A DNA stretch of 64,000 nucleotides from Microbacterium sp. EST19A (lineage in GTDB: Bacteria; Actinomycetota; Actinomycetes; Actinomycetales; Microbacteriaceae): NCBI RefSeq assembly GCF_019969685.1, contig NZ_JAHXYZ010000002.1, positions 1,426,001-1,490,000 of the forward strand, read 5' to 3'. The notes below the pieces were generated by a model. It ran no database searches, had not been told where the DNA came from, and saw only the letters and a list, made by a program, of their open reading frames with translations. Numbering within the stretch: the stretch's first letter is position 1; each line of letters begins with the position of its first letter. Positions 1 through 64,000 of the stretch are shown here, piece after piece. Both the position numbers and the translations under genes were made by a program.

Positions 1-2
1 CG

Positions 3-785
3 CCCATGACGGAGGCGGATCTCGCCGTTCACATCGGCCGCCAGACCTCCCTCCCCGTCGGCGCGGTGCCGCTGACCGCCTACGACTCGCTCACCGAGCG
101 ACTCCGCGGTGCCGACGAGGCCGCGGTCGTGCTCGATGCCGTGTCGGACGACGACCTGCTGACGGTCGGTGCGGCACTCCACGACCTGCCCGCCCCCGTG
201 TTCGCCATCGGCTCCGGCGGCCTGTCGCATGGCCTCGCCGTGGCATCGCCGGGTGCGGCATCCGCTGTTCCGACAGCCACTCCGGCAGCCGGGCCCGTCC
301 TGGTCGTCTCGGGCAGTCGCTCGCCGCAGACGCGTCGTCAGGCGGAAGCCGCTGCCGTCGCGGGCTGGCTGGTGCGCCCGCTGCCCCTCGCCGCCGACGA
401 TCTCGCCGACGCGACCGAGGCCGCCCTCGGCGCACTGACCTCGGGGCGCAGCGTCGTCTTCACCTCGGCCGACGCCGACACGTCGTCGGTCGGCGACCGT
501 TCCGTGCTCGAAGAGATCGCGGAGGCCGCGGGCGCGCTGGTGCTTGCGGCTGCGCGAGCGGGTGCGGCGCGCCGTGTCATCGTCTGCGGCGGCGACACCT
601 CGAGTCGTATCACGCGTCTACTCGGCATCGAGGCGCTGTCGATCGCGGCGAACCCCTGGGGGAACGTCGTGCTGCTGCGTCCGCACGCCGCCGACGCCGA
701 TGTCGGCGCTCTCGAGCTGCTGCTCAAGGGCGGCCAGGTCGGCGCCGACACCCTCTTCCTCGACGTCGCCGCCCTCGACGCCTGA
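3..785 (+). CDS. Four-carbon acid sugar kinase (DUF1537/OtnK type), 3' part only
   Basis: This is the C-terminal part of a kinase of the OtnK/DtnK family, which phosphorylates four-carbon sugar acids such as 3-oxo-tetronates or threonate. Three blocks support it: a VLVVSGSRSPQTRRQ segment like the family's 'VVSGS.SP.T..Q' motif, a glycine-rich VIVCGGDTSSRITRLLGI nucleotide-binding segment, and a final LLLKGGQVGADTLF segment. The family is usually about 420 residues and about 260 are visible. The frame is open to the first base, so the ATG at 6 is probably internal and the true start lies upstream of the window. The substrate cannot be told from the sequence. It sits at the edge of a sugar-utilisation region, and the partner isomerase or aldolase expected for this family would lie outside the window. 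Confidence 0.72.
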   Translation, partial: PMTEADLAVHIGRQTSLPVGAVPLTAYDSLTERLRGADEAAVVLDAVSDDDLLTVGAALHDLPAPVFAIGSGGLSHGLAVASPGAASAVPTATPAAGPVLVVSGSRSPQTRRQAEAAAVAGWLVRPLPLAADDLADATEAALGALTSGRSVVFTSADADTSSVGDRSVLEEIAEAAGALVLAAARAGAARRVIVCGGDTSSRITRLLGIEALSIAANPWGNVVLLRPHAADADVGALELLLKGGQVGADTLFLDVAALDA

Positions 786-800
786 GCCTCCGGCACCCGC

Positions 801-2042
801 TCACCCTCGCGGGATCATCCGACGGATCTGGGCGGCGTACTCGTCGAGGACTCGGAGAATCCCTCGGTGCTCCCAGACCCGATTTCTTCCTCGACCGGTC
901 GTCTCGGCGAGCACACCGCGTTCGACCAGTGAATCCAGCGCGCGCAGGGCAGCCATCTCGCCGAAGCCGAGCACGTCCGTGACATACGACGTGTTCACGG
1001 CCGGTTGTCCGATGAGCGCAGGGAGCAGCTTCCACGCCGCGGCGTCGGCACGGATGCCCCGCATCCGTGACCGGGACTCGTCCAACTCGGTGACGAGATC
1101 ATCGACGAGCTGGACGCCCGTCGTCGCGGCGATGCGGCTCGCCGCGGCGAACTCGCGGATGATCGGACCCGCATCTCCCTCACGGAACGATGTGAGTGCC
1201 GCGAAGTAGCGACCCGTGTCGACAAGAAGCCCCGCAGAGATCGGAACCGCGGTCGAGCCGACGAGTCCCTTGTTGCGCAGGATCGATTGTGCGAGAGCCC
1301 GGCCGGTCCGCCCGTTGCCATCGACGAACGGATGAATGGTCTCGAACTGCGCATGCGCGACGGCGACCTGCGCCAGCACGGAGAGGTCCTGCCTCTTGAT
1401 GAAACGGATCAGGTCAGCCATCGCGGCAGGAATCCGGTTCTGGTGAGGAGCCACGAACTCGGCCAGACGCGGGCCCGCGTTCCCCGCGCCGATCCAGACC
1501 TGCTCCTGACGGTACCGGCCCGCCTCCTGCTCGGATCCTGCCTGATGCCGCAGGAGCGCCGCGTGCATCTGGAGAATGGAATCCTCCGTGATGTCTGCCG
1601 AGAGCGCCAGCGCCGCTTCCATCGCACGGACATTGCCGATGACGGTGAGCGCGTTGCTCTTCGCGCCCTCGTCGATCTCCGCGAGGGCGAGCTGCTTCGC
1701 CGACGTCGTCAGTTGCTCGATCTGCGAGCTCGACGCCGATTCGGTGCGGAGCAGCACCGCGGACATGGGGCCCAGCACAGGACTGCCCGTGCCGAGCCGC
1801 CGCTGCGCATGGTCATCGAAGGCGACCAACCGCCGGGTCGCATCTTCGATATCGGCTGCGTCCTCGGCGTTGACCGGGGCGTTCCACTCGGCTATCCCGA
1901 CAGTGACCGTCGCTTCGTACGGCCCGGTCTGTCGTTCGACCTCGGCCCGCGAGTACATCTCGGGCGCGCGCGGAATCCACGGGAGAGTTTCGTGCGCGAC
2001 AGCCTCGATGGGGATGCGCATATTCGGTGAAGCCGTGGACAT
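801..2042 (-). CDS. Fic/DOC family protein (AMPylase type) with C-terminal winged helix
   Basis: Fic proteins transfer AMP or another nucleotide moiety to hydroxyl side chains of target proteins. The full active-site motif HPFVDGNGRTGR is present at residues 237-248, with catalytic His237. Residues 105-109 (SSQIE) look like the N-terminal inhibitory helix [S/T]xxxE[G/N] of class II Fic proteins, except that Gln follows the Glu. From about residue 330 to the end the protein resembles a winged helix-turn-helix, so it may also bind DNA. The start at 2042 is favoured because a TAAGAT -10 box lies exactly 6 nt upstream, giving a leaderless transcript. Two tandem palindromes cover that promoter, which suggests autoregulation. 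No antitoxin-like partner gene is visible. The target is unknown. Confidence 0.9.
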   Translation of the reverse strand: MSTASPNMRIPIEAVAHETLPWIPRAPEMYSRAEVERQTGPYEATVTVGIAEWNAPVNAEDAADIEDATRRLVAFDDHAQRRLGTGSPVLGPMSAVLLRTESASSSQIEQLTTSAKQLALAEIDEGAKSNALTVIGNVRAMEAALALSADITEDSILQMHAALLRHQAGSEQEAGRYRQEQVWIGAGNAGPRLAEFVAPHQNRIPAAMADLIRFIKRQDLSVLAQVAVAHAQFETIHPFVDGNGRTGRALAQSILRNKGLVGSTAVPISAGLLVDTGRYFAALTSFREGDAGPIIREFAAASRIAATTGVQLVDDLVTELDESRSRMRGIRADAAAWKLLPALIGQPAVNTSYVTDVLGFGEMAALRALDSLVERGVLAETTGRGRNRVWEHRGILRVLDEYAAQIRRMIPRG

Positions 2043-2048
2043 GCTTCG

Positions 2049-2054
2049 ATCTTA
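2049..2054 (-). promoter_or_regulatory. -10 box of fic (leaderless)
   Basis: TAAGAT on the minus strand, exactly 6 nt before the fic ATG. It overlaps the edge of the first upstream palindrome, so a bound protein would block RNA polymerase. Confidence 0.6.
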
Positions 2055-2132
2055 CCAACACTTAGATGCTTAAATGTTGGTAAGACCGAGTCATACTAAC
2101 ACTTAGGGGCTTAAGTGTTGGTAAGACCGGGC
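2051..2132. promoter_or_regulatory. Two tandem 41-bp palindromic units over the fic promoter (probable operator)
   Basis: Unit 1 is at 2051-2091 and unit 2 at 2092-2132. Each begins with a 34-bp imperfect palindrome (2051-2084 and 2092-2125) built on CTTACCAACACTTA and its complement. In unit 1, 13 of 17 positions pair across the centre, and 14 of 17 in unit 2. A further half-site, ATACCAACGTAT, follows at 2134-2145. The array occupies nearly all of the 117-bp gap between fic and the beta-galactosidase gene and begins 9 bp upstream of the fic start. The AT-rich sequence stands out sharply from its surroundings. An operator for the Fic protein's own winged helix is the simplest reading, but this is inferred. 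Confidence 0.75.
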
Positions 2133-2159
2133 CATACCAACGTATAGCCGTCATCCGAT

Positions 2160-5156
2160 TCAGCGGACGGAGAGCCGCACGCTCCAGGCCGTGTGCTCGC
2201 GCGGCACCCGGTACTGCTCGGGGAGCGCCGGACCGACGGATGCCGAGCCGATGCCCTGCTGCCGGTGATCGAGGTTCAGCCACACCCGGTCGCCGGCGAC
2301 GAGGTCGGTCGGACGACGCGCCTCCTCGAGCTGCTCCGACGTCCATCGCCGCGCGGTGAAATCGAACGGCTCACCGTCGACATGGAGGGTCGGCATCCCT
2401 TCGCCCGTGACCTCGAGCCACCGCGTCTGCGTGTGGTTGCCGTTCTCCTCCGGGATCGGGTACGGCGTCTGCAGCGCGTCGATCGTGCTCTCGAAGCGCC
2501 CGACACGGGCTCCCTCGACCGAGTCCACGTACGTCTCGCCGGGACCGCGGCCGAACCAGGTCACGCGATCGGCAGCGGCGGGCAGGCCGAAGCGGAGTCC
2601 CAGGCGAGGCACCCAGATGTCGCGGTGCTTGAAGGGCGTGTCGGCCCACGGACCCATGAAGTCGACGGCCGTGTCCAGGCGCAGCCCATCGCCGTCCGGC
2701 TGCCACGTCATCGTCCAGGTCACGCCGTGCGGGTGGGTGCGCGGTGCGGTCCGTCCGCGCACGACCAGACGCTCGCCGTCGAGGTCCACGTCATCGATGC
2801 GGTGCCGCAGCCGGTGCAGGCCCGTGGCGCGCCAGATCGCGGCGATGTTGTTGTTGTCGCCCTGTCCGCGGTCGTTCTCCGTCGGCGCCCGATGCAGGTC
2901 GATCCAGGGTCCGTCGACGGGCAGCTCGCCGAGCCGCAGAAGACGGCCGGTGTCCGCGTCGAACGCGGCCGCCCCTACCCGGATGACGTCACCGGCGACC
3001 TCGGACACCGCGCCGGCACCCGGAACCTCGCGCGAGCCGCGCTCCTCGGGCTCCGCAACGCGCTGCGCCCACGCGATCACGTGCCCTTCCGGAGCCCACA
3101 GCGTCTCGGCCTCGAGCGTCGCCTCGACCGTCAGCACCGCGTCGGTGCCGCGCAGAGCGGATGCCGCGGCATCCGGGATCGCGATCTCCACGCGCTCTCC
3201 GCGGGCGATCGTCGACACCTCGAGCACGCCGCTCGCGACCTGCTCCCCGTCGGCCTCGACCGACCAGCGGAATCGGAGATCCGAGGTGTCCGCGGTGTGC
3301 CGCGCGTTCGCGATGCGCACCCGCTCGGGGGAGACCTCGATGTCGATCACCTCGTGCGCCTTGGCGAGCTCCGCCAGCGACGGCTTCGGCGTGCGGTCGC
3401 TGAAGAGCAGTCCGTCGAGCGAGAATCGTCCGCCGCGGGGTTCGTAGTCGATGTCCTCGCTCTGCAGGATGAACGGTCGTCCTTCCGCGTCCACGTCGTT
3501 GATGCCGTGGTCGATCCACTCCCAGACGAACCCGCCGCACAGACGGTCGTACGAGCGGAACACACGCCAGTAGTCCTGCAGCCCGCCCGGACCGTTGCCC
3601 ATCGCGTGGGCGTACTCGACCAGCAGGAACGGCAGCCCGCGACGGCGGGTCTCCTCGGCTTCCGTCACACCGGGTGGAAGCGGTTCGTCGGCCCCGCCGA
3701 ACACCATGCCGTGCATGCTCAGCCGACCGCCGCGCGGTTCCTCGTGCCGCCCGATGCTCTCCAGCAGCTCCAGCGACGGATACATCAGCGAGTAGAAGTC
3801 CGAGTCGCGGTAGCTGGGGTCGCGCTCGTACAGCACCACGCGCGACGGGTCGCGGTCGTCGAGCCAGCGCCGCATCTCGGTGAAGCCGTCGCCCGACATG
3901 CTCTCGTTGGCCAGCGACCAGACCACGATGCTGGGGTGGTTCTTGTCGCGCTCGACCGTGCGGCGGAGGCGATCCATGATCGACTCGCGCCATTCGGGCA
4001 GCGCGGGCGGGTTGTGCTCCCACCCCTCGTAGATGAAGCCGTGGGTCTCGAGGTCGACCTCGAGCACGACCCACAGTCCGTACTCGTCGCACAGGCGCAG
4101 GAACTCGGGATGCGGCGGGTAGTGGCTCGTGCGCACGGAGTCGATGTTCGCGCGCTTCATCATGACGATGTCCTGGATCATCGTCTCGCGGTCGAGCGTG
4201 CGCCCGGTGTCGGGGTGGTGCTCGTGCCGGTTCACGCCGCGGAAGGTGAGCGCGCTCCCGTTGGCCCGCAGCACCCCGTCGATGATCTCGACCCGGCGGA
4301 AGCCGATCGCGAGCTCGACCGTCTCTCCCGCCGCACGCAGCGTCCCGCGATAGAGGCGCGGGATGTCGGCGCTCCACGGCTCCACCGCGATCGTGGCCGT
4401 CTGACCGGCCGGCATCGAGATGCCCAGCTCCGGGATCTCGACGACAGCGTCGATGGACGCGTCGACGCGCAGGGTGCCCATGCCTGCGACGTGGTCGTAG
4501 TCGGCGTGCACGAAGTGATCGTCGATGGCGCCGGACGGCCGCGCGAGCAGCTCGACATCGCGGAAGATGCCGGGCAGCCACCACATGTCCTGGTCCTCGA
4601 GGTAGGTCCCGGCCGACCAGCGGTGCACGCGCACCGCCAGCACGTTCCGGCCCGCGCGGACGGGGGCGTCGAACTCGAACGGCAGGCGACTGCCCATCGA
4701 CCAGCCGAGCTCCTTCCCGTTCAGCCAGACCTTCGCGCACGAGTCCACACCCTGGAAACGCAGGACCGCGGCGCCGAAGTCGGCCGGCACGTCGAAGACG
4801 AGGCGGTAGTCGCCCGTCGGGTTCTCGGTCGACACGTACGGCGGATCGAGCGGGATGGGATAGGCCGTGTTCGTGTACAGCGGCCCTTCCTCGGTGCCGA
4901 GCATGCGGCGCGCTGCGCCTCCGGCCAGCGGTGTGAACTCCTCGAGCACCCAGTGCGATGGGACGCGCATCTCGTCCCACCCGGAGTCGTCGAAGTCCGA
5001 GGCGAGAAAGCCGTCGCCCGATCCGGCGGCGGTCGGGGAGAGCCGGAAGCGCCAGGTGCCGTTGAGGCTCTGCACGGCGGCATCGCTCACGGCATCCGCC
5101 CGCGGCGAGCGCCGACCGGCACCCGGCAGGGTGCTCTCCCAGTAGCGACCGGTCAT
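2160..5156 (-). CDS. GH2 beta-galactosidase (LacZ type)
   Basis: A retaining glycoside hydrolase that removes terminal beta-galactosyl residues. The order of domains follows LacZ: jelly-roll sugar-binding domain (about 30-210), Ig-like domain (220-295), TIM barrel (300-590), then a linker and a C-terminal beta-sandwich like the LacZ small chain. The acid/base is Glu418 in WSLANES (usually WSLGNES) and the nucleophile is Glu514 in VEYAHAMGNG. The length of 998 residues is normal for the family. No signal peptide is visible, so it is probably intracellular and acts on imported oligosaccharides. Its ATG overlaps the stop of the upstream aldo/keto reductase by four bases, so the two are translationally coupled. 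Confidence 0.93.
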   Translation of the reverse strand: MTGRYWESTLPGAGRRSPRADAVSDAAVQSLNGTWRFRLSPTAAGSGDGFLASDFDDSGWDEMRVPSHWVLEEFTPLAGGAARRMLGTEEGPLYTNTAYPIPLDPPYVSTENPTGDYRLVFDVPADFGAAVLRFQGVDSCAKVWLNGKELGWSMGSRLPFEFDAPVRAGRNVLAVRVHRWSAGTYLEDQDMWWLPGIFRDVELLARPSGAIDDHFVHADYDHVAGMGTLRVDASIDAVVEIPELGISMPAGQTATIAVEPWSADIPRLYRGTLRAAGETVELAIGFRRVEIIDGVLRANGSALTFRGVNRHEHHPDTGRTLDRETMIQDIVMMKRANIDSVRTSHYPPHPEFLRLCDEYGLWVVLEVDLETHGFIYEGWEHNPPALPEWRESIMDRLRRTVERDKNHPSIVVWSLANESMSGDGFTEMRRWLDDRDPSRVVLYERDPSYRDSDFYSLMYPSLELLESIGRHEEPRGGRLSMHGMVFGGADEPLPPGVTEAEETRRRGLPFLLVEYAHAMGNGPGGLQDYWRVFRSYDRLCGGFVWEWIDHGINDVDAEGRPFILQSEDIDYEPRGGRFSLDGLLFSDRTPKPSLAELAKAHEVIDIEVSPERVRIANARHTADTSDLRFRWSVEADGEQVASGVLEVSTIARGERVEIAIPDAAASALRGTDAVLTVEATLEAETLWAPEGHVIAWAQRVAEPEERGSREVPGAGAVSEVAGDVIRVGAAAFDADTGRLLRLGELPVDGPWIDLHRAPTENDRGQGDNNNIAAIWRATGLHRLRHRIDDVDLDGERLVVRGRTAPRTHPHGVTWTMTWQPDGDGLRLDTAVDFMGPWADTPFKHRDIWVPRLGLRFGLPAAADRVTWFGRGPGETYVDSVEGARVGRFESTIDALQTPYPIPEENGNHTQTRWLEVTGEGMPTLHVDGEPFDFTARRWTSEQLEEARRPTDLVAGDRVWLNLDHRQQGIGSASVGPALPEQYRVPREHTAWSVRLSVR

Positions 5157-6076
5157 TCGTCGTCTCCGTAGCCGCTGTCATCGATGGGGGAAGGCGCGGG
5201 TCCGAGCGCGTCGAGCTCCGTCCACACCGCGTCGGGGATCACCGTCGCGGCGAGCTGCTCGAGGGCGTCCAGCCGCCCGGGCGACGAGACGCCGACCACC
5301 GTGCCGTCGATGGTGTCGGCGCGCAGCGACAGACTCAGCGCGACGGCCGGCAGCGTCACCGCGTGACGCGCGCAGACGGCCTCGGCCTGCGCGGTCCAGG
5401 TGAGGAGCTCTGCGGATGCCGGCCTGTACTGGTAGCGCGCGCCGTCGCGCGGACCGCGGGCGAGCAGATCGCCGCCGAAGGGTGCCGCGTTGAACACGCG
5501 CATGCCGCGGTCGCTCGCGTCGCGGAAGAGCGACGCGGCGCTGCGATCGACGAGCGTGTAGCGGTTATGGCAGAGCACCGCGTCGAAGAGGTCGCTGTCG
5601 ACGTAGCGCTGCAGCAGCGGCACGGGACCGGCCGCGATGCCGATCGCCGCGGCGACCCCTTCCTCGCGCAACCGCACCAGGGCCGAGACCGCTCCACCGG
5701 GAGCGAGGGCCTCGCGGACCGTGAGCACGTAGGGATCATGCAGGTGCAGCAGCGAGACCTGTTCGACACCGAGGCGTCCTAGACTCTCCTCGACCGAGCG
5801 CAGCACGCGGTCGGCATCGAAGCGACCGGTCTCCGGATCCCGGTCGACCTTCGTGAGGATCCTGCCGGCCGCCGGGGCTCGCTCTTCGGGAGCCAGCGCC
5901 GAAAGCGCCCGCCCGAGGACGCGCTCGGATGCTCCGCCGGAGTAGATGTTGGAGGTGTCGATGAAGTGCTCGCTGCGCAGGAGCGCCGTGGCGGTGTCGA
6001 CCGCGGCTTCCTCGTCGCCGGAGCCGAGACCCGAGGTGCCGAGCACCAGAGTCGTCGGCCGCTGCCGGGAAGTCAT
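5153..6076 (-). CDS. Aldo/keto reductase, aldose 1-dehydrogenase-like
   Basis: An NAD(P)-dependent TIM-barrel oxidoreductase. The AKR catalytic residues are visible: Asp and Tyr in FIDTSNIYSGG, Lys in ILTKVD and His in LLHLHDP. The TSGLG start and overall form resemble the branch that holds L-fucose/D-threo-aldose 1-dehydrogenases and pyridoxal 4-dehydrogenase (AKR15), enzymes that oxidise a cyclic sugar to a lactone. A divergent SMP-30 lactonase starts 76 bp away and could hydrolyse such a lactone. It is the first gene of an operon with the beta-galactosidase, joined by an ATGA overlap. The substrate is inferred only; the family assignment is firm. Confidence 0.85.
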   Translation of the reverse strand: MTSRQRPTTLVLGTSGLGSGDEEAAVDTATALLRSEHFIDTSNIYSGGASERVLGRALSALAPEERAPAAGRILTKVDRDPETGRFDADRVLRSVEESLGRLGVEQVSLLHLHDPYVLTVREALAPGGAVSALVRLREEGVAAAIGIAAGPVPLLQRYVDSDLFDAVLCHNRYTLVDRSAASLFRDASDRGMRVFNAAPFGGDLLARGPRDGARYQYRPASAELLTWTAQAEAVCARHAVTLPAVALSLSLRADTIDGTVVGVSSPGRLDALEQLAATVIPDAVWTELDALGPAPSPIDDSGYGDDE

Positions 6077-6118
6077 CGTGGGAACCCCTCACCGCGAGTG
6101 CTACGGTCGGATCTGAAC

Positions 6119-6131
6119 CGAATGATGCAAG
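6119..6131. promoter_or_regulatory. Candidate shared control element in the AKR/SMP-30 divergent promoter
   Basis: On the minus strand this reads CTTGCATCATTCG. A copy with one difference, CTTGCATCAATCG, occupies the -35 region of the GH13 operon at 24946-24958. The element lies in the 76-bp gap between two divergent genes. It may be an operator of the LacI protein encoded at 25037-26041, but the match could be fortuitous. Confidence 0.35.
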
Positions 6132-6152
6132 TTTATTCATAGGAGAATCTGC

Positions 6153-7037
6153 ATGTCAACGGAAGCGGCATCCACGCTGATCGCCCCCGGAGCCGTTCTG
6201 GAGCGCCTCGCAGACGGTGCCGACTGGAGCGAGGGTCCCGTGTGGCTGCCCGACAGCCGGCGCGTGCGCTGGAGCGACATCCCGAACGACCGCATCCTCG
6301 AATGGGATGCCGCCAGCGGCGAGGTGACGACCTTCCGGCAGCCCGCCGAGTACACGAACGGAAGGGCCGTCGATCTCGAGGGCCGCGTGATCCAGTGCAG
6401 TCATGGGCGTCGCGCGATCGAGCGCGAGGGCGCGGACGGACCCGAGATCGTGGTCGACCGCTGGAGCGGCGGCCGGTTCAACTCCCCCAACGATCTCGCC
6501 GTGGCATCCGACGGAGCGATCTGGTTCACCGATCCCCCGTACGGCATCCACCCGAGCGGACGCGAAGGGCACCCCGGCACGTCCGACTACGACGCGTGCT
6601 TCGTGTTCCGCAGGGATCCGGTCACCGGGGAAGCGTCGCCGGTCGTCACGACCATGGTGCACCCGAACGGCATCGGGTTCTCCCCCGACGGCTCACGGCT
6701 GTACGTCTCCGACACGGGCTTCTACGCCGACCATCCCGAGGCGCAGCAGATCCGCGTGTTCGAGGTCGATGGGGCGACAGTCCTCGGCGACGGCCAGGAG
6801 TTCGCCAAGCCGCCGGTCGGCGCCTCCGACGGGTTCGCGATCGACCGCGAGGGCCGGGTGTGGACCTCGGCCGGCGACGGCATCTACGTCTACGCACCCG
6901 ACGGCGCCCTGCTCGAGCACATCCCCGTTCCGGAGACGGTGTCGAACTGCACGTTCGGCGGCGAGGACGGACACGACCTGTTCCTCACGGCCACGACGAG
7001 CCTCTACCGGATCCGCACGACGACGACCGCGGCGTGA
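6153..7037 (+). CDS. SMP-30/gluconolactonase family sugar lactonase
   Basis: A six-bladed beta-propeller that hydrolyses aldonolactones with a bound divalent metal. The three usual metal ligands can be placed: Glu in DWSEGPVW near the N terminus, Asn in FNSPNDLAV (about residue 114) and Asp in the DGFAID segment (about 229). The length of 294 residues is typical and there is no signal peptide. A good ribosome-binding site, AGGAG, precedes the ATG. It diverges from the aldo/keto reductase, so the pair could oxidise a free sugar to a lactone and then open it. No sugar-acid dehydratase or aldolase follows here, so the rest of such a pathway would be elsewhere. Confidence 0.9.
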   Translation: MSTEAASTLIAPGAVLERLADGADWSEGPVWLPDSRRVRWSDIPNDRILEWDAASGEVTTFRQPAEYTNGRAVDLEGRVIQCSHGRRAIEREGADGPEIVVDRWSGGRFNSPNDLAVASDGAIWFTDPPYGIHPSGREGHPGTSDYDACFVFRRDPVTGEASPVVTTMVHPNGIGFSPDGSRLYVSDTGFYADHPEAQQIRVFEVDGATVLGDGQEFAKPPVGASDGFAIDREGRVWTSAGDGIYVYAPDGALLEHIPVPETVSNCTFGGEDGHDLFLTATTSLYRIRTTTTAA

Positions 7038-7048
7038 TGGCCGGCCGC

Positions 7049-7897
7049 CTACGCTCCCGCGTACTCCTGACGCCACAGATGCACGGGCTCGAAGCCGAGC
7101 CGGTCGCGCGCCTTGTCGATCGACATCAGCGTCTCGAACTCGCCGAGGCCTTCGCGCAGCGGCACCCCGGGGTAGTTCCGCGCGGCGTACTCGGCCGTCG
7201 GGGTCGCCACGCCGGAGTCGGATGCCGCCACGTTGTAGACCTCGAAGCCCGGGGCGGCGTGCTCGAGGGCGAGCGCGACGGCGGTGGCCGCGTCGCGAGC
7301 GTCGACGTAGGTGCCGAGCAGATCGCGGCGGTAGTCCGCGACGCCGGCACGCTCGAAGGTCGCGTACTCCCCCTCGGCGACGACGTTGGTGAAGCGCAGC
7401 GCCGTGATGCTGGTCCCCTCGGCCCAGTGCACGAGCTGGGCGGCCATCGCCTCCTCGGCGACCTTGCCGAGGGCGTAGGTGTTGTTCGCCTCGGTGTACC
7501 CCTCGTCGACGGGCAGCGAGGTCAGGTTCGCGAAGTCGGGGAACCCCATCGCGGTGATGCTCGACGCCTGCACGATCGTGCGGATGCCGGCGCGCAGAGC
7601 ACCGTGGAGCACGTGGAACGTGGCGTTCATGTTGTTCGTGAAGGTCGCGGCGTCCGGCACGAGCCCGTTCACCGGAAGGGCGGCGAGATGCACGACGGCG
7701 TCGAGCCCGTCATGGCGGGCCGTGACGCCGAGCAGCGCATCGAGCACCTGCCCGTAGTCCTGCAGGTCGACGCGGACGAAGCCGGGCCCCGGCGCTCCGA
7801 CGATGTCGAACCCCACGACCTCGTGGCCGTCGGCGCGCAGCCGCTCCACGGTGGCGCGTCCGAGTTTTCCCGAACTGCCGGTGACGACCACGCGCAT
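7049..7897 (-). CDS. NAD-dependent epimerase/dehydratase (extended SDR)
   Basis: A Rossmann-fold enzyme of the extended short-chain dehydrogenase family. The glycine-rich TGSSGKLG sits at the N terminus and the catalytic YALGK (YxxxK) near residue 150. The start at 7897 is chosen because GAAAGGA lies just upstream and the residues before MRVVVTG do not fit the fold. Uronate dehydrogenase, sugar 1-dehydrogenase and nucleotide-sugar epimerase are all possible; the sequence does not decide. It diverges from the alpha-L-rhamnosidase, and the LacI-type operator at 7935-7948 lies between the two, so it may belong to the rhamnose regulon. Confidence 0.82.
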   Translation of the reverse strand: MRVVVTGSSGKLGRATVERLRADGHEVVGFDIVGAPGPGFVRVDLQDYGQVLDALLGVTARHDGLDAVVHLAALPVNGLVPDAATFTNNMNATFHVLHGALRAGIRTIVQASSITAMGFPDFANLTSLPVDEGYTEANNTYALGKVAEEAMAAQLVHWAEGTSITALRFTNVVAEGEYATFERAGVADYRRDLLGTYVDARDAATAVALALEHAAPGFEVYNVAASDSGVATPTAEYAARNYPGVPLREGLGEFETLMSIDKARDRLGFEPVHLWRQEYAGA

Positions 7898-7934
7898 GGG
7901 GATCCTTTCGTTGCCCCCATCTTCCCGCCCCGTG

Positions 7935-7948
7935 TTGAAACGTGTCAA
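7935..7948. promoter_or_regulatory. LacI-type operator upstream of the alpha-L-rhamnosidase
   Basis: TTGAAACGTGTCAA is a near-perfect palindrome around a central CG. It differs at only two bases from TTGAAACGATTCAA, which overlaps the start of the rhaI transcript at 12191-12204. Its left half, TTGAAA, can serve as a -35 box with GATGAT 17 bp on at 7958-7963, so binding would block the rhamnosidase promoter. The likely ligand is the LacI protein at 11080-12087. Confidence 0.65.
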
Positions 7949-7989
7949 TTCATCCGAGATGATCGACACACCCCTGAATCTGGAGACTC

Positions 7990-10605
7990 ATGAGCATCGT
8001 CGTCGCTGCGCCCACGTTCGAGCACCATCGCCACGCCTTCGGCATCGGCGATCCCTCGCCCCGCATCTCCTGGAAGACGCAGGCTCCGGCGGGCTGGAGT
8101 CAGGCGTCGTACGAGCTCGAGGTGACGCGCGCCGGCGAGGTGGCCACCGCGGCGGCCGACGACTCCGACTCGGTGCTGCGCCCGTGGCCGTCTGCTCCGC
8201 TCTCCTCCCGGGAACGCGCGGTCGTGCGCGTCCGCGTCACGGGCGACGACGGCTCCGTGTCCGATTGGAGTGAGCCGGCCGCGGTCGAGATCGGCCTGCT
8301 CGACGCCGCGGACTGGACCGCGATGGCCGTCGGCGCGAACTGGCCGCAGAATCCGCACCGCGACGACCGTCGGCCCCCGGTGCTGCGGCGCGATTTCTCC
8401 GCGCGCGAGGGTCTCGCCTCCGCACGCCTCTACGTCACGGCGCACGGCGTGTACGAGGTCGAGATCAACGGACGACGCATCGGCGACGATGCCATGTCGC
8501 CCGGCTGGACGCCGTACCGGGAGAAGCTGCGCTACTACACCTACGACGTGACCGAGGAGATCGCCGCGGGCGCCAATGCGATCGGCGCCTGGCTCGGCGA
8601 CGGCTGGTACCGCGGACGCATGGGCTGGCGCGGGGGCTTCCGCAACGTCTTCGGCACCGACCTGTCGCTGCTCGCGCAGCTGGAACTGCGCTACGCCGAC
8701 GGCACCACCGAGACGATCGCCACCGACGGCGACTGGCGCGCGACGCCCAGCCCGATCCTGCACACGGGCAACTACGACGGCGAGACCTACGACGCCCGGA
8801 TCGCCGCCGAGCTCGAGGGCTGGTCACGACCGGGCTTCGACGCGAGCGGCTGGTCCCGGGTGGTCGCCGCCCACCGCGACCCGGCGACGCTCACCGCCCC
8901 CGAGGGTCCGCCGGTCCGCTGCACGCAGGAGGTGGCGCCCGTCGAACTGCTCACGACGCCGACGGGCAAGCGGGTGCTCGACTTCGGGCAGAACCTCGTC
9001 GGACGCCCGCGGTTCCGGGTCTCGGGTCGAGCCGGTGACGTCGTGCGGTTCCGCACCGCGGAGGTGCTGCAGGAGGGCGAGATCTACACGCGCCCGCTCC
9101 GCGACGCGAAGTCGACCGACGAGTTCATCCTCGCGGGCAGCGGGGTCGAGGAGTGGGAGCCGCGGTTCACCTTCCACGGCTTCCGCTACGCCGAGATCGA
9201 GTGGCCGGGGGACGCGCACGCCCTGGATGCCGCCGTCGCCGCAGGTGACATCGTCGCCCGGGTCTACCACACCGACATGGAGCGCACCGGCTGGTTCGCG
9301 TCGTCCAACGCCCTGGTCGACCGGCTGCACGAGAACGTGGTCTGGAGCATGCGCGGCAACTTCCTCGACATCCCCACGGACTGCCCGCAGCGCGACGAGC
9401 GCGTCGGCTGGACCGGCGACCTGCAGGTGTTCGCGCCGACCGCGTCGTTCCTGTACGACGTGTCGGGGATGCTCTCCAGCTGGTTGAAGGACGTCGCGAT
9501 CGAGCAGCTGCCCGACGGCACGGTGCCCTGGTACGTGCCGGTGATCCCGGCCGACAAGCAGTGGACGCCGATCCGCCCCGGGGCCGCCTGGGGCGACGTC
9601 GCGACGTTCACGCCGTGGACGCTGTACGAGCGCTTCGGCGACACCCGGATCCTCACCCACCAGTACCCGAGCGCGAAGAAGTGGGTCGATCTGCTCGCGC
9701 GGCTCGCCGGCGAGGACCGGCTCTGGGACGAAGGCTTCCAGCTCGGTGACTGGCTCGATCCCGCCGCACCGCCGCAGGATCCGGCCGACGCGACCACCGA
9801 CCGCTACCTCGTCGCCACGGCGTACTTCGCACGCTCGGCCGACCGGGTCGCGCGCATGGCCGAGGTGCTCGGCCATGACGACGAGCGCGCCCACTACGCG
9901 CAGCTCGCGGCCGAGGTGCGCGCGGCGTTCACGGCGGCGTACGTGCTGCCGGACGGGCGGATGACCAGCGACGCGCAGACCGCGTACTCGCTCGCCATCG
10001 CGTTCGACCTCGTGTCGGACGACGTGCTCGCCACGGCCGGCGCGCGCCTGGCCGCGCTGGTGGAGGAAGCGGGCCACCGCATCGCCACCGGCTTCGTCGG
10101 GACGCCGTTGGTCTCTGACGCGCTCACCGTCACCGGTCACGCGGATGCCGCCTACGACCTGCTGCTGGGGACGGAGGCACCGTCGTGGCTGTACGCGGTC
10201 ACGCAGGGCGGCACGACGATCTGGGAGCGCTGGGACAGCCTGCGCCCCGACGGCACCGTGAACCCGGGCACGATGACCTCGTTCAACCACTACGCGCTCG
10301 GCGCGGTGGCCGACTGGCTGCACCGCACCGTGGCGGGCCTCGCGCCCGCCGCGCCGGGCTACCGCGCGATCCGCTTCGCGCCGAAGCCGGGCGGCGGGTT
10401 CACCCACGCTCGCGCTGCGCATGAGACCCCCTACGGTCGCGCGGAGATCGCATGGCGGCGCGATGGCGACATCCTGCGGGTCGACGTCACCGTGCCGACC
10501 GGCACCACGGCGACCGTGGAGCTGCCGGGCGGCGAGCGCGTCGAGGTCGGCAGCGGGACTCACAGCCTCGAAGGATCGTGGCGTTCCGCGATCGGCACCG
10601 TGTGA
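7990..10605 (+). CDS. GH78 alpha-L-rhamnosidase
   Basis: An inverting hydrolase that removes terminal alpha-L-rhamnose from glycosides such as rutinosides, naringin or plant and bacterial polysaccharides. The layout is that of the family: an N-terminal Fn3-like domain, two beta-sandwich domains (about 115-450), an (alpha/alpha)6 catalytic domain (about 450-770) and a C-terminal beta-sandwich. The signature DCPQRDERVGWTGD holds Asp464, the general acid Glu470 and Asp477; the base is Glu746 in WERW. There is no signal peptide, so the substrate is probably imported first. GGAGA lies before the ATG. The operator upstream matches that of rhaI, tying rhamnose release to its catabolism. Confidence 0.95.
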   Translation: MSIVVAAPTFEHHRHAFGIGDPSPRISWKTQAPAGWSQASYELEVTRAGEVATAAADDSDSVLRPWPSAPLSSRERAVVRVRVTGDDGSVSDWSEPAAVEIGLLDAADWTAMAVGANWPQNPHRDDRRPPVLRRDFSAREGLASARLYVTAHGVYEVEINGRRIGDDAMSPGWTPYREKLRYYTYDVTEEIAAGANAIGAWLGDGWYRGRMGWRGGFRNVFGTDLSLLAQLELRYADGTTETIATDGDWRATPSPILHTGNYDGETYDARIAAELEGWSRPGFDASGWSRVVAAHRDPATLTAPEGPPVRCTQEVAPVELLTTPTGKRVLDFGQNLVGRPRFRVSGRAGDVVRFRTAEVLQEGEIYTRPLRDAKSTDEFILAGSGVEEWEPRFTFHGFRYAEIEWPGDAHALDAAVAAGDIVARVYHTDMERTGWFASSNALVDRLHENVVWSMRGNFLDIPTDCPQRDERVGWTGDLQVFAPTASFLYDVSGMLSSWLKDVAIEQLPDGTVPWYVPVIPADKQWTPIRPGAAWGDVATFTPWTLYERFGDTRILTHQYPSAKKWVDLLARLAGEDRLWDEGFQLGDWLDPAAPPQDPADATTDRYLVATAYFARSADRVARMAEVLGHDDERAHYAQLAAEVRAAFTAAYVLPDGRMTSDAQTAYSLAIAFDLVSDDVLATAGARLAALVEEAGHRIATGFVGTPLVSDALTVTGHADAAYDLLLGTEAPSWLYAVTQGGTTIWERWDSLRPDGTVNPGTMTSFNHYALGAVADWLHRTVAGLAPAAPGYRAIRFAPKPGGGFTHARAAHETPYGRAEIAWRRDGDILRVDVTVPTGTTATVELPGGERVEVGSGTHSLEGSWRSAIGTV

Positions 10606-10719
10606 GGGGCCCATCGTCCTCAGACGGGTCTATTCTGATTGCTGGTCCACCGCGAGCGGATTCTCCGTGACGGTGGGAACAATCCACGTCACATCCTGGG
10701 ATCGAAGACAGATACGCAT

Positions 10720-11073
10720 ATGAGCACCACCGAATCTGACCTGATGGCACCTGAGATCAACGTGCAGCGCATCATGACGACGGGGACCGTGTGGTTCGCG
10801 GCCGCCGTCGGATCGGTCGCCGTCACGATGGGCCTCCTCCTCTCCTCCGGGTGGCGACCGACCACCCTTCCGGAGGGACTTCAGGCGCTGTGGTGGCTCA
10901 GCGCGCTGACCGTCGGGCTCAGCATCGGTCTGATCGGCTGGTCGGGATGCCCGATCCTCGAGCTCAGCGTGCCGGTCGCCGATCGCAACAAGACGCGCAC
11001 CATGCAACTGGGCACGCTCCTCTTCATCGTCGGCGGAGCGGGTGCCCTGCTGGCGGTCATGCTCGGCGCCTGA
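10720..11073 (+). CDS. Small membrane protein of unknown function
   Basis: A 117-residue protein with three likely membrane segments: about 21-41 (VWFAAAVGSVAVTMGLLL), 53-72 (LWWLSALTVGLSIGLIGW) and 96-116 (LLFIVGGAGALLAVMLGA). I recognise no family. The start at ATG 10720 is preferred over upstream codons, because the extra residues are polar and unlike the rest. A possible -10 box, TATTCT, lies at 10631-10636, which would give a leader of about 80 nt holding a CCACCG/CGGTGG hairpin. It stands between the rhamnosidase and the convergent LacI gene, and may have no link to sugar use. Confidence 0.6.
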   Translation: MSTTESDLMAPEINVQRIMTTGTVWFAAAVGSVAVTMGLLLSSGWRPTTLPEGLQALWWLSALTVGLSIGLIGWSGCPILELSVPVADRNKTRTMQLGTLLFIVGGAGALLAVMLGA

Positions 11074-11079
11074 GCGGAC

Positions 11080-12087
11080 TCAGCCGGAGGTCGAGGCGCG
11101 CACGACGAGCTCGGGACGGAAGCGCACGTTCCGCTCGTAGTCGCCGTCCGGGTCGTCGATCGACCGCAGCAGGAGGTCGACCGCCGTGTGCCCGATGAGC
11201 CGTGCGGGCTGGCGGATCGACGTCAGCGGCACGACGGTCGCCGAGGCGAAGTCGATGTCGTCGTAGCCGATCAGTGCGATGTCCTCCGGCACGCGGAGGC
11301 TCCCGCGCATCGTGAGCGCCTGCAGCAGGCCGACCGCGAGCAGGTCGTTCGCGGCGAAGACGGCGTCGGGGCGATCGGCGGCGGCCCTTCCGAGGACCGC
11401 GTCGCCGGCCTCGCGCCCGTTCAGCACGCTCAGGGCATCCGCCTCGATCACCTCGAGCGCCGCACCGGGCACCTCGTCGACCGCGCGGCGCGCGCCCTCG
11501 AGACGGTTGGCGACCTGGGCGATGGACGAGGGGCCGGCGAGGAAGGCGATGCGCCGGCGGCCGATGTCGAGCAGGTGCTGGGTCGCGAGGTATCCGCCCT
11601 CGACGTCGTCGACCGACACGGAGCAGAAGCCGCTGCCGGGAATCTCGTGGTCCACGAGGACCACCGGCGTCCCGGCATCCGCGAGGCGCCGGAGTCCGGT
11701 GACATCGTCGGATGCCGGTGTGATGAGCACGCCGTTCACCCGCTGCTCCCGGAAGAGGTCGAGGTAGCTGCTCTCGCGCGCGGCATCCTCATCGCTGTTC
11801 CCGAGCAGGACGGAGAGGCGGTCCTCGTCGGCGCGGGCCTCGGCACCGCGCGCGACGTCCCCGAAGAAGGGGTTGCCGGCGTCGAGGACGATGAGTCCGA
11901 TGCTCCGGCTTCGGCCCGCTCGCAGCTGCCGCGCGGCGTCGTTGCGCACGAAGCCGAGGCGCTCGATGGCATCGCGCACGCGCTCGACCGTGTCTTCGGC
12001 GACCTTGTCGGGACGATTCAGGACGTTGGACACCGTGCCGACGGAGACTCCGGCTGCAGCAGCCACATCGCGCACGCTCACTGCCAC
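11080..12087 (-). CDS. LacI family regulator, probable rhamnose repressor
   Basis: An N-terminal LacI helix-turn-helix (VSVRDVAAAAGVSVGTVSNV), a hinge helix (ARQLRAGRS) and a periplasmic-binding-protein-like sensor domain; 335 residues is normal. The GTG at 12087 is chosen because AAAGGGG lies 7 nt upstream; another in-frame GTG at 12105 is possible. It diverges from rhaI, and actinobacterial rhamnose genes are commonly governed by a LacI-type RhaR. The palindromes TTGAAACGATTCAA at rhaI and TTGAAACGTGTCAA at the rhamnosidase have the central CG typical of LacI operators. The effector would be rhamnose or a catabolite of it; that is an inference from position. Confidence 0.9.
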   Translation of the reverse strand: MAVSVRDVAAAAGVSVGTVSNVLNRPDKVAEDTVERVRDAIERLGFVRNDAARQLRAGRSRSIGLIVLDAGNPFFGDVARGAEARADEDRLSVLLGNSDEDAARESSYLDLFREQRVNGVLITPASDDVTGLRRLADAGTPVVLVDHEIPGSGFCSVSVDDVEGGYLATQHLLDIGRRRIAFLAGPSSIAQVANRLEGARRAVDEVPGAALEVIEADALSVLNGREAGDAVLGRAAADRPDAVFAANDLLAVGLLQALTMRGSLRVPEDIALIGYDDIDFASATVVPLTSIRQPARLIGHTAVDLLLRSIDDPDGDYERNVRFRPELVVRASTSG

Positions 12088-12158
12088 CCGGGTGCCCCTT
12101 TCCACTCGTGCACTGTCCGCGAGTGTACGGCATCGTCCGGATCGGGATCGATCAGGTG

Positions 12159-12187
12159 TTGCACAAGGAGCGCGGGACTCCTACAAT
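12159..12187 (+). promoter_or_regulatory. Promoter of rhaI-rhaEW-rhaB
   Basis: TTGCAC at 12159-12164 and TACAAT at 12182-12187 are separated by 17 bp, close to the sigma-70-type consensus. Transcription should start near 12194, inside the operator that follows. Confidence 0.65.
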
Positions 12188-12190
12188 GAC

Positions 12191-12204
12191 TTGAAACGAT
12201 TCAA
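12191..12204. promoter_or_regulatory. LacI-type operator of the rhamnose operon
   Basis: TTGAAACGATTCAA is palindromic except for one base pair next to the central CG. It overlaps the predicted transcription start, so a repressor here would block initiation. The similar site at 7935-7948 precedes the rhamnosidase gene. Confidence 0.7.
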
Positions 12205-12226
12205 CCCGGATTGAAGGCAGCGTCGC

Positions 12227-13393
12227 ATGAGCATCCTCTCCCCCGAAGACCTCGCAGCTCTCGAGCAGCAGGGCATCGAACTCCCCAGCTGGGCTTTCGG
12301 CAACTCCGGCACCCGGTTCAAGGTGTTCGGCACGCCCGGCACGCCCCGCGATCCGTGGGAGAAGATCGCCGATGCCGCGCAGGTGAACACCTACACGGCA
12401 CTCGCTCCCTCCGTCGCGCTGCACATCCCGTGGGACCTGGTCGATTCCTTCGACGACCTGCGCAAGCACGCGGAAGACCTCGGCGTCACGCTCGGCACGA
12501 TCAACTCCAACACGTTCCAGGACGACGACTACAAGTTCGGTGCCCTGACGCACGAAGACGCGGCGATCCGGCAGAAGGCGATCGACCACCACCTCGCCTG
12601 CATCGACGTGATGGATGCCACGGGCAGCCGCGACCTGAAGATCTGGCTCGCCGAGGGCTCGAACTACCCCGGCCAGGCCGATCTCCGCGGCCGCCAGGAC
12701 CGCCTGCAGGAATCGCTGCAGCAGATCTACGCGCGTCTCGGCGACGACCAGCGCCTCGTGCTCGAGTACAAGTTCTTCGAGCCGGCTTTCTACCACACCG
12801 ACGTCCCCGACTGGGGTACCTCCTACGCCCAGGTGAGCGCGCTCGGCGACAAGGCGATGGTGTGCCTCGACACCGGCCACCACGCCCCGGGCACCAACAT
12901 CGAGTTCATCGTCATGCAGCTGCTGCGCCTCGGCAAGCTCGGCTCGTTCGACTTCAACTCGCGCTTCTACGCCGACGACGACCTCATCGTCGGCGCGGCC
13001 GACCCGTTCCAGCTGTTCCGCATCCTCTTCGAGGTCATCCGGGGCGGCGGCCTGAACAACCCGGACGTGGCGTTCATGCTCGACCAGTGCCACAACGTCG
13101 AGGACAAGATCCCCGGCCAGATCCGGTCGGTGCTGAACGTGCAGGAGATGACGGCCCGCGCGCTGCTCGTCGACCGCGACGCCCTGACCGCCGCGCAGAA
13201 GTCGGGCGACGTGCTCGCCGCCAACGCCGTGTTCATGGACGCGTTCTACACCGATGTGCGTCCGGCCCTCGCCGAGTGGCGCGAGTCGCGCGGCCTCGCC
13301 GGCGACCCGATGGCCGCGTACGCGGCATCCGGCTACCAGCAGAAGATCGCCGCCGACCGTGTCGGGGGCGTGCAGGCCGGCTGGGGCGCCTGA
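12227..13393 (+). CDS. rhaI: L-rhamnose isomerase (RhaI type)
   Basis: Interconverts L-rhamnose and L-rhamnulose, the first step of the phosphorylative pathway. It is a TIM-barrel, metal-dependent enzyme of the Pseudomonas stutzeri RhaI kind rather than E. coli RhaA. The metal-site segments are clear: LEYKFFEPAFYHTD, CLDTGHHAPGTNIEF, FDFNSRFYADDD and FMLDQCHNVEDK. The length of 388 residues fits. GAAGG lies upstream of the ATG. It is the first gene of rhaI-rhaEW-rhaB, with the promoter and operator just before it. Confidence 0.95.
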   Translation: MSILSPEDLAALEQQGIELPSWAFGNSGTRFKVFGTPGTPRDPWEKIADAAQVNTYTALAPSVALHIPWDLVDSFDDLRKHAEDLGVTLGTINSNTFQDDDYKFGALTHEDAAIRQKAIDHHLACIDVMDATGSRDLKIWLAEGSNYPGQADLRGRQDRLQESLQQIYARLGDDQRLVLEYKFFEPAFYHTDVPDWGTSYAQVSALGDKAMVCLDTGHHAPGTNIEFIVMQLLRLGKLGSFDFNSRFYADDDLIVGAADPFQLFRILFEVIRGGGLNNPDVAFMLDQCHNVEDKIPGQIRSVLNVQEMTARALLVDRDALTAAQKSGDVLAANAVFMDAFYTDVRPALAEWRESRGLAGDPMAAYAASGYQQKIAADRVGGVQAGWGA

Positions 13394-13434
13394 GCGCCTC
13401 CACCACCGACCCTTTCGAACCGAGGAAAAGACTG

Positions 13435-15471
13435 ATGACGAACCCGACTGCCGAAGCCCTCATCGAGCGCTCGAACCGCCTGGGCTCCGACCCGAAGAAC
13501 ACGAACTACGCCGGGGGCAACACCTCCGCGAAGGGCACCGACACCGACCCGGTCACCGGTCAGCCGGTGGAGCTGCTCTGGGTCAAGGGCTCCGGCGGCG
13601 ACCTGGGAACCCTGAAGGAATCCGGCCTCGCCGTGCTGCGGCTGGATCGCATGCGCGCCCTGGTGGACGTCTACCCCGGCATCGACCGCGAGGATGAGAT
13701 GGTCGCCGCGTTCGACTACTGCCTGCACGGCAAGGGCGGCGCTGCCCCCTCGATCGACACCGCCATGCACGGCCTCGTCGACGCCGCGCACGTGGATCAC
13801 CTGCACCCGGACTCCGGCATCGCGATCGCCACGGCCGCCGACGGCGAGGAGCTGACGGCGAAGATCTTCGGCGACAAGGTCGTCTGGGTGCCGTGGCGTC
13901 GCCCTGGCTTCCAGCTCGGACTCGACATCGCCGAGATCAAGAAGCAGAACCCGCAGGCGATCGGCTGCATCCTCGGCGGCCACGGGATCACGGCGTGGGC
14001 CGACACCTCCGACGAGGCCGAGGCGAACTCGCTGTGGATCATCGAGACGGCCTCCGCGTACATCGCCGAGCACGGCAAGGCCGACCCGTTCGGCGGCATC
14101 CGCTCCGGCTTCGAGGCGCTGCCCGAGGCCGAGCGTCGGGAGCGCGCAGCAGCCCTCGCCCCGACCATCCGCGGCATCGCCTCGCACGACCGGCCGCAGA
14201 TCGGCCACTTCACCGACGCCGATGTGGTGCTCGACTTCCTGGCATCCGAGAAGGCGCCCGAGCTGGCCGCGCTGGGTACCAGCTGCCCCGATCACTTCCT
14301 GCGCACGAAGGTCAAGCCGCTGATCCTCGACCTGCCGGCCACGGCATCCGTCGACGAGCAGGTCGCCCGCCTGCACGAACTGCACGAACAGTATCGGGCC
14401 GACTACCAGGCCTACTACGACGCCCATGCGACGGCCGAGTCTCCCGCGATCCGCGGTGCCGACCCGCTCATCGTGCTGATCCCCGGCGTCGGCATGTTCT
14501 CGTACGGCGCGAACAAGCAGACCGCTCGCGTCGCCGGCGAGTTCTACGTCAACGCCATCAACGTGATGCGCGGCGCGGAGGCCCTCTCGACGTACTCCCC
14601 CATCTCCGATGCCGAGAAGTTCGACATCGAGTACTGGGCGCTGGAAGAGGCGAAGCTGCAGCGGATGCCGAAGCCCAAGACCCACCAGGGGCGCATCGCG
14701 TTCGTGACGGGCGCGGCGTCCGGCATCGGCAAGGCCATCGCGACCCGGCTCGCCGCCGAGGGCGCCTGCGTGGTCGTCGCCGACCTCGACCTCGAGAAGG
14801 CGCAGGCCGCTGCGGCCGAGCTCGGCAACACCGATGTCGCGATCGGCGTCGCGGCGAACGTGGCGGATGCCGACGCGATCCAGGCCGCCCTGAACGCCAC
14901 GGTGCTCGCGTTCGGCGGCGTCGACCTCGTCGTGAACAACGCCGGGCTCTCGCTGTCGAAGCCGCTGTTGGAGACCACCGAGAAGGACTGGGACCTGCAG
15001 CACGACGTGATGGCGAAGGGCTCGTTCCTCGTCTCCAAGGCCGCGGCCCGCGCGCTCATCGACCAGAAGCTCGGCGGCGACATCATCTACATCTCGTCGA
15101 AGAACTCCGTCTTCGCCGGCCCGAACAACATCGCCTACTCGGCGACCAAGGCCGACCAGGCGCACCAGGTGCGACTGCTCGCGGTGGAGCTCGGCGAGTA
15201 CGGCATCCGAGTCAACGGCATCAATCCCGACGGCGTCGTGCGCGGCTCGGGCATCTTCGCGTCGGGCTGGGGCGCCAACCGCGCCGCGACCTACGGCGTC
15301 GCGGAAGAGGACCTCGGTCAGTACTACGCGAACCGCACGATCCTCAAGCGCGAGGTCGTGCCCGAGAACGTGGCCGATGCCGTCTACGTGCTGACCGGAC
15401 CCGAGCTCAGCCGCACGACCGGCCTGCACATCCCGGTCGACTCCGGCGTCGCCGCGGCCTTCCTGCGATGA
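13435..15471 (+). CDS. rhaEW: Bifunctional L-rhamnulose-1-phosphate aldolase / lactaldehyde dehydrogenase
   Basis: A two-domain fusion. Residues 1-400 are a class II aldolase (metal ligands in HVDHLHPDS, and GGHGITAW) that splits L-rhamnulose 1-phosphate into DHAP and L-lactaldehyde. Residues 415-678 are an SDR domain with TGAASGIG for NAD and YSATK (YxxxK) for catalysis, which would oxidise lactaldehyde to lactate. The same fusion is known as RhaEW in Bacillus and other bacteria. The ATG at 13435 follows GAGGAAAAG. The stop overlaps the rhaB start as ATGA, so translation is coupled. Confidence 0.93.
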   Translation: MTNPTAEALIERSNRLGSDPKNTNYAGGNTSAKGTDTDPVTGQPVELLWVKGSGGDLGTLKESGLAVLRLDRMRALVDVYPGIDREDEMVAAFDYCLHGKGGAAPSIDTAMHGLVDAAHVDHLHPDSGIAIATAADGEELTAKIFGDKVVWVPWRRPGFQLGLDIAEIKKQNPQAIGCILGGHGITAWADTSDEAEANSLWIIETASAYIAEHGKADPFGGIRSGFEALPEAERRERAAALAPTIRGIASHDRPQIGHFTDADVVLDFLASEKAPELAALGTSCPDHFLRTKVKPLILDLPATASVDEQVARLHELHEQYRADYQAYYDAHATAESPAIRGADPLIVLIPGVGMFSYGANKQTARVAGEFYVNAINVMRGAEALSTYSPISDAEKFDIEYWALEEAKLQRMPKPKTHQGRIAFVTGAASGIGKAIATRLAAEGACVVVADLDLEKAQAAAAELGNTDVAIGVAANVADADAIQAALNATVLAFGGVDLVVNNAGLSLSKPLLETTEKDWDLQHDVMAKGSFLVSKAAARALIDQKLGGDIIYISSKNSVFAGPNNIAYSATKADQAHQVRLLAVELGEYGIRVNGINPDGVVRGSGIFASGWGANRAATYGVAEEDLGQYYANRTILKREVVPENVADAVYVLTGPELSRTTGLHIPVDSGVAAAFLR

Positions 15472-16874
15472 CCCTGCGGGCCGTCGCGGCCGTCGACCTC
15501 GGGGCGACGAGCGGGCGGGTGATGATCGGACGCATCGGCGACGGCGTGCTCGAACTCGAACTCGTCTCGCGCTTTCCGAACGGCCCGGTCGAGCGTGAAG
15601 ACGGTCTGCACTGGGACTTCGGCGCGCTGTACGAGCACGTCGTCGACGGGCTCGCCCAGGCTGTGCGCCGCGAGCCGGCGATCGAGAGCATCGGCATCGA
15701 CTCGTGGGCCGTGGACTACGGACTTCTCCGCGACGGCGAACTGCTCGCCGAACCCTTCCACTACCGCGACGACCGCACGGCTCGCGGCGTCGAAGAGGTG
15801 CACGAGCGGATGCCGTTCGCCGAACTGTACGGTCGCAACGGTCTGCAGTTCCTGCCCTTCAACACGCTGTACCAGTACCGCGTCGACACGCGGCTCGCCG
15901 ACGCCGACACCGCGCTGCTGATCCCGGATCTGCTGGCCTTCCTCCTCACCGGCGCGCGGGTCGCCGAGCGCACGAACGCCTCGACGACCGGACTGCTCGG
16001 GGTCGAGAGCGGCGAGTGGGACACGGAGCTCGCCGAACGACTCGGCATCCCGCCGGCGCTGCTCCCCGAGCTCGTCGACCCCGGAGCGGTGATCGGCGAA
16101 CTCCGACCGGAACTCGCGGCGCGCATCGGCGTGACGCTGCCCGTCATCGCGGTCGGATCGCACGACACCGCCTCCGCCGTCGCGGCCGTGCCGATGACGT
16201 CGCCCTCGGCCGCGTACATCTCCTGCGGCACGTGGGGCCTGGTCGGGCTGGAGCTGTCGGATCCGGTGCTGACGGATGCCGCACGCGAGGGCAACTTCAC
16301 GCACGAGCGGGGCGTCGACGGCCGCTACCGGTTCCTGCACAACGTCACGGGGCTCTGGCTGCTCAGCGAGACCGTGCGGGAGTGGGAGGCGGCCGACGGG
16401 GCGCCCATCGATCTGCCCGAGCTGCTCGCCGCGGCATCCGCCGTCACGGGCGACATCCCACTCTTCGATGCCAACGATCCTTCACTGAGCGCGCCGGGCG
16501 ACATGCCGAACCGCATCGCCACTCTGCTGCGCGCGAGCGGCGAGCCGCCGGTCGACCGACCCGCGTTCGCCCGCATCATCGTCGAGTCGATCGCCGCCGC
16601 GTTCGCCGAGGCGATCGCCACCGCCTCATCGCTGTCCGGCCGCCCGATCGACGTGATCCACATCGTCGGGGGAGGTTCGCTCAACGCGCTCCTCTGCCAG
16701 GCGACCGCCGACCGTACCGGCACGACGGTGCTGGCAGGTCCGGTCGAGGCGACGGCGCTCGGCAACGTGCTCGTGCAGGCCAGAGCCCTCGGCGCCGCGC
16801 CTTCGACGCTGGAGGAGATGCGCACGCTCGTCGCCGCGACCCATCCCCCGGTGCGCTTCGACGCCCGACGCTGA
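15468..16874 (+). CDS. rhaB: L-rhamnulokinase
   Basis: An FGGY-family kinase that phosphorylates L-rhamnulose at C1, giving the substrate of RhaEW. The N-terminal VDLGATSGRVM phosphate-binding loop, the catalytic-base region IDSWAVDYG, the CGTWGLVG segment and the IVGGGSLNALLCQ adenosine-binding segment are all present. The 468 residues match the family. The ATG overlaps the stop of rhaEW by four bases. Together with rhaI this completes the pathway to DHAP and lactate. Confidence 0.95.
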   Translation: MTLRAVAAVDLGATSGRVMIGRIGDGVLELELVSRFPNGPVEREDGLHWDFGALYEHVVDGLAQAVRREPAIESIGIDSWAVDYGLLRDGELLAEPFHYRDDRTARGVEEVHERMPFAELYGRNGLQFLPFNTLYQYRVDTRLADADTALLIPDLLAFLLTGARVAERTNASTTGLLGVESGEWDTELAERLGIPPALLPELVDPGAVIGELRPELAARIGVTLPVIAVGSHDTASAVAAVPMTSPSAAYISCGTWGLVGLELSDPVLTDAAREGNFTHERGVDGRYRFLHNVTGLWLLSETVREWEAADGAPIDLPELLAAASAVTGDIPLFDANDPSLSAPGDMPNRIATLLRASGEPPVDRPAFARIIVESIAAAFAEAIATASSLSGRPIDVIHIVGGGSLNALLCQATADRTGTTVLAGPVEATALGNVLVQARALGAAPSTLEEMRTLVAATHPPVRFDARR

Positions 16875-16892
16875 TTCCCGCGCCGGGCGTCG
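16859..16892. terminator. Possible hairpin terminator between rhaB and the GH3 gene
   Basis: CGACGCCCG at 16859-16867 pairs perfectly with CGGGCGTCG at 16884-16892 around a 16-nt loop. It overlaps the rhaB stop and lies between convergent genes. There is no U-run, so it is a weak candidate. Confidence 0.4.
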
Positions 16893-16903
16893 GAGCAACG
16901 CGC

Positions 16904-19192
16904 TCAGCCCGCCGCGGGGCCGCCGGCGTTCGCGGCGGCGAGCAGCTGCTCGACCTGCTCGTGCGACACGTCGACGCCCGGGAACCCGATGAGGCGGCCG
17001 ATCGGGAACGACGCCATCATCTTCTCCATCGCCTCGTCGTTCGGCATCATGGACGCCGCGGACGAGTCGGCTCCGGAGAGCTCGCCGAGGAAGCCGCCGA
17101 GTGCGCCCAGGACGATCGGGCCGGCGACCGGATGCGCGACGACGTCGCCGATCGACGAGTTCATCGTGAGCGGGATGAGCACCTTGTCGCCGTCGACCTG
17201 CACCGCGACTGATGAGCGGATGTCGCGACTGGATGCGGCGATATCCACCGCGTACTCGCCGCCTTCCACGATCCAGCGGTCGACCCGCACGTCCCAGTAG
17301 GCCAGGTCTTCGCGGCGGACGACGAGCTCGACACTGCGGGTCTCTCCCGCGGCGAGCGCCACCGACGTGAAGGCCTTGAGCTCGCGCGGCGCGCGCTGGA
17401 CGTGCGATCGGGTCGGCGCGACGTAGACCTGCACGATCTCGCGGCCGTCGCGGTCTCCCGTGTTCGTGACGTCGAGGCGCACGACGATGTCTCCGGCCTC
17501 GGTGACTTCCGCCGTCGCCGCCCCGTACTCGAACGTCGTGTACGACAGGCCGTGACCGAACGGATAGGTGACGGCGAGGCCCTTCGCGTCGTACCAGCGG
17601 TAGCCGACCAGCAGACCCTCGCCGTAGCGGACGTGCCCGAACTCGCCGGGGAAGTTGCCGAAGGAGGGGTTGTCCTCCACCCGCACCGGAACCGTCTCGG
17701 TGAGCTTGCCCGAGGGGTTCACGGTGCCGTAGAGCACGTCGGCGACGGCGCTGCCGCCGGCCTGACCGAGCAGCCAGCTCTCCACGATCGCCGGCACGCG
17801 ATCGGCGAAGGGCAGCGCGACCACGCCGCCGTTGGACAGCACGACGACGGTGCGCGGGTTCGCCTCGAGCACGGCGTCGAGCAGCGCGAGCTGCACCTCG
17901 GGAAGATCGATGTGCTCACGGTCGAAGCCCTCGGACTCCTCGGCAGCGGGCAGGCCGAGGAACACGACGGCGACATCGGCGGCCGCGGCGACCGCGACCG
18001 CCTCCTCCCGAAGCTCCTCGGTGGAACGACCGGATGCCGCGACGGCGCCACCGTCGACCGCGAAGCCCGCCGCGTGGGAGACATCATCGCCGCCGACCGC
18101 CCGCAGCGCGTCGAGCGCCGCGTCCACACGTGTGGGGTTGATGAGCGACGAACCGGCACCCTGGAAACGCGGTTCGGTCGCGAAGGCTCCGATCACGGCG
18201 ACCTTCTGCGTGGGAGACAACGGCAGCAGGGCTCCGTCGTTCTTCAGCAGCACGATCGACCGTCCCGCCGCCTCGCGGGCGAGGGCGTGGTGAGCCTCGA
18301 CGTCGAGCGGACCCGTGGCCGCAGGACGATCCCCCGCCTTGCGGACGAGATCGACGATGCGGGCCACGGCGGTGTCGATCACGCTCTCGGCGAGAGTGCC
18401 CGCGCGCACGGCATCCACCAGCTGCTTGTCGGTGCGCCCGCCGGATGCCGGCATCTCCAGGTCGAGCCCCGCCGCCACACCGGCGACACGGTCGTTGACC
18501 GCACCCCAGTCCGAGACGACGAGTCCGTCGAAGCCCCAGTCGTCGCGCAGCACGCTCGTGAGCAGCCACGGGTCCTCCGAGGTCCAGACGCCGTTGAGCT
18601 TGTTGTACGAGCACATGACGGTCCACGGCGCGGCATCCTTCACGACCCGCTCGAACCCGCGCAGATAGATCTCGCGCAGCGGTCGGGGGTCGACGTCGGA
18701 GCTCACGCGCATCCGGTCGAACTCCTGGTTGTTCGCCGCGAAGTGCTTGAGCGACGTGCCGACACCCTGCGATTGCACGCCGCGCACGGATGCCGCGCCG
18801 AGCACGCCCGAGACGATCGGGTCTTCGGAGAAGTACTCGAAGTTGCGCCCGCACAGCGGCGAGCGCTTGATGTTGATGCCGGGGCCGAGGACGACGGCGA
18901 CATCTTCGATCGCGGCCTCCACGCCGATCGCGGCGCCGACGCGCTCGATGATCTCCGGATCCCACGACGATCCGATGCCGACCGCGGGCGGGAAGCAGGT
19001 GGCGGGCACGCTGCTGGCGAGTCCGAGGTGGTCGGTGCCGCCGGCCTGCTTGCGGAGACCGTGCGGGCCGTCGGTCATCATCACGGAGCGGATGCCGGCC
19101 CGCTCGACGGCTTTCGTGGTCCAGAAGTCCGCGCCGCTGGTCAGCGAAGCCTTCTCCTCGAGGGTCAGGTCGGAGGCCGAGATCTCGGTCAT
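16904..19192 (-). CDS. GH3 beta-glucosidase
   Basis: A retaining exo-beta-glycosidase, most likely a beta-glucosidase. The N-terminal TIM barrel holds the KHFAANNQE motif near residue 149 and the nucleophile Asp228 in VVSDWGAV. The following alpha/beta domain has EESEGFDRE, the usual region of the acid/base Glu, and an Fn3-like domain comes after it. A tail of about 90 residues beyond the Fn3 domain is less typical and rich in small and acidic residues. There is no signal peptide. GAAAGGA precedes the ATG. It diverges from a TetR gene. Together with the rhamnosidase it could finish the breakdown of rhamnosyl-glucosides. Confidence 0.93.
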   Translation of the reverse strand: MTEISASDLTLEEKASLTSGADFWTTKAVERAGIRSVMMTDGPHGLRKQAGGTDHLGLASSVPATCFPPAVGIGSSWDPEIIERVGAAIGVEAAIEDVAVVLGPGINIKRSPLCGRNFEYFSEDPIVSGVLGAASVRGVQSQGVGTSLKHFAANNQEFDRMRVSSDVDPRPLREIYLRGFERVVKDAAPWTVMCSYNKLNGVWTSEDPWLLTSVLRDDWGFDGLVVSDWGAVNDRVAGVAAGLDLEMPASGGRTDKQLVDAVRAGTLAESVIDTAVARIVDLVRKAGDRPAATGPLDVEAHHALAREAAGRSIVLLKNDGALLPLSPTQKVAVIGAFATEPRFQGAGSSLINPTRVDAALDALRAVGGDDVSHAAGFAVDGGAVAASGRSTEELREEAVAVAAAADVAVVFLGLPAAEESEGFDREHIDLPEVQLALLDAVLEANPRTVVVLSNGGVVALPFADRVPAIVESWLLGQAGGSAVADVLYGTVNPSGKLTETVPVRVEDNPSFGNFPGEFGHVRYGEGLLVGYRWYDAKGLAVTYPFGHGLSYTTFEYGAATAEVTEAGDIVVRLDVTNTGDRDGREIVQVYVAPTRSHVQRAPRELKAFTSVALAAGETRSVELVVRREDLAYWDVRVDRWIVEGGEYAVDIAASSRDIRSSVAVQVDGDKVLIPLTMNSSIGDVVAHPVAGPIVLGALGGFLGELSGADSSAASMMPNDEAMEKMMASFPIGRLIGFPGVDVSHEQVEQLLAAANAGGPAAG

Positions 19193-19240
19193 GGTCTTCC
19201 TTTCGCAGCGACGGCGGTGTCCTTGCGAAAACTATATGCG

Positions 19241-19276
19241 ATTCAGTATTAGATTCCAAACGTCATTCAGGATTAG
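19241..19276. promoter_or_regulatory. Direct repeats in the GH3/TetR divergent promoter
   Basis: ATTCAGTATTAG at 19241-19252 and ATTCAGGATTAG at 19265-19276 match at 11 of 12 positions and start 24 bp apart. The second copy runs into the -10 box of the TetR gene. They are a likely operator pair for that regulator, although TetR proteins usually prefer palindromes. Confidence 0.55.
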
Positions 19277-19279
19277 TCT
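19274..19279 (+). promoter_or_regulatory. -10 box of the TetR gene (leaderless)
   Basis: TAGTCT followed by exactly 6 nt and the ATG at 19286. It shares three bases with the second direct repeat, which suggests autorepression. Confidence 0.55.
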
Positions 19280-19285
19280 CGGAGC

Positions 19286-19855
19286 ATGGCGATTCGAGGT
19301 TCATACGCGAAGGGCGTAGCACGGCGCGAGGAGATCCTCGAGAGCGCGCTCGACGTCATCGGACGCAAGGGCTACCAGAACGCCTCGCTGAAGGAGATCG
19401 CCGAGGTCGTCGGCGTCACGCCCGCGGCTCTCCTGCACTACTTCGGCTCGAAAGAGGAGCTCTTCACCGCGGTGCTCCGCAAGCGCGATGAGCTCGACGG
19501 CCTCGACCCCGCCTTCCTCGACGCCGACGGGGCCCGGGACGGCTTCCTCCAGGTCATCCGACACAACACGGAGGTGCCCGGGCTCGTCGCCCTGTTCTCC
19601 CGCCTCTCGGTGGATGCCGCCGACCCCGCCCATCCCGCGCACGAGTACTTCCTCGAGCGCAGCGAACGGCTCCGCGCCACGATCGCCGAGAACTTCCCCT
19701 CCGGGCCGCGGCACGCACCGGTCGACCCGGAGACGCTGGCGAGGATCATCCAGGCGGCAGCGGACGGTCTTCAGCTGCAGTGGATGATCGACCCCACCGT
19801 GGACATGCCCGGCATCATGGCAGCCCTGATCGACGCCCTGCAGCCGGAGAGCTGA
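19286..19855 (+). CDS. TetR/AcrR family regulator
   Basis: A 189-residue repressor with an N-terminal helix-turn-helix (SLKEIAEVVGVTPAALLHYF, then GSKEELF) and a helical ligand domain that I cannot assign further. It is transcribed away from the GH3 beta-glucosidase, and the direct repeats between them are probable binding sites, so it likely governs both genes. The start is set by the TAGTCT-6 nt-ATG arrangement. The ligand may be a glucoside or its aglycone, which is a guess from the neighbour only. Confidence 0.88.
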   Translation: MAIRGSYAKGVARREEILESALDVIGRKGYQNASLKEIAEVVGVTPAALLHYFGSKEELFTAVLRKRDELDGLDPAFLDADGARDGFLQVIRHNTEVPGLVALFSRLSVDAADPAHPAHEYFLERSERLRATIAENFPSGPRHAPVDPETLARIIQAAADGLQLQWMIDPTVDMPGIMAALIDALQPES

Positions 19856-19872
19856 GCCCCGGCAAGACAGCG

Positions 19873-20820
19873 TTAGCCCTTGACGGCTCCCCCCAGCCCG
19901 GCCGAGCGCAGGAACACCGACTGGAACAGCAGGAACATGCCGATCGGGATGAGCGTCGCGATCGCGAGCGCCGCGAGGAACACGTCGAGCTCGGTCTGCG
20001 ACTGCACGGCGGGGAGCCGCACCGACAGCGGCTGCACGGCGGGATCCGGCAGCACCAGCATCGGCCAGAGGTAGTCCTTCCACGCGGCGATGATGGCGAA
20101 CACCGAGACCACGCCGAGGATCGGCTTCGACATCGGCAACACGATCGACCAGAACAGGCGGAAGGGCCCGGCGCCGTCGGTGCGGGCCGCCTCGAAGACC
20201 TCGCGCGGCAGCGAGTCGAAGAACCTCTTCACCAGCAGGATGTTGAACGCGTTCGCCCCCATCGGCAACCACACCGCGAGGTAGTTGTTGAGCAGGCTGA
20301 CATCGCCCAGCAGTGGCGGATGCACGATCGTCAGGTACAGCGGCACCAGCAGCACGATGCCGGGGATGAACAGCGTGGCCAGCACGAGCGCGTTCAGCAG
20401 CGGCGCGTACCGCGGCTGCAGCACCGACAGCGCGTAACCCGCGGTCGTCGCGATGAACAGCTGCACGAACCACGCGCCGAGGGCGATGATGACCGTGTTC
20501 AGGAAGTACTGGTCGATGTGGATGTCGTTCCACGCGGTCGACAGGTTCGCCCAGTCGATCCCGTTCGGCCAGAGCGCGAACGGCTGCTGCAGCGTGTCCT
20601 GCGTGGGCGTGACCGCCGACTTCGCCAGCCAGAGGATCGGACCGAGCCCGGCGACGACCAGACCGACCGCGAGGAACAGGTGCGTGATCGACATCCCGAT
20701 GCGGATGCCGGGACGCCTCCGCTCCGAATCCGAGATGACCGTGCGATCGCCCACCTGGTCGGCGGCGCGTTCGGCGGCGCGCTCCGCCGCCCGCGTCGAG
20801 AGACGGGTCGTGAGGCTCAT
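19873..20820 (-). CDS. Sugar ABC transporter permease (MalG type)
   Basis: The second inner-membrane subunit of a carbohydrate importer. Six hydrophobic segments are visible, with the EAA loop that contacts the ATPase in EVFEAARTDGAGPFRLFWSI followed by VLP. The ATG at 20820 is chosen because it overlaps the stop of the upstream permease as ATGA; a second ATG 12 nt upstream is possible. It is the last gene of the GH13-binding protein-permease-permease operon. No ATPase gene is present; CUT1 importers of this kind in actinobacteria often share a distant MsiK-type ATPase. The gene is convergent with TetR, with 17 bp between them. Confidence 0.9.
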   Translation of the reverse strand: MSLTTRLSTRAAERAAERAADQVGDRTVISDSERRRPGIRIGMSITHLFLAVGLVVAGLGPILWLAKSAVTPTQDTLQQPFALWPNGIDWANLSTAWNDIHIDQYFLNTVIIALGAWFVQLFIATTAGYALSVLQPRYAPLLNALVLATLFIPGIVLLVPLYLTIVHPPLLGDVSLLNNYLAVWLPMGANAFNILLVKRFFDSLPREVFEAARTDGAGPFRLFWSIVLPMSKPILGVVSVFAIIAAWKDYLWPMLVLPDPAVQPLSVRLPAVQSQTELDVFLAALAIATLIPIGMFLLFQSVFLRSAGLGGAVKG

Positions 20821-21782
20821 GTCGTGCTCCATCGGTCGGTCAGCTTGAAGTAGAGCCAGGACAGGACGGCCAGCACGATCGCCAGCAGCACCGAGACGGC
20901 CGTCGCCTCGCCGTAGTCGCCGCCCAGGCTGTTGCGGAACGCCTTGTCGTAGATGTACAGCAGCACGGTCTTCGTGGCACCGGCAGGGCCGCCGCCGGTG
21001 AACAGGAACGGCTCGAGGAACACCTGCGCGGTCGCGATGACCTGCAGGATCAGCATGATGAAGAGGATGCCGCGCAGCTGCGGCAGCGTGACGTGCCAGA
21101 TCTTCTTCCAGATGCCGGCTCCGTCGACCTCGGCGGCGTCGTACAGCTCGGGCGGGACGCCCAGCAGCGCGGCGAGGTAGATGATGATCGAGCCGCCGGC
21201 CCCGGCCCAGGTCGCCTCGAGCACGAGCGAGGGCATGGCCTGCACGGCATCCTGGATCCACGGCTGAGGCGGGATCCCCACCCAGCCGAGCACCGTGTTG
21301 AAGACACCGGACGGGTCGGCGCTGTAGAAGAACTTCCACAGCAGTACCGCGACGACGGGCGGGATGACGACCGGGAGATAGGCGAGGGCGGAGTACAGCC
21401 CCTTCCCCCGACGCACCTCGCTCATCAGCACCGCCATCAGCAGCGGCAGCGGGAACCCGAAGAGCAGCGCGAGCACCGCGAACCAGAGCGTGTTGATCAC
21501 GGCCCTGCCGAGCTCGGGATCGCCGATCACCGCGAGGTAGTTGTCGAAGCCGACCCATTCCGCGACGATCAGGTTCGTCTTCTGCAGGCTCATGATCACG
21601 GACTGCACGATCGGCGACCAGGAGAAGAACACGAAGACGAACAGCATCGGCAGGACGAACACGAGGTTCGCCAGCCCGCCGCCGCGGTACCACGTGAGCG
21701 GCGAGCGGCGGCGGGGTCGGCGCACAGCGGGCGGCGGAGAATCCTCCACCGCCGCCCGCTGTTCGGAGAGCGTCATCGTCAT
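20817..21782 (-). CDS. Sugar ABC transporter permease (MalF type)
   Basis: The first permease of the CUT1 importer, with six membrane segments after a basic cytoplasmic N terminus. The EAA motif is in ELYDAAEVDGAGIWKKIW followed by HVTLP. It starts 3 bp after the binding-protein stop and overlaps the next permease by four bases, so the transporter subunits are coupled. Confidence 0.9.
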   Translation of the reverse strand: MTMTLSEQRAAVEDSPPPAVRRPRRRSPLTWYRGGGLANLVFVLPMLFVFVFFSWSPIVQSVIMSLQKTNLIVAEWVGFDNYLAVIGDPELGRAVINTLWFAVLALLFGFPLPLLMAVLMSEVRRGKGLYSALAYLPVVIPPVVAVLLWKFFYSADPSGVFNTVLGWVGIPPQPWIQDAVQAMPSLVLEATWAGAGGSIIIYLAALLGVPPELYDAAEVDGAGIWKKIWHVTLPQLRGILFIMLILQVIATAQVFLEPFLFTGGGPAGATKTVLLYIYDKAFRNSLGGDYGEATAVSVLLAIVLAVLSWLYFKLTDRWSTT

Positions 21783-21785
21783 CGA

Positions 21786-23156
21786 CTACTCGTCGAGCTT
21801 CGCCTGCGCGTCGGTCTGCACCTGAGCGAGGAGAGCGTCGATGTCGGCGTTCTGGTCGGTGAGCACGGTCTGCACCACGGAGTCGAGCAGCGAGTAGACC
21901 TCCTGGGTCTTCACCTTCGGCTCGCCGACCGGCGTCTGGTCCCAGATGCGGTCGCTGAACGGCTTCATCTGATCGACCGGGACGTTGATGTAGTCGGCGA
22001 TCCACTCCTGCGACTCGTCGTAGAGTTCACGGCTGAGCACCGGCAGCAGCGGGGTGCCGACGGCCTGGCCCGACTCGTCGAGCGTCTTCGCGTCGAGCAC
22101 CGCGGCATCCTCGTCCATGAGCTTCTGCATGTAGTACCAGTCGATCCACTCGACACCTGCCGCCTTCGTCTTCTCGTCGATGGTCGGACTCATCACGGCG
22201 ATGTCGCCACCGCCGAGCGTGCCGGGGTCGTCGCCCTCGAGCGGCACGACGGTCATGCCGTAGATCGCGGAGTCCATCCCGAAGTCGCGCACCAGCGCCG
22301 TGTAGATGTCGGAGCCCGACGTGTACATGCCGATGTTGCCCGCGGCGAACTCCTGGTTGATCGAGCCCCAGTCGAGGTCGACCTTCGAACCGAACGAGCC
22401 GTCCTCCCACTTCACGTCATGCAGGAACTGCAGCGCCTCCTTCGTCGCGTCGTTGTCGATCGTCGACTCCGCCGTGCCGTCGCCGTTGTCGGTCTGCGTG
22501 CGCCCGCCGCGGGCGACGGTCTGCGACGTGAGCTGCCAGCCGCCGGTGTTGTTGATCGCCATCTGCGCATAGCCGGCCTTGCCGGTGGCATCCGTGATCG
22601 CCTTGGCGGCCTCGCGGATCTCCTCCCACGTCTGCGGCGGGTTGTCGGGATCGAGGCCGGCCTGCTCGAACAGGTCGCGGTTGTAGTGGAGCGCCGCGGC
22701 GTACGCCTGGCGCGGGAACCCGTAGAGCTTGCCGTCGTCGCCCGTGACGCCGTCGAGGATGATCGGGTTGAACTTGTCGGTGTAGCCGAGCTCATCGATC
22801 GCGTCGGTGACGTCCATGAGCTGCCCGTTCTCGAGAAGCGTCTTGGAGTCGGTGAACGGCACGGTGAAGACGTCGGGCAGGCTGCCGCCGGCGAGCTGCA
22901 CGGCGAACGTCGGTCCCTCCCATTCGTACTCGACGCCGATGATGTCGATGTCGGGATGCTCCTTCTCGAACTGCTTCTCCTGGGCCGCGAACGCGTCGTA
23001 GGCCGCGGCATCGGCGCCGGGCGGGAACGTCGCGACGCGCAGCTCGGTCTTGCCGCTCGCGCTCCCCTCGTCTCCCCCGGCGGAGCAGCCGGCGAGAGCG
23101 CCGACCGTCGCCAGCACGGCGACGCCGGCGACCAGGGTCCTCTTCGGTGACTTCAT
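21786..23156 (-). CDS. Sugar-binding lipoprotein of an ABC transporter
   Basis: A CUT1-type extracellular solute-binding protein (456 residues). The N terminus is MKSPKRTLVAGVAVL, a hydrophobic stretch and the lipobox LAGC, so it is anchored to the membrane as a lipoprotein. The binding domain has two lobes of the MalE kind (for example WEEIREAAKAITDATGK). The ATG at 23156 is preceded by GGAAGGA; the frame extends upstream but that part does not look like protein. The sugar is not identifiable; the operon's alpha-glucosidase suggests an alpha-glucoside or a small oligosaccharide. Confidence 0.92.
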   Translation of the reverse strand: MKSPKRTLVAGVAVLATVGALAGCSAGGDEGSASGKTELRVATFPPGADAAAYDAFAAQEKQFEKEHPDIDIIGVEYEWEGPTFAVQLAGGSLPDVFTVPFTDSKTLLENGQLMDVTDAIDELGYTDKFNPIILDGVTGDDGKLYGFPRQAYAAALHYNRDLFEQAGLDPDNPPQTWEEIREAAKAITDATGKAGYAQMAINNTGGWQLTSQTVARGGRTQTDNGDGTAESTIDNDATKEALQFLHDVKWEDGSFGSKVDLDWGSINQEFAAGNIGMYTSGSDIYTALVRDFGMDSAIYGMTVVPLEGDDPGTLGGGDIAVMSPTIDEKTKAAGVEWIDWYYMQKLMDEDAAVLDAKTLDESGQAVGTPLLPVLSRELYDESQEWIADYINVPVDQMKPFSDRIWDQTPVGEPKVKTQEVYSLLDSVVQTVLTDQNADIDALLAQVQTDAQAKLDE

Positions 23157-23199
23157 CGTCTTTCCTTCCATGTGATTGCTGATCGGGTCGTGCAGGGTT

Positions 23200-24897
23200 T
23201 CAGTGCTTCGCTCCGCGGGAGCGCTCCGGCAGGGCGCGCAGGGCGAGCCAGGCGGTGGAGTCGGGGGGCAGCGAGCCGTCGAGCGGCGTGCTGGCGAGCA
23301 GGACCTCGTGGTGCGCGGGCAGCGGCACCGCCGTCGGACCGAGGTTCGTGATGCTGAGCACCCCGTCTCCGCGGCGGAAGGCCAGCACGTCGGCGCCGAG
23401 CTCCAGCCAGGAGAATCCGCCGTCGGCGAGGTCTTCGACATCGCGGCGCAGAGCGATCGCGTCGCGGTAGAGGTTCAGGGTGGACGCCGGATCGTGCTCC
23501 TGCGCGTCGACGGCAAGGGGCGCCCAGTCCTCCGGCTGCGGCAGCCACGGCGTCCCGCCGAAGCCGTACGGGCTCGAGGCGCCCGACCAGGGCAGCGGCA
23601 CGCGGCATCCGTCCCGCCCCGGGTCGACCCCGCCGGAGCGGAAGTGCATGGGGTCCTCGATCACGTCCAGAGGCAGCTCCACCTCGGGCAGGCCCAGTTC
23701 GTCGCCCTGGTAGATGTACAGGCTGCCGGGGAGGGCCGCGACGAGCAGCGCGGCGGCACGCGCCCGCTTCCCGCCGCGCGCGGCGTCCGTCGGGGTGCCG
23801 AAGCGCTTGCGATCGAAGGCGAACGACGAATCGGCGCGACCGTAGCGCGTCGCCGGGCGGGTGACATCGTGGTTCGAGAGCACCCAGGTCGCGGGCGCCC
23901 CCACCGGCGCGTGCTCGGCGAGCGTGCGGGTGATCGAGTCGCGCATGGCCTGCGCGCTCCAGGGCTGCGCCATGAAACCGAAGTTGAAGGCCGTGTGCAT
24001 CTCGCCGGGCCGCAGGTAGCGGGCGAAGCGCTCGGCGTCCTCGAGCCACACCTCTCCCACGAGCACGCGCTCTCCGTCGTACTCGTCGGCGACGGCGCGC
24101 CAGTCGCGGTAGATGTCGTGCAGCTCGTCGCGGTCGATGTGCGGGTGACCGGTGACCGGGGCGCTGCCGGGAGGCAGATCCGGGAGCGCCGGATCCTTCA
24201 CCGGCAGCGCCGCGGAGTCGATGCGCACGCCGGCGACGCCGCGGTCGAACCAGAACCGCAGCACGTCCTCATGCTCGCGACGCACGTCGGGATGGTTCCA
24301 GTTGAGGTCCGGCTGCTCGGGCGTGAAGAGGTGCAGGTACCACTCGCCGGGAGTGCCGTCGGCGTTGCGCGTGCGCGTCCAGGTCTCGCCCTGGAAGCTG
24401 GAGACCCAGTTGGTCGGGATGCCGTCGCCGTCCTCCCCGCGGCCGGGGTGGAACCAGAATCGCTCGCGCTCGGGACTCCCGGGGCCTGCGGCGAGTGCGC
24501 GCCGGAACCAGTCGTGCTGATCCGAGATGTGGTTGGGGACGATGTCCACGATCGTGCGGATTCCGAGCGCCAGAGCCTCGGCGATGAGTTGCTCCGCCTC
24601 GTCGAGCGTGCCGAACCGCGGGTCGATGTCGCGGTAGTCCTGCACGTCGTAGCCGCCGTCGGCGAGCGGGCTCAGGTACCAGGGGTTGAACCACAGCGCG
24701 TCGACCCCGAGGCTCTTGAGGTAGCCGAGACGGGACCGCACGCCCGCGAGGTCGCCGATGCCGTCGCCGTTGCCGTCCGCGAAGCTGCGTACGTAGATCT
24801 GGTAGATCACGGCGGTGCGCCACCATCCCTCATCCGCCGGCATGGTCAGGGTGCGTGCAGGCGCGGGTGCGGTGCTGCGCAGAACATCGGTGTCCAC
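23200..24897 (-). CDS. GH13 alpha-glucosidase
   Basis: A retaining intracellular enzyme of the oligo-1,6-/alpha-glucosidase kind. The catalytic triad is Asp227 (nucleophile, GVRIDSA), Glu282 (acid/base, LVGEVWL) and Asp344 (SNHDVTR). The GDGIGDLAGV segment is typical of the alpha-glucosidase branch. The GTG at 24897 is chosen because GAGGAG lies 4 nt upstream; about 20 extra residues would be added by starting at 24957, which overlaps the promoter. It is the first gene of the transporter operon and would split the imported sugar. The exact linkage preference is unknown. Confidence 0.92.
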   Translation of the reverse strand: MDTDVLRSTAPAPARTLTMPADEGWWRTAVIYQIYVRSFADGNGDGIGDLAGVRSRLGYLKSLGVDALWFNPWYLSPLADGGYDVQDYRDIDPRFGTLDEAEQLIAEALALGIRTIVDIVPNHISDQHDWFRRALAAGPGSPERERFWFHPGRGEDGDGIPTNWVSSFQGETWTRTRNADGTPGEWYLHLFTPEQPDLNWNHPDVRREHEDVLRFWFDRGVAGVRIDSAALPVKDPALPDLPPGSAPVTGHPHIDRDELHDIYRDWRAVADEYDGERVLVGEVWLEDAERFARYLRPGEMHTAFNFGFMAQPWSAQAMRDSITRTLAEHAPVGAPATWVLSNHDVTRPATRYGRADSSFAFDRKRFGTPTDAARGGKRARAAALLVAALPGSLYIYQGDELGLPEVELPLDVIEDPMHFRSGGVDPGRDGCRVPLPWSGASSPYGFGGTPWLPQPEDWAPLAVDAQEHDPASTLNLYRDAIALRRDVEDLADGGFSWLELGADVLAFRRGDGVLSITNLGPTAVPLPAHHEVLLASTPLDGSLPPDSTAWLALRALPERSRGAKH

Positions 24898-24928
24898 GGA
24901 ACTCCTCGTCGTCAGTGGCGATGTCCTG

Positions 24929-24957
24929 AATGTAGCTTTACTTCGCGATTGATGCAA
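24929..24957 (-). promoter_or_regulatory. Promoter of the GH13-ABC transporter operon
   Basis: On the minus strand TTGCAT (24952-24957) and TACATT (24929-24934) are separated by 17 bp. The -35 box lies inside the element CTTGCATCAATCG (24946-24958) that recurs upstream of the AKR/SMP-30 pair. Confidence 0.65.
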
Positions 24958-24972
24958 GAACTAAACAAGTTG

Positions 24973-24986
24973 TCGCAATTTTGCGA
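24973..24986. promoter_or_regulatory. Palindromic operator upstream of the GH13 operon
   Basis: TCGCAATTTTGCGA has perfect 6-bp arms around TT and lies just upstream of the -35 box. It is a likely binding site for the adjacent LacI protein. Confidence 0.55.
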
Positions 24987-25036
24987 TCCTTGCAGTGCGC
25001 GTGAAAGAGCTCGGCGGATGCCGGGAGGTCGAGGCG

Positions 25037-26041
25037 TCAGGCGAGCGGGCCCGTGGACGCCCGCAGGACGAGCTCGGGCTCGAAGAGGAGCTCGTCGATC
25101 GGCTGGGCCGTGCCGGCGATCTGGGCGAGCAGCAGCGCGATCACCGCTCTCCCCATCGACTCGATCGGCTGACGCACGGTCGTGAGGGGCGGCTCGGTGC
25201 AGCTCATCAGCGCGGAGTCGTCGAAGCCGACCACGCTCACATCTCCCGGCACCGAGAGCCCTGCGCGCCGCGCCGCGCGTACGGCGCCGAGGGCCATCGG
25301 GTCGCTGGCGCACACGATCGCCGTGGCGCCTGCCTCGAAGAGCCGTGCCGCCCCCGCCTGACCGGACTCGAGCGAGTACATGCCGCGGATCACGAGGTCG
25401 TCGGAGAGCGGGGAGCCGAGCCGCTCGAGCAGCCGGCGCGCCGAATCGAGCTTGCGCTGCGACGGCACGTGATCGCCGGGTCCGAGCAGCAGGCCGATCC
25501 GCCGGTGACCCAGCTGGTGCACGTGCAGCACGGCCTGCTCGGCGGCGGCGGAGTCGTCGGTCGACACGGTCGCGAACTGCAGTTCCGGGACGCGGGCGTT
25601 GACGAGCACCGTGGGCAGGTTCACCTGGCGGAGCCGCTCGTAGTGCTGATGCGCGGCATCCGCCTGCGTGTAGTTCCCGCCGAGGAAGATGACGCCCGAG
25701 ACCTGCTGCGCGAGGAGCAGGTCGATGTAGTCCGACTCGGTCACCCCGCCCGCATTCTGCGTGCACAGCAGCGGGGTGTACCCGTTCTGCGTCAGGGCGC
25801 CGCCGACGATCTCGGCGAAGGCGGGGAAGATCGGGTTCTGCAGCTCGGGCAGCACGAGACCGACCAGGCGCGCCCGCTCGCCCCGCAGCTTCGTCGGCCG
25901 CTCGTACCCCAGCACGTCGAGGGCGGTGAGCACCGCCTGACGGGTCGCATCCGAGACGCCGGGCTTGTCGTTCAGCACGCGACTGACCGTGGCCTCGCTC
26001 ACTCCGACCTTGCGCGCCACCTCGGCGAGTCGTTTCGACAT
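25037..26041 (-). CDS. LacI family regulator of the alpha-glucoside operon
   Basis: A 334-residue repressor with an N-terminal LacI helix-turn-helix (LAEVARKVGVSEATVSRVLN), a hinge region and a sugar-binding sensor domain. It lies directly upstream of the GH13-transporter operon in the same direction. The start at 26041 is set by a TACACT -10 box exactly 6 nt upstream. Two palindromes overlap or adjoin that promoter, pointing to autoregulation; the palindrome at 24973-24986 would be its site on the target operon. The effector is probably the imported sugar. Confidence 0.92.
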   Translation of the reverse strand: MSKRLAEVARKVGVSEATVSRVLNDKPGVSDATRQAVLTALDVLGYERPTKLRGERARLVGLVLPELQNPIFPAFAEIVGGALTQNGYTPLLCTQNAGGVTESDYIDLLLAQQVSGVIFLGGNYTQADAAHQHYERLRQVNLPTVLVNARVPELQFATVSTDDSAAAEQAVLHVHQLGHRRIGLLLGPGDHVPSQRKLDSARRLLERLGSPLSDDLVIRGMYSLESGQAGAARLFEAGATAIVCASDPMALGAVRAARRAGLSVPGDVSVVGFDDSALMSCTEPPLTTVRQPIESMGRAVIALLLAQIAGTAQPIDELLFEPELVLRASTGPLA

Positions 26042-26047
26042 GGAGTC

Positions 26048-26053
26048 AGTGTA
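26048..26053 (-). promoter_or_regulatory. -10 box of the second LacI gene (leaderless)
   Basis: TACACT on the minus strand, exactly 6 nt before the ATG at 26041. Confidence 0.55.
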
Positions 26054-26054
26054 C

Positions 26055-26079
26055 GCAAGTTCTTGCAAGATCGCGCAAG
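26055..26079. promoter_or_regulatory. Overlapping palindromes upstream of the second LacI gene
   Basis: GCAAGTTCTTGC (26055-26066) has perfect 5-bp arms. CTTGCAAGATCGCGCAAG (26062-26079) is an 18-bp palindrome with two mismatched pairs. They overlap and fill the space upstream of the -10 box, so they are probably autoregulatory operators. Confidence 0.55.
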
Positions 26080-26106
26080 CGGTCTGCAGAGCGCTGCAAC
26101 GACCGC

Positions 26107-27342
26107 CTAGCGGACGTTGCCGTTGGAGCAGGTCTGCTGCGCGGCGGAGTTGCCCTTGATCGAATCGGGAAGAGCGACGACGTCCGAGGGCGTGGCATTC
26201 GGATCCGGGGTGGCACCCTCGACCGGCGCCGTGGGCTCCTGGACGACCACGCCGTCGTTGCTGTTGTTCTGGTGCGTGATCTGCAGCTGCGCGTTCGCCT
26301 CGATCGCGTCCCACATGATGCCCGCCGCCTGCTGGTTCGGCACCACCTTGTTGGGATCGGCGCTGTCGCCGACCGTCGGATACTGCAGGAAGACGATGTC
26401 CTCGAACGGCACGGACTTCACGGCCAGGGCGATCTGCACGATCTTCATCGGGTCGGCCAGCGACGTGCTGGTCTCGAGGTTGTTGAGGCCGATGTTGGCG
26501 AGCTTCAGCATGACGGGTACGTTGCCGAGCGTCTCACCGCTGATCAGCGCGCGGGCCAGGCTCGACATGTACTGCTGCTGGTTGCCGATACGGCCGAGGT
26601 CGCTGCCGTCACCGACGCCGTGGCGGGTGCGCAGGAACTGCAGGGCCTGCAGACCCTGCAGGTAGTGCTGACCGGCCTCCATGTCGAGGCCCGTGTAGCG
26701 GTCCTTGATCGGGTTCGCGAGGCATACCTCGACGCCGCCGATCGCGTTCGTGATCTCGATCACTCCGCCGAAGGTGACGGAGGCCGCGAACTGGATCTCC
26801 TGACCCGTGAGCTGGCCGATCGTCTTCGCGACGCAGTTCAGGCCCGCATCGGAATAGGCGACGTTCAGCGGCTGCTTGCTCATGCCCGAGTGGACGTTGC
26901 CCTCTTCATCGGTGCACTCCGGGATCGGGATCATCAGGTCGCGCGGGAAGCTGACGACGGTGATGCGACGCGGCTCCTGTGAGACGTGCACCAGCAGGTT
27001 CACGTCGTTCAGCGTGCCGCCGGCATCGCGGCCGGTGCAACGGTCGCCGAACAGATCCTTGTATTTCTCCTCGCAGGTGTCGACGCCGGTGAGGACGAGG
27101 TTGAACCCCTCTTTGTACTCTCCGATGTCGGGCGGGAGCTGCTCCTGGCCCTCCAGATCGACCGCGTTCGCGGAGACCGTGCTGGAGAAGTCGTAGAGGA
27201 TGTAGGCGCCGACGCCGAAACCGCTGACGAGGACGACGGCGAGGCCGATCGCGAGGAACTTCATCAGTTGGCCGACGGCCCCGGGGGTGCGTTGCTGACC
27301 GTGCCGCGCGATGGTGCGCCGGCGTCGGGAGTTCTCGCTCAC
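26107..27342 (-). CDS. LCP (LytR-CpsA-Psr) family cell-wall glycopolymer ligase
   Basis: LCP enzymes move polyisoprenyl-linked glycopolymers onto peptidoglycan outside the cell. A basic N terminus is followed by a membrane segment at about 29-50 (FLAIGLAVVLVSGFGVG), then the LCP domain with VNLLVHVS, the conserved Arg/Asp pair in SFPRDLMIPIPE, and the RTRHGVGDGSDLGRIGNQQQ segment. The GTG at 27342 is preferred because GAAAGG lies upstream and the residues before it run into the tRNA-Ser gene. The gene lies just after tRNA-Ser and alone in its orientation group. The polymer it attaches is unknown. Confidence 0.92.
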   Translation of the reverse strand: MSENSRRRRTIARHGQQRTPGAVGQLMKFLAIGLAVVLVSGFGVGAYILYDFSSTVSANAVDLEGQEQLPPDIGEYKEGFNLVLTGVDTCEEKYKDLFGDRCTGRDAGGTLNDVNLLVHVSQEPRRITVVSFPRDLMIPIPECTDEEGNVHSGMSKQPLNVAYSDAGLNCVAKTIGQLTGQEIQFAASVTFGGVIEITNAIGGVEVCLANPIKDRYTGLDMEAGQHYLQGLQALQFLRTRHGVGDGSDLGRIGNQQQYMSSLARALISGETLGNVPVMLKLANIGLNNLETSTSLADPMKIVQIALAVKSVPFEDIVFLQYPTVGDSADPNKVVPNQQAAGIMWDAIEANAQLQITHQNNSNDGVVVQEPTAPVEGATPDPNATPSDVVALPDSIKGNSAAQQTCSNGNVR

Positions 27343-27366
27343 TCGTGGCCTTTCGGGTTCAGTATG

Positions 27367-27451
27367 CGGAGGGTGTGGGATTCGAACCCACGAGACATCT
27401 CTGCCCACTGGTTTTCAAGACCAGCTCCATCGGCCGCTCGGACAACCCTCC
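27367..27451 (-). tRNA. tRNA-Ser (anticodon TGA)
   Basis: An 85-nt tRNA with a 7-bp acceptor stem (GGAGGGT/ACCCTCC), the anticodon stem CTGGT/ACCAG around the loop CTTGAAA, a long variable arm as expected for serine, and a normal T-loop TTCGAAT. CCA is not encoded. It lies between the HAD and LCP genes and close to serS. Confidence 0.95.
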
Positions 27452-27494
27452 CGACAGACGAAATCTGCCGACAACGCGTGAGTCTAGCCGAGTT

Positions 27495-28316
27495 CTATTC
27501 TGACGCGTCGACCTGGGCGGGTGCTGGAAGCGTGTCGAGAGCGGTCGCCAGGCCGCCGTCCGCCACGTCGTCCGTGATCTCGCCCGCGGCATCCTTCACC
27601 TCGTCCGGAGCCTGGCCCATCGCCACCGCGCGTCCGCCATGGGAGCGTGCCCAGCCGAACATCCCGACGTCGTTGCGTCCGTCGCCGGCCACGAAGACCC
27701 GGCCGCCGTCGACACCGAGCTCGGTGCGCACCTGCTCCAGCGCGGTGCCCTTGTCCACGCCCTGCGGAGCGATGTCGAGCCACGCCGTCCAGCCGATCGC
27801 GTAGGAGACCTCGTTGAGCCCGGCATCCGCCACCAGCCGATGGAAGTCCTCCTCATCGTGCCCCGGCGAGACGACGACGATGCGCGACACCGGCTCGGCG
27901 CCGAGCTCGTCGAAGTCGACCTGACGTCCGCCCTCGAGGGTCCAGTCGTCGAGCACGGCCGTGTAGAGGCGCTGCGCCGACGCGAGCTCGACCATGTAGC
28001 GAGCCTCCGGCAGACGCTCCTGCAGCAGCGCGAGCACGGGGCGGGGGTCGAACGTCTCGACGTTCCAGCGCTCCCACTCGCCGTCGACACGGCGCATCGT
28101 CACGGCGCCGTTCGAGCACACCACGTACTCCGCGGTCAGGCCGAGCTCCTCGACGTAGCGCCGGGTGGCCATCCAGCTGCGTCCGGTGGCGATCGTCACC
28201 TCGTGCCCGGCCTCCCGGGCACGAGTGATCGCTTCGGGCACGCCGGGACTCATGGTCTCGTCCTGCAGCAGGATCGTGCCGTCGACGTCGAGACCGACGA
28301 GCCAGGGTCGAGTCAC
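27495..28316 (-). CDS. HAD-superfamily phosphatase (Cof type)
   Basis: A 273-residue hydrolase of the Cof/YbjI subfamily, which removes phosphate from sugar phosphates or other small metabolites. Motif I is LDVDGTIL at the N terminus, the Lys of motif III is in [11 protein letters not shown], and motif IV is [10 protein letters not shown]. The GTG at 28316 overlaps the serS stop as GTGA, so translation is coupled to serS. The substrate is not known. Confidence 0.88.
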
Positions 28317-29638
28317 CGTGCCGCCTCGGCGTCGTCGACCCATCCGAGGGGACGGATGATGTCGAGACCGCCGAGGTAAGGGCGCAGCACCTCGGGCACC
28401 CGTACCGACCCGTCGGCCTGCTGGTGCGTCTCGAGCAGCGCGACGATCCAGCGCGTGGTGGCGAGCGTTCCGTTCAGGGTCGCCACGTGCTGCGTCTTCG
28501 TGTCCTTGGTCCCTGAGCCTGTCGAAGGGTCGCTGGCCGGACGGTGACGCACGTCGAGCCGACGGGCCTGGAACGTGGTGCAGTTCGAGGTCGAGGTGAG
28601 CTCGCGGAACGCGCCCTGGGTCGGCACCCATGCCTCGATGTCGTACTTGCGCGCGGCGCTCGAGCCCAGGTCTCCGGCGGCGACGTCGATCACGCGGTAC
28701 GAGAGGCCGAGCGAGGTCAGCATCTCCTCCTGCAGGGCGACGAGCCGCAGGTGCTCGGCTTCGGCATCCTCCGGGTTCGTGTAGACGAACATCTCGAGCT
28801 TGTTGAACTGATGCACGCGGATGATGCCGCGGGTGTCCTTGCCGTGCGACCCGGCCTCGCGGCGGTAGCAGGTCGACCATCCGGCGTAGCGGAGGGCGCC
28901 GTCGGTCAGGTCGACGATCTCGTCCTTGTGGTACCCGGCGAGGGCGACCTCGCTGGTGCCGACGAGGTACAGGTCGTCGTCCTTGTCGAGGTGGTAGACC
29001 TCGTCGGCGTGCTCGCCGAGGAAGCCGGTGCCCTGCATGATCTCGGGGCGTACGAGCGTCGGGGTGATCATCGGCACGAAGTCGTGCTGCAGCGCCTTGT
29101 CGAGCGCCAGGTTCATCAGGGCTATCTCGAGTCGGGCACCGATGCCGCGGAGGAAGTAGAAGCGCGCGCCGGAGACCTTCGCGCCGCGTTCCATGTCGAT
29201 CGCGCCGAGGAGCTCGCCGAGCTCGAGGTGGTCGCGCGGCTCGAAGTCGAAGGCGGGCACGTCGCCGACGCGACGCAGCTCGACGAAGTCGGCCTCGCCA
29301 CCGGCCGGCACCCCGTCGATCACGACGTTCTCGATGCGGGCGAGGGCGACGGATGCCGCCTCCGAGGCCTCGTTGGCGGCGAGCTGGGCCTGCTTGACCC
29401 GCTCGGCAAGATCTTTGGCCTGCGCGACGAGCGCCGCCTTCTCGTCTTTCGGCGCCTTCGCAACCTGCTTGCCGAACGCGTTCTGCTCGGCCCGCAGCTC
29501 CTCGAACGCCGTCAGCGCGGCCCGGCGCGATCGATCGGCCTCGAGCGCGGCGTCGACGGTGCCCTGGTCATTGCCACGAGCAGCCTGCGAACGGCGGACG
29601 AGCTCCGGGTTTTCGCGGAGGAGTGCGAGGTCGATCAT
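28313..29638 (-). CDS. serS: Seryl-tRNA synthetase
   Basis: A class II synthetase that charges tRNA-Ser. The N-terminal half (residues 1-105) is the long coiled-coil arm that grips the tRNA. Motif 2 is seen in [20 protein letters not shown] and motif 3 near the C terminus in [15 protein letters not shown]. Between [11 protein letters not shown] and [10 protein letters not shown] there are about a dozen extra residues including PSTGSGTK. They are encoded by a copy of a dispersed DNA repeat (28509-28531) kept in frame. The start is set by TAGACT-6 nt-ATG. A HAD phosphatase follows with a GTGA overlap. Confidence 0.96.
28509..28531. repeat. Short dispersed repeat inside serS
   Basis: The core CCCTGAGCCTGTCGAAGGG (28511-28529) has partly self-complementary ends (CCCT...AGGG). 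A second copy with two changed bases lies at the end of folE (47654-47671). From memory, similar words are scattered through many actinobacterial genomes, usually between genes. Here it is translated as DPSTGSGT. Confidence 0.7.
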
Positions 29639-29644
29639 CCACCA

Positions 29645-29650
29645 AGTCTA
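29645..29650 (-). promoter_or_regulatory. -10 box of serS (leaderless)
   Basis: TAGACT on the minus strand, 6 nt before the ATG. A GCTGAC hexamer 17 bp further upstream is a fair -35 box. No T-box leader is possible in this space. Confidence 0.55.
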
Positions 29651-29668
29651 GAGCGCGCGCCCAGGGCG

Positions 29669-30862
29669 TCAGCCGCGCCCGATGAGACCCCGCCAGGCCT
29701 TGCCGAGACGCGCGACGCCCTCGACGAGGTCGTCTTCCCCGACTTCCGAGAACGACAGGCGGAGGAATCCCGGGAAGCCGTCACCTGCTGCGGCGAACCA
29801 CTCCCCGCGCTGGTAGAAGACGCCCTGATCCTGCGCGTCCTCGAACACGCGGTCGTAGTCGACGCCGCCGCCGAGCCTCGCCCACGCGAAGAAGCCGCCC
29901 TGCGGATCGGCGACCTCGACATCGTCGCCGAACTCCGCGCGGAGCGCGCCGGTGAGCACCTGGGCCTTGCGGGCGTAGACGGCAGCGGCCGCGCTGATCG
30001 AGGGATCCAGACGCTCGTCGCGCAGCATCCGCTCCCCCACCGCCTGCACGACGCCGCTGGTCTGGCCGTCGAGCCGGTTCCGCAGCCACGTGATGCGCTC
30101 CGAGATCGCCTCGGGCACCACGATCCACCCCAGCCGCAGTCCGGGCCCGAGTGTCTTCGAGAGGGTGTTCACGCCGATGACCCGGTCCGAGGCGCGGAAC
30201 GCGTGCCGGTCCGGGACGACGACGCCGGGGAACCGGATCTCCCGGTACGGGTCGTCTGCGATGATCGTGAACCCGTAGGTCTCGGCGAGGGCGACGAGCG
30301 CCTGCTCCTTCTCGGCGCTGAGCGTGACGCCGGACGGGTTCTGGAAGGTCGGCACGGTGAAGAGGGCCTTCGGACGCAGGCCCGCGCGGAGCCGACGTTC
30401 CAGTTCGTCCACGTCGATGCCGTCGGAGGTGACGGCGAGGGGCGCCACCTCGACGCCGATCAGATCGAGAGCACGGAGGAAGAGAGGGTAGACCGGGTCG
30501 TCGACGACGATCAGGTCGCCGGGATCGAGGAGGCTGAGCGCTGCGAGAGCGAGTCCGTGCGCGCCGCCGTTGGTGATGAGGACCCGCTCCGGGACAACCC
30601 CTTCACGGTCGGCGATCGCCGACCGGAGCCCCGCCAGGCCGGGTGCCGCGGAGTACTTCAGCAGCGCGGGGAACCCGGCATCCTCGGAGACCGCGCGGAA
30701 GGCATCCCGGTAGAGGTCGAGAGGAAGCAGGTCCACCGCCGGGTTGCCGCCGCCGAGATCGATGGCGCCGGGCGCGAGGCGGATGAGCGTGGCGTCGCCG
30801 AAGCCCTGGCGCGCGGGGAGCCCGGCCAGCAGTGCGCTCGGCGTGAGAGCGGTGTCCGTCAT
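29669..30862 (-). CDS. PLP-dependent aminotransferase, class I/II
   Basis: A fold-type I aminotransferase of 397 residues. The PLP lysine is in NTLSKTLGPGLRLGW, the phosphate-binding Arg follows in the same motif, and the YPLFLRAL and DDPYREIRF segments hold the usual Tyr and Asp ligands. It resembles the MocR-type and 2-aminoadipate/aromatic group without the DNA-binding domain. It lies 70 bp after metI in the same direction and may be transcribed with the methionine importer, which would fit a sulfur or aromatic amino acid, but its substrate is not proven. Confidence 0.85.
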   Translation of the reverse strand: MTDTALTPSALLAGLPARQGFGDATLIRLAPGAIDLGGGNPAVDLLPLDLYRDAFRAVSEDAGFPALLKYSAAPGLAGLRSAIADREGVVPERVLITNGGAHGLALAALSLLDPGDLIVVDDPVYPLFLRALDLIGVEVAPLAVTSDGIDVDELERRLRAGLRPKALFTVPTFQNPSGVTLSAEKEQALVALAETYGFTIIADDPYREIRFPGVVVPDRHAFRASDRVIGVNTLSKTLGPGLRLGWIVVPEAISERITWLRNRLDGQTSGVVQAVGERMLRDERLDPSISAAAAVYARKAQVLTGALRAEFGDDVEVADPQGGFFAWARLGGGVDYDRVFEDAQDQGVFYQRGEWFAAAGDGFPGFLRLSFSEVGEDDLVEGVARLGKAWRGLIGRG

Positions 30863-30932
30863 GGTGTCCGATCGGTTCAGGGGCGGAAGGAGGACGACAT
30901 ATACATCCTCCGTGATGGCGCCGATGCAGCCG

Positions 30933-31604
30933 TCATCCGTCGATGAAGTGCTTGGCGATCCGATTGCCGATGAACTGCACCAGCTGCACCAGGGCGATCA
31001 GCACGATGATGATGAGGATCATGACGGCGTAGTCGAAGCGCTGATAGCCGTAGGTGAGCGCGAGGTTTCCGAGCCCGCCGCCGCCGACCGCGCCCGCCAC
31101 CGCGGTCGCGTCGATCAGCGCCACGAAGATGAACGTCAGGGAGAGCAGCAGCGGCCCGAACGCCTCGCGCACGACGAAGCCGAACAGGATGTGCAGGGGC
31201 GAGGCGCCGAAGGCCTTCGCGGCCTCGATGACCCCCGGGTCGACCGCGACGAGATTCGACTCGGCGACGCGGGCGATGCCGACGGATGCCGCGATCGTCA
31301 GCGGCAGGATCGCGGCGGCCGGCCCGATGCTCGTGCCGATGAGAGCACGCGTGAGCGGAGTCAGCGCGATCAGCAGGATGATGAACGGGATCGGGCGCAG
31401 GGTGTTCACGACGATGTTCAGGGTCGTGTGCACGACACGGCTGTGCAGCAGCTGCCCCGGGCGCGTGGCGTACAGGAAGATGCCGAGGATCAGGCCGATC
31501 ACCGAGGCGAGGAAGAACGCGACCGAGACCATGAAGAGCGTCTCGCCGAGGGCCCGCGCGACCTTGGGGATCACCACGTCGAGCTCGAGCACGTCGAATC
31601 TCAC
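30933..31604 (-). CDS. metI: Methionine ABC transporter permease
   Basis: The membrane subunit of the MetNIQ importer, 223 residues with about five hydrophobic segments. The EAA-type ATPase contact is in VIEAAKAFGASPLHILFGFV. The GTG at 31604 overlaps the metN stop as GTGA, which fixes the start. metQ, metN and metI form one operon, possibly with the aminotransferase downstream. Confidence 0.93.
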   Translation of the reverse strand: MRFDVLELDVVIPKVARALGETLFMVSVAFFLASVIGLILGIFLYATRPGQLLHSRVVHTTLNIVVNTLRPIPFIILLIALTPLTRALIGTSIGPAAAILPLTIAASVGIARVAESNLVAVDPGVIEAAKAFGASPLHILFGFVVREAFGPLLLSLTFIFVALIDATAVAGAVGGGGLGNLALTYGYQRFDYAVMILIIIVLIALVQLVQFIGNRIAKHFIDG

Positions 31605-32626
31605 CACGTCGTCACCTCGGTCCGTGTCGCGAGCTCGGCGACGAACCGCTCGATGGCGGCATCCTCGCCGTGCAGCGCCAGGCTGAGCTGGCCGTACGGG
31701 AGGTTCTTCACCCGCGCGACGCCGCCCTGGATGATCGAGAAATCGACCTCGTGGGTGCGGGCGAGCGACGAGAGCAGCGGCCCCTCGGCGACCGCGCCGT
31801 CCATCGCCACCGAGATGCGACGGCCGGTGAAGCTCGAAGCCAGCTCGGCACGCTGCGCGTCGCTCAGGAACGTGCGCGTGTACGACCCGACGAGGTTCGC
31901 CGTCACCGGATGCTGCGGACGGGCCAGGATCTGATGGATGTCGCCCGACTCGACCACATCGCCGTCGCTGAGGATCGAGACGCGGTCGGCGAGGTGGCTC
32001 ATCACGTCCATCTCGTGCGTCACCACGACGATCGTGATGCCGAACTCCTGGTTCACCGAGCGGAGCAGGTCGACGATCTCCGTCGTCGTCTGCGGATCGA
32101 GGGCGCTCGTCGCCTCGTCGGCCAGCAGCACCGACGGCTTCGCCGCGATCGCGCGGGCGATCCCCACACGCTGCTTCTGGCCGCCGGAGAGCTGACGTGG
32201 GCGTGCGAACGCCTTTCCGCCGAGTCCGACGAAGTCGAGCAGTTCGGCCACCCGCCGCGAGATCTGATCGTCCTTCCACCCCGCGAGCTTGAGAGGTGTG
32301 GCGATGTTGCTGAAGACCGTGCGCGAGTTCCAGAGGTTGAACTGCTGGAACACCATCCCGATGCCGTGCCGCAGCGCACGCAGCTCGGCGGGCGGCAGCG
32401 ACTGCACGTCGACGCCGTCCACGAGAACGCGTCCCTCCGTCGGCGCCTCGAGCCCGTTGATCATGCGGAGCAGTGTCGACTTGCCCGCTCCGGAGCGGCC
32501 GATCAGCCCGTAGACCTCGCCGGCGCGCACCGAGATGTCGACGTCGCGCAGCACTCGCACGGGCTCGCCCTTGCCCCGCGCGGGGTAGTCCTTCGACACC
32601 CCGGACAGCTGGATGCGCTCTGTCAT
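31601..32626 (-). CDS. metN: Methionine ABC transporter ATP-binding protein
   Basis: The ATPase of the importer (341 residues). Walker A is GRSGAGKST, the signature is LSGGQKQRVGIARA and Walker B is VLLADEATSALD. The C-terminal 90 residues or so form the NIL/ACT-like domain that senses methionine and inhibits transport when the pool is full. It overlaps metI by four bases and begins 43 bp after metQ. Confidence 0.95.
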   Translation of the reverse strand: MTERIQLSGVSKDYPARGKGEPVRVLRDVDISVRAGEVYGLIGRSGAGKSTLLRMINGLEAPTEGRVLVDGVDVQSLPPAELRALRHGIGMVFQQFNLWNSRTVFSNIATPLKLAGWKDDQISRRVAELLDFVGLGGKAFARPRQLSGGQKQRVGIARAIAAKPSVLLADEATSALDPQTTTEIVDLLRSVNQEFGITIVVVTHEMDVMSHLADRVSILSDGDVVESGDIHQILARPQHPVTANLVGSYTRTFLSDAQRAELASSFTGRRISVAMDGAVAEGPLLSSLARTHEVDFSIIQGGVARVKNLPYGQLSLALHGEDAAIERFVAELATRTEVTTW

Positions 32627-32669
32627 TCGAACCTCGGTCGGATCGTGCGGCCTGTCCGCACTGCGGGTG

Positions 32670-33629
32670 CTACTGCGCGACGAGCTCGGCGAGCGCCGCG
32701 CGCAGGTCGTCGACCGGCAGCTCGACGATCGTGGCCTCGCCGCGCTTCTCCTCTTCGAGCGCCTGCACGACGCGCTCGTCGCGGTACGTCTTCTCGAGCA
32801 GTGCCCAGGCCGGGTCGTCGGCGCGGTCCGCGGTCGTGGCGACCACGATCACGTACGGGCTCGACGTCGTGGCCGACGAGTCCTCGAGCACGATGGCGTC
32901 GTCGCTCGTGATCTCGAGCGCCGGGTCGAAGTCGTCGGTGGCGATGACGACGGCGGAGATCGTCGGGTCGCTGTAGCTGGTCTGCACGGACTCGTGGGCG
33001 ATGCGCACCAGTTCGACTCCGCGCGGGTTCGACGTGATGTCCTCCTCGGTCGGGAACACCCCCGCGTTCTCGTCGACCTCGATGACGCCGGCGGTCTGCA
33101 GGATGAAGAGCGCGCGGGAGAAGTTGGCCGGGTCGTCGGGCACGGCGATCTTCCCGCCTTCGGGGATGCTGTCGGCCGAGTCGAGATCTTCCGAGAACAG
33201 GCCCCAGGCCGAGATGACCGTGGAGAACACCGGCGTGATGTCGGTGTCGTTCTCCTTGTTGAACTGGCTGAGCCAGGCGACGTGCTGGAAGGAGTTGCCG
33301 TCGACCTCGCCCTCGACGAGAGCGGTGTTGGGAAGATACGGGTCATCGAAGTTCACGAACGTGAGGTCGAGACCGTTCTCGCGTCCGACCTCGATGATCG
33401 CGTCCTGGAAATCGCTCTGCGCGGTGTCGGCGATGGTCAGCGGGATCAGTTCCTCGGCACCCTCGCCTGCTGCCTCCAGCGCGGAGTTCTGCACGACGAT
33501 CGGGATCACGATCGCGGCGGCGATCGCCACGACGGCCACCGCTCCGCCGATCAGCCAGAGCCGCCGGCGCGACTTCTGCGTGGCCAGGTGCGCGTCGATC
33601 TCGTTCTGAGTCTGGTTCTGGTCTGACAT
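32670..33629 (-). CDS. metQ: Methionine-binding protein (NlpA family), membrane-anchored
   Basis: The substrate-binding subunit of the importer. The mature domain has NlpA-family features such as PLTIADTAQSDFQDAI, NSFQHVAWLSQFN and KIAVPDDPANFSRAL. Family members in other bacteria are usually lipoproteins with a lipobox Cys; here there is none. A single hydrophobic segment at about 24-46 follows a cytoplasmic basic stretch (KSRRRLW), so the protein is probably held by a transmembrane helix. AGGAG precedes the ATG. No SAM riboswitch is evident in the 208 bp upstream. Confidence 0.9.
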   Translation of the reverse strand: MSDQNQTQNEIDAHLATQKSRRRLWLIGGAVAVVAIAAAIVIPIVVQNSALEAAGEGAEELIPLTIADTAQSDFQDAIIEVGRENGLDLTFVNFDDPYLPNTALVEGEVDGNSFQHVAWLSQFNKENDTDITPVFSTVISAWGLFSEDLDSADSIPEGGKIAVPDDPANFSRALFILQTAGVIEVDENAGVFPTEEDITSNPRGVELVRIAHESVQTSYSDPTISAVVIATDDFDPALEITSDDAIVLEDSSATTSSPYVIVVATTADRADDPAWALLEKTYRDERVVQALEEEKRGEATIVELPVDDLRAALAELVAQ

Positions 33630-33825
33630 GTCGGGCTCCTGCGAAGTGGGCGGGTCGTCGGGAGTGCGGCCATCGTCCGCGGCCAGCCGATTCGGGACGG
33701 CTGCGCAAGGAATGCGGGATGGCTTCCGACGTTAGCCGCGGAGCCAGGGGCGGCACGATCCCGGCGGTAATGCGCGGAAACACGAGGGTGGTCGTGCCGG
33801 AGATCGGGCGAGCGGATGCCGGGCT

Positions 33826-33831
33826 TAGAGT
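33826..33831 (+). promoter_or_regulatory. -10 box of the lipid kinase gene (leaderless)
   Basis: TAGAGT followed by exactly 6 nt and the ATG at 33838. The rest of the 208-bp gap upstream, shared with metQ, shows no clear hairpin or riboswitch. Confidence 0.55.
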
Positions 33832-33837
33832 AGCGCC

Positions 33838-34836
33838 ATGACCACGAGCGATTCCGCCCGCCGCCAGGCGGCGCTCGTGTACAACCCGATCAAGGTCGAC
33901 GGCAAGCGGCTTCGCGCCGCGGTGCGCGATCTGTCGCGGGACGCCGGGTGGGAGCACCCCGCGTTCTATCCCACGACGATCGAGGATGCCGGTCAGGCGG
34001 CGACCGCGCAGGCACTCGCCCGCGGTGTGGACGTCGTGCTCGTCGCCGGCGGCGACGGCACCGTGCGCGCGGTCTCCGAAGCGATCGCGAACTCCGGGGT
34101 GCCGCTGGCGATCCTGCCGAGCGGCACGGGCAACCTGCTGGCGCGCAATCTGGGCCTCCCGCTCGGAGATCCGGAGGAGATGATCCGGGCAGCGCTCGGC
34201 GATTTCCGGCATCCGATCGACATGGGATGGGCCCGCGTGATCCGTGCCGACGGCGGGGAGTCGGAGCATGCGTTCGTGGTGCTCGCGGGCATCGGCCTCG
34301 ACGCCGACATGATCGCGAACACGCGGTCCGACCTCAAGAAGTCGGTGGGCTGGATCGCCTATGTCGACGGTGCGGCGCGATCACTTCCGCGCGCCCGGCC
34401 GTTCCGCGCGGTCTACCAGATCGACGAAGGACGCCTGCACTCGACGAAGGTGCACAGCATCCTCTTCGCGAACTGCGGCACGCTTCCCGCGGGAATCGCG
34501 CTCATCCCCGATGCGTCCATCACCGACTCGACGCTCGACGTCGCCGTCATCCAGCCGACGGGCGTGCTCGGGTGGCTCGGCGTCTGGCGGAAGATCTGGT
34601 GGGACAATTCGGTCCTGCGGCGTTCCCGTGCCGGGCGCCGGGTGCTCGAGCGCCGCGGCCGAGACGCATCGGTGCACTACTTCCGCGGGGTCGCCGCCGA
34701 GGCGGCAGCCCCCGGGCCGACGCCGATCGAGCTCGACGGCGATGCATTCGGCGACGCCGTGCGCATCACCTGCCGGGCGGATCCGGGCGCGCTGCTGCTC
34801 GCCCTCCCCGCCGGCCACCCGGTGTCGATGCTCTGA
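33838..34836 (+). CDS. Diacylglycerol kinase-family lipid kinase
   Basis: A soluble lipid kinase of the DgkB/YegS family, 332 residues. The nucleotide-binding GGDGTVRAV lies near residue 71, followed by PSGTGNLLARNLGL. The C-terminal beta domain has the usual ELDGDAFG segment. Such enzymes phosphorylate diacylglycerol or related lipids and feed phosphatidic acid back into phospholipid synthesis. A cardiolipin synthase lies nearby on the other strand. The precise lipid is unknown. Confidence 0.9.
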   Translation: MTTSDSARRQAALVYNPIKVDGKRLRAAVRDLSRDAGWEHPAFYPTTIEDAGQAATAQALARGVDVVLVAGGDGTVRAVSEAIANSGVPLAILPSGTGNLLARNLGLPLGDPEEMIRAALGDFRHPIDMGWARVIRADGGESEHAFVVLAGIGLDADMIANTRSDLKKSVGWIAYVDGAARSLPRARPFRAVYQIDEGRLHSTKVHSILFANCGTLPAGIALIPDASITDSTLDVAVIQPTGVLGWLGVWRKIWWDNSVLRRSRAGRRVLERRGRDASVHYFRGVAAEAAAPGPTPIELDGDAFGDAVRITCRADPGALLLALPAGHPVSML

Positions 34837-34862
34837 TGCCGCGGAGCCCCGGGTGCCGGTGG

Positions 34863-35600
34863 TCAGCTGCTGAGCACCTTCACGGTGCCGTCGAGGCCGC
34901 CGCCGGTCAGGGTGAGCGTGAAGTCGTCGTCATCCACATCGTCGTCGGGGAAGGCGATGATGGTCGCCCGGGGGCCCATGTCCATCGTGCACACCTGCTC
35001 GGCGTCCGTGACGAAGGTGACGGTGCCCGCGTTGCCGGATCCCTCGACGGACTCCACGACCGGTGCGCACGAGGAGGAGCCCCAGGTGAGCAGCACCAGG
35101 CTGCCGTCGTCGAACCATCCGGCCGAGGGCTGATACTCGGTCGAGCTGCCCGGCTTCCCCGCGAAGTCGGGGTTCCCGTCGAGATCGACATCGTCGACGA
35201 TGTCGCCGTAGGTGACGTTGAGCGTGATCTCGGCCGTCGGATCGACGCCTTCGGGGAGAGCCCCGACGCTCGCACGCGGCGCGTAGTCGGCCGTGCAGAC
35301 CTTCTCCTCGCCGTCCTCGCCCTCGAGGTCCACGAGATTCAGGGTCACGGTCTGGCCGTCGGCGGAGACCTCGTCGACCTGCGGGATGCAGCCGGACGAG
35401 CCCCAGGTGATGACGGCGAACATGCGGCCCTCGTCGAGGAGCACGCCCTCGATGTCGCCGGTGTCGTCGCCGGCGTTCGCGCTCGGCGCCGGGGAGCTCG
35501 TCGGCGTCTCGGCGCCGGGCGTCGACGTGCATCCTGCGGCGAGGAGCGCGATCGCAGCGAGGGACGAGAGGACGGCTGCGAGACGCGTGCGTGTGGCCAT
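34863..35600 (-). CDS. Lipoprotein with two internal repeats, unknown function
   Basis: A secreted lipoprotein of 245 residues. The signal peptide ends in the lipobox LAAGC with Cys24. After a Ser/Pro/Ala-rich linker come two similar halves: the first holds FAVITWGSSGCIPQVDEV and VCTADYAPRA, the second LVLLTWGSSSCAPVVESV and VCTMDMGPRA. Each half has two Cys that could form a disulfide. The protein is very acidic near its end (DDDVDDDD). I recognise no named family. The ATG at 35600 is chosen because TACCCT lies 6 nt upstream; the GTG two codons earlier is less likely. Confidence 0.82.
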   Translation of the reverse strand: MATRTRLAAVLSSLAAIALLAAGCTSTPGAETPTSSPAPSANAGDDTGDIEGVLLDEGRMFAVITWGSSGCIPQVDEVSADGQTVTLNLVDLEGEDGEEKVCTADYAPRASVGALPEGVDPTAEITLNVTYGDIVDDVDLDGNPDFAGKPGSSTEYQPSAGWFDDGSLVLLTWGSSSCAPVVESVEGSGNAGTVTFVTDAEQVCTMDMGPRATIIAFPDDDVDDDDFTLTLTGGGLDGTVKVLSS

Positions 35601-35606
35601 GCTCAC

Positions 35607-35612
35607 AGGGTA
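35607..35612 (-). promoter_or_regulatory. -10 box of the duplicated lipoprotein gene (leaderless)
   Basis: TACCCT on the minus strand, exactly 6 nt before the ATG at 35600. Confidence 0.5.
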
Positions 35613-35664
35613 CCCGTCCGATATTCCGGATTCACCTACAGGTTCCTGCGGTGGGGCCGTGAAC

Positions 35665-37125
35665 TCACTGGAGGGCAGAGGTGAGGCGGGCGAGGTTGTC
35701 CAGCACCGTCGAGCGGAGCGGCTGCTGCATCCACTCCTCCAGCGTGAGCTCGCGGCTCAGCGACCGGTACTTGTCCTCGACGGCACGCATCTCCGAGATG
35801 AACTCCTCTCCGCGCACGAGCATCGACACCTCGAGGTTGAGACCGAAGGAGCGCATGTCCATGTTGCTGGAGCCGATGACCGCGACCTCCTCGTCGATCG
35901 TGAGGCTCTTCGTGTGCAGGATGTACGGCTTGCGGTACATCCAGATGCGCACCTCGGCCCGGAGCAGCGCCTCGTAGTAGCTGCGCTGGGCGTGGTAGAC
36001 CATCGCCTGATCGCCCTCTTCCGACACGAAGAGCTCGACGTGCACGCCGCGATCCACGGCCGCGGTGATCGCCAGCAGCAGCGCTTCGTCGGGGACGAAG
36101 TACGGGCTGACGATGATGATCTTGCGCTTGGCCGCATAGAGCAGCGCGAGGAAGAGCCGCAGGTTGTTCTCGACCTTGAAGCCGGGCCCCGACGGCACCA
36201 CCTGGCAGTCCAGATTCCCCGAGCCGATGTCGGCGTGCGCGATGTCGATCTCCTCGAGCACCTCGTCGGTCTCGCTGTACCAGTCGCTGAGGAAGATCGC
36301 GTTCACGCTCAGCACGACCGGACCGTCGAGACGCACCATGAGGTCGACCCAGTGCAGACCGCGCTTGATGTTCTTGGGGAGGTTGTAGGTCGAGTCGGTC
36401 ACGTTCTGCGAACCGAGGAAGGCCACTTTGCCGTCGACGACGAGGAGCTTGCGGTGGTTGCGCAGGTCAGGGCGCTGCATCTTGCCCTTGAGGGGCTGCA
36501 CAGGAAGCATCAGCTGCCAGTCGGCGCCCATGGCGTTGAGTCGCTTGACGGTCGCCTTGTACCGCGGCTTCCAGCGGTTCGCCCAGTGGTCCATGAGCAC
36601 CCGCACCTCGACGCCCCGCTGCGCGACCTCTTCCATCGCGCGGAAGAAGTTGTCGGTCGAGACGTCGGCCTGCAGGATGTAGAACTCGATGTGGACGTAT
36701 TCCTTCGCCTCGCGGATGGCTGCGGCCATCGCATCCAGCGACTCCTGATAGTCCGAGATCAGATGCGCGCCGTTGTCACCCGAGAGCGGGAGCGCGCCCA
36801 GCTTCTGGTTCATCTCCACGGTCGGCCCGAACCATCCGGGCGCGTGCGGGCGGAGGGTGCCGAAATGCAGGTGCTCGCTCGTCTGCGCGATGTACTCGTT
36901 GATCTGGTCCTGCTTGCGTCGCCGAGCACGCGGAAGGCGCGGGTTCCCGATCAGCAGGAACAGGAAGACGCCGATGAAGGGGATGAAGAACACGGCGAGC
37001 AGCCAGGCCATCGCCGCCGTCGGCCGGCGATTGCGCGGGATGATGATGATCGCGGTGGCGCGGATGGCGAGATCGAGCAGCAGGAGGAAGACCGCGATCA
37101 ACAGGGCCCAGATCTCGGGCGTCAT
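35665..37125 (-). CDS. Cardiolipin synthase (phospholipase D family)
   Basis: A 486-residue membrane enzyme that makes cardiolipin from two phosphatidylglycerols or from PG and CDP-DAG. Two N-terminal membrane segments (about 5-28 and 38-60) are followed by two HKD motifs: His224/Lys226/Asp231 in NHRKLLVVDGKVAFLGS and His404/Lys406/Asp411 in LHTKSLTIDEEVAVIGSS. The ATG follows GAGGGGAGACG. It stands alone between the lipoprotein and the 57-residue membrane protein. Confidence 0.93.
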   Translation of the reverse strand: MTPEIWALLIAVFLLLLDLAIRATAIIIIPRNRRPTAAMAWLLAVFFIPFIGVFLFLLIGNPRLPRARRRKQDQINEYIAQTSEHLHFGTLRPHAPGWFGPTVEMNQKLGALPLSGDNGAHLISDYQESLDAMAAAIREAKEYVHIEFYILQADVSTDNFFRAMEEVAQRGVEVRVLMDHWANRWKPRYKATVKRLNAMGADWQLMLPVQPLKGKMQRPDLRNHRKLLVVDGKVAFLGSQNVTDSTYNLPKNIKRGLHWVDLMVRLDGPVVLSVNAIFLSDWYSETDEVLEEIDIAHADIGSGNLDCQVVPSGPGFKVENNLRLFLALLYAAKRKIIIVSPYFVPDEALLLAITAAVDRGVHVELFVSEEGDQAMVYHAQRSYYEALLRAEVRIWMYRKPYILHTKSLTIDEEVAVIGSSNMDMRSFGLNLEVSMLVRGEEFISEMRAVEDKYRSLSRELTLEEWMQQPLRSTVLDNLARLTSALQ

Positions 37126-37216
37126 CGTCTCCCCTCGCTCCCCCGGCGTCGATCACCGGAGGTTCGCGCAGTCCGCCGCGCATTGGCTACACAGTAGCCG
37201 ATGGCTCGGACGCTGC

Positions 37217-37390
37217 TCAGGTGCGAGGAGGGAGGCCGCGCGCCGCGCGCTCCTCGGCCTCGATCTGCGCGTGCACCTTGCGCTCGGTGCGATCGAATCG
37301 GAGGATGCCGCGGAGCACGAAGACGAAGACGACGCTCACTCCGATGGTCGGCAGAATCGACCATGCCGCAGCGAGCCAGAAGTTCTCCAT
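37217..37390 (-). CDS. Small single-span membrane protein (57 residues)
   Basis: One hydrophobic segment at about 5-28 (WLAAAWSILPTIGVSVVFVF) is followed by a charged, mainly helical tail (RFDRTERKVHAQIEAEERAA). The start at 37390 is supported by a TACGAT -10 box 6 nt upstream; the spacer is GGAGGG, which could also act as a ribosome-binding site. I know no function. Proteins of this kind are common in Microbacteriaceae. Confidence 0.7.
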   Translation of the reverse strand: MENFWLAAAWSILPTIGVSVVFVFVLRGILRFDRTERKVHAQIEAEERAARGLPPRT

Positions 37391-37396
37391 CCCTCC

Positions 37397-37402
37397 ATCG
37401 TA
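37397..37402 (-). promoter_or_regulatory. -10 box of the 57-residue membrane protein gene
   Basis: TACGAT on the minus strand, 6 nt before the ATG at 37390. Confidence 0.5.
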
Positions 37403-37502
37403 CGCGAGCGACTCTTCGTCCACATTCGTCGCTTCCCCGGCAAACTCTCCACAGGAGCCTTTTCCGCACCCGGCCGACCCACGGTTCGATGACACTCCTG
37501 GG

Positions 37503-38630
37503 ATGACCACACTGCTTCGCGCCTCCGACTCCGCCGGTTTCCTCCGGATCGTGCCCACGCTCGCCGGCTTCACGCCGCGGCAGAGCATCGTGCTCCTGCC
37601 GTTCCGCGGGTCCCGCGCCTACGGCGCGATGCGTCTCGACCTGCCGGGCGACGACGTCCCCCTCGAGGAGTATGCCGACGCCGCGGTCGGGCTCGCCCTG
37701 CGCGTGGAGGGGACGGATGCCGTCGCGCTCGTCGTCTACACCGATTCCGAGGTGCACCCCACGCGCGACGGGCTCGTGCTGCCGTTCGCGGTCGAGGTCG
37801 ACGAGCTGCTCGGCTGCGCGGATGACGCCGGGCTTCGCGTCGTCGACGCCCTCTGCGTGACGCCCGCAGGCTGGTCGAGCTACCTCGTCGACGACCCGGT
37901 GATCGGCGCTCTCAGCGAGATCGATGCCGTCGCGTTCCCGACCGCCGATGACGTGTCCGGCGACGTGTCCGGCGACCAGTTCTCCGGAACCGAGCTCCCC
38001 GCCGCCGACCTCGCGGAGAAGGAGCGCGTGGGGCAGGCGCTCCTCGAGTTCACCGAGATGCTGAGCCGCGACAGATGCGGCACGCTCACGGGGCGGGAGA
38101 ACCCGCTGGCGATCGCCGCCCTGGTGACGCTGGAGGATGTGCCGGCGTTCTTCGAGTCGGTGCTGCGCACTCCCGATGATCTGCCGCCGTTCGCGACCGC
38201 GGCGCTGCTGTGGTGCCTCGACCGTCCGCTCTTCCGCGATGTCGCGATCGCGCAGTGGGCGACCGACCTGGCCGGCGGCATGCGCACGCTCGGCGCCCAG
38301 CTCGCCTTCGCCGGTTCCGGCTCGATGGTTCCCGACGATCTGGGCCAGGTCTTCCTGGGCCGCGGACCCGCTCCCGACCCCGATCGGCTCCGCGTCGCGC
38401 TGTCGGTGGTGCGGCACGCCGCGGCACGCGCTCCGCGAGCCTCACGACCTGCGCCGCTGACAGCCGCGGCGTGGCTGTCCTGGGCGCTCGGTCGCTCTAC
38501 CCACGCGGGCCGCTACCTCGAGATGGTCCGCGAGATCGATCCGCAGTACGGTCTCGCCGCGCTGCTCGAGACGATGATCGGCGGCGCCCTGCTGCCGGAA
38601 TGGGCGTTCCGGCGTGGCCCGGTGGGGTGA
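37503..38630 (+). CDS. DUF4192 family protein
   Basis: A 375-residue protein of the actinobacterial DUF4192 family, seen in the N-terminal LRIVPTLAGFTPRQSIVLLPF (split over residues 14-34), the LALVVYTD-like strand and the C-terminal helical repeats around TAAAWLSWALGRSTHAGRYL. Function is unknown; the C-terminal part resembles a small helical-repeat domain. The ATG at 37503 is preceded by GACACT six bases upstream, a near match to the leaderless pattern seen elsewhere. It is convergent with lysS, 14 bp away. Confidence 0.8.
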   Translation: MTTLLRASDSAGFLRIVPTLAGFTPRQSIVLLPFRGSRAYGAMRLDLPGDDVPLEEYADAAVGLALRVEGTDAVALVVYTDSEVHPTRDGLVLPFAVEVDELLGCADDAGLRVVDALCVTPAGWSSYLVDDPVIGALSEIDAVAFPTADDVSGDVSGDQFSGTELPAADLAEKERVGQALLEFTEMLSRDRCGTLTGRENPLAIAALVTLEDVPAFFESVLRTPDDLPPFATAALLWCLDRPLFRDVAIAQWATDLAGGMRTLGAQLAFAGSGSMVPDDLGQVFLGRGPAPDPDRLRVALSVVRHAAARAPRASRPAPLTAAAWLSWALGRSTHAGRYLEMVREIDPQYGLAALLETMIGGALLPEWAFRRGPVG

Positions 38631-38644
38631 CCGGGGTCCGACGG

Positions 38645-40177
38645 CTACTTGACGAGGGGGAAGAGGATGGTCTCGCGGATCCCGAGTCCGGTGATCGCCA
38701 TCAGGAGGCGATCGATGCCCATGCCCATGCCGCCCGACGGCGGCATGCCGTGCTCGAGCGCCCGCAGGAACTCCTCGTCGACGGGCATCGCCTCGACGTC
38801 ACCGCGCGCCGCGAGCTTGGCCTGCTCGACGAAGCGCTCGCGCTGGATCACCGGGTCGACGAGCTCGGAGTATCCGGTCGCCAGTTCGAAGCCGCGGATG
38901 TACAGGTCCCACTTCTCCACGACGCCCGCGGTCGACCGGTGCTCGCGCACCAGGGGCGAGGTGTCGACCGGGAAGTCCATCACGAAGGTCGGGCGCACCA
39001 GGTCGCCCTTCACGAAGTGCTCCCACAGCTCCTCGACCAGCTTGCCGTGCGTGGCCTGCGCCGGAAGGTCGACACCGTTGGCCTCGGCGAAGGCGATCAG
39101 GTCGTCCACGGAGTCCTGCGGGGTGACCGTGCGGCCCGATGCGGCCGAGAGCGACTCGTACATCGAGATGCGGTCCCACTCGCCGCCGAGGTCGTACTCG
39201 GTGCCGTCGGCCCAGGTCACCGTCGTCGAGCCGGTCACCGCGATCGCGGCCTGCTGCACGAGCTCCTGCGTGAGGGCGGCCATCTGGTTGTAGTCGCCAT
39301 ACGCCTGGTAGGCCTCGAGCATCGCGAACTCCGGGCTGTGCGTCGAGTCGGCGCCCTCGTTGCGGAAGTTGCGGTTGATCTCGAAAACGCGCTCGATGCC
39401 GCCGACGACCGCGCGCTTCAGGTAGAGCTCCGGCGCGATGCGCAGATACAGCTCGGTGTCGAAGGCGTTGGAGCGGGTGATGAACGGACGAGCGGACGCG
39501 CCGCCGTGCTGCACCTGCAGCATCGGCGTCTCGACCTCGAGGTAGTCGTGGTTCGTGAAAGTGGCGCGCAGGCTCGCGTTCACGGCAGCGCGGGCGCGGA
39601 CGGTGATGCGTGCCTGTTCACGGACGATGAGATCGAGGTAGCGGCTGCGGACGCGGCCCTCTTCGCTCAGCTCGGAGTACGCGTTCGGCAGCGGGAGGAT
39701 CGCCTTCGATGCGATCGTCCAGTCGTCGGCCATGATCGAGAGCTCGCCGCGGCGGCTGGAGATGACCTCGCCGTGCACGAAGACATGGTCGCCGAGGTCG
39801 ACGAGCTCCTTCCACTCCGCGAGGGACTCCTCGCCGACGTTCGCCAGCGAGATCATCGCCTGGATGCGCGTGCCGTCGCCGGCCTGCAGCGTCGCGAAGC
39901 AGAGCTTGCCGGTGTTGCGGCTGAACACCACGCGCCCGGCCACCCCGACGACGACGCCGGTCTCGGCACCCGCCTCGAGTTCGCCGTACTCCGCGCGGAG
40001 CGCCGGGATGCTGTGCGTCACCGGGACGCCGACCGGGAACGCGCCGCCCGCGGCATCCGCCCGATTCGCGATCAGGCGTTCGCGCTTGGCGAGACGCACG
40101 GCCTTCTGCTCGTGGACGTCCTCTTCGTTCGAAGGGTCGGCCGAAGCCGATTCGGGCGCGGCGGACGCGTCAGTCAT
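38645..40177 (-). CDS. lysS: Lysyl-tRNA synthetase, class II
   Basis: Charges tRNA-Lys. An N-terminal OB fold (about 60-170) binds the anticodon and the catalytic domain follows, with motif 2 in RVFEINRNFRNEGADSTHSP and motif 3 in GMGMGIDRLLMAITG. The length of 510 residues is normal. The first 30 residues are an acidic, Ala/Ser-rich extension. The ATG at 40177 follows AAGGAG. A TAAACT box upstream (minus strand, within 40202-40210) is a probable -10. The gene diverges from DUF2207. Confidence 0.96.
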   Translation of the reverse strand: MTDASAAPESASADPSNEEDVHEQKAVRLAKRERLIANRADAAGGAFPVGVPVTHSIPALRAEYGELEAGAETGVVVGVAGRVVFSRNTGKLCFATLQAGDGTRIQAMISLANVGEESLAEWKELVDLGDHVFVHGEVISSRRGELSIMADDWTIASKAILPLPNAYSELSEEGRVRSRYLDLIVREQARITVRARAAVNASLRATFTNHDYLEVETPMLQVQHGGASARPFITRSNAFDTELYLRIAPELYLKRAVVGGIERVFEINRNFRNEGADSTHSPEFAMLEAYQAYGDYNQMAALTQELVQQAAIAVTGSTTVTWADGTEYDLGGEWDRISMYESLSAASGRTVTPQDSVDDLIAFAEANGVDLPAQATHGKLVEELWEHFVKGDLVRPTFVMDFPVDTSPLVREHRSTAGVVEKWDLYIRGFELATGYSELVDPVIQRERFVEQAKLAARGDVEAMPVDEEFLRALEHGMPPSGGMGMGIDRLLMAITGLGIRETILFPLVK

Positions 40178-40244
40178 GTGCGGTGCTCCTTGAAGTCCTC
40201 CCCAGTTTACCGAGGCGGCGCGCCGAGTCTTCGCGCGGGCTGGG

Positions 40245-40250
40245 TAGCCT
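40245..40250 (+). promoter_or_regulatory. -10 box of the DUF2207 gene (leaderless)
   Basis: TAGCCT followed by exactly 6 nt and the ATG at 40257. Confidence 0.55.
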
Positions 40251-40256
40251 CGAAGC

Positions 40257-42125
40257 ATGACCCCGCCACGGATCATCCACGCGCTCGCCGTCCTCGCCCT
40301 CGCACTCGTCGGCGTCGCCGCGCCGGTGGCGGCGGTGGCGGCGCCGGGATCGTCCGTGCGCCCGGCGGCATCGGAGGACGTGGACGACTTCTCCTACGCC
40401 TCCTGGGATGCCGTGTTCGAGGTCGGAATCGATGACGACGGTCGCGCGCGCATGCACGTCACCGAGACGCTCGTCGCCCGCTTCCCCGAATACGACCAGA
40501 ACCGCGGCATCGTCCGCGGGCTCCCGACGAGCTACGAGGGCGCCGGCATCGACACCCGGGTGCTGTCGGTGAAGGACGAGCAGGGAGCGGACGTCCCCTA
40601 CGAGACCGACGACGAAGACGGTCTGCTGCTGATCCTCACCGGAAACGATGACTACGTGCGAGGACTCACCACCTACGTCATCGAGTACGAGATGCGCGAC
40701 GTGATCCTCGCTGCCGGAGCATCGCGAGCAGCACGCGGCGACGGCTCGGGCCATCCTGCCGTGGACGAGTTCTACTGGGATCTCCTCCCGCTCGACAGCA
40801 CCCAGCCCATCGAGCGCTTCCGTGCCGACATCGTCTTCGACTCCGCGATGGGCGCGCAGCTCGTCGGAGCGACGAGCTGCTATGCCGGTGTCTCCGGCGC
40901 GGCCGACGAGTGCGAGCTTCAGGGCCCCGCCGTCGACGGCGGCCTCGCGACGTTCCGGGTCGAGTCCGGAGAGCGGCCTGCGGGCGACGGCGTGACGGTC
41001 GCGATCGGCTTCGAACCGGGAACGGTCGTGCAGCCGTCGGCGCGCACGCCGAATCCCGTCACCGACACGGCACCTCTGGTCGCCGCCATCGGCGCCGCCG
41101 GACTGGCGGTCGGCGGATGGCTGAGCGTGTCGGCCTTCCAGCGCCGCCGCCGCGTCGCGACCGGCATCATCGTCGCCCAGTACGACGTGCCCGACGCGAT
41201 GCCTCCCCTGCTTGCCGCCGCCATCGTGCCCGGTGCGAAAGACGTGATCCCCGCCGAGATCGTGCACCTCGCCGTGCGCGGCACCCTGCGCATCGAAGAA
41301 GGCGGCTCTCCGGAGAATCCGCGGTTGCGACGCCTCCCGGGAGCGCGCATCCCCGACCAGCTCGATGTCGAAGCACTCGATGCCCTCTTCCTGAAGGCCA
41401 ACGACGGGGGTGTGGTCGACGTTCCGAGCGCGAGCGAGTCCTTCGCCGGGCGGATGACGGCGCTCACGCAGTCCGGGAAGGCCGCTGCGGCGTCCCGCGG
41501 ACTCACGACCGGGGCGCGCAGTCGAGTCGCCGTGATCGTGCAGTGGTGCGCGATCGCCCTCGCCGTCGTCGGCTTGGGGGTCTCGGTGTGGGGCGTGAGC
41601 TCCGGTCGGCTCTCGGCGATCCCGGCGCTCGTCGCGGTCTCGTTCGGCGTCGTCCTCGTGCTCATCGCCGGCTTCTACTCCTTCACCAAGCACACCGTCC
41701 TCACCCCCGAAGGCGCCCGCGAGTTCGAATATCTGCAGGGTGTCAAGGAGTTCATCCGGGTCGCGGATGCCGACCGCCTGCGCATGCTGCAGTCGTACAG
41801 CGGAGCCGAACGTCGGCAGGACGGCACGGCCGACGTCATCCACGTGTACGAGCGGCTGCTCCCCTACGCGATGCTGTTCGGCATGGAGAAGGAGTGGGGC
41901 GACGTGCTGGAGAAGGCGTACCTGCGCGAGCAGCGCGGCCCCGGCTGGATCGGCGATCCATCCACGCCCTACGTCGGCGTCTATCTCTCCGCCTTCACGG
42001 CGTCGTCCCACGCGGCATCGGTGTACACGTCGCCGTCTGCGGGAACATCATCGAGCTCGGGCGGATCCTTCGGCGGCGGATTCTCCGGCGGCGGAGGCGG
42101 CGGAGGGTTCTCCGGAGGACGCTGA
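40257..42125 (+). CDS. DUF2207 family membrane protein
   Basis: A 622-residue predicted envelope protein. It has a signal sequence at about 5-30, an extracellular beta domain (40-260, with FEVGIDDDGRARMHVTETL and VDEFYWDLLP), a membrane segment at about 275-297, a cytoplasmic winged-helix-like part (IPAEIVHLAVRGTLRI), two further membrane segments around 425-470, and a tail of Gly/Ser repeats ending GGGGGGFSGGR. This order is that of DUF2207. Function is unknown. The leaderless -10 box supports the start. panC, often found in this position near lysS, is absent. Confidence 0.88.
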   Translation: MTPPRIIHALAVLALALVGVAAPVAAVAAPGSSVRPAASEDVDDFSYASWDAVFEVGIDDDGRARMHVTETLVARFPEYDQNRGIVRGLPTSYEGAGIDTRVLSVKDEQGADVPYETDDEDGLLLILTGNDDYVRGLTTYVIEYEMRDVILAAGASRAARGDGSGHPAVDEFYWDLLPLDSTQPIERFRADIVFDSAMGAQLVGATSCYAGVSGAADECELQGPAVDGGLATFRVESGERPAGDGVTVAIGFEPGTVVQPSARTPNPVTDTAPLVAAIGAAGLAVGGWLSVSAFQRRRRVATGIIVAQYDVPDAMPPLLAAAIVPGAKDVIPAEIVHLAVRGTLRIEEGGSPENPRLRRLPGARIPDQLDVEALDALFLKANDGGVVDVPSASESFAGRMTALTQSGKAAAASRGLTTGARSRVAVIVQWCAIALAVVGLGVSVWGVSSGRLSAIPALVAVSFGVVLVLIAGFYSFTKHTVLTPEGAREFEYLQGVKEFIRVADADRLRMLQSYSGAERRQDGTADVIHVYERLLPYAMLFGMEKEWGDVLEKAYLREQRGPGWIGDPSTPYVGVYLSAFTASSHAASVYTSPSAGTSSSSGGSFGGGFSGGGGGGGFSGGR

Positions 42126-42143
42126 ACCGCCGGCCTGCACTCG

Positions 42144-42836
42144 TCAGACCAGCGGCGGCGGATCGGATGCTTCGCGCAGCGCCCGCTCGACAGTCGACTG
42201 CACGAGCGCCGAGAGGTAGCCGCCCGGATTCTCGACGCCGATCTCGCGCAGCCGCGCGGTCGACTGCCCGATGATCGACCGCGAGAACTCCGTCGCAGTC
42301 TGGATGGCATCCGCGTACGCGGGACGATCCTCTTCCGCGATCACGATCGGCTCACAGCCCATCTCCACCGCGAGCGCCTGCGCGATCGGCAGCACCGCGG
42401 CCGCGGCGGTCACCGCTGCGAAACCCGCCTGCAGCTGGCGCAGGTCGATCGATGTCCCCGTGAAGGTGATGGCGGGGTGCACGGCGAGCGGGATCGCTCC
42501 GCGTTCCGCAGCCGGCCGCAGGATCTCGGTGCCGTGGGCCGGATCGGTGTGCAGCACGAGCTGACCGATCTGCCACCCACCCACCTCGGCGATGCCCGCG
42601 ACGAGCGACCCGAGCTGATCGGTCGGGACCGCCAGGATCACGAGCTCCGCGCGGCGCACCACCTCGAGCGCGTCGAGGACCGGCACCTCGGGCAGGACGG
42701 CGGAGGCGCGTTCATCGTCCGAACCGCTCGTGATGCCGACGATCGCGTGGCCGGCACCCCCGAGTGCCGCGCCGATCACCGGTCCGACGCGCCCTGCACC
42801 GATGATGCCGACGCCGAGACGCCCGTCACGCACCAC
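42144..42836 (-). CDS. Rossmann-like/DUF2520 protein
   Basis: A 230-residue NAD(P)-binding protein with VGIIGAGRVG at the N terminus, a central LAVPTDQL strand and a C-terminal DUF2520 helical domain (HPAITFTG and PIVIAEEDRPAYADA). In many actinobacteria this gene sits beside panC. Its function is not established; ketopantoate reductase-like activity has been suggested for relatives by neighbourhood. The start at GTG 42836 could equally be the GTG three bases on. It is the last gene of the leftward fol-PH cluster, 4 bp after the long PH protein. Confidence 0.82.
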   Translation of the reverse strand: MVRDGRLGVGIIGAGRVGPVIGAALGGAGHAIVGITSGSDDERASAVLPEVPVLDALEVVRRAELVILAVPTDQLGSLVAGIAEVGGWQIGQLVLHTDPAHGTEILRPAAERGAIPLAVHPAITFTGTSIDLRQLQAGFAAVTAAAAVLPIAQALAVEMGCEPIVIAEEDRPAYADAIQTATEFSRSIIGQSTARLREIGVENPGGYLSALVQSTVERALREASDPPPLV

Positions 42837-42840
42837 CGCG

Positions 42841-44844
42841 TCACTCCCCGTTCGTGGCGGGTGGCGCAGGCGGCGGAGAGACCGGAGGTGCGGGCGGTGC
42901 CACGGGAGGCGCAGGAGGCGGAGCCACCGGCGGCGCGGGAGGTGCAGGCGGAGCCGCCGGAGGCGCAGGCGGAGCCACCGGAGGCGCAGGCGGAGTCACC
43001 GGAGGCGCAGGAGGCGGAGCCACCGGAGGCGCAGGAGGCGGAGTCGTCACCGGCGGCGCGGGCAGCGGCACGGGCGGACCCGACGGCGCCGGGAGATCCG
43101 TGTACGCCGGTGCCCCGTACGCCGGAGGGGCGGGAGGCGTCGGCGGAGCGACCGGAGCGTGCGCGCTCCAGCGGTGGCTGGTGTCGCGCGACGCGGCCTC
43201 GGCGGCCGCGCGGCTGACATCCCCGAGCAGCGCGAGCGCGTCCTCGCGCTCGAGCCCGGACAGGTACCCGGTGATCGGACCCGGCGCAGTGTGCACCTGG
43301 GCACCGGAGACGCGCTGCGCCCGGTCGATGGGCCCCTGCGAGAGCGAGACGCCCTGCAGGCGGGCCAGCGGGAAGACGGCGAGCTTGCGCCACACGACGC
43401 CGCGCCGCAGCAGCAGCCCGAAGTCGGCGACCGAGTAGCCGTGCCGCTTCCACGACAGCGGACGACGCCACCAGGCCCGTCGCGGCATCCGGCGGAACGG
43501 GTCGCCCTCGGTCGGGCCGACGATGCCCTGCTCCCAGAGGAAGGGGATGCTCGCCGCGGGCACGTCCGGGAGGACCAGGCCGAGCACGCGCTCCACATCG
43601 GCGCGCTTGCCGACCGGGAGCACGACGTTGAACTGCTGAGCGCTGCCGGACTGCTGCGCCGCCGCGCTCTTGCCGCTCATGCGGTTGATCTTGATCGTCC
43701 ACCACCCGAACGGACGCCACAGCAGCGACTGCGACACCTCGACGGCGAAGATGCGTCCGGGCGGGAGCGTCTCGGTCACGGTCGTGAGCAGACCGTAGGT
43801 GATGCGCACCCCGTCGGGCGTCGGCGCGATCGAGTAGCGCAGCGACTTGGAGATCTGCGCCCAGGTGATACCGACGACCGCGACGACCATGGGGATTCCC
43901 ATGGCCAGCCCGATGCCGAGCAGCACCACTCCGCCTTCGGTGTCTCCGTCGGCGAGGACGCCGATGATCGTGCTGCCGAGCGCGATCGCGAAGATCACGC
44001 CGAAGAACAGCAGCCAGAGCAGTCCGGAGATCAGCTGCGAGCCGATCAGGCGGCCGGTCGGGATCTTGACGACGCTCTCGGGGGCGACGTCGGCGAGGTC
44101 GACGCCGGTGATGAGGCTGGTGACGCCCTCGTTCACCGATCCGCGCAGCTGCGCGCGTGTCGATGCCGGAGCGCCCGGGTGCGCGGCATCCGCTCCTGCG
44201 ACCGGCTGCTGCGGGCCGAGCGCGGCCTGGCGCGCGGCCCTGGCACCGGAGGCGAGACGCAGGATGTCGGAGCGCACCGACTCGGCGCGTGACGTGGCGA
44301 GGTACTCGAGGTCGACGTTCGCGTCGTTGCCGGCGCCGACGACCTCGAGCTTCGCGAGCCCGATGATCCTCGCGGGGAAGGGACGGGTGAGGTTCACGCC
44401 CTGCACGCGGTCGAGCGGCGCACGCCGGTGCGACCGGAAGACGATGCCCTTGCGCACCTCGACGTGATCGCCGGTGATGCGGAACTGATGGAATCTCCAC
44501 AGGAACCAGAAGATCGCCACGAGCACGACCACGAGGCCCAGCACGCCGAGCAGCACCAGCAGGATCAGGTTGTTGTCGACCACCCAGTCGACCGGGTCGC
44601 CGCCGGTGTAGTCGCCGTAGTGCGCCTCCTCGGGCGTGAAGAGCTCGACGAACCAGGTGATGATCCGATCCCGCATGTTCGCGATCACGATACCCGCGAC
44701 GATAATCAGGACGAGCCCGCCCTTGAACAGCGGCGTGAGCGGATGCATCCGGTGCCATTCGCCGTCGGCGAGGGTCGTCGATGCGTCGCCCACCGGGGCG
44801 GATGCCGGCGCGTTCGGGGCGGCGGGGAACTGCTGCTCGCTCAC
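42841..44844 (-). CDS. Bacterial PH-domain membrane protein (YdbT type) with proline-rich tail
   Basis: A 667-residue membrane protein with repeated bPH2 (DUF304) domains, each joined to paired hydrophobic segments: domain 1 near 115-200 (DHVEVRKGIVFRSHRRAPLD), domain 2 near 330-400 and domain 3 near 490-560 (GLLLRRGVVWRKLAVFP). The C-terminal 100 residues or so are almost only Pro, Ala and Val in APPVAPPPAPP-type repeats. Relatives in Bacillus (YdbS/YdbT) help resistance to some bacteriocins, but the role here is unknown. The GTG at 44844 overlaps the stop of the smaller PH gene as GTGA, so they are coupled and probably act together. Confidence 0.87.
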   Translation of the reverse strand: MSEQQFPAAPNAPASAPVGDASTTLADGEWHRMHPLTPLFKGGLVLIIVAGIVIANMRDRIITWFVELFTPEEAHYGDYTGGDPVDWVVDNNLILLVLLGVLGLVVVLVAIFWFLWRFHQFRITGDHVEVRKGIVFRSHRRAPLDRVQGVNLTRPFPARIIGLAKLEVVGAGNDANVDLEYLATSRAESVRSDILRLASGARAARQAALGPQQPVAGADAAHPGAPASTRAQLRGSVNEGVTSLITGVDLADVAPESVVKIPTGRLIGSQLISGLLWLLFFGVIFAIALGSTIIGVLADGDTEGGVVLLGIGLAMGIPMVVAVVGITWAQISKSLRYSIAPTPDGVRITYGLLTTVTETLPPGRIFAVEVSQSLLWRPFGWWTIKINRMSGKSAAAQQSGSAQQFNVVLPVGKRADVERVLGLVLPDVPAASIPFLWEQGIVGPTEGDPFRRMPRRAWWRRPLSWKRHGYSVADFGLLLRRGVVWRKLAVFPLARLQGVSLSQGPIDRAQRVSGAQVHTAPGPITGYLSGLEREDALALLGDVSRAAAEAASRDTSHRWSAHAPVAPPTPPAPPAYGAPAYTDLPAPSGPPVPLPAPPVTTPPPAPPVAPPPAPPVTPPAPPVAPPAPPAAPPAPPAPPVAPPPAPPVAPPAPPVSPPPAPPATNGE
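42856..43075 (-). repeat. Tandem low-complexity repeat encoding a Pro-rich tail
   Basis: Units of about 21-24 bp built on GGAGGCGCAGGCGGAGCCACC recur with small changes. They lie in frame in the end of the PH-domain gene and encode Pro/Ala/Val repeats. The number of units may vary between strains. Confidence 0.75.
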
Positions 44845-45422
44845 AGGCCGGTCCGGCGGGTCTCGGCCACTTCGATGAGGGTGTCGCGCAGCGCCTCGGA
44901 TGCGGACTGCGTGAGTCCCGGGATCTGCACTCCGGTCGTCGCCGCGGCGGTGACCATCTTCAGCTGCGAGATGCCGAACGCGCGGTCGAGCGGCCCCTGG
45001 GTGATGTCGACGAGCTGCATGCGTCCGTAGGGCACGGCGATCATCCGCTGCCACAGGATGCCCTTGCGGAACACGATGTCGTCGGCGCGGAGCATGTAGC
45101 CGATCGCCTTCGCCTGACGCGGCAGGATGATGAGCGCGATCACCGTGATGAGCAGGATCACACCGGCGGGGATCCACACCCAGTCCTGCTTCAGCAGGAC
45201 GTTGAGCGCGACGGCGACGGCCGCCACGAAGACGATGAAGATCACGTTCTGCACGATCTGCGAGACGACGTACCGCGGAGAGATCTGGTGCCAGGTGCCG
45301 TCGAGCTCCAGACGCGCTTCGTTCCGCGCGGTGCGCAGCTGCGTGTATGTGCCCTGGTCGAGGGCGTCGCGATCAGTGCCCTCCGCCGGGTTCAGGGGCG
45401 CGGTCTCTGGGTTCTGAGTCAT
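44841..45422 (-). CDS. Bacterial PH-domain membrane protein (YdbS type)
   Basis: A 193-residue protein with two membrane segments (about 52-72 and 80-100) and one bPH2 domain after them (AIGYMLRADDIVFRKGILWQ, VPYGRMQLVDITQGPLDR). It is the usual small partner of the longer PH protein encoded next, with which it shares a GTGA overlap. AAGGAT lies upstream of the ATG. Its start lies 50 bp inside the DUF3180 gene. Confidence 0.9.
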   Translation of the reverse strand: MTQNPETAPLNPAEGTDRDALDQGTYTQLRTARNEARLELDGTWHQISPRYVVSQIVQNVIFIVFVAAVAVALNVLLKQDWVWIPAGVILLITVIALIILPRQAKAIGYMLRADDIVFRKGILWQRMIAVPYGRMQLVDITQGPLDRAFGISQLKMVTAAATTGVQIPGLTQSASEALRDTLIEVAETRRTGL

Positions 45423-45855
45423 CAGGATCCTTCGGCAGGGTGCAGAACTGTTCGGCGACGAGCGCGGCGATCACGAGGATGATCGCGCTCCCGATCAGGG
45501 CCAGCATGGCCACAGTCGACCCTACCTGTGGATCGACGGGACGGGACAGGAGGAACACCAGGAGGCCGGCGCCGAGACCGGCCATGATCGCCCCGAGCAG
45601 GCTGGACGCGCGGGCGAGAGTGGCCGCCCGGAGCGCGCGGAAGGGATCGATCCGGATGCCGGAGCGCACGCTGCGGCGCACCGGCCAGGCGACGCCGAGC
45701 GCCGCGGCCGCGATCAGCAGGAGCAGCACCGGCAAGAACAGCGACGGCGTGAACGTCGAGCGTCCGCTCGCGGTGAGCAGATGATCGAGGAGGAATCCGC
45801 CGCCGGCTCCGAGCAGGGCGAGCACGGCCAGGAGTCCGGGCGATGTGCGCCTCAT
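45373..45855 (-). CDS. DUF3180 family membrane protein
   Basis: A 160-residue protein with four likely membrane segments (about 8-28, 38-58, 84-104, 113-133). DUF3180 genes typically follow folK in actinobacteria, as here, where the ATG overlaps the folK stop by four bases. The 3' end overlaps the next gene by 50 bp. Function is unknown. Confidence 0.85.
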   Translation of the reverse strand: MRRTSPGLLAVLALLGAGGGFLLDHLLTASGRSTFTPSLFLPVLLLLIAAAALGVAWPVRRSVRSGIRIDPFRALRAATLARASSLLGAIMAGLGAGLLVFLLSRPVDPQVGSTVAMLALIGSAIILVIAALVAEQFCTLPKDPDDSEPRDRAPEPGGGH

Positions 45856-46391
45856 CCGTCGCCCTCGGCGCGCAGCTCGGCGGCGAGCTCGGCCACCCGG
45901 CCGTGGCCGATCAGCTCGGCCTCGGCGTCGATGTCCAGCCAGGGATCCAGCACGAAGAGGCGCTCGGCGGCCCGCGGGTGCGGGAGCTGCAGACGCGGGT
46001 GATCGGACACGACATCGCCGTAGGCGATCAGATCGAGGTCGAGGGTGCGATCGCCCCAGCGCTCACGACGCTCGCGGCCGTTCTCGTCTTCGATGGCGTG
46101 CAGCATCCCGAGCAGGATCTCGGGCGCGAGTCGCGTCGTGACCAGCGCGACGGCGTTGACGTAGCCGGGCGCGTCGGGATCAGGCCCGTCGACGCGGAGC
46201 GCGACCGTGTCGAACAGCCGGGAGAGGCGCACATCGCTGACCAGGGGCAGCCGGGCGATGCGGTCGGCGGCGGCGCGGACCGTCGCGTGTCGCTCACCGA
46301 GGTTCGCGCCGAGGGCGACGACGGCGACGACCTCCGGCCGACCGGGGCGGCGATCGGGGGTGTCGAGGGGCTGGGCGAGGTTGCGGCTCAT
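45852..46391 (-). CDS. folK: 2-amino-4-hydroxy-6-hydroxymethyldihydropteridine pyrophosphokinase
   Basis: Transfers pyrophosphate from ATP to 6-hydroxymethyl-dihydropterin in folate synthesis. The signature segments are VALGANLGER, the NAVALVTTRLAPEILLGMLH helix region and RWGDRTLDLDLIAYGD, which holds the paired Asp residues that bind magnesium. The ATG overlaps the folB stop (ATGA). Its product feeds FolP, encoded two genes upstream. Confidence 0.94.
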   Translation of the reverse strand: MSRNLAQPLDTPDRRPGRPEVVAVVALGANLGERHATVRAAADRIARLPLVSDVRLSRLFDTVALRVDGPDPDAPGYVNAVALVTTRLAPEILLGMLHAIEDENGRERRERWGDRTLDLDLIAYGDVVSDHPRLQLPHPRAAERLFVLDPWLDIDAEAELIGHGRVAELAAELRAEGDG

Positions 46392-46783
46392 GCGGTGATG
46401 TCCTCCAGGCCGGCGGAATTGCGGGTGCGGTGCACGGTGACGGACACGTCGGCGAAGGTGAGCGGGATCGGGGCGTGCGGCTTGTGCACCGTGACGATGA
46501 CGCCCTGCACGCGCGCATCCTCGAGGGCGACGTCGGCGATCCGCGCCGCGAGCGTCTCGATGAGGTTCACCGGCTCACCCGCGACCACCGCCGCGACCTT
46601 CTCCGCCAGCTCGCCGTAGTGCACGGTGTCGCTCACGTCGTCGGATGCCGCGGCCTGCTCGAGCGCGAGATGGAGGCGGAGATCGATCGTGAACTCCTGG
46701 CCGTCCTGGCGCTCGTGGTCGTAGACGCCGTGGCGCCCGAACACGGTCAGCCCCGTGAGGGCGATCTCGTCGAGGAAGTCCAT
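46388..46783 (-). CDS. folB: Dihydroneopterin aldolase
   Basis: Splits dihydroneopterin to 6-hydroxymethyl-dihydropterin and glycolaldehyde. The 131 residues include LTGLTVFGRHGVYDHER with the catalytic Glu, DTVHYGELAEKV with the conserved Tyr, and VHKPHAPIP with the catalytic Lys. The start at 46783 is set by TACGCT 6 nt upstream, giving folB its own leaderless promoter inside the operon, 31 bp after folP. Confidence 0.93.
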   Translation of the reverse strand: MDFLDEIALTGLTVFGRHGVYDHERQDGQEFTIDLRLHLALEQAAASDDVSDTVHYGELAEKVAAVVAGEPVNLIETLAARIADVALEDARVQGVIVTVHKPHAPIPLTFADVSVTVHRTRNSAGLEDITA

Positions 46784-46789
46784 GTGCCT

Positions 46790-46795
46790 AGCGTA
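46790..46795 (-). promoter_or_regulatory. -10 box of folB (leaderless, internal to the fol operon)
   Basis: TACGCT on the minus strand, 6 nt before the ATG at 46783. Confidence 0.5.
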
Positions 46796-46814
46796 CGGGG
46801 GCCGTCCGGCCGCC

Positions 46815-47624
46815 TCACCCCGTCCAGGCATGGACGACCGCGAGGGCGTCACGGGTCGACGCGACGTCGTGGACGCGCACGGCCCAGACGCCGGCACGCG
46901 CGGCGAGCGCGCTGGTGACCGCGGTGGCCAGGTCACGACGGGACTCCGACACCTCGTCGCCGCCGACGCTGTCGTGCTGCAGCGTCTCGGCGAGGAACCG
47001 CTTGCGGGAGGTTCCGACGAGCACTCGGGGACCGAGGGCCACGATCTCGTCGAGACCGCGCAACACGTCCCAGTTCTGGGCTCCCGCCTTCGCGAAGCCG
47101 ATGCCCGGATCGACGATCAGACGCGACGGTGCGATGCCGGATGCCGCGGCCTCTCCGACGCGCTCCTGGAGCTCTCCCGCGACCTCCCTGGCGACGCGGC
47201 GATATTCGGCGTGCGCGTACATGTCGGCGGAGAACCCGCGCCAGTGCCCGATCGCGAAATCCGCACCGGACTCGGCTACGGCGGCGCGCATGTCGGGGTC
47301 GGCGAGCCCGCCTGAGACGTCGTTCACGATCCGGGCGCCGGCGCGCACGGCCGCGGCGGCGGTGGCTGCGCTGAGCGTGTCGATGCTGACGGGCACACCG
47401 GCCGCGACGAGCTGCTCGATCACCGGGATCACCCTCTGCTGCTCGACCTCGGTGCCGACGCGCTCTGCGCCGGGCCTGGTCGACTCCCCGCCGACGTCGA
47501 GCACGCTCGCGCCTTCGGCGCGCAGCCGCAGCCCATGGGCGACCGCCCGGTCGACCTCGAGGTAGCGCCCGCCGTCGCTGAACGAATCGGGGGTGACGTT
47601 GACGATCCCCCAGATCGCGGTCAT
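46815..47624 (-). CDS. folP: Dihydropteroate synthase
   Basis: Joins 6-hydroxymethyl-dihydropterin pyrophosphate and p-aminobenzoate; it is the sulfonamide target. The 269 residues form a TIM barrel with IVNVTPDSFSDGG at the N terminus, DVGGESTRPGA, the IVNDVSGG strand, DPGIGFAK and the C-terminal RVHDV. The ATG overlaps the folE stop as ATGA. Confidence 0.95.
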   Translation of the reverse strand: MTAIWGIVNVTPDSFSDGGRYLEVDRAVAHGLRLRAEGASVLDVGGESTRPGAERVGTEVEQQRVIPVIEQLVAAGVPVSIDTLSAATAAAAVRAGARIVNDVSGGLADPDMRAAVAESGADFAIGHWRGFSADMYAHAEYRRVAREVAGELQERVGEAAASGIAPSRLIVDPGIGFAKAGAQNWDVLRGLDEIVALGPRVLVGTSRKRFLAETLQHDSVGGDEVSESRRDLATAVTSALAARAGVWAVRVHDVASTRDALAVVHAWTG

Positions 47625-48247
47625 CCCGGCAGTCCTCGCTCGAGACCATGGGGCCCTGAGCTGGTCGAAGGACCGATCAGACTGATGAGCTCTGCCCGAG
47701 CCGCGGCATCCGTGTACTCGCCGCGCGCGGCGATCGTGAGCGTCGACGCCTCGGTCTGCCTCCCGCCGCGCATCGTGACGCAGCCGTGGCTGGCATCGAG
47801 CACCACGAGCACGCCGCGGGTGTCGAGGTGTTCCGCGATGGTGTCGGCGATCTGCTCTCCGAGACGCTCCTGCACCTGCGGACGGGCGGCGAGGATCTCG
47901 ACGACGCGCACGAGAGCGCCGAGGCCCACGACCTGCTCCCCCGGAAGATAGGCGAGGTGGGCGTGGCCGGCGAACGGCAGCAGGTGGTGCTCGCACACCG
48001 AGCGGAACCGGATGTCCCGCAGCAGCACCGCCCCGGACGGGAGGGTGTCGGGTGCGGGTCCTCGCGTCACGCTGATGGTGCGCGCGAGCGGCTCCGCGGC
48101 ATCCGCACCGACACCGGCGAAGAACTCCGCATACAGCTCGGCCATCCGCGCCGGGGTCTGCTTCAGGCCCGGCCGATCGGGGTCTTCGCCGATCGCCTCC
48201 AGCAGCTCACGCGTGAGCCGCTCGATGCGCTGCGAGTCGACCGTCAC
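47621..48247 (-). CDS. folE: GTP cyclohydrolase I
   Basis: Makes dihydroneopterin triphosphate from GTP, the first step of folate synthesis. The zinc-binding CEHHLLPF (Cys and His) and the later SHGCVTMRGG (second Cys) are present. The GTG at 48247 starts 1 bp after the ftsH stop. The usual C terminus at about residue 190 is followed by an extension, GPSTSSGPHGLERGLPG, encoded by a dispersed repeat (47651-47674), and the new stop overlaps the folP start. The active site is not touched, so the enzyme should work. Confidence 0.95.
   Translation of the reverse strand: MTVDSQRIERLTRELLEAIGEDPDRPGLKQTPARMAELYAEFFAGVGADAAEPLARTISVTRGPAPDTLPSGAVLLRDIRFRSVCEHHLLPFAGHAHLAYLPGEQVVGLGALVRVVEILAARPQVQERLGEQIADTIAEHLDTRGVLVVLDASHGCVTMRGGRQTEASTLTIAARGEYTDAAARAELISLIGPSTSSGPHGLERGLPG
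47651..47674. repeat. Short dispersed repeat at the 3' end of folE
   Basis: The core CCCTGAGCTGGTCGAAGG (47654-47671) matches the serS copy at 28511-28528 except for two adjacent bases. It is read in frame as GPSTSSGP and lies about 30 bp before the folE stop. Confidence 0.7.
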
Positions 48248-48248
48248 G

Positions 48249-50249
<2,001 letters not shown>

Positions 50250-50258
50250 GATCCGATC

Positions 50259-50264
50259 AGCGTA
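50259..50264 (-). promoter_or_regulatory. -10 box of ftsH
   Basis: TACGCT on the minus strand, 9 nt before the ATG. The leader would be only a few bases long. Confidence 0.4.
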
Positions 50265-50308
50265 TCGCGCGTGCCCTAGGCACCCGCTGTGCGTTCACCC
50301 ACGGCGTA

Positions 50309-50860
50309 TCAGCTGTAGACGTGCGGTGCGAGCACCGCGACGTCGCGCAGGTTGCGGTACCGCTCGGCGTAGTCGAGGCCGTAGCCGACGACGAAGTCGG
50401 TGGGGATGTCGAAGCCGACGTACTTGCAGTCGATGACGACCTTCGCGGCCTCGGGCTTGCGCAGCAGCGCCAGCACCTCGATCGACTCGGCTCCGCGGGA
50501 CTCGAAGTTCTCGAGCAGCCAGCTGAGGGTCAGGCCGGAGTCGATGATGTCCTCGACGATCAGCACGTGCTTGCCGTTGAGGTCGGTGTCGAGGTCCTTG
50601 CGGATCTGCACGACACCGCTCGACCGGGTGCTCGCGCCGTAGCTCGACACCGCCATCCAGTCCATCGGGGCGTGGAACGGCAGCGCCCGCGCGAAATCGG
50701 CCATCACCATCACCGCCCCCTTGAGCACGCCGACGAGGACGAGGTCCTTGCCTTCGTAGTCGGCGGCGACCTGCGCCGCGAGTTCGTCGAGCTTGGCGAG
50801 GATCTGCTCCTCTGTGACGAGGATCTGGGCAAGGTCGTCCTGGATTTCCGCGGCGCGCAT
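50309..50860 (-). CDS. hpt: Hypoxanthine phosphoribosyltransferase
   Basis: Salvages hypoxanthine and guanine with PRPP. The PRPP loop VLIVEDIIDSGLTL, the VLKGAVMVMADF segment and the C-terminal FVVGYGLDYAERYRNL are all typical. The 183 residues match the family. The TAAAAT box exactly 6 nt upstream sets the start. It lies between ftsH and the oppositely oriented DUF937 gene. Confidence 0.95.
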   Translation of the reverse strand: MRAAEIQDDLAQILVTEEQILAKLDELAAQVAADYEGKDLVLVGVLKGAVMVMADFARALPFHAPMDWMAVSSYGASTRSSGVVQIRKDLDTDLNGKHVLIVEDIIDSGLTLSWLLENFESRGAESIEVLALLRKPEAAKVVIDCKYVGFDIPTDFVVGYGLDYAERYRNLRDVAVLAPHVYS

Positions 50861-50866
50861 GGATTG

Positions 50867-50872
50867 ATTTTA
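50867..50872 (-). promoter_or_regulatory. -10 box of hpt (leaderless)
   Basis: TAAAAT on the minus strand, exactly 6 nt before the ATG at 50860. Confidence 0.6.
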
Positions 50873-50958
50873 GGCGACGCGAACAGGTGCCGGGATCCGG
50901 CTTCCGCACTACTGTGAGCGGTGAGACGGGCGGATGCCCACCGACGGAAGGAATCACC

Positions 50959-51555
50959 ATGGCTCTTGACGACATCCTCAAGCAGGTGCCGGTCGACGAC
51001 ATCGCCGAGAAGCTCGGCGTCTCCCGCGACGAGGCGAAGGTCGCGATCGAGCAGGGCGGTGCGGTGCTGCTGGGCGGCCTCGCCAAGAACGCCGAGACCG
51101 CGGAGGGTTCCGCCGCCATCCAGAAGGCGCTGCAGAAGCACGAGGGCGCCACGGGCGCCTCGAAGGTCGACGATGTGGATCAGGCCGACGGAGGCAAGAT
51201 CGTCGCGCACATCCTCGGCGGGAACGAGAAGGAGGTCACGTCGAAGCTCACCGAGTCGAAGGCGACCCCGGGCATCGACTTCGGCAAGCTCCTGCCGATC
51301 CTCGCGCCGATCGTGATGGGACTCATCGCGAACGCGAACAAGGACAAGAAGGCGGATGCCGGAACGGCGGACTCCGGCGGCGGCATCGGCGACCTCATCG
51401 GCGGTCTGCTCGGCGGCGGCAACAGCGGCTCCGGCGGCAGTGCGGGCGGCGGCGGCATCGGCGATGTGCTGGGCGGACTGCTCGGCGGCGGATCCGGCAG
51501 CGGAGGCGGCGGGATCGGCGACCTCCTGGGCGGCCTCTTCGGCGGCAAGAAGTAG
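50959..51555 (+). CDS. DUF937 family protein with glycine-rich tail
   Basis: A 198-residue protein. Residues 1-120 carry the DUF937 features: LKQVPVDDIAEKLGVSRDEA, then KNAETAEGSAAIQKAL and GGKIVAHILGG. The last 60 residues are Gly-rich repeats of the form GGGIGDLIGGLLGGG. GAAGGA lies upstream of the ATG. No signal peptide is seen and the function is unknown. The gene is transcribed against its neighbours and separates tilS from hpt; its stop lies next to the tilS stop with no gap. Confidence 0.85.
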   Translation: MALDDILKQVPVDDIAEKLGVSRDEAKVAIEQGGAVLLGGLAKNAETAEGSAAIQKALQKHEGATGASKVDDVDQADGGKIVAHILGGNEKEVTSKLTESKATPGIDFGKLLPILAPIVMGLIANANKDKKADAGTADSGGGIGDLIGGLLGGGNSGSGGSAGGGGIGDVLGGLLGGGSGSGGGGIGDLLGGLFGGKK

Positions 51556-52548
51556 TCAGCGACCGGATGCCGTGAAGACGATCTGCCCGCCTCGGCGAAC
51601 GGCCGCGCAGCCGGGCAGATCGATCGGTCCCTGGCCCGCCCAGTCCGTGACGAGTCTCGCCACTTCCAGGGTCTGCGTGCGGGTCAGGCTGACGCCGAAC
51701 TCGCTGTCGACGACGAGGCGGATGATGCGGTTCCGCAGGGCCGCGGGGTTCGCGGCGAGCGCGGCGACGCTGACCGAAATCCCGGCCTCGGCGTGCTCGA
51801 CGATGTCCTCGATCGTCTCGTGGATCATCTCGTCGAACGCCTCGGCGTCCTCGCGGAGCTGGTCGGCCGTGCGTGCGAGCGCTTCGGCGATCCCCGGTCC
51901 GAGCTCCGCCTCGAGCACGGGGAGCACCCGCTCGCGTGCGCGGACGCGGGCGAAACGATCGTCGACATTGTGGGGGTCGTCCCAGGGGTCCAGATCGGAT
52001 GCCGCGCAGAAGGCGCGCGTCGTCTCCCGTCGCACGCCGAGCAGCGGTCGCAGCCAGCGCAGCCCGTCCTCGTCCTCCCGCGACGGCGCCATGCCCTGCA
52101 GGCTGGCTGCCCCCGAGCCGCGGGCGAGGCCGAGCAGCACCGTCTCGGCCTGGTCGTCGAGCGTGTGTCCCAGGAGCACCGCGCGCGCGCCCCTCTCGGC
52201 TGCGGCGTCTCGCAGCACGCGGTAGCGCGCCTCACGCGCCGCCGCCTCGGGGCCGCCTTCGCCGTCGACGTCGACACGCACCACCACGGCTTCGAGACCG
52301 AGTCGGGTGGCGATGCTCGCCGCACGCGCGGCGACCTCCGCCGAGTCGACCTGCAGACGGTGATCGACCGTGACGGACGTCACGGGTATCCCCCGCTTCA
52401 ACGCCTCGAAGGCCGTCGCCGCGGCGAGCGCGAGCGAGTCGGCGCCCCCGGAGAGGGCGACGATCACCGTCGAACCCTCCGGAAAGTCGGAGAGCGCGGT
52501 GCGCACGGCGAGGCGGATCTCTGCGATGACAGGTGAGAGCGACGGCAC
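51556..52548 (-). CDS. tilS: tRNA(Ile)-lysidine synthase
   Basis: Converts the wobble C of the AUA-reading tRNA-Ile to lysidine. The PP-loop SGGADS lies at 33-38 (IVALSGGADSLALA), and HTLDDQAETVLLGLARGSG and the LRPLLGVRR segment follow. The 330-residue length is normal for actinobacteria, which lack the long C-terminal domain. The GTG at 52548 is chosen because TACCGT lies 6 nt upstream; another start six codons earlier is possible. Confidence 0.93.
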   Translation of the reverse strand: MPSLSPVIAEIRLAVRTALSDFPEGSTVIVALSGGADSLALAAATAFEALKRGIPVTSVTVDHRLQVDSAEVAARAASIATRLGLEAVVVRVDVDGEGGPEAAAREARYRVLRDAAAERGARAVLLGHTLDDQAETVLLGLARGSGAASLQGMAPSREDEDGLRWLRPLLGVRRETTRAFCAASDLDPWDDPHNVDDRFARVRARERVLPVLEAELGPGIAEALARTADQLREDAEAFDEMIHETIEDIVEHAEAGISVSVAALAANPAALRNRIIRLVVDSEFGVSLTRTQTLEVARLVTDWAGQGPIDLPGCAAVRRGGQIVFTASGR

Positions 52549-52554
52549 GTCTCC

Positions 52555-52560
52555 ACGGTA
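52555..52560 (-). promoter_or_regulatory. -10 box of tilS (leaderless)
   Basis: TACCGT on the minus strand, 6 nt before the GTG at 52548. Confidence 0.45.
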
Positions 52561-52612
52561 GGACACGCGCCGTGTTCCGCGCGCGTCCGTCGACCCCGAG
52601 CGCCGCGCGGTC

Positions 52613-52618
52613 TATTCT
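52613..52618 (+). promoter_or_regulatory. -10 box of the TMEM175-like gene (leaderless)
   Basis: TATTCT followed by 6 nt and the GTG at 52625. A TCGACC -35-like box lies 17 bp upstream at 52590-52595. Confidence 0.6.
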
Positions 52619-52624
52619 GGCGCC

Positions 52625-53326
52625 GTGGCAGATCGCAGGAGCGGGCAGCAGTTCTCGACCGAGAGGTTCAAGGCGTTCGCCGACGCCGTCGTCGCGATCG
52701 CGATGACGCTGTTGATCCTTCCGCTGCTGGAGTCGGTGTCGGATGCCGCCTCCAAGCATGTGAGCACCGGCGAGTTCCTCGCGGAGGAATGGGGACAGCT
52801 GTTCAGCTTCGCGCTCAGCTTCCTGCTGATCGCGAACTTCTGGATGGAGCACCACAACCAGTACACCGCGGTCAGGGCAGTCACCCCCATGCTGCTGTGG
52901 ATCAACATCGCGTGGCTGGCGACCATCGTGTGGCTGCCGGTGCCGACGGCGATGCTCGGCCAGATGGACACCGACCCGCTGCAGGAGGTCGTCTACATCG
53001 GCACGCTGATCCTCACGCAGATCACCACCTTCGCGGCGAAGCTCTACCTGCTGCGGCATCCGGACCTCACCACCGCGCCCGCATCGCGGATCCGGTTGGA
53101 CATCGCCGGTGACGTCGCGTCGATCATCCTCTTCGCGGCGGCGCTGGCGATCGCCGTCTCCATCGGCGGCAAAGGGTACTTCGCGCTGCTGCTCCTGCTG
53201 CTCACGGGCGTATTCGCGAAGCTGCTGTATCGGATCTGGATGCGGGCTTCGCCGCGTCAGGCCGATGACACGGTCGATGAGGCGTCCGGAGACGGCGAGC
53301 CGGAGAAGCCGGCGACGCGCGGGTAG
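52625..53326 (+). CDS. TMEM175-like (DUF1211) membrane protein, possible potassium channel
   Basis: A 233-residue protein with about six hydrophobic segments. The N-terminal RFKAFADAVVAIAMTLLILP matches the family signature RFxxFxDxVxAIxxTLL that lines the pore of TMEM175 channels; the usual FSD is AFAD here, so one residue differs. Bacterial relatives conduct potassium, but the function here is inferred from family only. The GTG is supported by TATTCT-6 nt-GTG. A charged C-terminal tail (about 205-233) is cytoplasmic. Confidence 0.82.
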   Translation: MADRRSGQQFSTERFKAFADAVVAIAMTLLILPLLESVSDAASKHVSTGEFLAEEWGQLFSFALSFLLIANFWMEHHNQYTAVRAVTPMLLWINIAWLATIVWLPVPTAMLGQMDTDPLQEVVYIGTLILTQITTFAAKLYLLRHPDLTTAPASRIRLDIAGDVASIILFAAALAIAVSIGGKGYFALLLLLLTGVFAKLLYRIWMRASPRQADDTVDEASGDGEPEKPATRG

Positions 53327-53368
53327 GCTGGTCCGCGGCATCCACCCGTCTTTCTGAGGAGCACACGC

Positions 53369-53860
53369 ATGGGCGCACACGACGCCGTCATCGAGATCCC
53401 GCGCGGCAGCCGCGTGAAGTACGAAGTCGACCACGAGACCGGGCGAGTGCACCTCGACCGCGTGCTCTACACGACGTTCGGCTACCCGGCCGACTACGGC
53501 TACTTCGACAACACCCTCGGCGAGGACGGCGACCCGCTCGACGTGCTCGTGCTCCTCGACCACGCCATCTACCCCGGTGTCGTCGTCGAGGTGCGTCCGG
53601 TGGCCGTGCTGAAGATGAGCGACGAGGCCGGCGGAGACGACAAGCTCGTCGCCGTGCTGTCGAAGGACCCGCGCTGGGCGCACATCCAGGACATCGACGA
53701 CATCGCCGAGTACACGAAGAAGGAGATCGCGCACTTCTTCGAGCACTACAAGGACCTCGAGCCCAACAAGTGGGTCAAGGTCGACGAGTGGGGGAACGCG
53801 GCGGAGGCGCAGCGCATCCTCGACGAGGCGATCGTCCGCGCAGCCGAGCAGGGTCACTGA
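53369..53860 (+). CDS. ppa: Inorganic pyrophosphatase (class I)
   Basis: Hydrolyses pyrophosphate to phosphate and drives biosynthetic reactions. The 163 residues hold the family signature EDGDPLDVLVLL with the three Asp that bind magnesium, plus KYEVDHETGRVHLDR and GYPADYGYF. GAGGAG precedes the ATG. A strong terminator follows. The gene is cytosolic and essential in most bacteria. Confidence 0.97.
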   Translation: MGAHDAVIEIPRGSRVKYEVDHETGRVHLDRVLYTTFGYPADYGYFDNTLGEDGDPLDVLVLLDHAIYPGVVVEVRPVAVLKMSDEAGGDDKLVAVLSKDPRWAHIQDIDDIAEYTKKEIAHFFEHYKDLEPNKWVKVDEWGNAAEAQRILDEAIVRAAEQGH

Positions 53861-53883
53861 CCGCGACGCATCCCGTAGACACG

Positions 53884-53916
53884 AAGACCCCCGACCGCTC
53901 AGCGGTCGGGGGTCTT
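53884..53916. terminator. Bidirectional terminator between ppa and the M23 peptidase gene
   Basis: AAGACCCCCGACCGC (53884-53898) pairs perfectly with GCGGTCGGGGGTCTT (53902-53916) around TCA. The 15-bp stem between convergent genes should stop transcription from both sides. Confidence 0.9.
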
Positions 53917-53936
53917 CTGCATGTCGGTGGGGTCGG

Positions 53937-55286
53937 TCAGACCCAGATGTTCCGATCGGCGAGGAAGTTGATCGGGTTGGTGTACTGGCCGTTGATGTAG
54001 ACCTCGAAGTGGAGGTGGCATCCGAACGAGCCGCCGGTGTTCCCGGCGTAGGCGATGACCTGTCCGGCGTTGACCCACTGGCCGTGACGGACGGCGAATC
54101 CGCCGGGCTTGATGTGCGCGTAGCCGGTGCCGACGCCGCTGCCGTGCTGGATGCGGATGTAGTTGCCGTAGCCGCCGTTGGGGCCGACGTAGTCGACGGT
54201 TCCGCCGTAGGCCGCGTAGATCGCGGCGCCGCAGCCGTTGGCGAGGTCGACGCCGTAGTGCCAGCTCGTCGAGCAGCCGCGCGAGTTGCACTGCTGCGAC
54301 CGCGGACCGTAGCCGGAGCTGCGGTGGCCGCCGTGCGGACGCACCCAGCCTCCGGTGCCGGGTGTCCCGCCGCCGCCGCTGTTGCCACCGGCGTTGGCCG
54401 CGGCTTCTGCGGCTTCGCGCTCCCTGCGAGCCTTGGCCTCGGCCTCGACACCGGCCTGGTATCCGGCGACCGTCGTGGCGGTGGTGTCCTTGAGGGCGGC
54501 GAGCTGCGCCTGCATCGTCCCGAGGTACGTCGACTGCTCGTCGAGCGCGGCCTGAGCGGCATCGGCGGCCGCCTGGGCCGCCTGCATCTTCTCTTCCGCG
54601 ATCTGCTGCAGACGGTCGCGCTCGTTGCGGGCGACGACCGCCTGGTCGCTGAGCGACTGCGCGGAGTTGCGGGCGGCGACCGCGTCGTCGTACACCGACT
54701 GGTTGTACTCGAGGAGCTTGTCCATCGTGCCGAGCCGGGCGAGGAGCTGGTCGGCGTTGTCGGCGGATCCGGCGAAGAAGAGCTCGAGGGAGGTGTCGTC
54801 GCCGCCGTTGCGGTAGAGCTGAGCGGCGACCTGTCCGGCCTTGCGCGCGGACGCGTCGGCGACGGCGGCCTGCTCGTCGGCCTTGGACTGCAGCGTCTCG
54901 GCTTCGGCGATCGCGGCGAAGTAGGCCTGCTGTGCGGCGTAGAACTCGTCGGAGGCGACCTGTGCGGCAGCCTGCGTCTCGGCGACCTTCTGCGTCAGCG
55001 CTGCGATGAGGCCTTCGATACGCGTGACCTCGGCAGCCGCAGCCGCCTCGTTCTGCTTGGCCTTCTGCACGTCGTCCCAGCTGGGGTACGACGCGGCGTA
55101 GGCGGCCGAGACTCCGGACGTGAGACCGAACGCGCTGAGCGCGACGACGCTGAGCGCACCGAGACCGAGGGCCCCGCGGCGGCTGATCCCGCTCTTCGCG
55201 AGGGCGCGACTCTCCGTCGGGCTGGGTGCACAGCCGCATTCCGCGGATGCCGCCTCAGCAGCATCCAGCGTGTTCCTGTCGTTCAC
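53937..55286 (-). CDS. M23 family endopeptidase with N-terminal coiled coil
   Basis: A secreted peptidoglycan hydrolase or activator. The N terminus has SRRGALGLGALSVVALSAF, a twin-arginine-like or long Sec signal, followed by a coiled-coil region (about 70-300, rich in Ala, Glu and Gln), a Gly-rich linker, and a LytM domain (330-449) with HYGVD and HLHF, the zinc-binding motifs. This form resembles EnvC/NlpD-like division factors and mycobacterial RipA partners. The GTG at 55286 follows GGAAGGGG. Two CXXXC-like Cys pairs are seen near the catalytic domain. Its exact role in wall growth is not known. Confidence 0.92.
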   Translation of the reverse strand: MNDRNTLDAAEAASAECGCAPSPTESRALAKSGISRRGALGLGALSVVALSAFGLTSGVSAAYAASYPSWDDVQKAKQNEAAAAAEVTRIEGLIAALTQKVAETQAAAQVASDEFYAAQQAYFAAIAEAETLQSKADEQAAVADASARKAGQVAAQLYRNGGDDTSLELFFAGSADNADQLLARLGTMDKLLEYNQSVYDDAVAARNSAQSLSDQAVVARNERDRLQQIAEEKMQAAQAAADAAQAALDEQSTYLGTMQAQLAALKDTTATTVAGYQAGVEAEAKARREREAAEAAANAGGNSGGGGTPGTGGWVRPHGGHRSSGYGPRSQQCNSRGCSTSWHYGVDLANGCGAAIYAAYGGTVDYVGPNGGYGNYIRIQHGSGVGTGYAHIKPGGFAVRHGQWVNAGQVIAYAGNTGGSFGCHLHFEVYINGQYTNPINFLADRNIWV

Positions 55287-55496
55287 TCGGCCCCTTCCGC
55301 CGGTTTCACACATGTCACACTAACAACAACATTCACATCTGCAACAGGGTGAAGATACGGATGCCACGGCACGCCTGACGTGTCCATCGTCCTCCCGATC
55401 AGCCGTTCGACGAAGCCGCCGCGCCCTCGATTCGCGATTTGCTCAGAACATCCCTTATGCTTGAGCGTCGGCAAGGAAGTCCCCCGGGACTGACTC

Positions 55497-55569
55497 GGCC
55501 CCATCGTTTAGCGGCCTAGGACGCCGCCCTTTCACGGCGGTAGCACGGGTTCGAATCCCGTTGGGGTCA
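55497..55569 (+). tRNA. tRNA-Glu (anticodon TTC)
   Basis: A 73-nt tRNA with acceptor GGCCCCA/TGGGGTC (one G-T pair), anticodon stem CCGCC/GGCGG around CTTTCAC, and T-loop TTCGAAT. CCA is not encoded. It begins the Glu-Asp-Phe cluster. Confidence 0.96.
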
Positions 55570-55598
55570 CTCCATCCGATACAATTGAAAACAAGTAT

Positions 55599-55672
55599 GG
55601 CCCTGTAGCGCAGTTGGTTAGCGTGCCGCCCTGTCACGGCGGAGGTCGCGGGTTCAAGTCCCGTCAGGGTCG
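55599..55672 (+). tRNA. tRNA-Asp (anticodon GTC)
   Basis: A 74-nt tRNA with acceptor GGCCCTG/CAGGGTC, anticodon stem CCGCC/GGCGG around CTGTCAC, and T-loop TTCAAGT. It lies 29 bp after tRNA-Glu and is probably on the same transcript. Confidence 0.96.
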
Positions 55673-55741
55673 CTCCATGCGATGAGCTCTTTCTTCGGAG
55701 GGGGCTCTTCGTCTAGGACGCGACAGGTTCGCCGGTCGCAC

Positions 55742-55814
55742 GGCTCTGTAGCTCAGTTGGTAGAGCGCACGACTGAAAATCGTGAGGTCACGGGATCGAC
55801 GCCCGTCGGAGCCA
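55742..55814 (+). tRNA. tRNA-Phe (anticodon GAA)
   Basis: A 73-nt tRNA with acceptor GGCTCTG/CGGAGCC, anticodon stem CACGA/TCGTG around CTGAAAA, and T-stem ACGGG/CCCGT. The T-loop is ATCGACG instead of TTCxAxx, so the usual T at position 54 is A. Confidence 0.94.
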
Positions 55815-55840
55815 CAGGGTGATCATTACAATCACCTTAG

Positions 55841-55875
55841 AAACCCTCGCCTAGCTTCTACATGGCGGGGGTTTT
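55841..55875 (+). terminator. Terminator of the tRNA cluster
   Basis: AAACCCTCGCC (55841-55851) pairs with GGCGGGGGTTT (55864-55874) with one G-T pair, followed by T. The U-rich end follows the stem. The small hairpin GTGAT/ATCAC lies just before it (55819-55835). Confidence 0.75.
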
Positions 55876-55900
55876 GCCTTTCCCTCAGCAACCGGCGCCG

Positions 55901-56359
55901 TCATCCCTCGAGCGGGAGCGCCCGTTCATCGACGATCGTCCGCATGACGAGCGTGGTGATCAGCCGTTGCACGCCGTGCAGCGCGCTCAGCTTCTCGTCG
56001 TAGATCTGCTGGAAGTGGTCGAGATCCCGTGCGACGACGCGCAGGAGATAGTCCGGTTCACCGAAGAGCCGATCAGCGTCGAGGATGTAGGGGATCTCCG
56101 CGACGGCGGCCTCGAAGGCCGCGATCACGTCGCGAGTGGACTCCCTCATCGTGACGAAGACGAGCGTCTGAAAACTGAAGCCGACGGCGCTCGGGTTCAG
56201 CGTCGCCCGGTAGCCGGTGATCACGCCGTCCCTTTCGAGTTCCCGCAGTCGTCGATGACAGGGCGAGACGGTCAGCTGCACCCGCTCGGCCAGTTCGGTG
56301 AGTGTCTGCCGTCCATCGCGCTGCAGTTCAGCAAGAATCTTCCTGTCCGTGGCATCCAT
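55901..56359 (-). CDS. Lrp/AsnC family regulator
   Basis: A 152-residue amino-acid-responsive regulator: N-terminal helix-turn-helix (TLTELAERVQLTVSPCHRRL) and C-terminal RAM ligand-binding domain (GFSFQTLVFVTM...YLLRVVARDL). The start at 56359 gives the normal family length; the upstream residues do not fit. It diverges from a LysE-type exporter, the common layout in which Lrp-type proteins such as LysG or BrnR control amino-acid export. The palindrome CACTGCAAAGTG lies at 56373-56384 and could be a binding site. Confidence 0.9.
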   Translation of the reverse strand: MDATDRKILAELQRDGRQTLTELAERVQLTVSPCHRRLRELERDGVITGYRATLNPSAVGFSFQTLVFVTMRESTRDVIAAFEAAVAEIPYILDADRLFGEPDYLLRVVARDLDHFQQIYDEKLSALHGVQRLITTLVMRTIVDERALPLEG

Positions 56360-56466
56360 GCAGTGATTCTTCCACTGCAAAGTGTTTTCTGCGAAGAACT
56401 TGGAAGCACATTGCGGAAGTTCGTGAATAGCCTTGCTCACGTGAACCGATGCACAGAAGTCTCGAC

Positions 56467-57084
56467 ATGACGCCCGCGTCGATCCTCGCGTTCTGGGGCG
56501 TCTCGGCGATTTTCGTGGTGACCCCCGGCGCGGACTGGGCCTATGGGATCTCCGCCGGGCTGCAGCGTCGGGTCTTCCCCGCTGTGTGGGGACTCCTGAC
56601 CGGACATGTCGTCGCCACGCTGATCGTCGCCGCGGGTGTCGGAACGCTGATCACCAGCATTCCCGGAGCTCTCACGGCACTCACGCTCGCCGGATCGGCG
56701 TATCTGATCTGGCTTGGCGTCTCCACCCTGCGCCATCCCTCGGCCGTGCAGGTCGGTGGCGATCCGTCTTCCGAGTCCGCGTGGCGCTGGTGGGCGAAAG
56801 GATTCGGCGTGAGCGGGTTGAACCCGAAGGTCTTCCTGCTCTTCCTCGCGGTGCTTCCGCTGTTCACGGATCCCGACACGTCGTGGCCGCTCGCGGTGCA
56901 GATCATCGTGCTGGGACTCGTGCATGTGGCAAGCTGCGCCGTGATGTACATCGTCGTGGGCTTCGGAGCCGACCACCTGCTCCGCGCTCGGCCCGCCGCC
57001 GCCCGGATCGTCAGCCGTACCTCCGGCATCGCGATGATCGCGATCGGGCTCTTCCTCATGATCGAGAGGCTCCTGAACCTGTGA
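56467..57084 (+). CDS. LysE/RhtB family amino-acid exporter
   Basis: A 205-residue membrane protein with about six segments. The family features TPGADWAYGISAGLQRR (usually TPGPxxxxxxxxG) near the N terminus and GLNPKVFLLFLAVLP in the middle are clear. It would export amino acids or related metabolites. The ATG at 56467 is preferred over one six codons upstream because the protein then begins directly with the first membrane segment. It diverges from the Lrp-type regulator and overlaps the next gene as GTGA. Confidence 0.88.
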   Translation: MTPASILAFWGVSAIFVVTPGADWAYGISAGLQRRVFPAVWGLLTGHVVATLIVAAGVGTLITSIPGALTALTLAGSAYLIWLGVSTLRHPSAVQVGGDPSSESAWRWWAKGFGVSGLNPKVFLLFLAVLPLFTDPDTSWPLAVQIIVLGLVHVASCAVMYIVVGFGADHLLRARPAAARIVSRTSGIAMIAIGLFLMIERLLNL

Positions 57085-57869
57085 CAGTCACCGACGAGAC
57101 GGCCGCGTACTTCCATCGCATCGACACGACCAGGTTCCGCCCGACATCTGCCGTGCAGGGCGCCTGGAACACGCGCGAACAGCACATCGCGCCGACGCTG
57201 GGCCTCCTCACGCATCTCCTCGAGACGGATCACCGCTCTCGAAACGCGTCGCCGCTCGATCTCGCTCGCGTGTCATTCGACATCCTCGGCGTTCTGGGCT
57301 TCGATGAGATGGAGAGCTCGGCGCGCGTCATCCGATCCGGGAGGACCATCGAACTCCTCGAGGTCACCCTCAGCCAGGGCGGACGCACGGCGGTGATCGC
57401 CCGCGGATGGTTCCTCGATTCGTCCGACACTGCCGGAGTCGAGGGCAGTAGCCTTCCTCCGATGCCGCCCCGCGAGATCCCGGCCCCCTGGCGTGCCTCC
57501 GGGATCTGGCCCGGAGAATTCGTCACGACCGTCGAGATCCGGCGGCACGAGGACCAGCCTGGACGCGCGCAGTCCTGGTTGCGTCCGCAGCTGCCGCTGC
57601 TCCGCGGCGAGTCCACCAGCTCCAGGGCGCGCCTCCTGGGCGTCGTCGACATCACCAACGGGATCACCCCGCGCAACTCCCCGGACGAACTCGCGTTCCC
57701 GAACGTCGATCTGACCGCGTACCTTTTCCGCGCGCCCGAGACGGAATGGATCGGATTCGACACCACCGTCAGCTACGGACCGCTCGGGCACGGACTGACC
57801 CATACGGTCATTCACGACGAACGGGGGCCGATCGGCACGGTGGCGCAGATGCTCACCCTGCGCGGCTGA
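57081..57869 (+). CDS. Acyl-CoA thioesterase-like (double hotdog) protein
   Basis: A 262-residue protein that looks like a double-hotdog thioesterase of the TesB-like/DUF4442 kind: LARVSFDILG and RSGRTIELLEVTLSQGGRTA resemble the first hotdog, and ITNGITPRNSP with the later WIGFDTTVSYGPLGHGLT the second. GTG at 57081 overlaps the LysE stop, so the two are coupled. The substrate is unknown and the link to amino-acid export is unexplained. Confidence 0.68.
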   Translation: MTVTDETAAYFHRIDTTRFRPTSAVQGAWNTREQHIAPTLGLLTHLLETDHRSRNASPLDLARVSFDILGVLGFDEMESSARVIRSGRTIELLEVTLSQGGRTAVIARGWFLDSSDTAGVEGSSLPPMPPREIPAPWRASGIWPGEFVTTVEIRRHEDQPGRAQSWLRPQLPLLRGESTSSRARLLGVVDITNGITPRNSPDELAFPNVDLTAYLFRAPETEWIGFDTTVSYGPLGHGLTHTVIHDERGPIGTVAQMLTLRG

Positions 57870-57893
57870 GTCTCCCGGGACTCTTCCGTCCGC

Positions 57894-58571
57894 TCAGCTC
57901 TCCCCGGGGATCGCGAACCAGTTCCCCTCGGAGATGACGCGCACACTGCCGTCCACGACCGCGATCGCCGTCTGGTCGTCGATCGCATACGCCGGTCCCC
58001 CGATGTCGGCGCCCCATTCCCGCGCGCTCTCCGAGGTGTTGGACTCCCAGCCGGGATAGTCGAGGTGCGGAAAGATCGAGAAGTCCACGATGCCGAGCGT
58101 CTCGTCGCCGTCCTCCGGCCGCCAGTCCACGAACGCCGCGCCGATTCGGGGCGTCAGCGCCATGCTGCCCCCGCTGACTCCGACCCAGACGGTGTCGGTG
58201 AGCTCCGGCAGGAGTCTCTCGAGTCCCGACTCCCGAATCCAGTGGGCGAGGTACATCGCCTCTCCGCCCTCCACGAGAAGCACATCGGCCTCCCGCACCC
58301 AGGGCTCCCACCGATCACGGTCCACAGTCGGCAGAGCGGTCAGCTCGAGCAGCCCCACCGACTCCCACCCCAGCTCGACCAGATCATGCCGCTCCGGCCA
58401 GCGACCGGCGACCGACCTCCAGGCCGAGAACGGCGAGCACATCGGGTGGCCCCACTGCGCCGTCGGGATGATCAGTGCCGTGCACTCCTCGATCGGCTTG
58501 CCGAGGAGCTCGACCAGTTCGTTGCGGATGGAGTCGTTCGTCACCCCACCTGAGGTCAGCAGCAGCTTCAT
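57894..58571 (-). CDS. Peptidase S51-like / class I glutamine amidotransferase-like protein
   Basis: A 225-residue protein. LLLTSGGVTNDSI begins the fold, and LLVEGGEAMYLA and GVSGGSMALTPRIG are the nucleophile-elbow region with the Ser expected in peptidase E (S51). Family members cut alpha-aspartyl dipeptides; whether the whole triad is intact is uncertain, since later residues differ from the S51 type. The ATG at 58571 gives a good fit. It stands alone. Confidence 0.78.
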   Translation of the reverse strand: MKLLLTSGGVTNDSIRNELVELLGKPIEECTALIIPTAQWGHPMCSPFSAWRSVAGRWPERHDLVELGWESVGLLELTALPTVDRDRWEPWVREADVLLVEGGEAMYLAHWIRESGLERLLPELTDTVWVGVSGGSMALTPRIGAAFVDWRPEDGDETLGIVDFSIFPHLDYPGWESNTSESAREWGADIGGPAYAIDDQTAIAVVDGSVRVISEGNWFAIPGES

Positions 58572-58673
58572 GATCGCTCCCTTCGACGGAACCCTCATTC
58601 TCGCGTTCCCGCGCACACGATCGATAGGGTGAATCGATTCCGCCGCGTGACACCCTCGAGCACTGGAGCACAC

Positions 58674-59066
58674 ATGACCCGCACCAACCGGCCCGTCGGG
58701 GTCACGATCGTCGCCGTCCTGCTGATCGTCACCGGGATCCTGGGCCTGATCGCCGGCATCCTCGCCATCGTCGCGGCGCTCGCCGGCGCGGGAGCGCCCG
58801 GGCATCTCGTCATCCTCGCCATCCTCGCCATCCTGGCCGCGGTGCTGAACCTCGTCTTCGCGGCCGGGATCCTGCGGGGCAATCGCGTCGCCCGTCTGAT
58901 CGTCACGATCGTGCAGGTCATCAGCGTGCTCGGAGCCGTGGCGTCGCTCGCGACCTCCCCGGCCGCCGAGTCGGTCTGGGGTCACATCCTCAACATCGCC
59001 GCGCCCGTGGTGATCATCCTGCTGCTGTGGGCCGGCGAGAAGACGAAGGCGTTCTTCGCGCGGTAA
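58674..59066 (+). CDS. Small tetraspan membrane protein, unknown function
   Basis: A 130-residue protein with four hydrophobic segments (about 8-28, 42-60, 68-88, 100-118) and a short basic end (GEKTKAFFAR). GGAGC precedes the ATG at 58674. A TAGGGT box (58626-58631) is a probable -10. I know no specific family. It could be transcribed with the next two small genes. Confidence 0.7.
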   Translation: MTRTNRPVGVTIVAVLLIVTGILGLIAGILAIVAALAGAGAPGHLVILAILAILAAVLNLVFAAGILRGNRVARLIVTIVQVISVLGAVASLATSPAAESVWGHILNIAAPVVIILLLWAGEKTKAFFAR

Positions 59067-59071
59067 TCGTG

Positions 59072-59389
59072 ATGACCCCTGAGACCCCTGCCCGCCGCAT
59101 CGAGCTGACCATGCACAAGCCGTGGTTCGCGCTGTATGCCGGCATCCGCCCCACCCTCGTGATCGCCGGACGCGGGCAGCCCACGCAGTGGGGAATCGGC
59201 ACCTGGCAGGTTCCCGCCGACGACGCAGCGGTCCTCGGCGTCTTCCTCTTCAACCGGATGTGGCGGTTCGGTCAGGCGGAGCACACGCTGGCGCCCGACG
59301 ACACCGCGCTCGAATACCGGGCACCCGCTCTGCCGTTCCTGCCCGGACGGATCCGCCCGACATCCCCCTCGCGGGCACCGCGCGCCTAG
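59072..59389 (+). CDS. Hypothetical protein (105 residues)
   Basis: A soluble-looking protein starting with MTPETPARRIELTMHKPW and containing GIRPTLVIAGRGQPTQWGIG and VFLFNRMWRFGQ. Its tail is Pro/Arg-rich. It begins 5 bp after the membrane-protein stop. I recognise no family and see no clear ribosome-binding site, so the start is uncertain. Confidence 0.55.
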   Translation: MTPETPARRIELTMHKPWFALYAGIRPTLVIAGRGQPTQWGIGTWQVPADDAAVLGVFLFNRMWRFGQAEHTLAPDDTALEYRAPALPFLPGRIRPTSPSRAPRA

Positions 59390-59392
59390 GAT
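59387..59392 (+). promoter_or_regulatory. -10 box of the glyoxalase-fold gene (leaderless)
   Basis: TAGGAT followed by 6 nt and the ATG at 59399; it lies at the stop of the previous gene. Confidence 0.5.
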
Positions 59393-59398
59393 GCCGAA

Positions 59399-59761
59399 AT
59401 GGCCCCCGACCGCGCACTCCCGAATCTGCCCTCGAGCGACTTCGACGTCACGCAGCGCTTCTACGAGAGCTTCGGCTTCCGGCCGACGTTCCGCGATGAC
59501 GGCTGGATGATCCTGCGGCGGGGCGACGTCGAGATCGAGTTCTTCCCGCACCCCGACGTCGATCCTCTGACGAGCAGCCACCAGTGCACGATCCGGGTCG
59601 ATGACCTGGACGAGCTGTGGCAGGCGATCCACGCGACGGGCGTGCCCGTCGCCCGCAGCGGCCGACCGCGCCTGCACGAGCCTCGTGTCGAGAGCTCCGG
59701 CCTGCGGATCGGCTACCTCGTCGACACCGACGGCACGCAGCTCACGCTCATCCAGAACTAG
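59399..59761 (+). CDS. Glyoxalase/bleomycin-resistance-fold protein
   Basis: A 120-residue vicinal-oxygen-chelate protein closest in form to Ble-type bleomycin-binding proteins: LPSSDFDVTQRFYESFGFRP at the start, ILRRGDVEIEFFPHP, IRVDDLDELWQAI and RIGYLVDTDGTQLTLIQN at the end. Ble-like proteins bind the drug without metal catalysis, but the ligand here is not known. The start is supported by TAGGAT-6 nt-ATG. Its end overlaps the convergent membrane protein gene by 14 bp. Confidence 0.85.
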   Translation: MAPDRALPNLPSSDFDVTQRFYESFGFRPTFRDDGWMILRRGDVEIEFFPHPDVDPLTSSHQCTIRVDDLDELWQAIHATGVPVARSGRPRLHEPRVESSGLRIGYLVDTDGTQLTLIQN

Positions 59762-62700
59762 GCACGGCGTCCCGCCGCCCCGGCACCCGCCGGCCGACGA
59801 AGAGCAGGCCGAATCCGACCGCGGCCAGCACTATGCCCGCGCCGGCGACGACCCACGCGCTCGACGCGGGGATGTCGAGGTACACGGTGATGCCGAGGAT
59901 CCGCGACAGACCCCACGGGAGCAGACCCATCTGATCGTTCCAGGCGGTGAGGGCTCGTTCGAGTCCGATCGACGCCACGACCGCCGCCGGCACGGCGAGC
60001 CCGGCACCGATCGCGGCGAGCACCGCGCCGGTCGCCCGCCTCGCGCCGATGCGACCGGCGAGCGCCCAGCCGATCGCGACGAACAGCCAGACGAACAGCG
60101 CGAAGGCCACGGCGATGTACAGCGTGCGCCGCAGCGGGTCGGTCCAGAACGCGAACCAGTACCCGCCCGGCCCCGTGAACGAGAGCGCCGCGAGCACGAG
60201 CGCGCAGCGGAGCACCACGACGCCGCCGATCGTGGCGAGCACCGCCCAGCCCCAGCGGCCGCGGAACAGCAGGAGCAGCAGGGCGACGAAGACCGCCCAC
60301 GCCCCGAGGGTGACGGCGAGATGCGTCCACGAGAGGAACGAGGTCTGCACGGCTCGGGTGGCGACCAGCAGCGCGCCCGGAACCAGCCCGAGCAGCACAT
60401 GGTCGGCGCGCAGCATCCCGAGCGTGGATTCCCCCGCCCGCCACGGACGCGTCGCGCTGACCCACGTCGCCCGCGCCGCCATGGCTCCGGGGCGGCGGAC
60501 CAGGCGCGTGCGCGCCGACAGGATGCCGATCAGCACCCACGCCGCGGTGAGCGCCAGCAGACCCCGGGCGAGCCACGCCATCGCGAGGTCGCGGTCGCCG
60601 CGCTCGACGCCCAGCTCCGCGGCGGTGAGGTTGTACGCCGGATGATTTACGTCGCCCTCGTAGGCGGCGACGTGGGCCGCGGCCTGCGCCGTGTAGGCGT
60701 CGCGGGCGGTGCGCCACGCGGTGTAGGACTCCGCCGACCCGGTGTCGTGCCACGCGGCCTGCTGCAGGATCATCGCCCGGTAGGACCCGAGGAGATCGAG
60801 GGTGTCCTGCTCGTACTCGAGGCTGCCGAGGAAATCCTCGCGGAGGCTCTCGTCGCGCCAGGTCGACGGGTCGGTGCCCTCGATCAGCGCACGCATCCGC
60901 TCCACGGTGTCGGAGGCGACAGCGCCGCCCTCCACCGCCTCATCGAACCTGTCGCGGGAGATCGTGTAGACCACGTCGAGCACGGCCGAGTCGCCGGTGA
61001 GGATGTCCCACTCGAAGATCCACATCATGGGCGGAGGTTCGAGCCCGATCGCGGACACGCGCTGCTCGGCGAACGGCGGCAGGTACAGCCCCTGCTCGAT
61101 CGCGGTCCGGGACAGAGCCATCGCCTCGGCGATCGCCTGCACCGTCTCCGGGTCGTCGGAGAACCACTCCCTCGCCCATCCCGCCGTGATCCCTGCCGGA
61201 TCGGCATCCGGATTCCTCGCCAGGTCGACGGCCAGCTGAGAGTTCAGGTCGGCGAGCTGCCAGAAGCCCGCCTTGCCGTAGAGGATCATCGGGCCGGCCC
61301 GCCACGGCCCGCCGTCCTGGGCCCATGCCCAGACGCCCTCGATGCGGTCGTTCGACGCGAGCAGCTCCTGCAGCGCCCAGGCGTACTCCGCCCCGAGATC
61401 GTTGGGGAACGCCCCGTTGTTCTCGAACTCCCGTCGGCTCTGGAGCTCGACGATGCGCCGCTGGTCGCCCTGCTGCAGGGTGTCGTTCAGCGGCAGCCAG
61501 CTGTAGAAGTCCCCCAGCGTGTACTTCGTCGACACGATGAGCGCGGGCGAGTCGATGCCGCCGAGCACCGCCTCGTACGAGTCGGCGTTCGTGTGCATGT
61601 CGCCCACGGCTCCGACGCCCACGCTCCAGGTGCGGAAGATCACCTCGCGCCCGGACTCCTCCGCCTGTCCGGTGAGCGCGGTGAGCATCGCGCGCACCGC
61701 TTCGGGTGTGGTCACGGCCAGCGCCGAGTAGTAGTCCCACCCCTCGACGTCGTACACGCGACCTGCCTCGCCGATGCGGATGAGCACTCCGTCGAGGGCG
61801 GGTTCCGCGGCGTACAGCTCGTCGAGGCCTGTGGCGTAGACGTCCCAGAGCTCCGGCGAGGTGGTGTCGAGCGAGCCGAAGCGGTCGTTGAGGTACGTCT
61901 CGAGCGGAGAGGTGAGCGTGAGCATGTCGGTGCGCAGGAACACCTTCATCCCGAGCTCCTCGGCGCGGTCCCAGAACGGGCCGAAGGCCTCCCGCAGCGC
62001 GAGCGCCTTGGCCACGTGCGTGTCATCGTCCGCATAGACACCGTCGACGCCCTCGAAGGCCACGAACTCGACGAAGCCGGGGAACGCGATGGCGTTGTAT
62101 CCGTCGGCGATGACGCGGCGCAGGTAGTCGTCGTAGTCCTCGTACGCCGCGGCGAGCGCCTGCTCGTCGATGTACGGCGCCTCGGGCAGGAACACATCCG
62201 CGAAGGCCTTGGACGCGTGCGAGTAGTCGGTTCCCGGCAGCCATTCCGCCGGATCGGCCGCGACCCCGACGGCGCCGAGGTCGACCATCCGGAACGGGAG
62301 GCGCGACGTCACCGCGGTCTCGAGGTCGGCGGTGATGTCCTTCCCCTGTCGGATCGCGGCGGCGATGTCGTAGATCCCGCGCACCGCGCCCGCCTCGCCG
62401 GCCTCGATGCGCAGGGCGTCCGGCGTGCCGGTCAGGAGATAGCCTTCGTCGTCGACCGCGCCCGCAAGAGGCTGCACGAGCAGGAGGGTCAGGGTGGCGG
62501 TGCCCACGGTCTCGACCCCGGACAGCGCCGCATCGAGCTCTTCGGCGGCGACGCGCAGCCGCTCCGTTCCGTCGGCGCCGACGACCGTGAGCTGCGGAGG
62601 TGGAACGGATGCCGACACCGACGCGACCGCGCGCGACTCGCCGCCCATCCGCTCGGCGGGCTGCGCCCGGATCCCGAGCGCGTCTCCCACGACCACTCCG

Positions 62701-62798
62701 ACGCCGGCTCCCGCGGCCAGCAGCACGACGACGACGACCAGGGCGAGGGTGCCACGGACGCGTGCCGACTTCGCCCGCACGGCCGTCTTCGCTCGCAT
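59748..62798 (-). CDS. Glycosidase-like ectodomain fused to a polytopic membrane domain
   Basis: A 1016-residue protein. An N-terminal membrane segment (about 15-40) is followed by a GH67N/GH20b-like domain (about 70-150), a TIM-barrel-like domain (about 165-600) with LDGVLIRIGEAGRVYD, VELQSRREFENNG and MMWIFEWDIL, a helical region, and then about seven membrane segments (760-1005). The barrel resembles alpha-glucuronidase-type (GH67/GH115-like) enzymes, but I cannot point to the catalytic residues. A glycosidase fused to so many membrane helices is unusual. The start at 62798 is set by TAGAGT-6 nt-ATG. It could act on a cell-surface or membrane-linked glycan. Confidence 0.72.
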   Translation of the reverse strand: MRAKTAVRAKSARVRGTLALVVVVVLLAAGAGVGVVVGDALGIRAQPAERMGGESRAVASVSASVPPPQLTVVGADGTERLRVAAEELDAALSGVETVGTATLTLLLVQPLAGAVDDEGYLLTGTPDALRIEAGEAGAVRGIYDIAAAIRQGKDITADLETAVTSRLPFRMVDLGAVGVAADPAEWLPGTDYSHASKAFADVFLPEAPYIDEQALAAAYEDYDDYLRRVIADGYNAIAFPGFVEFVAFEGVDGVYADDDTHVAKALALREAFGPFWDRAEELGMKVFLRTDMLTLTSPLETYLNDRFGSLDTTSPELWDVYATGLDELYAAEPALDGVLIRIGEAGRVYDVEGWDYYSALAVTTPEAVRAMLTALTGQAEESGREVIFRTWSVGVGAVGDMHTNADSYEAVLGGIDSPALIVSTKYTLGDFYSWLPLNDTLQQGDQRRIVELQSRREFENNGAFPNDLGAEYAWALQELLASNDRIEGVWAWAQDGGPWRAGPMILYGKAGFWQLADLNSQLAVDLARNPDADPAGITAGWAREWFSDDPETVQAIAEAMALSRTAIEQGLYLPPFAEQRVSAIGLEPPPMMWIFEWDILTGDSAVLDVVYTISRDRFDEAVEGGAVASDTVERMRALIEGTDPSTWRDESLREDFLGSLEYEQDTLDLLGSYRAMILQQAAWHDTGSAESYTAWRTARDAYTAQAAAHVAAYEGDVNHPAYNLTAAELGVERGDRDLAMAWLARGLLALTAAWVLIGILSARTRLVRRPGAMAARATWVSATRPWRAGESTLGMLRADHVLLGLVPGALLVATRAVQTSFLSWTHLAVTLGAWAVFVALLLLLFRGRWGWAVLATIGGVVVLRCALVLAALSFTGPGGYWFAFWTDPLRRTLYIAVAFALFVWLFVAIGWALAGRIGARRATGAVLAAIGAGLAVPAAVVASIGLERALTAWNDQMGLLPWGLSRILGITVYLDIPASSAWVVAGAGIVLAAVGFGLLFVGRRVPGRRDAVPSSG

Positions 62799-62804
62799 GG
62801 AGGA

Positions 62805-62810
62805 ACTCTA
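62805..62810 (-). promoter_or_regulatory. -10 box of the membrane glycosidase-like gene (leaderless)
   Basis: TAGAGT on the minus strand, 6 nt before the ATG at 62798. The spacer is TCCTCC, which is not a ribosome-binding sequence. Confidence 0.55.
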
Positions 62811-62858
62811 TCGACGTCTGGGGACGGTCAGATCCACCGTGTCCGAGCTCTGCGCCGG

Positions 62859-63704
62859 CTAGAGCTCCTCGAGGGCGCGCCGCGCGTCTTCGACCTCGTC
62901 CGCCGCGGCATCCGCCTGCTCTGCGGCCTTCGCCCGCTGCGCCTCGACGTCGGGCTTGTCGGCCTGCACGCGCTCCGCCTCCTTCTGCAGCTTCCCCAGC
63001 CGGGACTCGAGGTCGGCCACCTCGTCGGAAAGCTCCGCGGCCCGCGTCTCCAGTGCGTCCAGCGCCTTGTCCTGCTTCGCGAGCTCGCGCTCCGCCGTGA
63101 CGAGACCCTTCTCGGCGGCGGCGACCCGCTTCTCTGCCTCTCGGCGCACGCGCCGGGCCTGCAGCTCGTCCGCGGGTCGAGCAGGTGCCGGGTCGAGTGC
63201 GGTGATCTCCCCCGCCACGGCCTCCCGGACATCGTCCTCACTGCCCGTGGGCTCGAGCGCCCGCACGAGCCGCCCGGATGCGACGGCCGCGGCGGCACCG
63301 GGGTCGAAGAACGCGGCCGAGATGGTCTGCTCGACCGCTTCGAGGGTCGCCGGCGTGATCCGCTCTCCCCGAGACCCTGCCAGGTCGGCGGCCATCTCGG
63401 CCAGTCTGCGGGTGAGCTGACGGCGCTCCCTGCCGAGCTTCGCCAGCGCCGTGGCATCCAGATCATCCTGTGCCTCGCGGAGTTCCGCGGCGAGCTGCAG
63501 CGCCTGGTCCAGCTGGCCGGAGCGCTCCTGGGCGAAGACGTTCACGACCCATGCGGCGATGGACGGTTTGCGCAGAGCGCGGATCCGGGCGGCGAGCCCG
63601 ACGTCGCCGACGTCTTTCGCACGGGCGTTGCGCGCGGAGACGAAGTCCTCCGGCGGACCGGCGCAGAGGCCGGCGGCGATCTCCTCGAACGTCGGATCGG
63701 GCAT
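62859..63704 (-). CDS. Coiled-coil protein of unknown function
   Basis: A 281-residue protein. The first part (1-170) has the actinobacterial motif RKPSIAAWVVNVFAQER and helices; residues 175-281 are a long coiled coil rich in Ala, Glu and Lys (ELAKQDKALDALETRAAELS). No signal or membrane segment is seen. MPDPTFEE at 63704 is set by TATCGT exactly 6 nt upstream. Function is unknown; a structural or DNA-associated role is possible. Confidence 0.75.
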   Translation of the reverse strand: MPDPTFEEIAAGLCAGPPEDFVSARNARAKDVGDVGLAARIRALRKPSIAAWVVNVFAQERSGQLDQALQLAAELREAQDDLDATALAKLGRERRQLTRRLAEMAADLAGSRGERITPATLEAVEQTISAAFFDPGAAAAVASGRLVRALEPTGSEDDVREAVAGEITALDPAPARPADELQARRVRREAEKRVAAAEKGLVTAERELAKQDKALDALETRAAELSDEVADLESRLGKLQKEAERVQADKPDVEAQRAKAAEQADAAADEVEDARRALEEL

Positions 63705-63710
63705 GCGCCC

Positions 63711-63716
63711 ACGATA
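63711..63716 (-). promoter_or_regulatory. -10 box of the coiled-coil protein gene (leaderless)
   Basis: TATCGT on the minus strand, exactly 6 nt before the ATG at 63704. Confidence 0.5.
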
Positions 63717-63754
63717 CGCGGATGGCCCGGGCACGACGCGGAGGATCGACCCCT

Positions 63755-64000
63755 CTACTCGATGGTGAGGTAGTCCGCGGCGTCCGCGGCGACGAGACTG
63801 CGCGCGCCGAATCCTCCGGTGCCGGTGCCGGGATAGACGAAGATCTCGCCGGCAGGCGTGCGGCCGAGGAGATCGGCCCGCTCGTCACCGTTGTAGTCGA
63901 CGCCGCCGGTCAGAGCGGTGAACTCCAGCCAGCCCGTTCCCGCTGCGCGTCGCGCGCCGAAGCCGTTGACCACTCCGGGGTAGAAGTAGAGCGTGCCCGT
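63755..64000 (-). CDS. FG-GAP/VCBS repeat protein, C-terminal end only
   Basis: The last 81 residues of a protein that begins beyond the window. Repeats with YFYPGVVNGFGARR and IFVYPGTGTGGFGARS, and the calcium-site-like DYNGDERADLLGRTPAGE between them, are typical of FG-GAP/VCBS beta-propeller blades in secreted or surface proteins. The frame is open to the last base; the GTG at 63973 is internal. The catalytic or anchoring part, if any, is not visible. Confidence 0.78.
   Translation of the reverse strand, partial: TGTLYFYPGVVNGFGARRAAGTGWLEFTALTGGVDYNGDERADLLGRTPAGEIFVYPGTGTGGFGARSLVAADAADYLTIE

Follow-up and report, generated by a model that had tools for sequence, protein, structure and literature searches.

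A GH67-like ectodomain fused to an eight-helix membrane part in a protein carried by some actinobacteria

The window analysed here (the whole stretch of 64,000 nucleotides from Microbacterium sp. EST19A) contains the gene for a long fusion protein, carried by some actinobacteria, that combines an enzyme-like outer domain with an eight-helix membrane part. The coordinates of the gene and of the features of its product are listed in Table 1. An antisense open frame of 1390 aa (59601-63773, strand +) overlaps the gene and is taken for a presumed artefact of high G+C content.

Table 1. Position of the gene and of the features of its product in the window
Feature	Position	Strand	Basis
Whole gene, 1016 aa	59748..62798	-	ATG-start open frame; AlphaFold2 model pLDDT 88.4, pTM 0.88
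N-terminal membrane helix, residues ~12-40	62679..62765	-	Modelled helix 2-40; K+R 6, D+E 0 in residues 1-15
GH67N/GH20b-like alpha/beta domain, residues ~66-165	62304..62603	-	GH67 1k9d aligns from model residue 66; sub-threshold GH20b in some relatives
GH67-like (beta/alpha) barrel, residues ~166-500	61299..62303	-	AlphaFold2 model, structure matches, alignments
R341, aligned with GH67 Lys of VVKADSEG	61776..61778	-	70/70
E344, predicted general acid; one residue off GH67 Glu of ADSEGQ	61767..61769	-	70/70
R389, aligned with GH67 Arg of HWRAF	61632..61634	-	70/70
K425, aligned with GH67 Lys five residues ahead of catalytic Asp	61524..61526	-	70/70
D430, predicted catalytic base; GH67 Asp of VK.GP.DF	61509..61511	-	70/70
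E457, predicted second catalytic carboxylate; GH67 QEYTG Glu	61428..61430	-	70/70
GH67C-like helical domain, residues ~505-723	60630..61286	-	Pfam GH67C 12.9 bits (cut-off 27); 1k9d structure alignment
C-terminal membrane bundle, seven helices, residues ~725-1003	59790..60626	-	AlphaFold2; bundle pLDDT 89.3
Conserved TRPWR loop, residues 761-796, putatively cytosolic	60411..60518	-	Kept in ectodomain-less relatives
Outer-face loop GPGGYWFAFWTDP..R, residues 873-893	60120..60182	-	Alignment conservation
Outer-face region E947...WND...PWGLSRILG, residues 945-979	59862..59966	-	Eroded in ectodomain-less relatives

Distribution and architecture of the fusion protein

When the own genome was searched with the 1016-aa protein, a single match was obtained. 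The search of other genomes for the same fusion, suggested in a preliminary description of this DNA, found the full-length form in 9 of 38 related genomes including the own, with identities of 50-100%. Two weak and short matches (G157 and G372) are regarded as chance. In a scan of public genomes 181 relatives were confirmed, of which the best 80 were examined. The main alignment consists of the window protein and 69 of these 80 loci (n = 70), the other 11 being excluded because their called frames fall outside 960-1110 aa, and a smaller alignment (A6) consists of 33 of the 70 sequences.

In the AlphaFold2 model a single N-terminal helix is followed by a large outer domain and then by seven C-terminal helices; the barrel is joined to its own C-terminal helical domain. 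The four-part architecture proposed earlier (N-terminal helix, GH67N-like domain, GH67-like barrel, seven C-terminal helices) is therefore real, as judged from this model and from the alignment of 1k9d to residues 66-700. Counted as K+R minus D+E, the net charge amounts to +6 for residues 1-15, +6 for the loop 761-796, +3 for residues 1001-1016 and -67 for the ectodomain (residues 45-724). This distribution fits a topology with both termini inside and the ectodomain outside, in which the N-terminus of helix 1 would lie in the cytosol.

Most glycosidases are soluble or have a single membrane anchor. The fusion architecture was not found as a described system in Pfam, NCBIfam or a record-level literature search, in agreement with the earlier statement that none was known. 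For the bundle, no convincing solved counterpart was found in the PDB with Foldseek or VIA (best Foldseek E 0.22, no Z ≥ 5), a result that we do not take to mean a new fold. Its matches to Pfam and NCBIfam are scattered and weak and indicate no consistent family; the strongest, Trp_oprn_chp (E 3.6e-5), occurs in 4 of the 70 members, the window protein not among them. The exosortase model TIGR03763 was matched by one membrane-only protein at 17.8 of 150 bits and was set aside; with the 70 full-length bundles, exosortase is not one of the 14 families listed at E ≤ 1.

Ectodomain fold and predicted active site

The three-domain GH67 fold is present in the ectodomain (1k9d: Z 21.4, rmsd 3.3, 518 residues aligned, model residues 66-700). 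Foldseek of the ectodomain against the PDB gives 1l8n with E 2e-15, sequence-profile matches to GH67 structures have E values of 0.0009-0.006, and hhalign against three canonical actinobacterial GH67 sequences gives a probability of 94.8 (E 5e-8). HMM alignments to two GH67 proteins (L136 and L128) cover the K/D/E block. The alpha-glucuronidase-like fold named in the preliminary description is supported by the 1k9d and 1l8n matches together with these catalytic-block alignments.

Several results count against the preferred reading given below. The local profile comparison against 22 GH67 proteins (the 23 loci L125-L147 minus L140, for which no frame was found by motif) is weaker than that against three (probability 87, E 4e-6), and its strict form aligns only 50 columns, all within the GH67C part; the top HMM match, L144, likewise covers the GH67C part only. 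Moreover, the window protein falls below the curated Pfam cut-offs, with GH67C at 12.9 of 27 bits and GH67N and GH67M unreported, and for this reason it is called 'GH67-like'. GH67C is above its cut-off in eight of ten chosen relatives, and GH67M has no match anywhere in the own genome.

The candidate catalytic carboxylates, whose absence had been named beforehand as evidence against a glycosidase, are present, and the six predicted active-site residues (R341, E344, R389, K425, D430 and E457) are identical in all 70 homologues. The GH67 residues aligned with D430 and E457 are presumably the catalytic base pair, and those aligned with R341, R389 and K425 are taken to bind the uronate carboxylate. 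E344 is offset by one residue from the GH67 acid in profile alignments, which again counts against the preferred reading. The outer domain can probably cleave sugar acids from glycans.

Loss of the ectodomain in Microbacterium

Membrane-only forms of the protein occur in 6 of the 38 genomes, but the six are not independent, four of them being one clade. They are nested within the full-length tree and require three changes, at least two of them forced, in a quick tree with SH-aLRT support only and 20 of its 79 forks open. The ectodomain has thus been lost in Microbacterium at least twice and probably three times. The opposite course, the gain of an ectodomain by a membrane protein, is rejected, because in this tree the membrane-only proteins fall within full-length lineages and the full-length form occupies the deeper branches. 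In one membrane-only protein (G003), residues of the ectodomain end are still present at the junction. The ectodomain without the bundle was not found in searches of 38, 394 and 396 genomes.

The dN/dS values of the surviving eight-helix proteins are 0.23-0.42, which indicates purifying selection. Of the conserved alignment cells, the membrane-only forms retain 48 of 48 on the cytosolic side, 154 of 180 in the membrane and 118 of 210 on the outer face. These results go beyond the earlier description: after at least two ectodomain losses the membrane part persists by itself under selection, and conservation of its outer face erodes without the ectodomain while that of the cytosolic side does not. 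The retention of the membrane part in relatives without the outer domain suggests that it has a job of its own.

Neighbourhood, possible roles and known systems

A conserved operon was sought in the 80 public loci and the own locus, and no neighbour is kept throughout. A glycerophosphodiester phosphodiesterase (GDPD) gene is recurrent. Ten neighbour families occur in at least three genera (ABC ATPase, MFS-like, SDR-like, sugar-permease-like, GDPD and five others), among which GDPD was singled out as informative on account of its low copy number (101 matches in the 38 genomes). It lies within ~6 kb in 12 of the 80 public loci (four each in Microbacterium, Agromyces and Cellulomonas), a link that was picked post hoc among many families and from related rows, two of them near-copies. 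The own genome has two GDPD genes, each >500 kb from the fusion gene. By eye, Microbacterium loci frequently contain a pcrA-like gene or an ABC transporter, and Agromyces loci contain nusG/ribosomal-type genes.

The uronate isomerase UxaC is present in four of the nine genomes with the full-length fusion versus all three with canonical GH67, and in two of these three it is close to the GH67 gene. The own genome has neither UxaC nor a GH67M match. Therefore, an envelope role appears to be favoured over a feeding role. UDP-sugar dehydrogenases (PF00984) were tried as a marker and are uninformative: all nine genomes with the full-length form have them, but so do 35 of the 38 genomes overall.

The activity, the substrate and the role of the bundle we infer as follows. 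In the preferred explanation, rated at just short of an even chance, the protein would be an alpha-uronidase on the outer membrane face, held by an autonomous bundle, with a uronic-acid-capped envelope glycan or glycolipid as its substrate. Inserted after membrane helix 1 and before helix 2, the ectodomain would be extracellular and would remove an alpha-linked uronic acid from the end of a glycan near the membrane; E344 would serve as the acid and D430 and E457 as the base pair, while R341, R389 and K425 would hold the carboxylate. The bundle of eight helices would be a module with a conserved function of its own, and its outer face may, in the full-length protein, cooperate with the ectodomain or with the substrate of the latter. 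The most plausible task of this face would be to bind the lipid moiety of a glycolipid or lipid-linked envelope glycan that is capped with uronic acid and may carry glycerophosphate. We know of no lipid-linked uronide from Microbacterium, and none was found in a literature search, which counts against this reading. The mechanism suggested in the preliminary description, passage of a product or signal to the membrane part or handling of a lipid-linked glycan there, is one possibility.

In a bolder version, which we consider rather unlikely, the bundle would be a new type of module in the membrane that acts by itself, at the outer leaflet, on a lipid-linked or glycolipid substrate, the GH67-like domain a detachable head that trims the uronic acid cap off the same substrate, and the GDPD neighbour an enzyme acting on its glycerophosphate end. 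The survival of the core after loss of the head would be explained if that loss leaves a working core.

The persistence of the bundle alone would also be expected of a permease. In a hydrolase-coupled transporter the ectodomain would trim a uronic-acid oligosaccharide outside and the bundle would import the product, and the failure to find a bundle-less ectodomain and the dependence of outer-face conservation on the ectodomain agree with this. It is nevertheless unlikely, since no transporter family is consistently matched by the bundle in Pfam or NCBIfam, and UxaC, for use of free uronate, is absent from five of nine fusion genomes including the own; the bundle also lacks a PDB transporter-fold match, but a missing match proves nothing. 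A somewhat smaller probability is given to an envelope sensor or assembly protein, whose ectodomain would mainly bind a uronic-acid glycan while the bundle relays its state to the cytosolic TRPWR loop. The full retention of cytosolic-side positions without the ectodomain and the lack of a constant neighbour fit such a protein, but six invariant active-site residues exceed what binding alone needs, and no known signalling domain was found in Pfam or NCBIfam. Least probable is a nutrient-scavenging alpha-glucuronidase for glucuronoxylan side chains with an unusually bulky anchor: it agrees with the GH67 fold and residues and would predict the sugar ABC-transporter-like genes found by eye downstream in three Microbacterium loci (L039, L043 and L050), which count against the preferred reading, but most loci lack such adjoining genes, UxaC is missing from carriers as described, and the 'anchor' shows high conservation and is retained under selection where the ectodomain has been lost.

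A conserved single-chain protein that has both an eight-helix bundle and an intact uronidase-like site suggests that actinobacteria process envelope glycans or glycolipids by a step not yet recorded. Among known systems, GH67 alpha-glucuronidases (1k9d, 1l8n, 1gqi) are the closest, sharing all three ectodomain domains (residues 66-700) and the presumed catalytic and carboxylate-binding residues aligned with D430, E457, R341, R389 and K425. They differ in their low identity to the ectodomain (15-18%), in the one-residue offset of the predicted acid and in the Pfam cut-offs that the fusion protein misses; three canonical GH67 genes encode 644-723 aa without a membrane part, versus eight helices in the fusion. 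The GH138 alpha-galacturonidase BP0997 (6hzg), pectin-targeting according to its PDB title and presumably acting on a uronic acid, ranks second among the kinds of fold matched (Z 17.5 over 580 aligned residues), but it has 12% identity and is absent from the sequence matches. As a galacturonidase family has this similar fold, the uronic acid cleaved may be either galacturonic or glucuronic acid. GH115 alpha-glucuronidase (4c90) and the GH84 and GH20 hexosaminidases have a similar alpha/beta domain and barrel start (Z ~14-16), with Z lower than for GH67 and rmsd mostly higher, and GH84 and GH20 have a different catalytic machinery. The membrane-only Microbacterium proteins (307-345 aa, near a pcrA-like gene) have the same bundle (hhalign 5.6e-83) and the same locus type as several full-length relatives, but lack the ectodomain and have eroded outer-face positions; these natural losses constitute a built-in experiment that separates the two halves of the protein.

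Relation of the ectodomain to GH67

The fusion gene is a single frame with an ATG start that encodes 1016 residues, and its protein gives a single match within its own genome. In the AlphaFold2 model of the full-length protein (70 rows; pLDDT 88.4, pTM 0.88), a helix (residues 2-40) is followed by an alpha/beta domain, a barrel, a helical domain and the C-terminal helices, and the charge distribution indicates that both termini are cytosolic and that residues 45-724 face the outside. In the PDB, GH67 alpha-glucuronidases match the model best (Foldseek 1l8n, E 2e-15); on GH67 1k9d (VIA), 518 residues are aligned (model 66-700 on chain 19-679) with Z 21.4 and rmsd 3.3.

Taken alone, the protein scores 12.9 bits against Pfam GH67C, under the 27-bit cut-off, and has no match in NCBIfam and none by sequence in the PDB. 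The GH67C cut-off is passed by eight of ten chosen relatives, GH67C is matched at E ≤ 1 in 32 of 33 ectodomains, and the ectodomain profile hits GH67 chains of the PDB (E 0.0009-0.006), with an alignment that corresponds to the GH67C part. Canonical GH67 proteins were drawn for comparison from the related genomes and the class genomes. Against three of them, hhalign aligned the family over 396 columns (prob 94.8, E 5e-8). Against 22, the values were prob 87 and E 4e-6 in local mode and prob 97 in global mode, with 529 columns under a loose cut and 50, all in the GH67C part, under a strict cut.

In both profile alignments D430 and E457 coincide with an Asp and a Glu of canonical GH67, which we take to be the base pair; R341, R389 and K425 coincide with Lys, Arg and Lys, presumably the carboxylate binders, and E344 is offset by one residue from the catalytic acid of canonical GH67. 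A search of the open-access literature gave no paper on these residue roles. K425, D430 and E457 are also paired directly in HMM alignments to two canonical proteins (L136 and L128), while the best HMM hit (L144) covers the GH67C part alone. R341, E344, R389, K425, D430 and E457 are invariant in all 70 rows. Most likely, the ectodomain is an active, GH67-like alpha-uronidase; it is not filed as GH67 because the curated cut-offs are missed and the acid lies one residue off. The stretch 583-608, GLEPPPMMWIFEWDILTGDSAVLD, is among the most conserved in the family, and its E596, D598 and D603 are kept in 70 of 70 rows.

Coordinates of the fusion gene, its parts and associated features
Feature	Location	Strand
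Fusion gene (frame call)	window 59748-62798	-
C-terminal helices (AlphaFold2 model)	residues about 725-760, 797-818, 824-844, 848-872, 888-917, 919-944, 980-1000	
Conserved stretch, residues 583-608	window 60975-61052	
Antisense open frame, 1390 aa	window 59601-63773	+
Second gene upstream of fusion, running on past the window in L017	window 63755-64000	-
M23-like protein, coiled-coil	window 53937-55313	-
Membrane-only protein with weak TIGR03763 match	L026:5147-6184	
Membrane-only match with internal TAG	G271:C1:102928-103746	
GDPD loci	L041:6965-7903, L035, L036, L085, L066, L069, L081, L093, L092, L094, L097, L100	

Distribution and loss of the ectodomain

Matches occur in 15 of the 38 related genomes, own genome included (nine full-length, six with the membrane part only). 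The genus Microbacterium, with 23 genomes, has eight full-length and six membrane-only carriers and nine genomes without a match. Among public species genomes, 181 relatives were confirmed by scan. The best 80 of these are all Actinomycetota by title, with closest identities of 93%, 90% and 84%, and include Microbacterium, Agromyces, Leifsonia, Cellulomonas, Cellulosimicrobium, Isoptericola, Nocardioides, Terrabacter, Actinomadura, Micromonospora, Actinoplanes, Catellatospora and others. An even draw of the class (394 genomes) gave 12 positives, eleven full-length and one membrane-only (G271); the latter contains an internal stop and is perhaps a decaying copy, and two more short, weak matches were taken as chance. 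In 396 phylum genomes, the ectodomain profile found four fusions, one canonical GH67 weakly (E 2.7e-4), and no ectodomain without the membrane part.

The bundle modelled alone has pLDDT 89.3 and pTM 0.86, and finds no convincing solved fold (Foldseek best E 0.22; 0 of 998 chains at Z 5) and no consistent family in Pfam or NCBIfam. P785, W786, R815, R864, R891, Y894, E947, W953, N954, D955, W962 and R966 do not vary across the 70 rows. One membrane-only protein weakly matches the cyanoexosortase model TIGR03763 (17.8 of 150 bits), which is absent from the family matches listed for the 70 full-length bundles.

The membrane-only proteins of the six Microbacterium genomes (L026-L031) are uninterrupted, with 307-345 residues comprising the N-terminal helix and the C-terminal bundle. 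In a bundle tree of 84 rows made by a quick method, they are nested among full-length rows, with three changes, at least two of them forced by starred branches, and ectodomain-end residues remain at the junction in one (G003). Four of the membrane-only proteins form a clade with pairwise dN/dS of 0.23-0.42; the remaining two give 0.33, and five full-length bundles give 0.17-0.36. Therefore, purifying selection acts on the membrane-only protein, although it may be somewhat relaxed. Of the cells at positions at least 90% conserved in full-length rows, the six membrane-only rows, which are not independent, keep 48/48 on the cytosolic side, 154/180 in the membrane, 118/210 on the outer side and 0/6 at one stub position, with side borders set by hand from hydropathy and the model.

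Gene neighbourhood

No neighbour is constant throughout 81 loci. The most suggestive recurring one, spotted after the fact and in related rows, is a glycerophosphodiester phosphodiesterase (GDPD) gene. In 12 of 80 public loci, four each from Microbacterium, Agromyces and Cellulomonas, such a gene and the fusion are no more than about 6 kb apart; two of the Microbacterium loci are near-copies. In L041 the gap is 92 bases, with the GDPD gene upstream and in the same orientation. All six scanned neighbour proteins pass the Pfam GDPD cut-off, and those of Agromyces and Cellulomonas also have a Phytase-like domain. G010 (L027) likewise has a GDPD gene close to its membrane-only gene. With 101 matches to the family across the 38 genomes, such nearness by chance should be rare; both copies in own genome are >500 kb from the fusion.

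A pcrA-like helicase gene (by eye) adjoins or is near the membrane-only gene in all six genomes, and likewise the full-length gene in several others; no such gene occurs in the 20-kb region that surrounds the fusion in the window. By eye, the product of the second gene upstream of the fusion resembles an M23-type peptidase that is secreted and has FG-GAP-like repeats. The antisense frame, which covers the whole fusion gene and more, is probably a high-G+C artefact.

Candidate substrate and known systems

The substrate of the ectodomain would be at the membrane surface, because the ectodomain lies between helices 1 and 2, there is no constant catabolic neighbourhood, and conservation of the outer face depends on the ectodomain. 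It may be a glycolipid or lipid-linked glycan whose lipid is held by the bundle. The bundle could also act in transport or sensing. A feeding role would fit the sugar ABC-transporter-like genes downstream of the fusion in three Microbacterium loci; the counts of uronate isomerase (UxaC), though small, separate the fusion from a feeding enzyme. UxaC is present in 4/9 full-length carriers, 1/6 membrane-only genomes and 8/23 other genomes. All three genomes with canonical GH67 have UxaC, and in G010 and G030 the two genes are separated by about 3 kb or less. Own genome lacks both UxaC and a canonical GH67M match. The distribution of UDP-sugar dehydrogenases is uninformative for the fusion.

Searches of Pfam, NCBIfam and the open-access literature brought up no record of the same arrangement. 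Of the two halves of the fusion, one is of a known kind. After GH67, the next-best fold match of the model is GH138 (Z 17.5), followed by GH84, GH20-type and GH115 entries (Z about 14-16).
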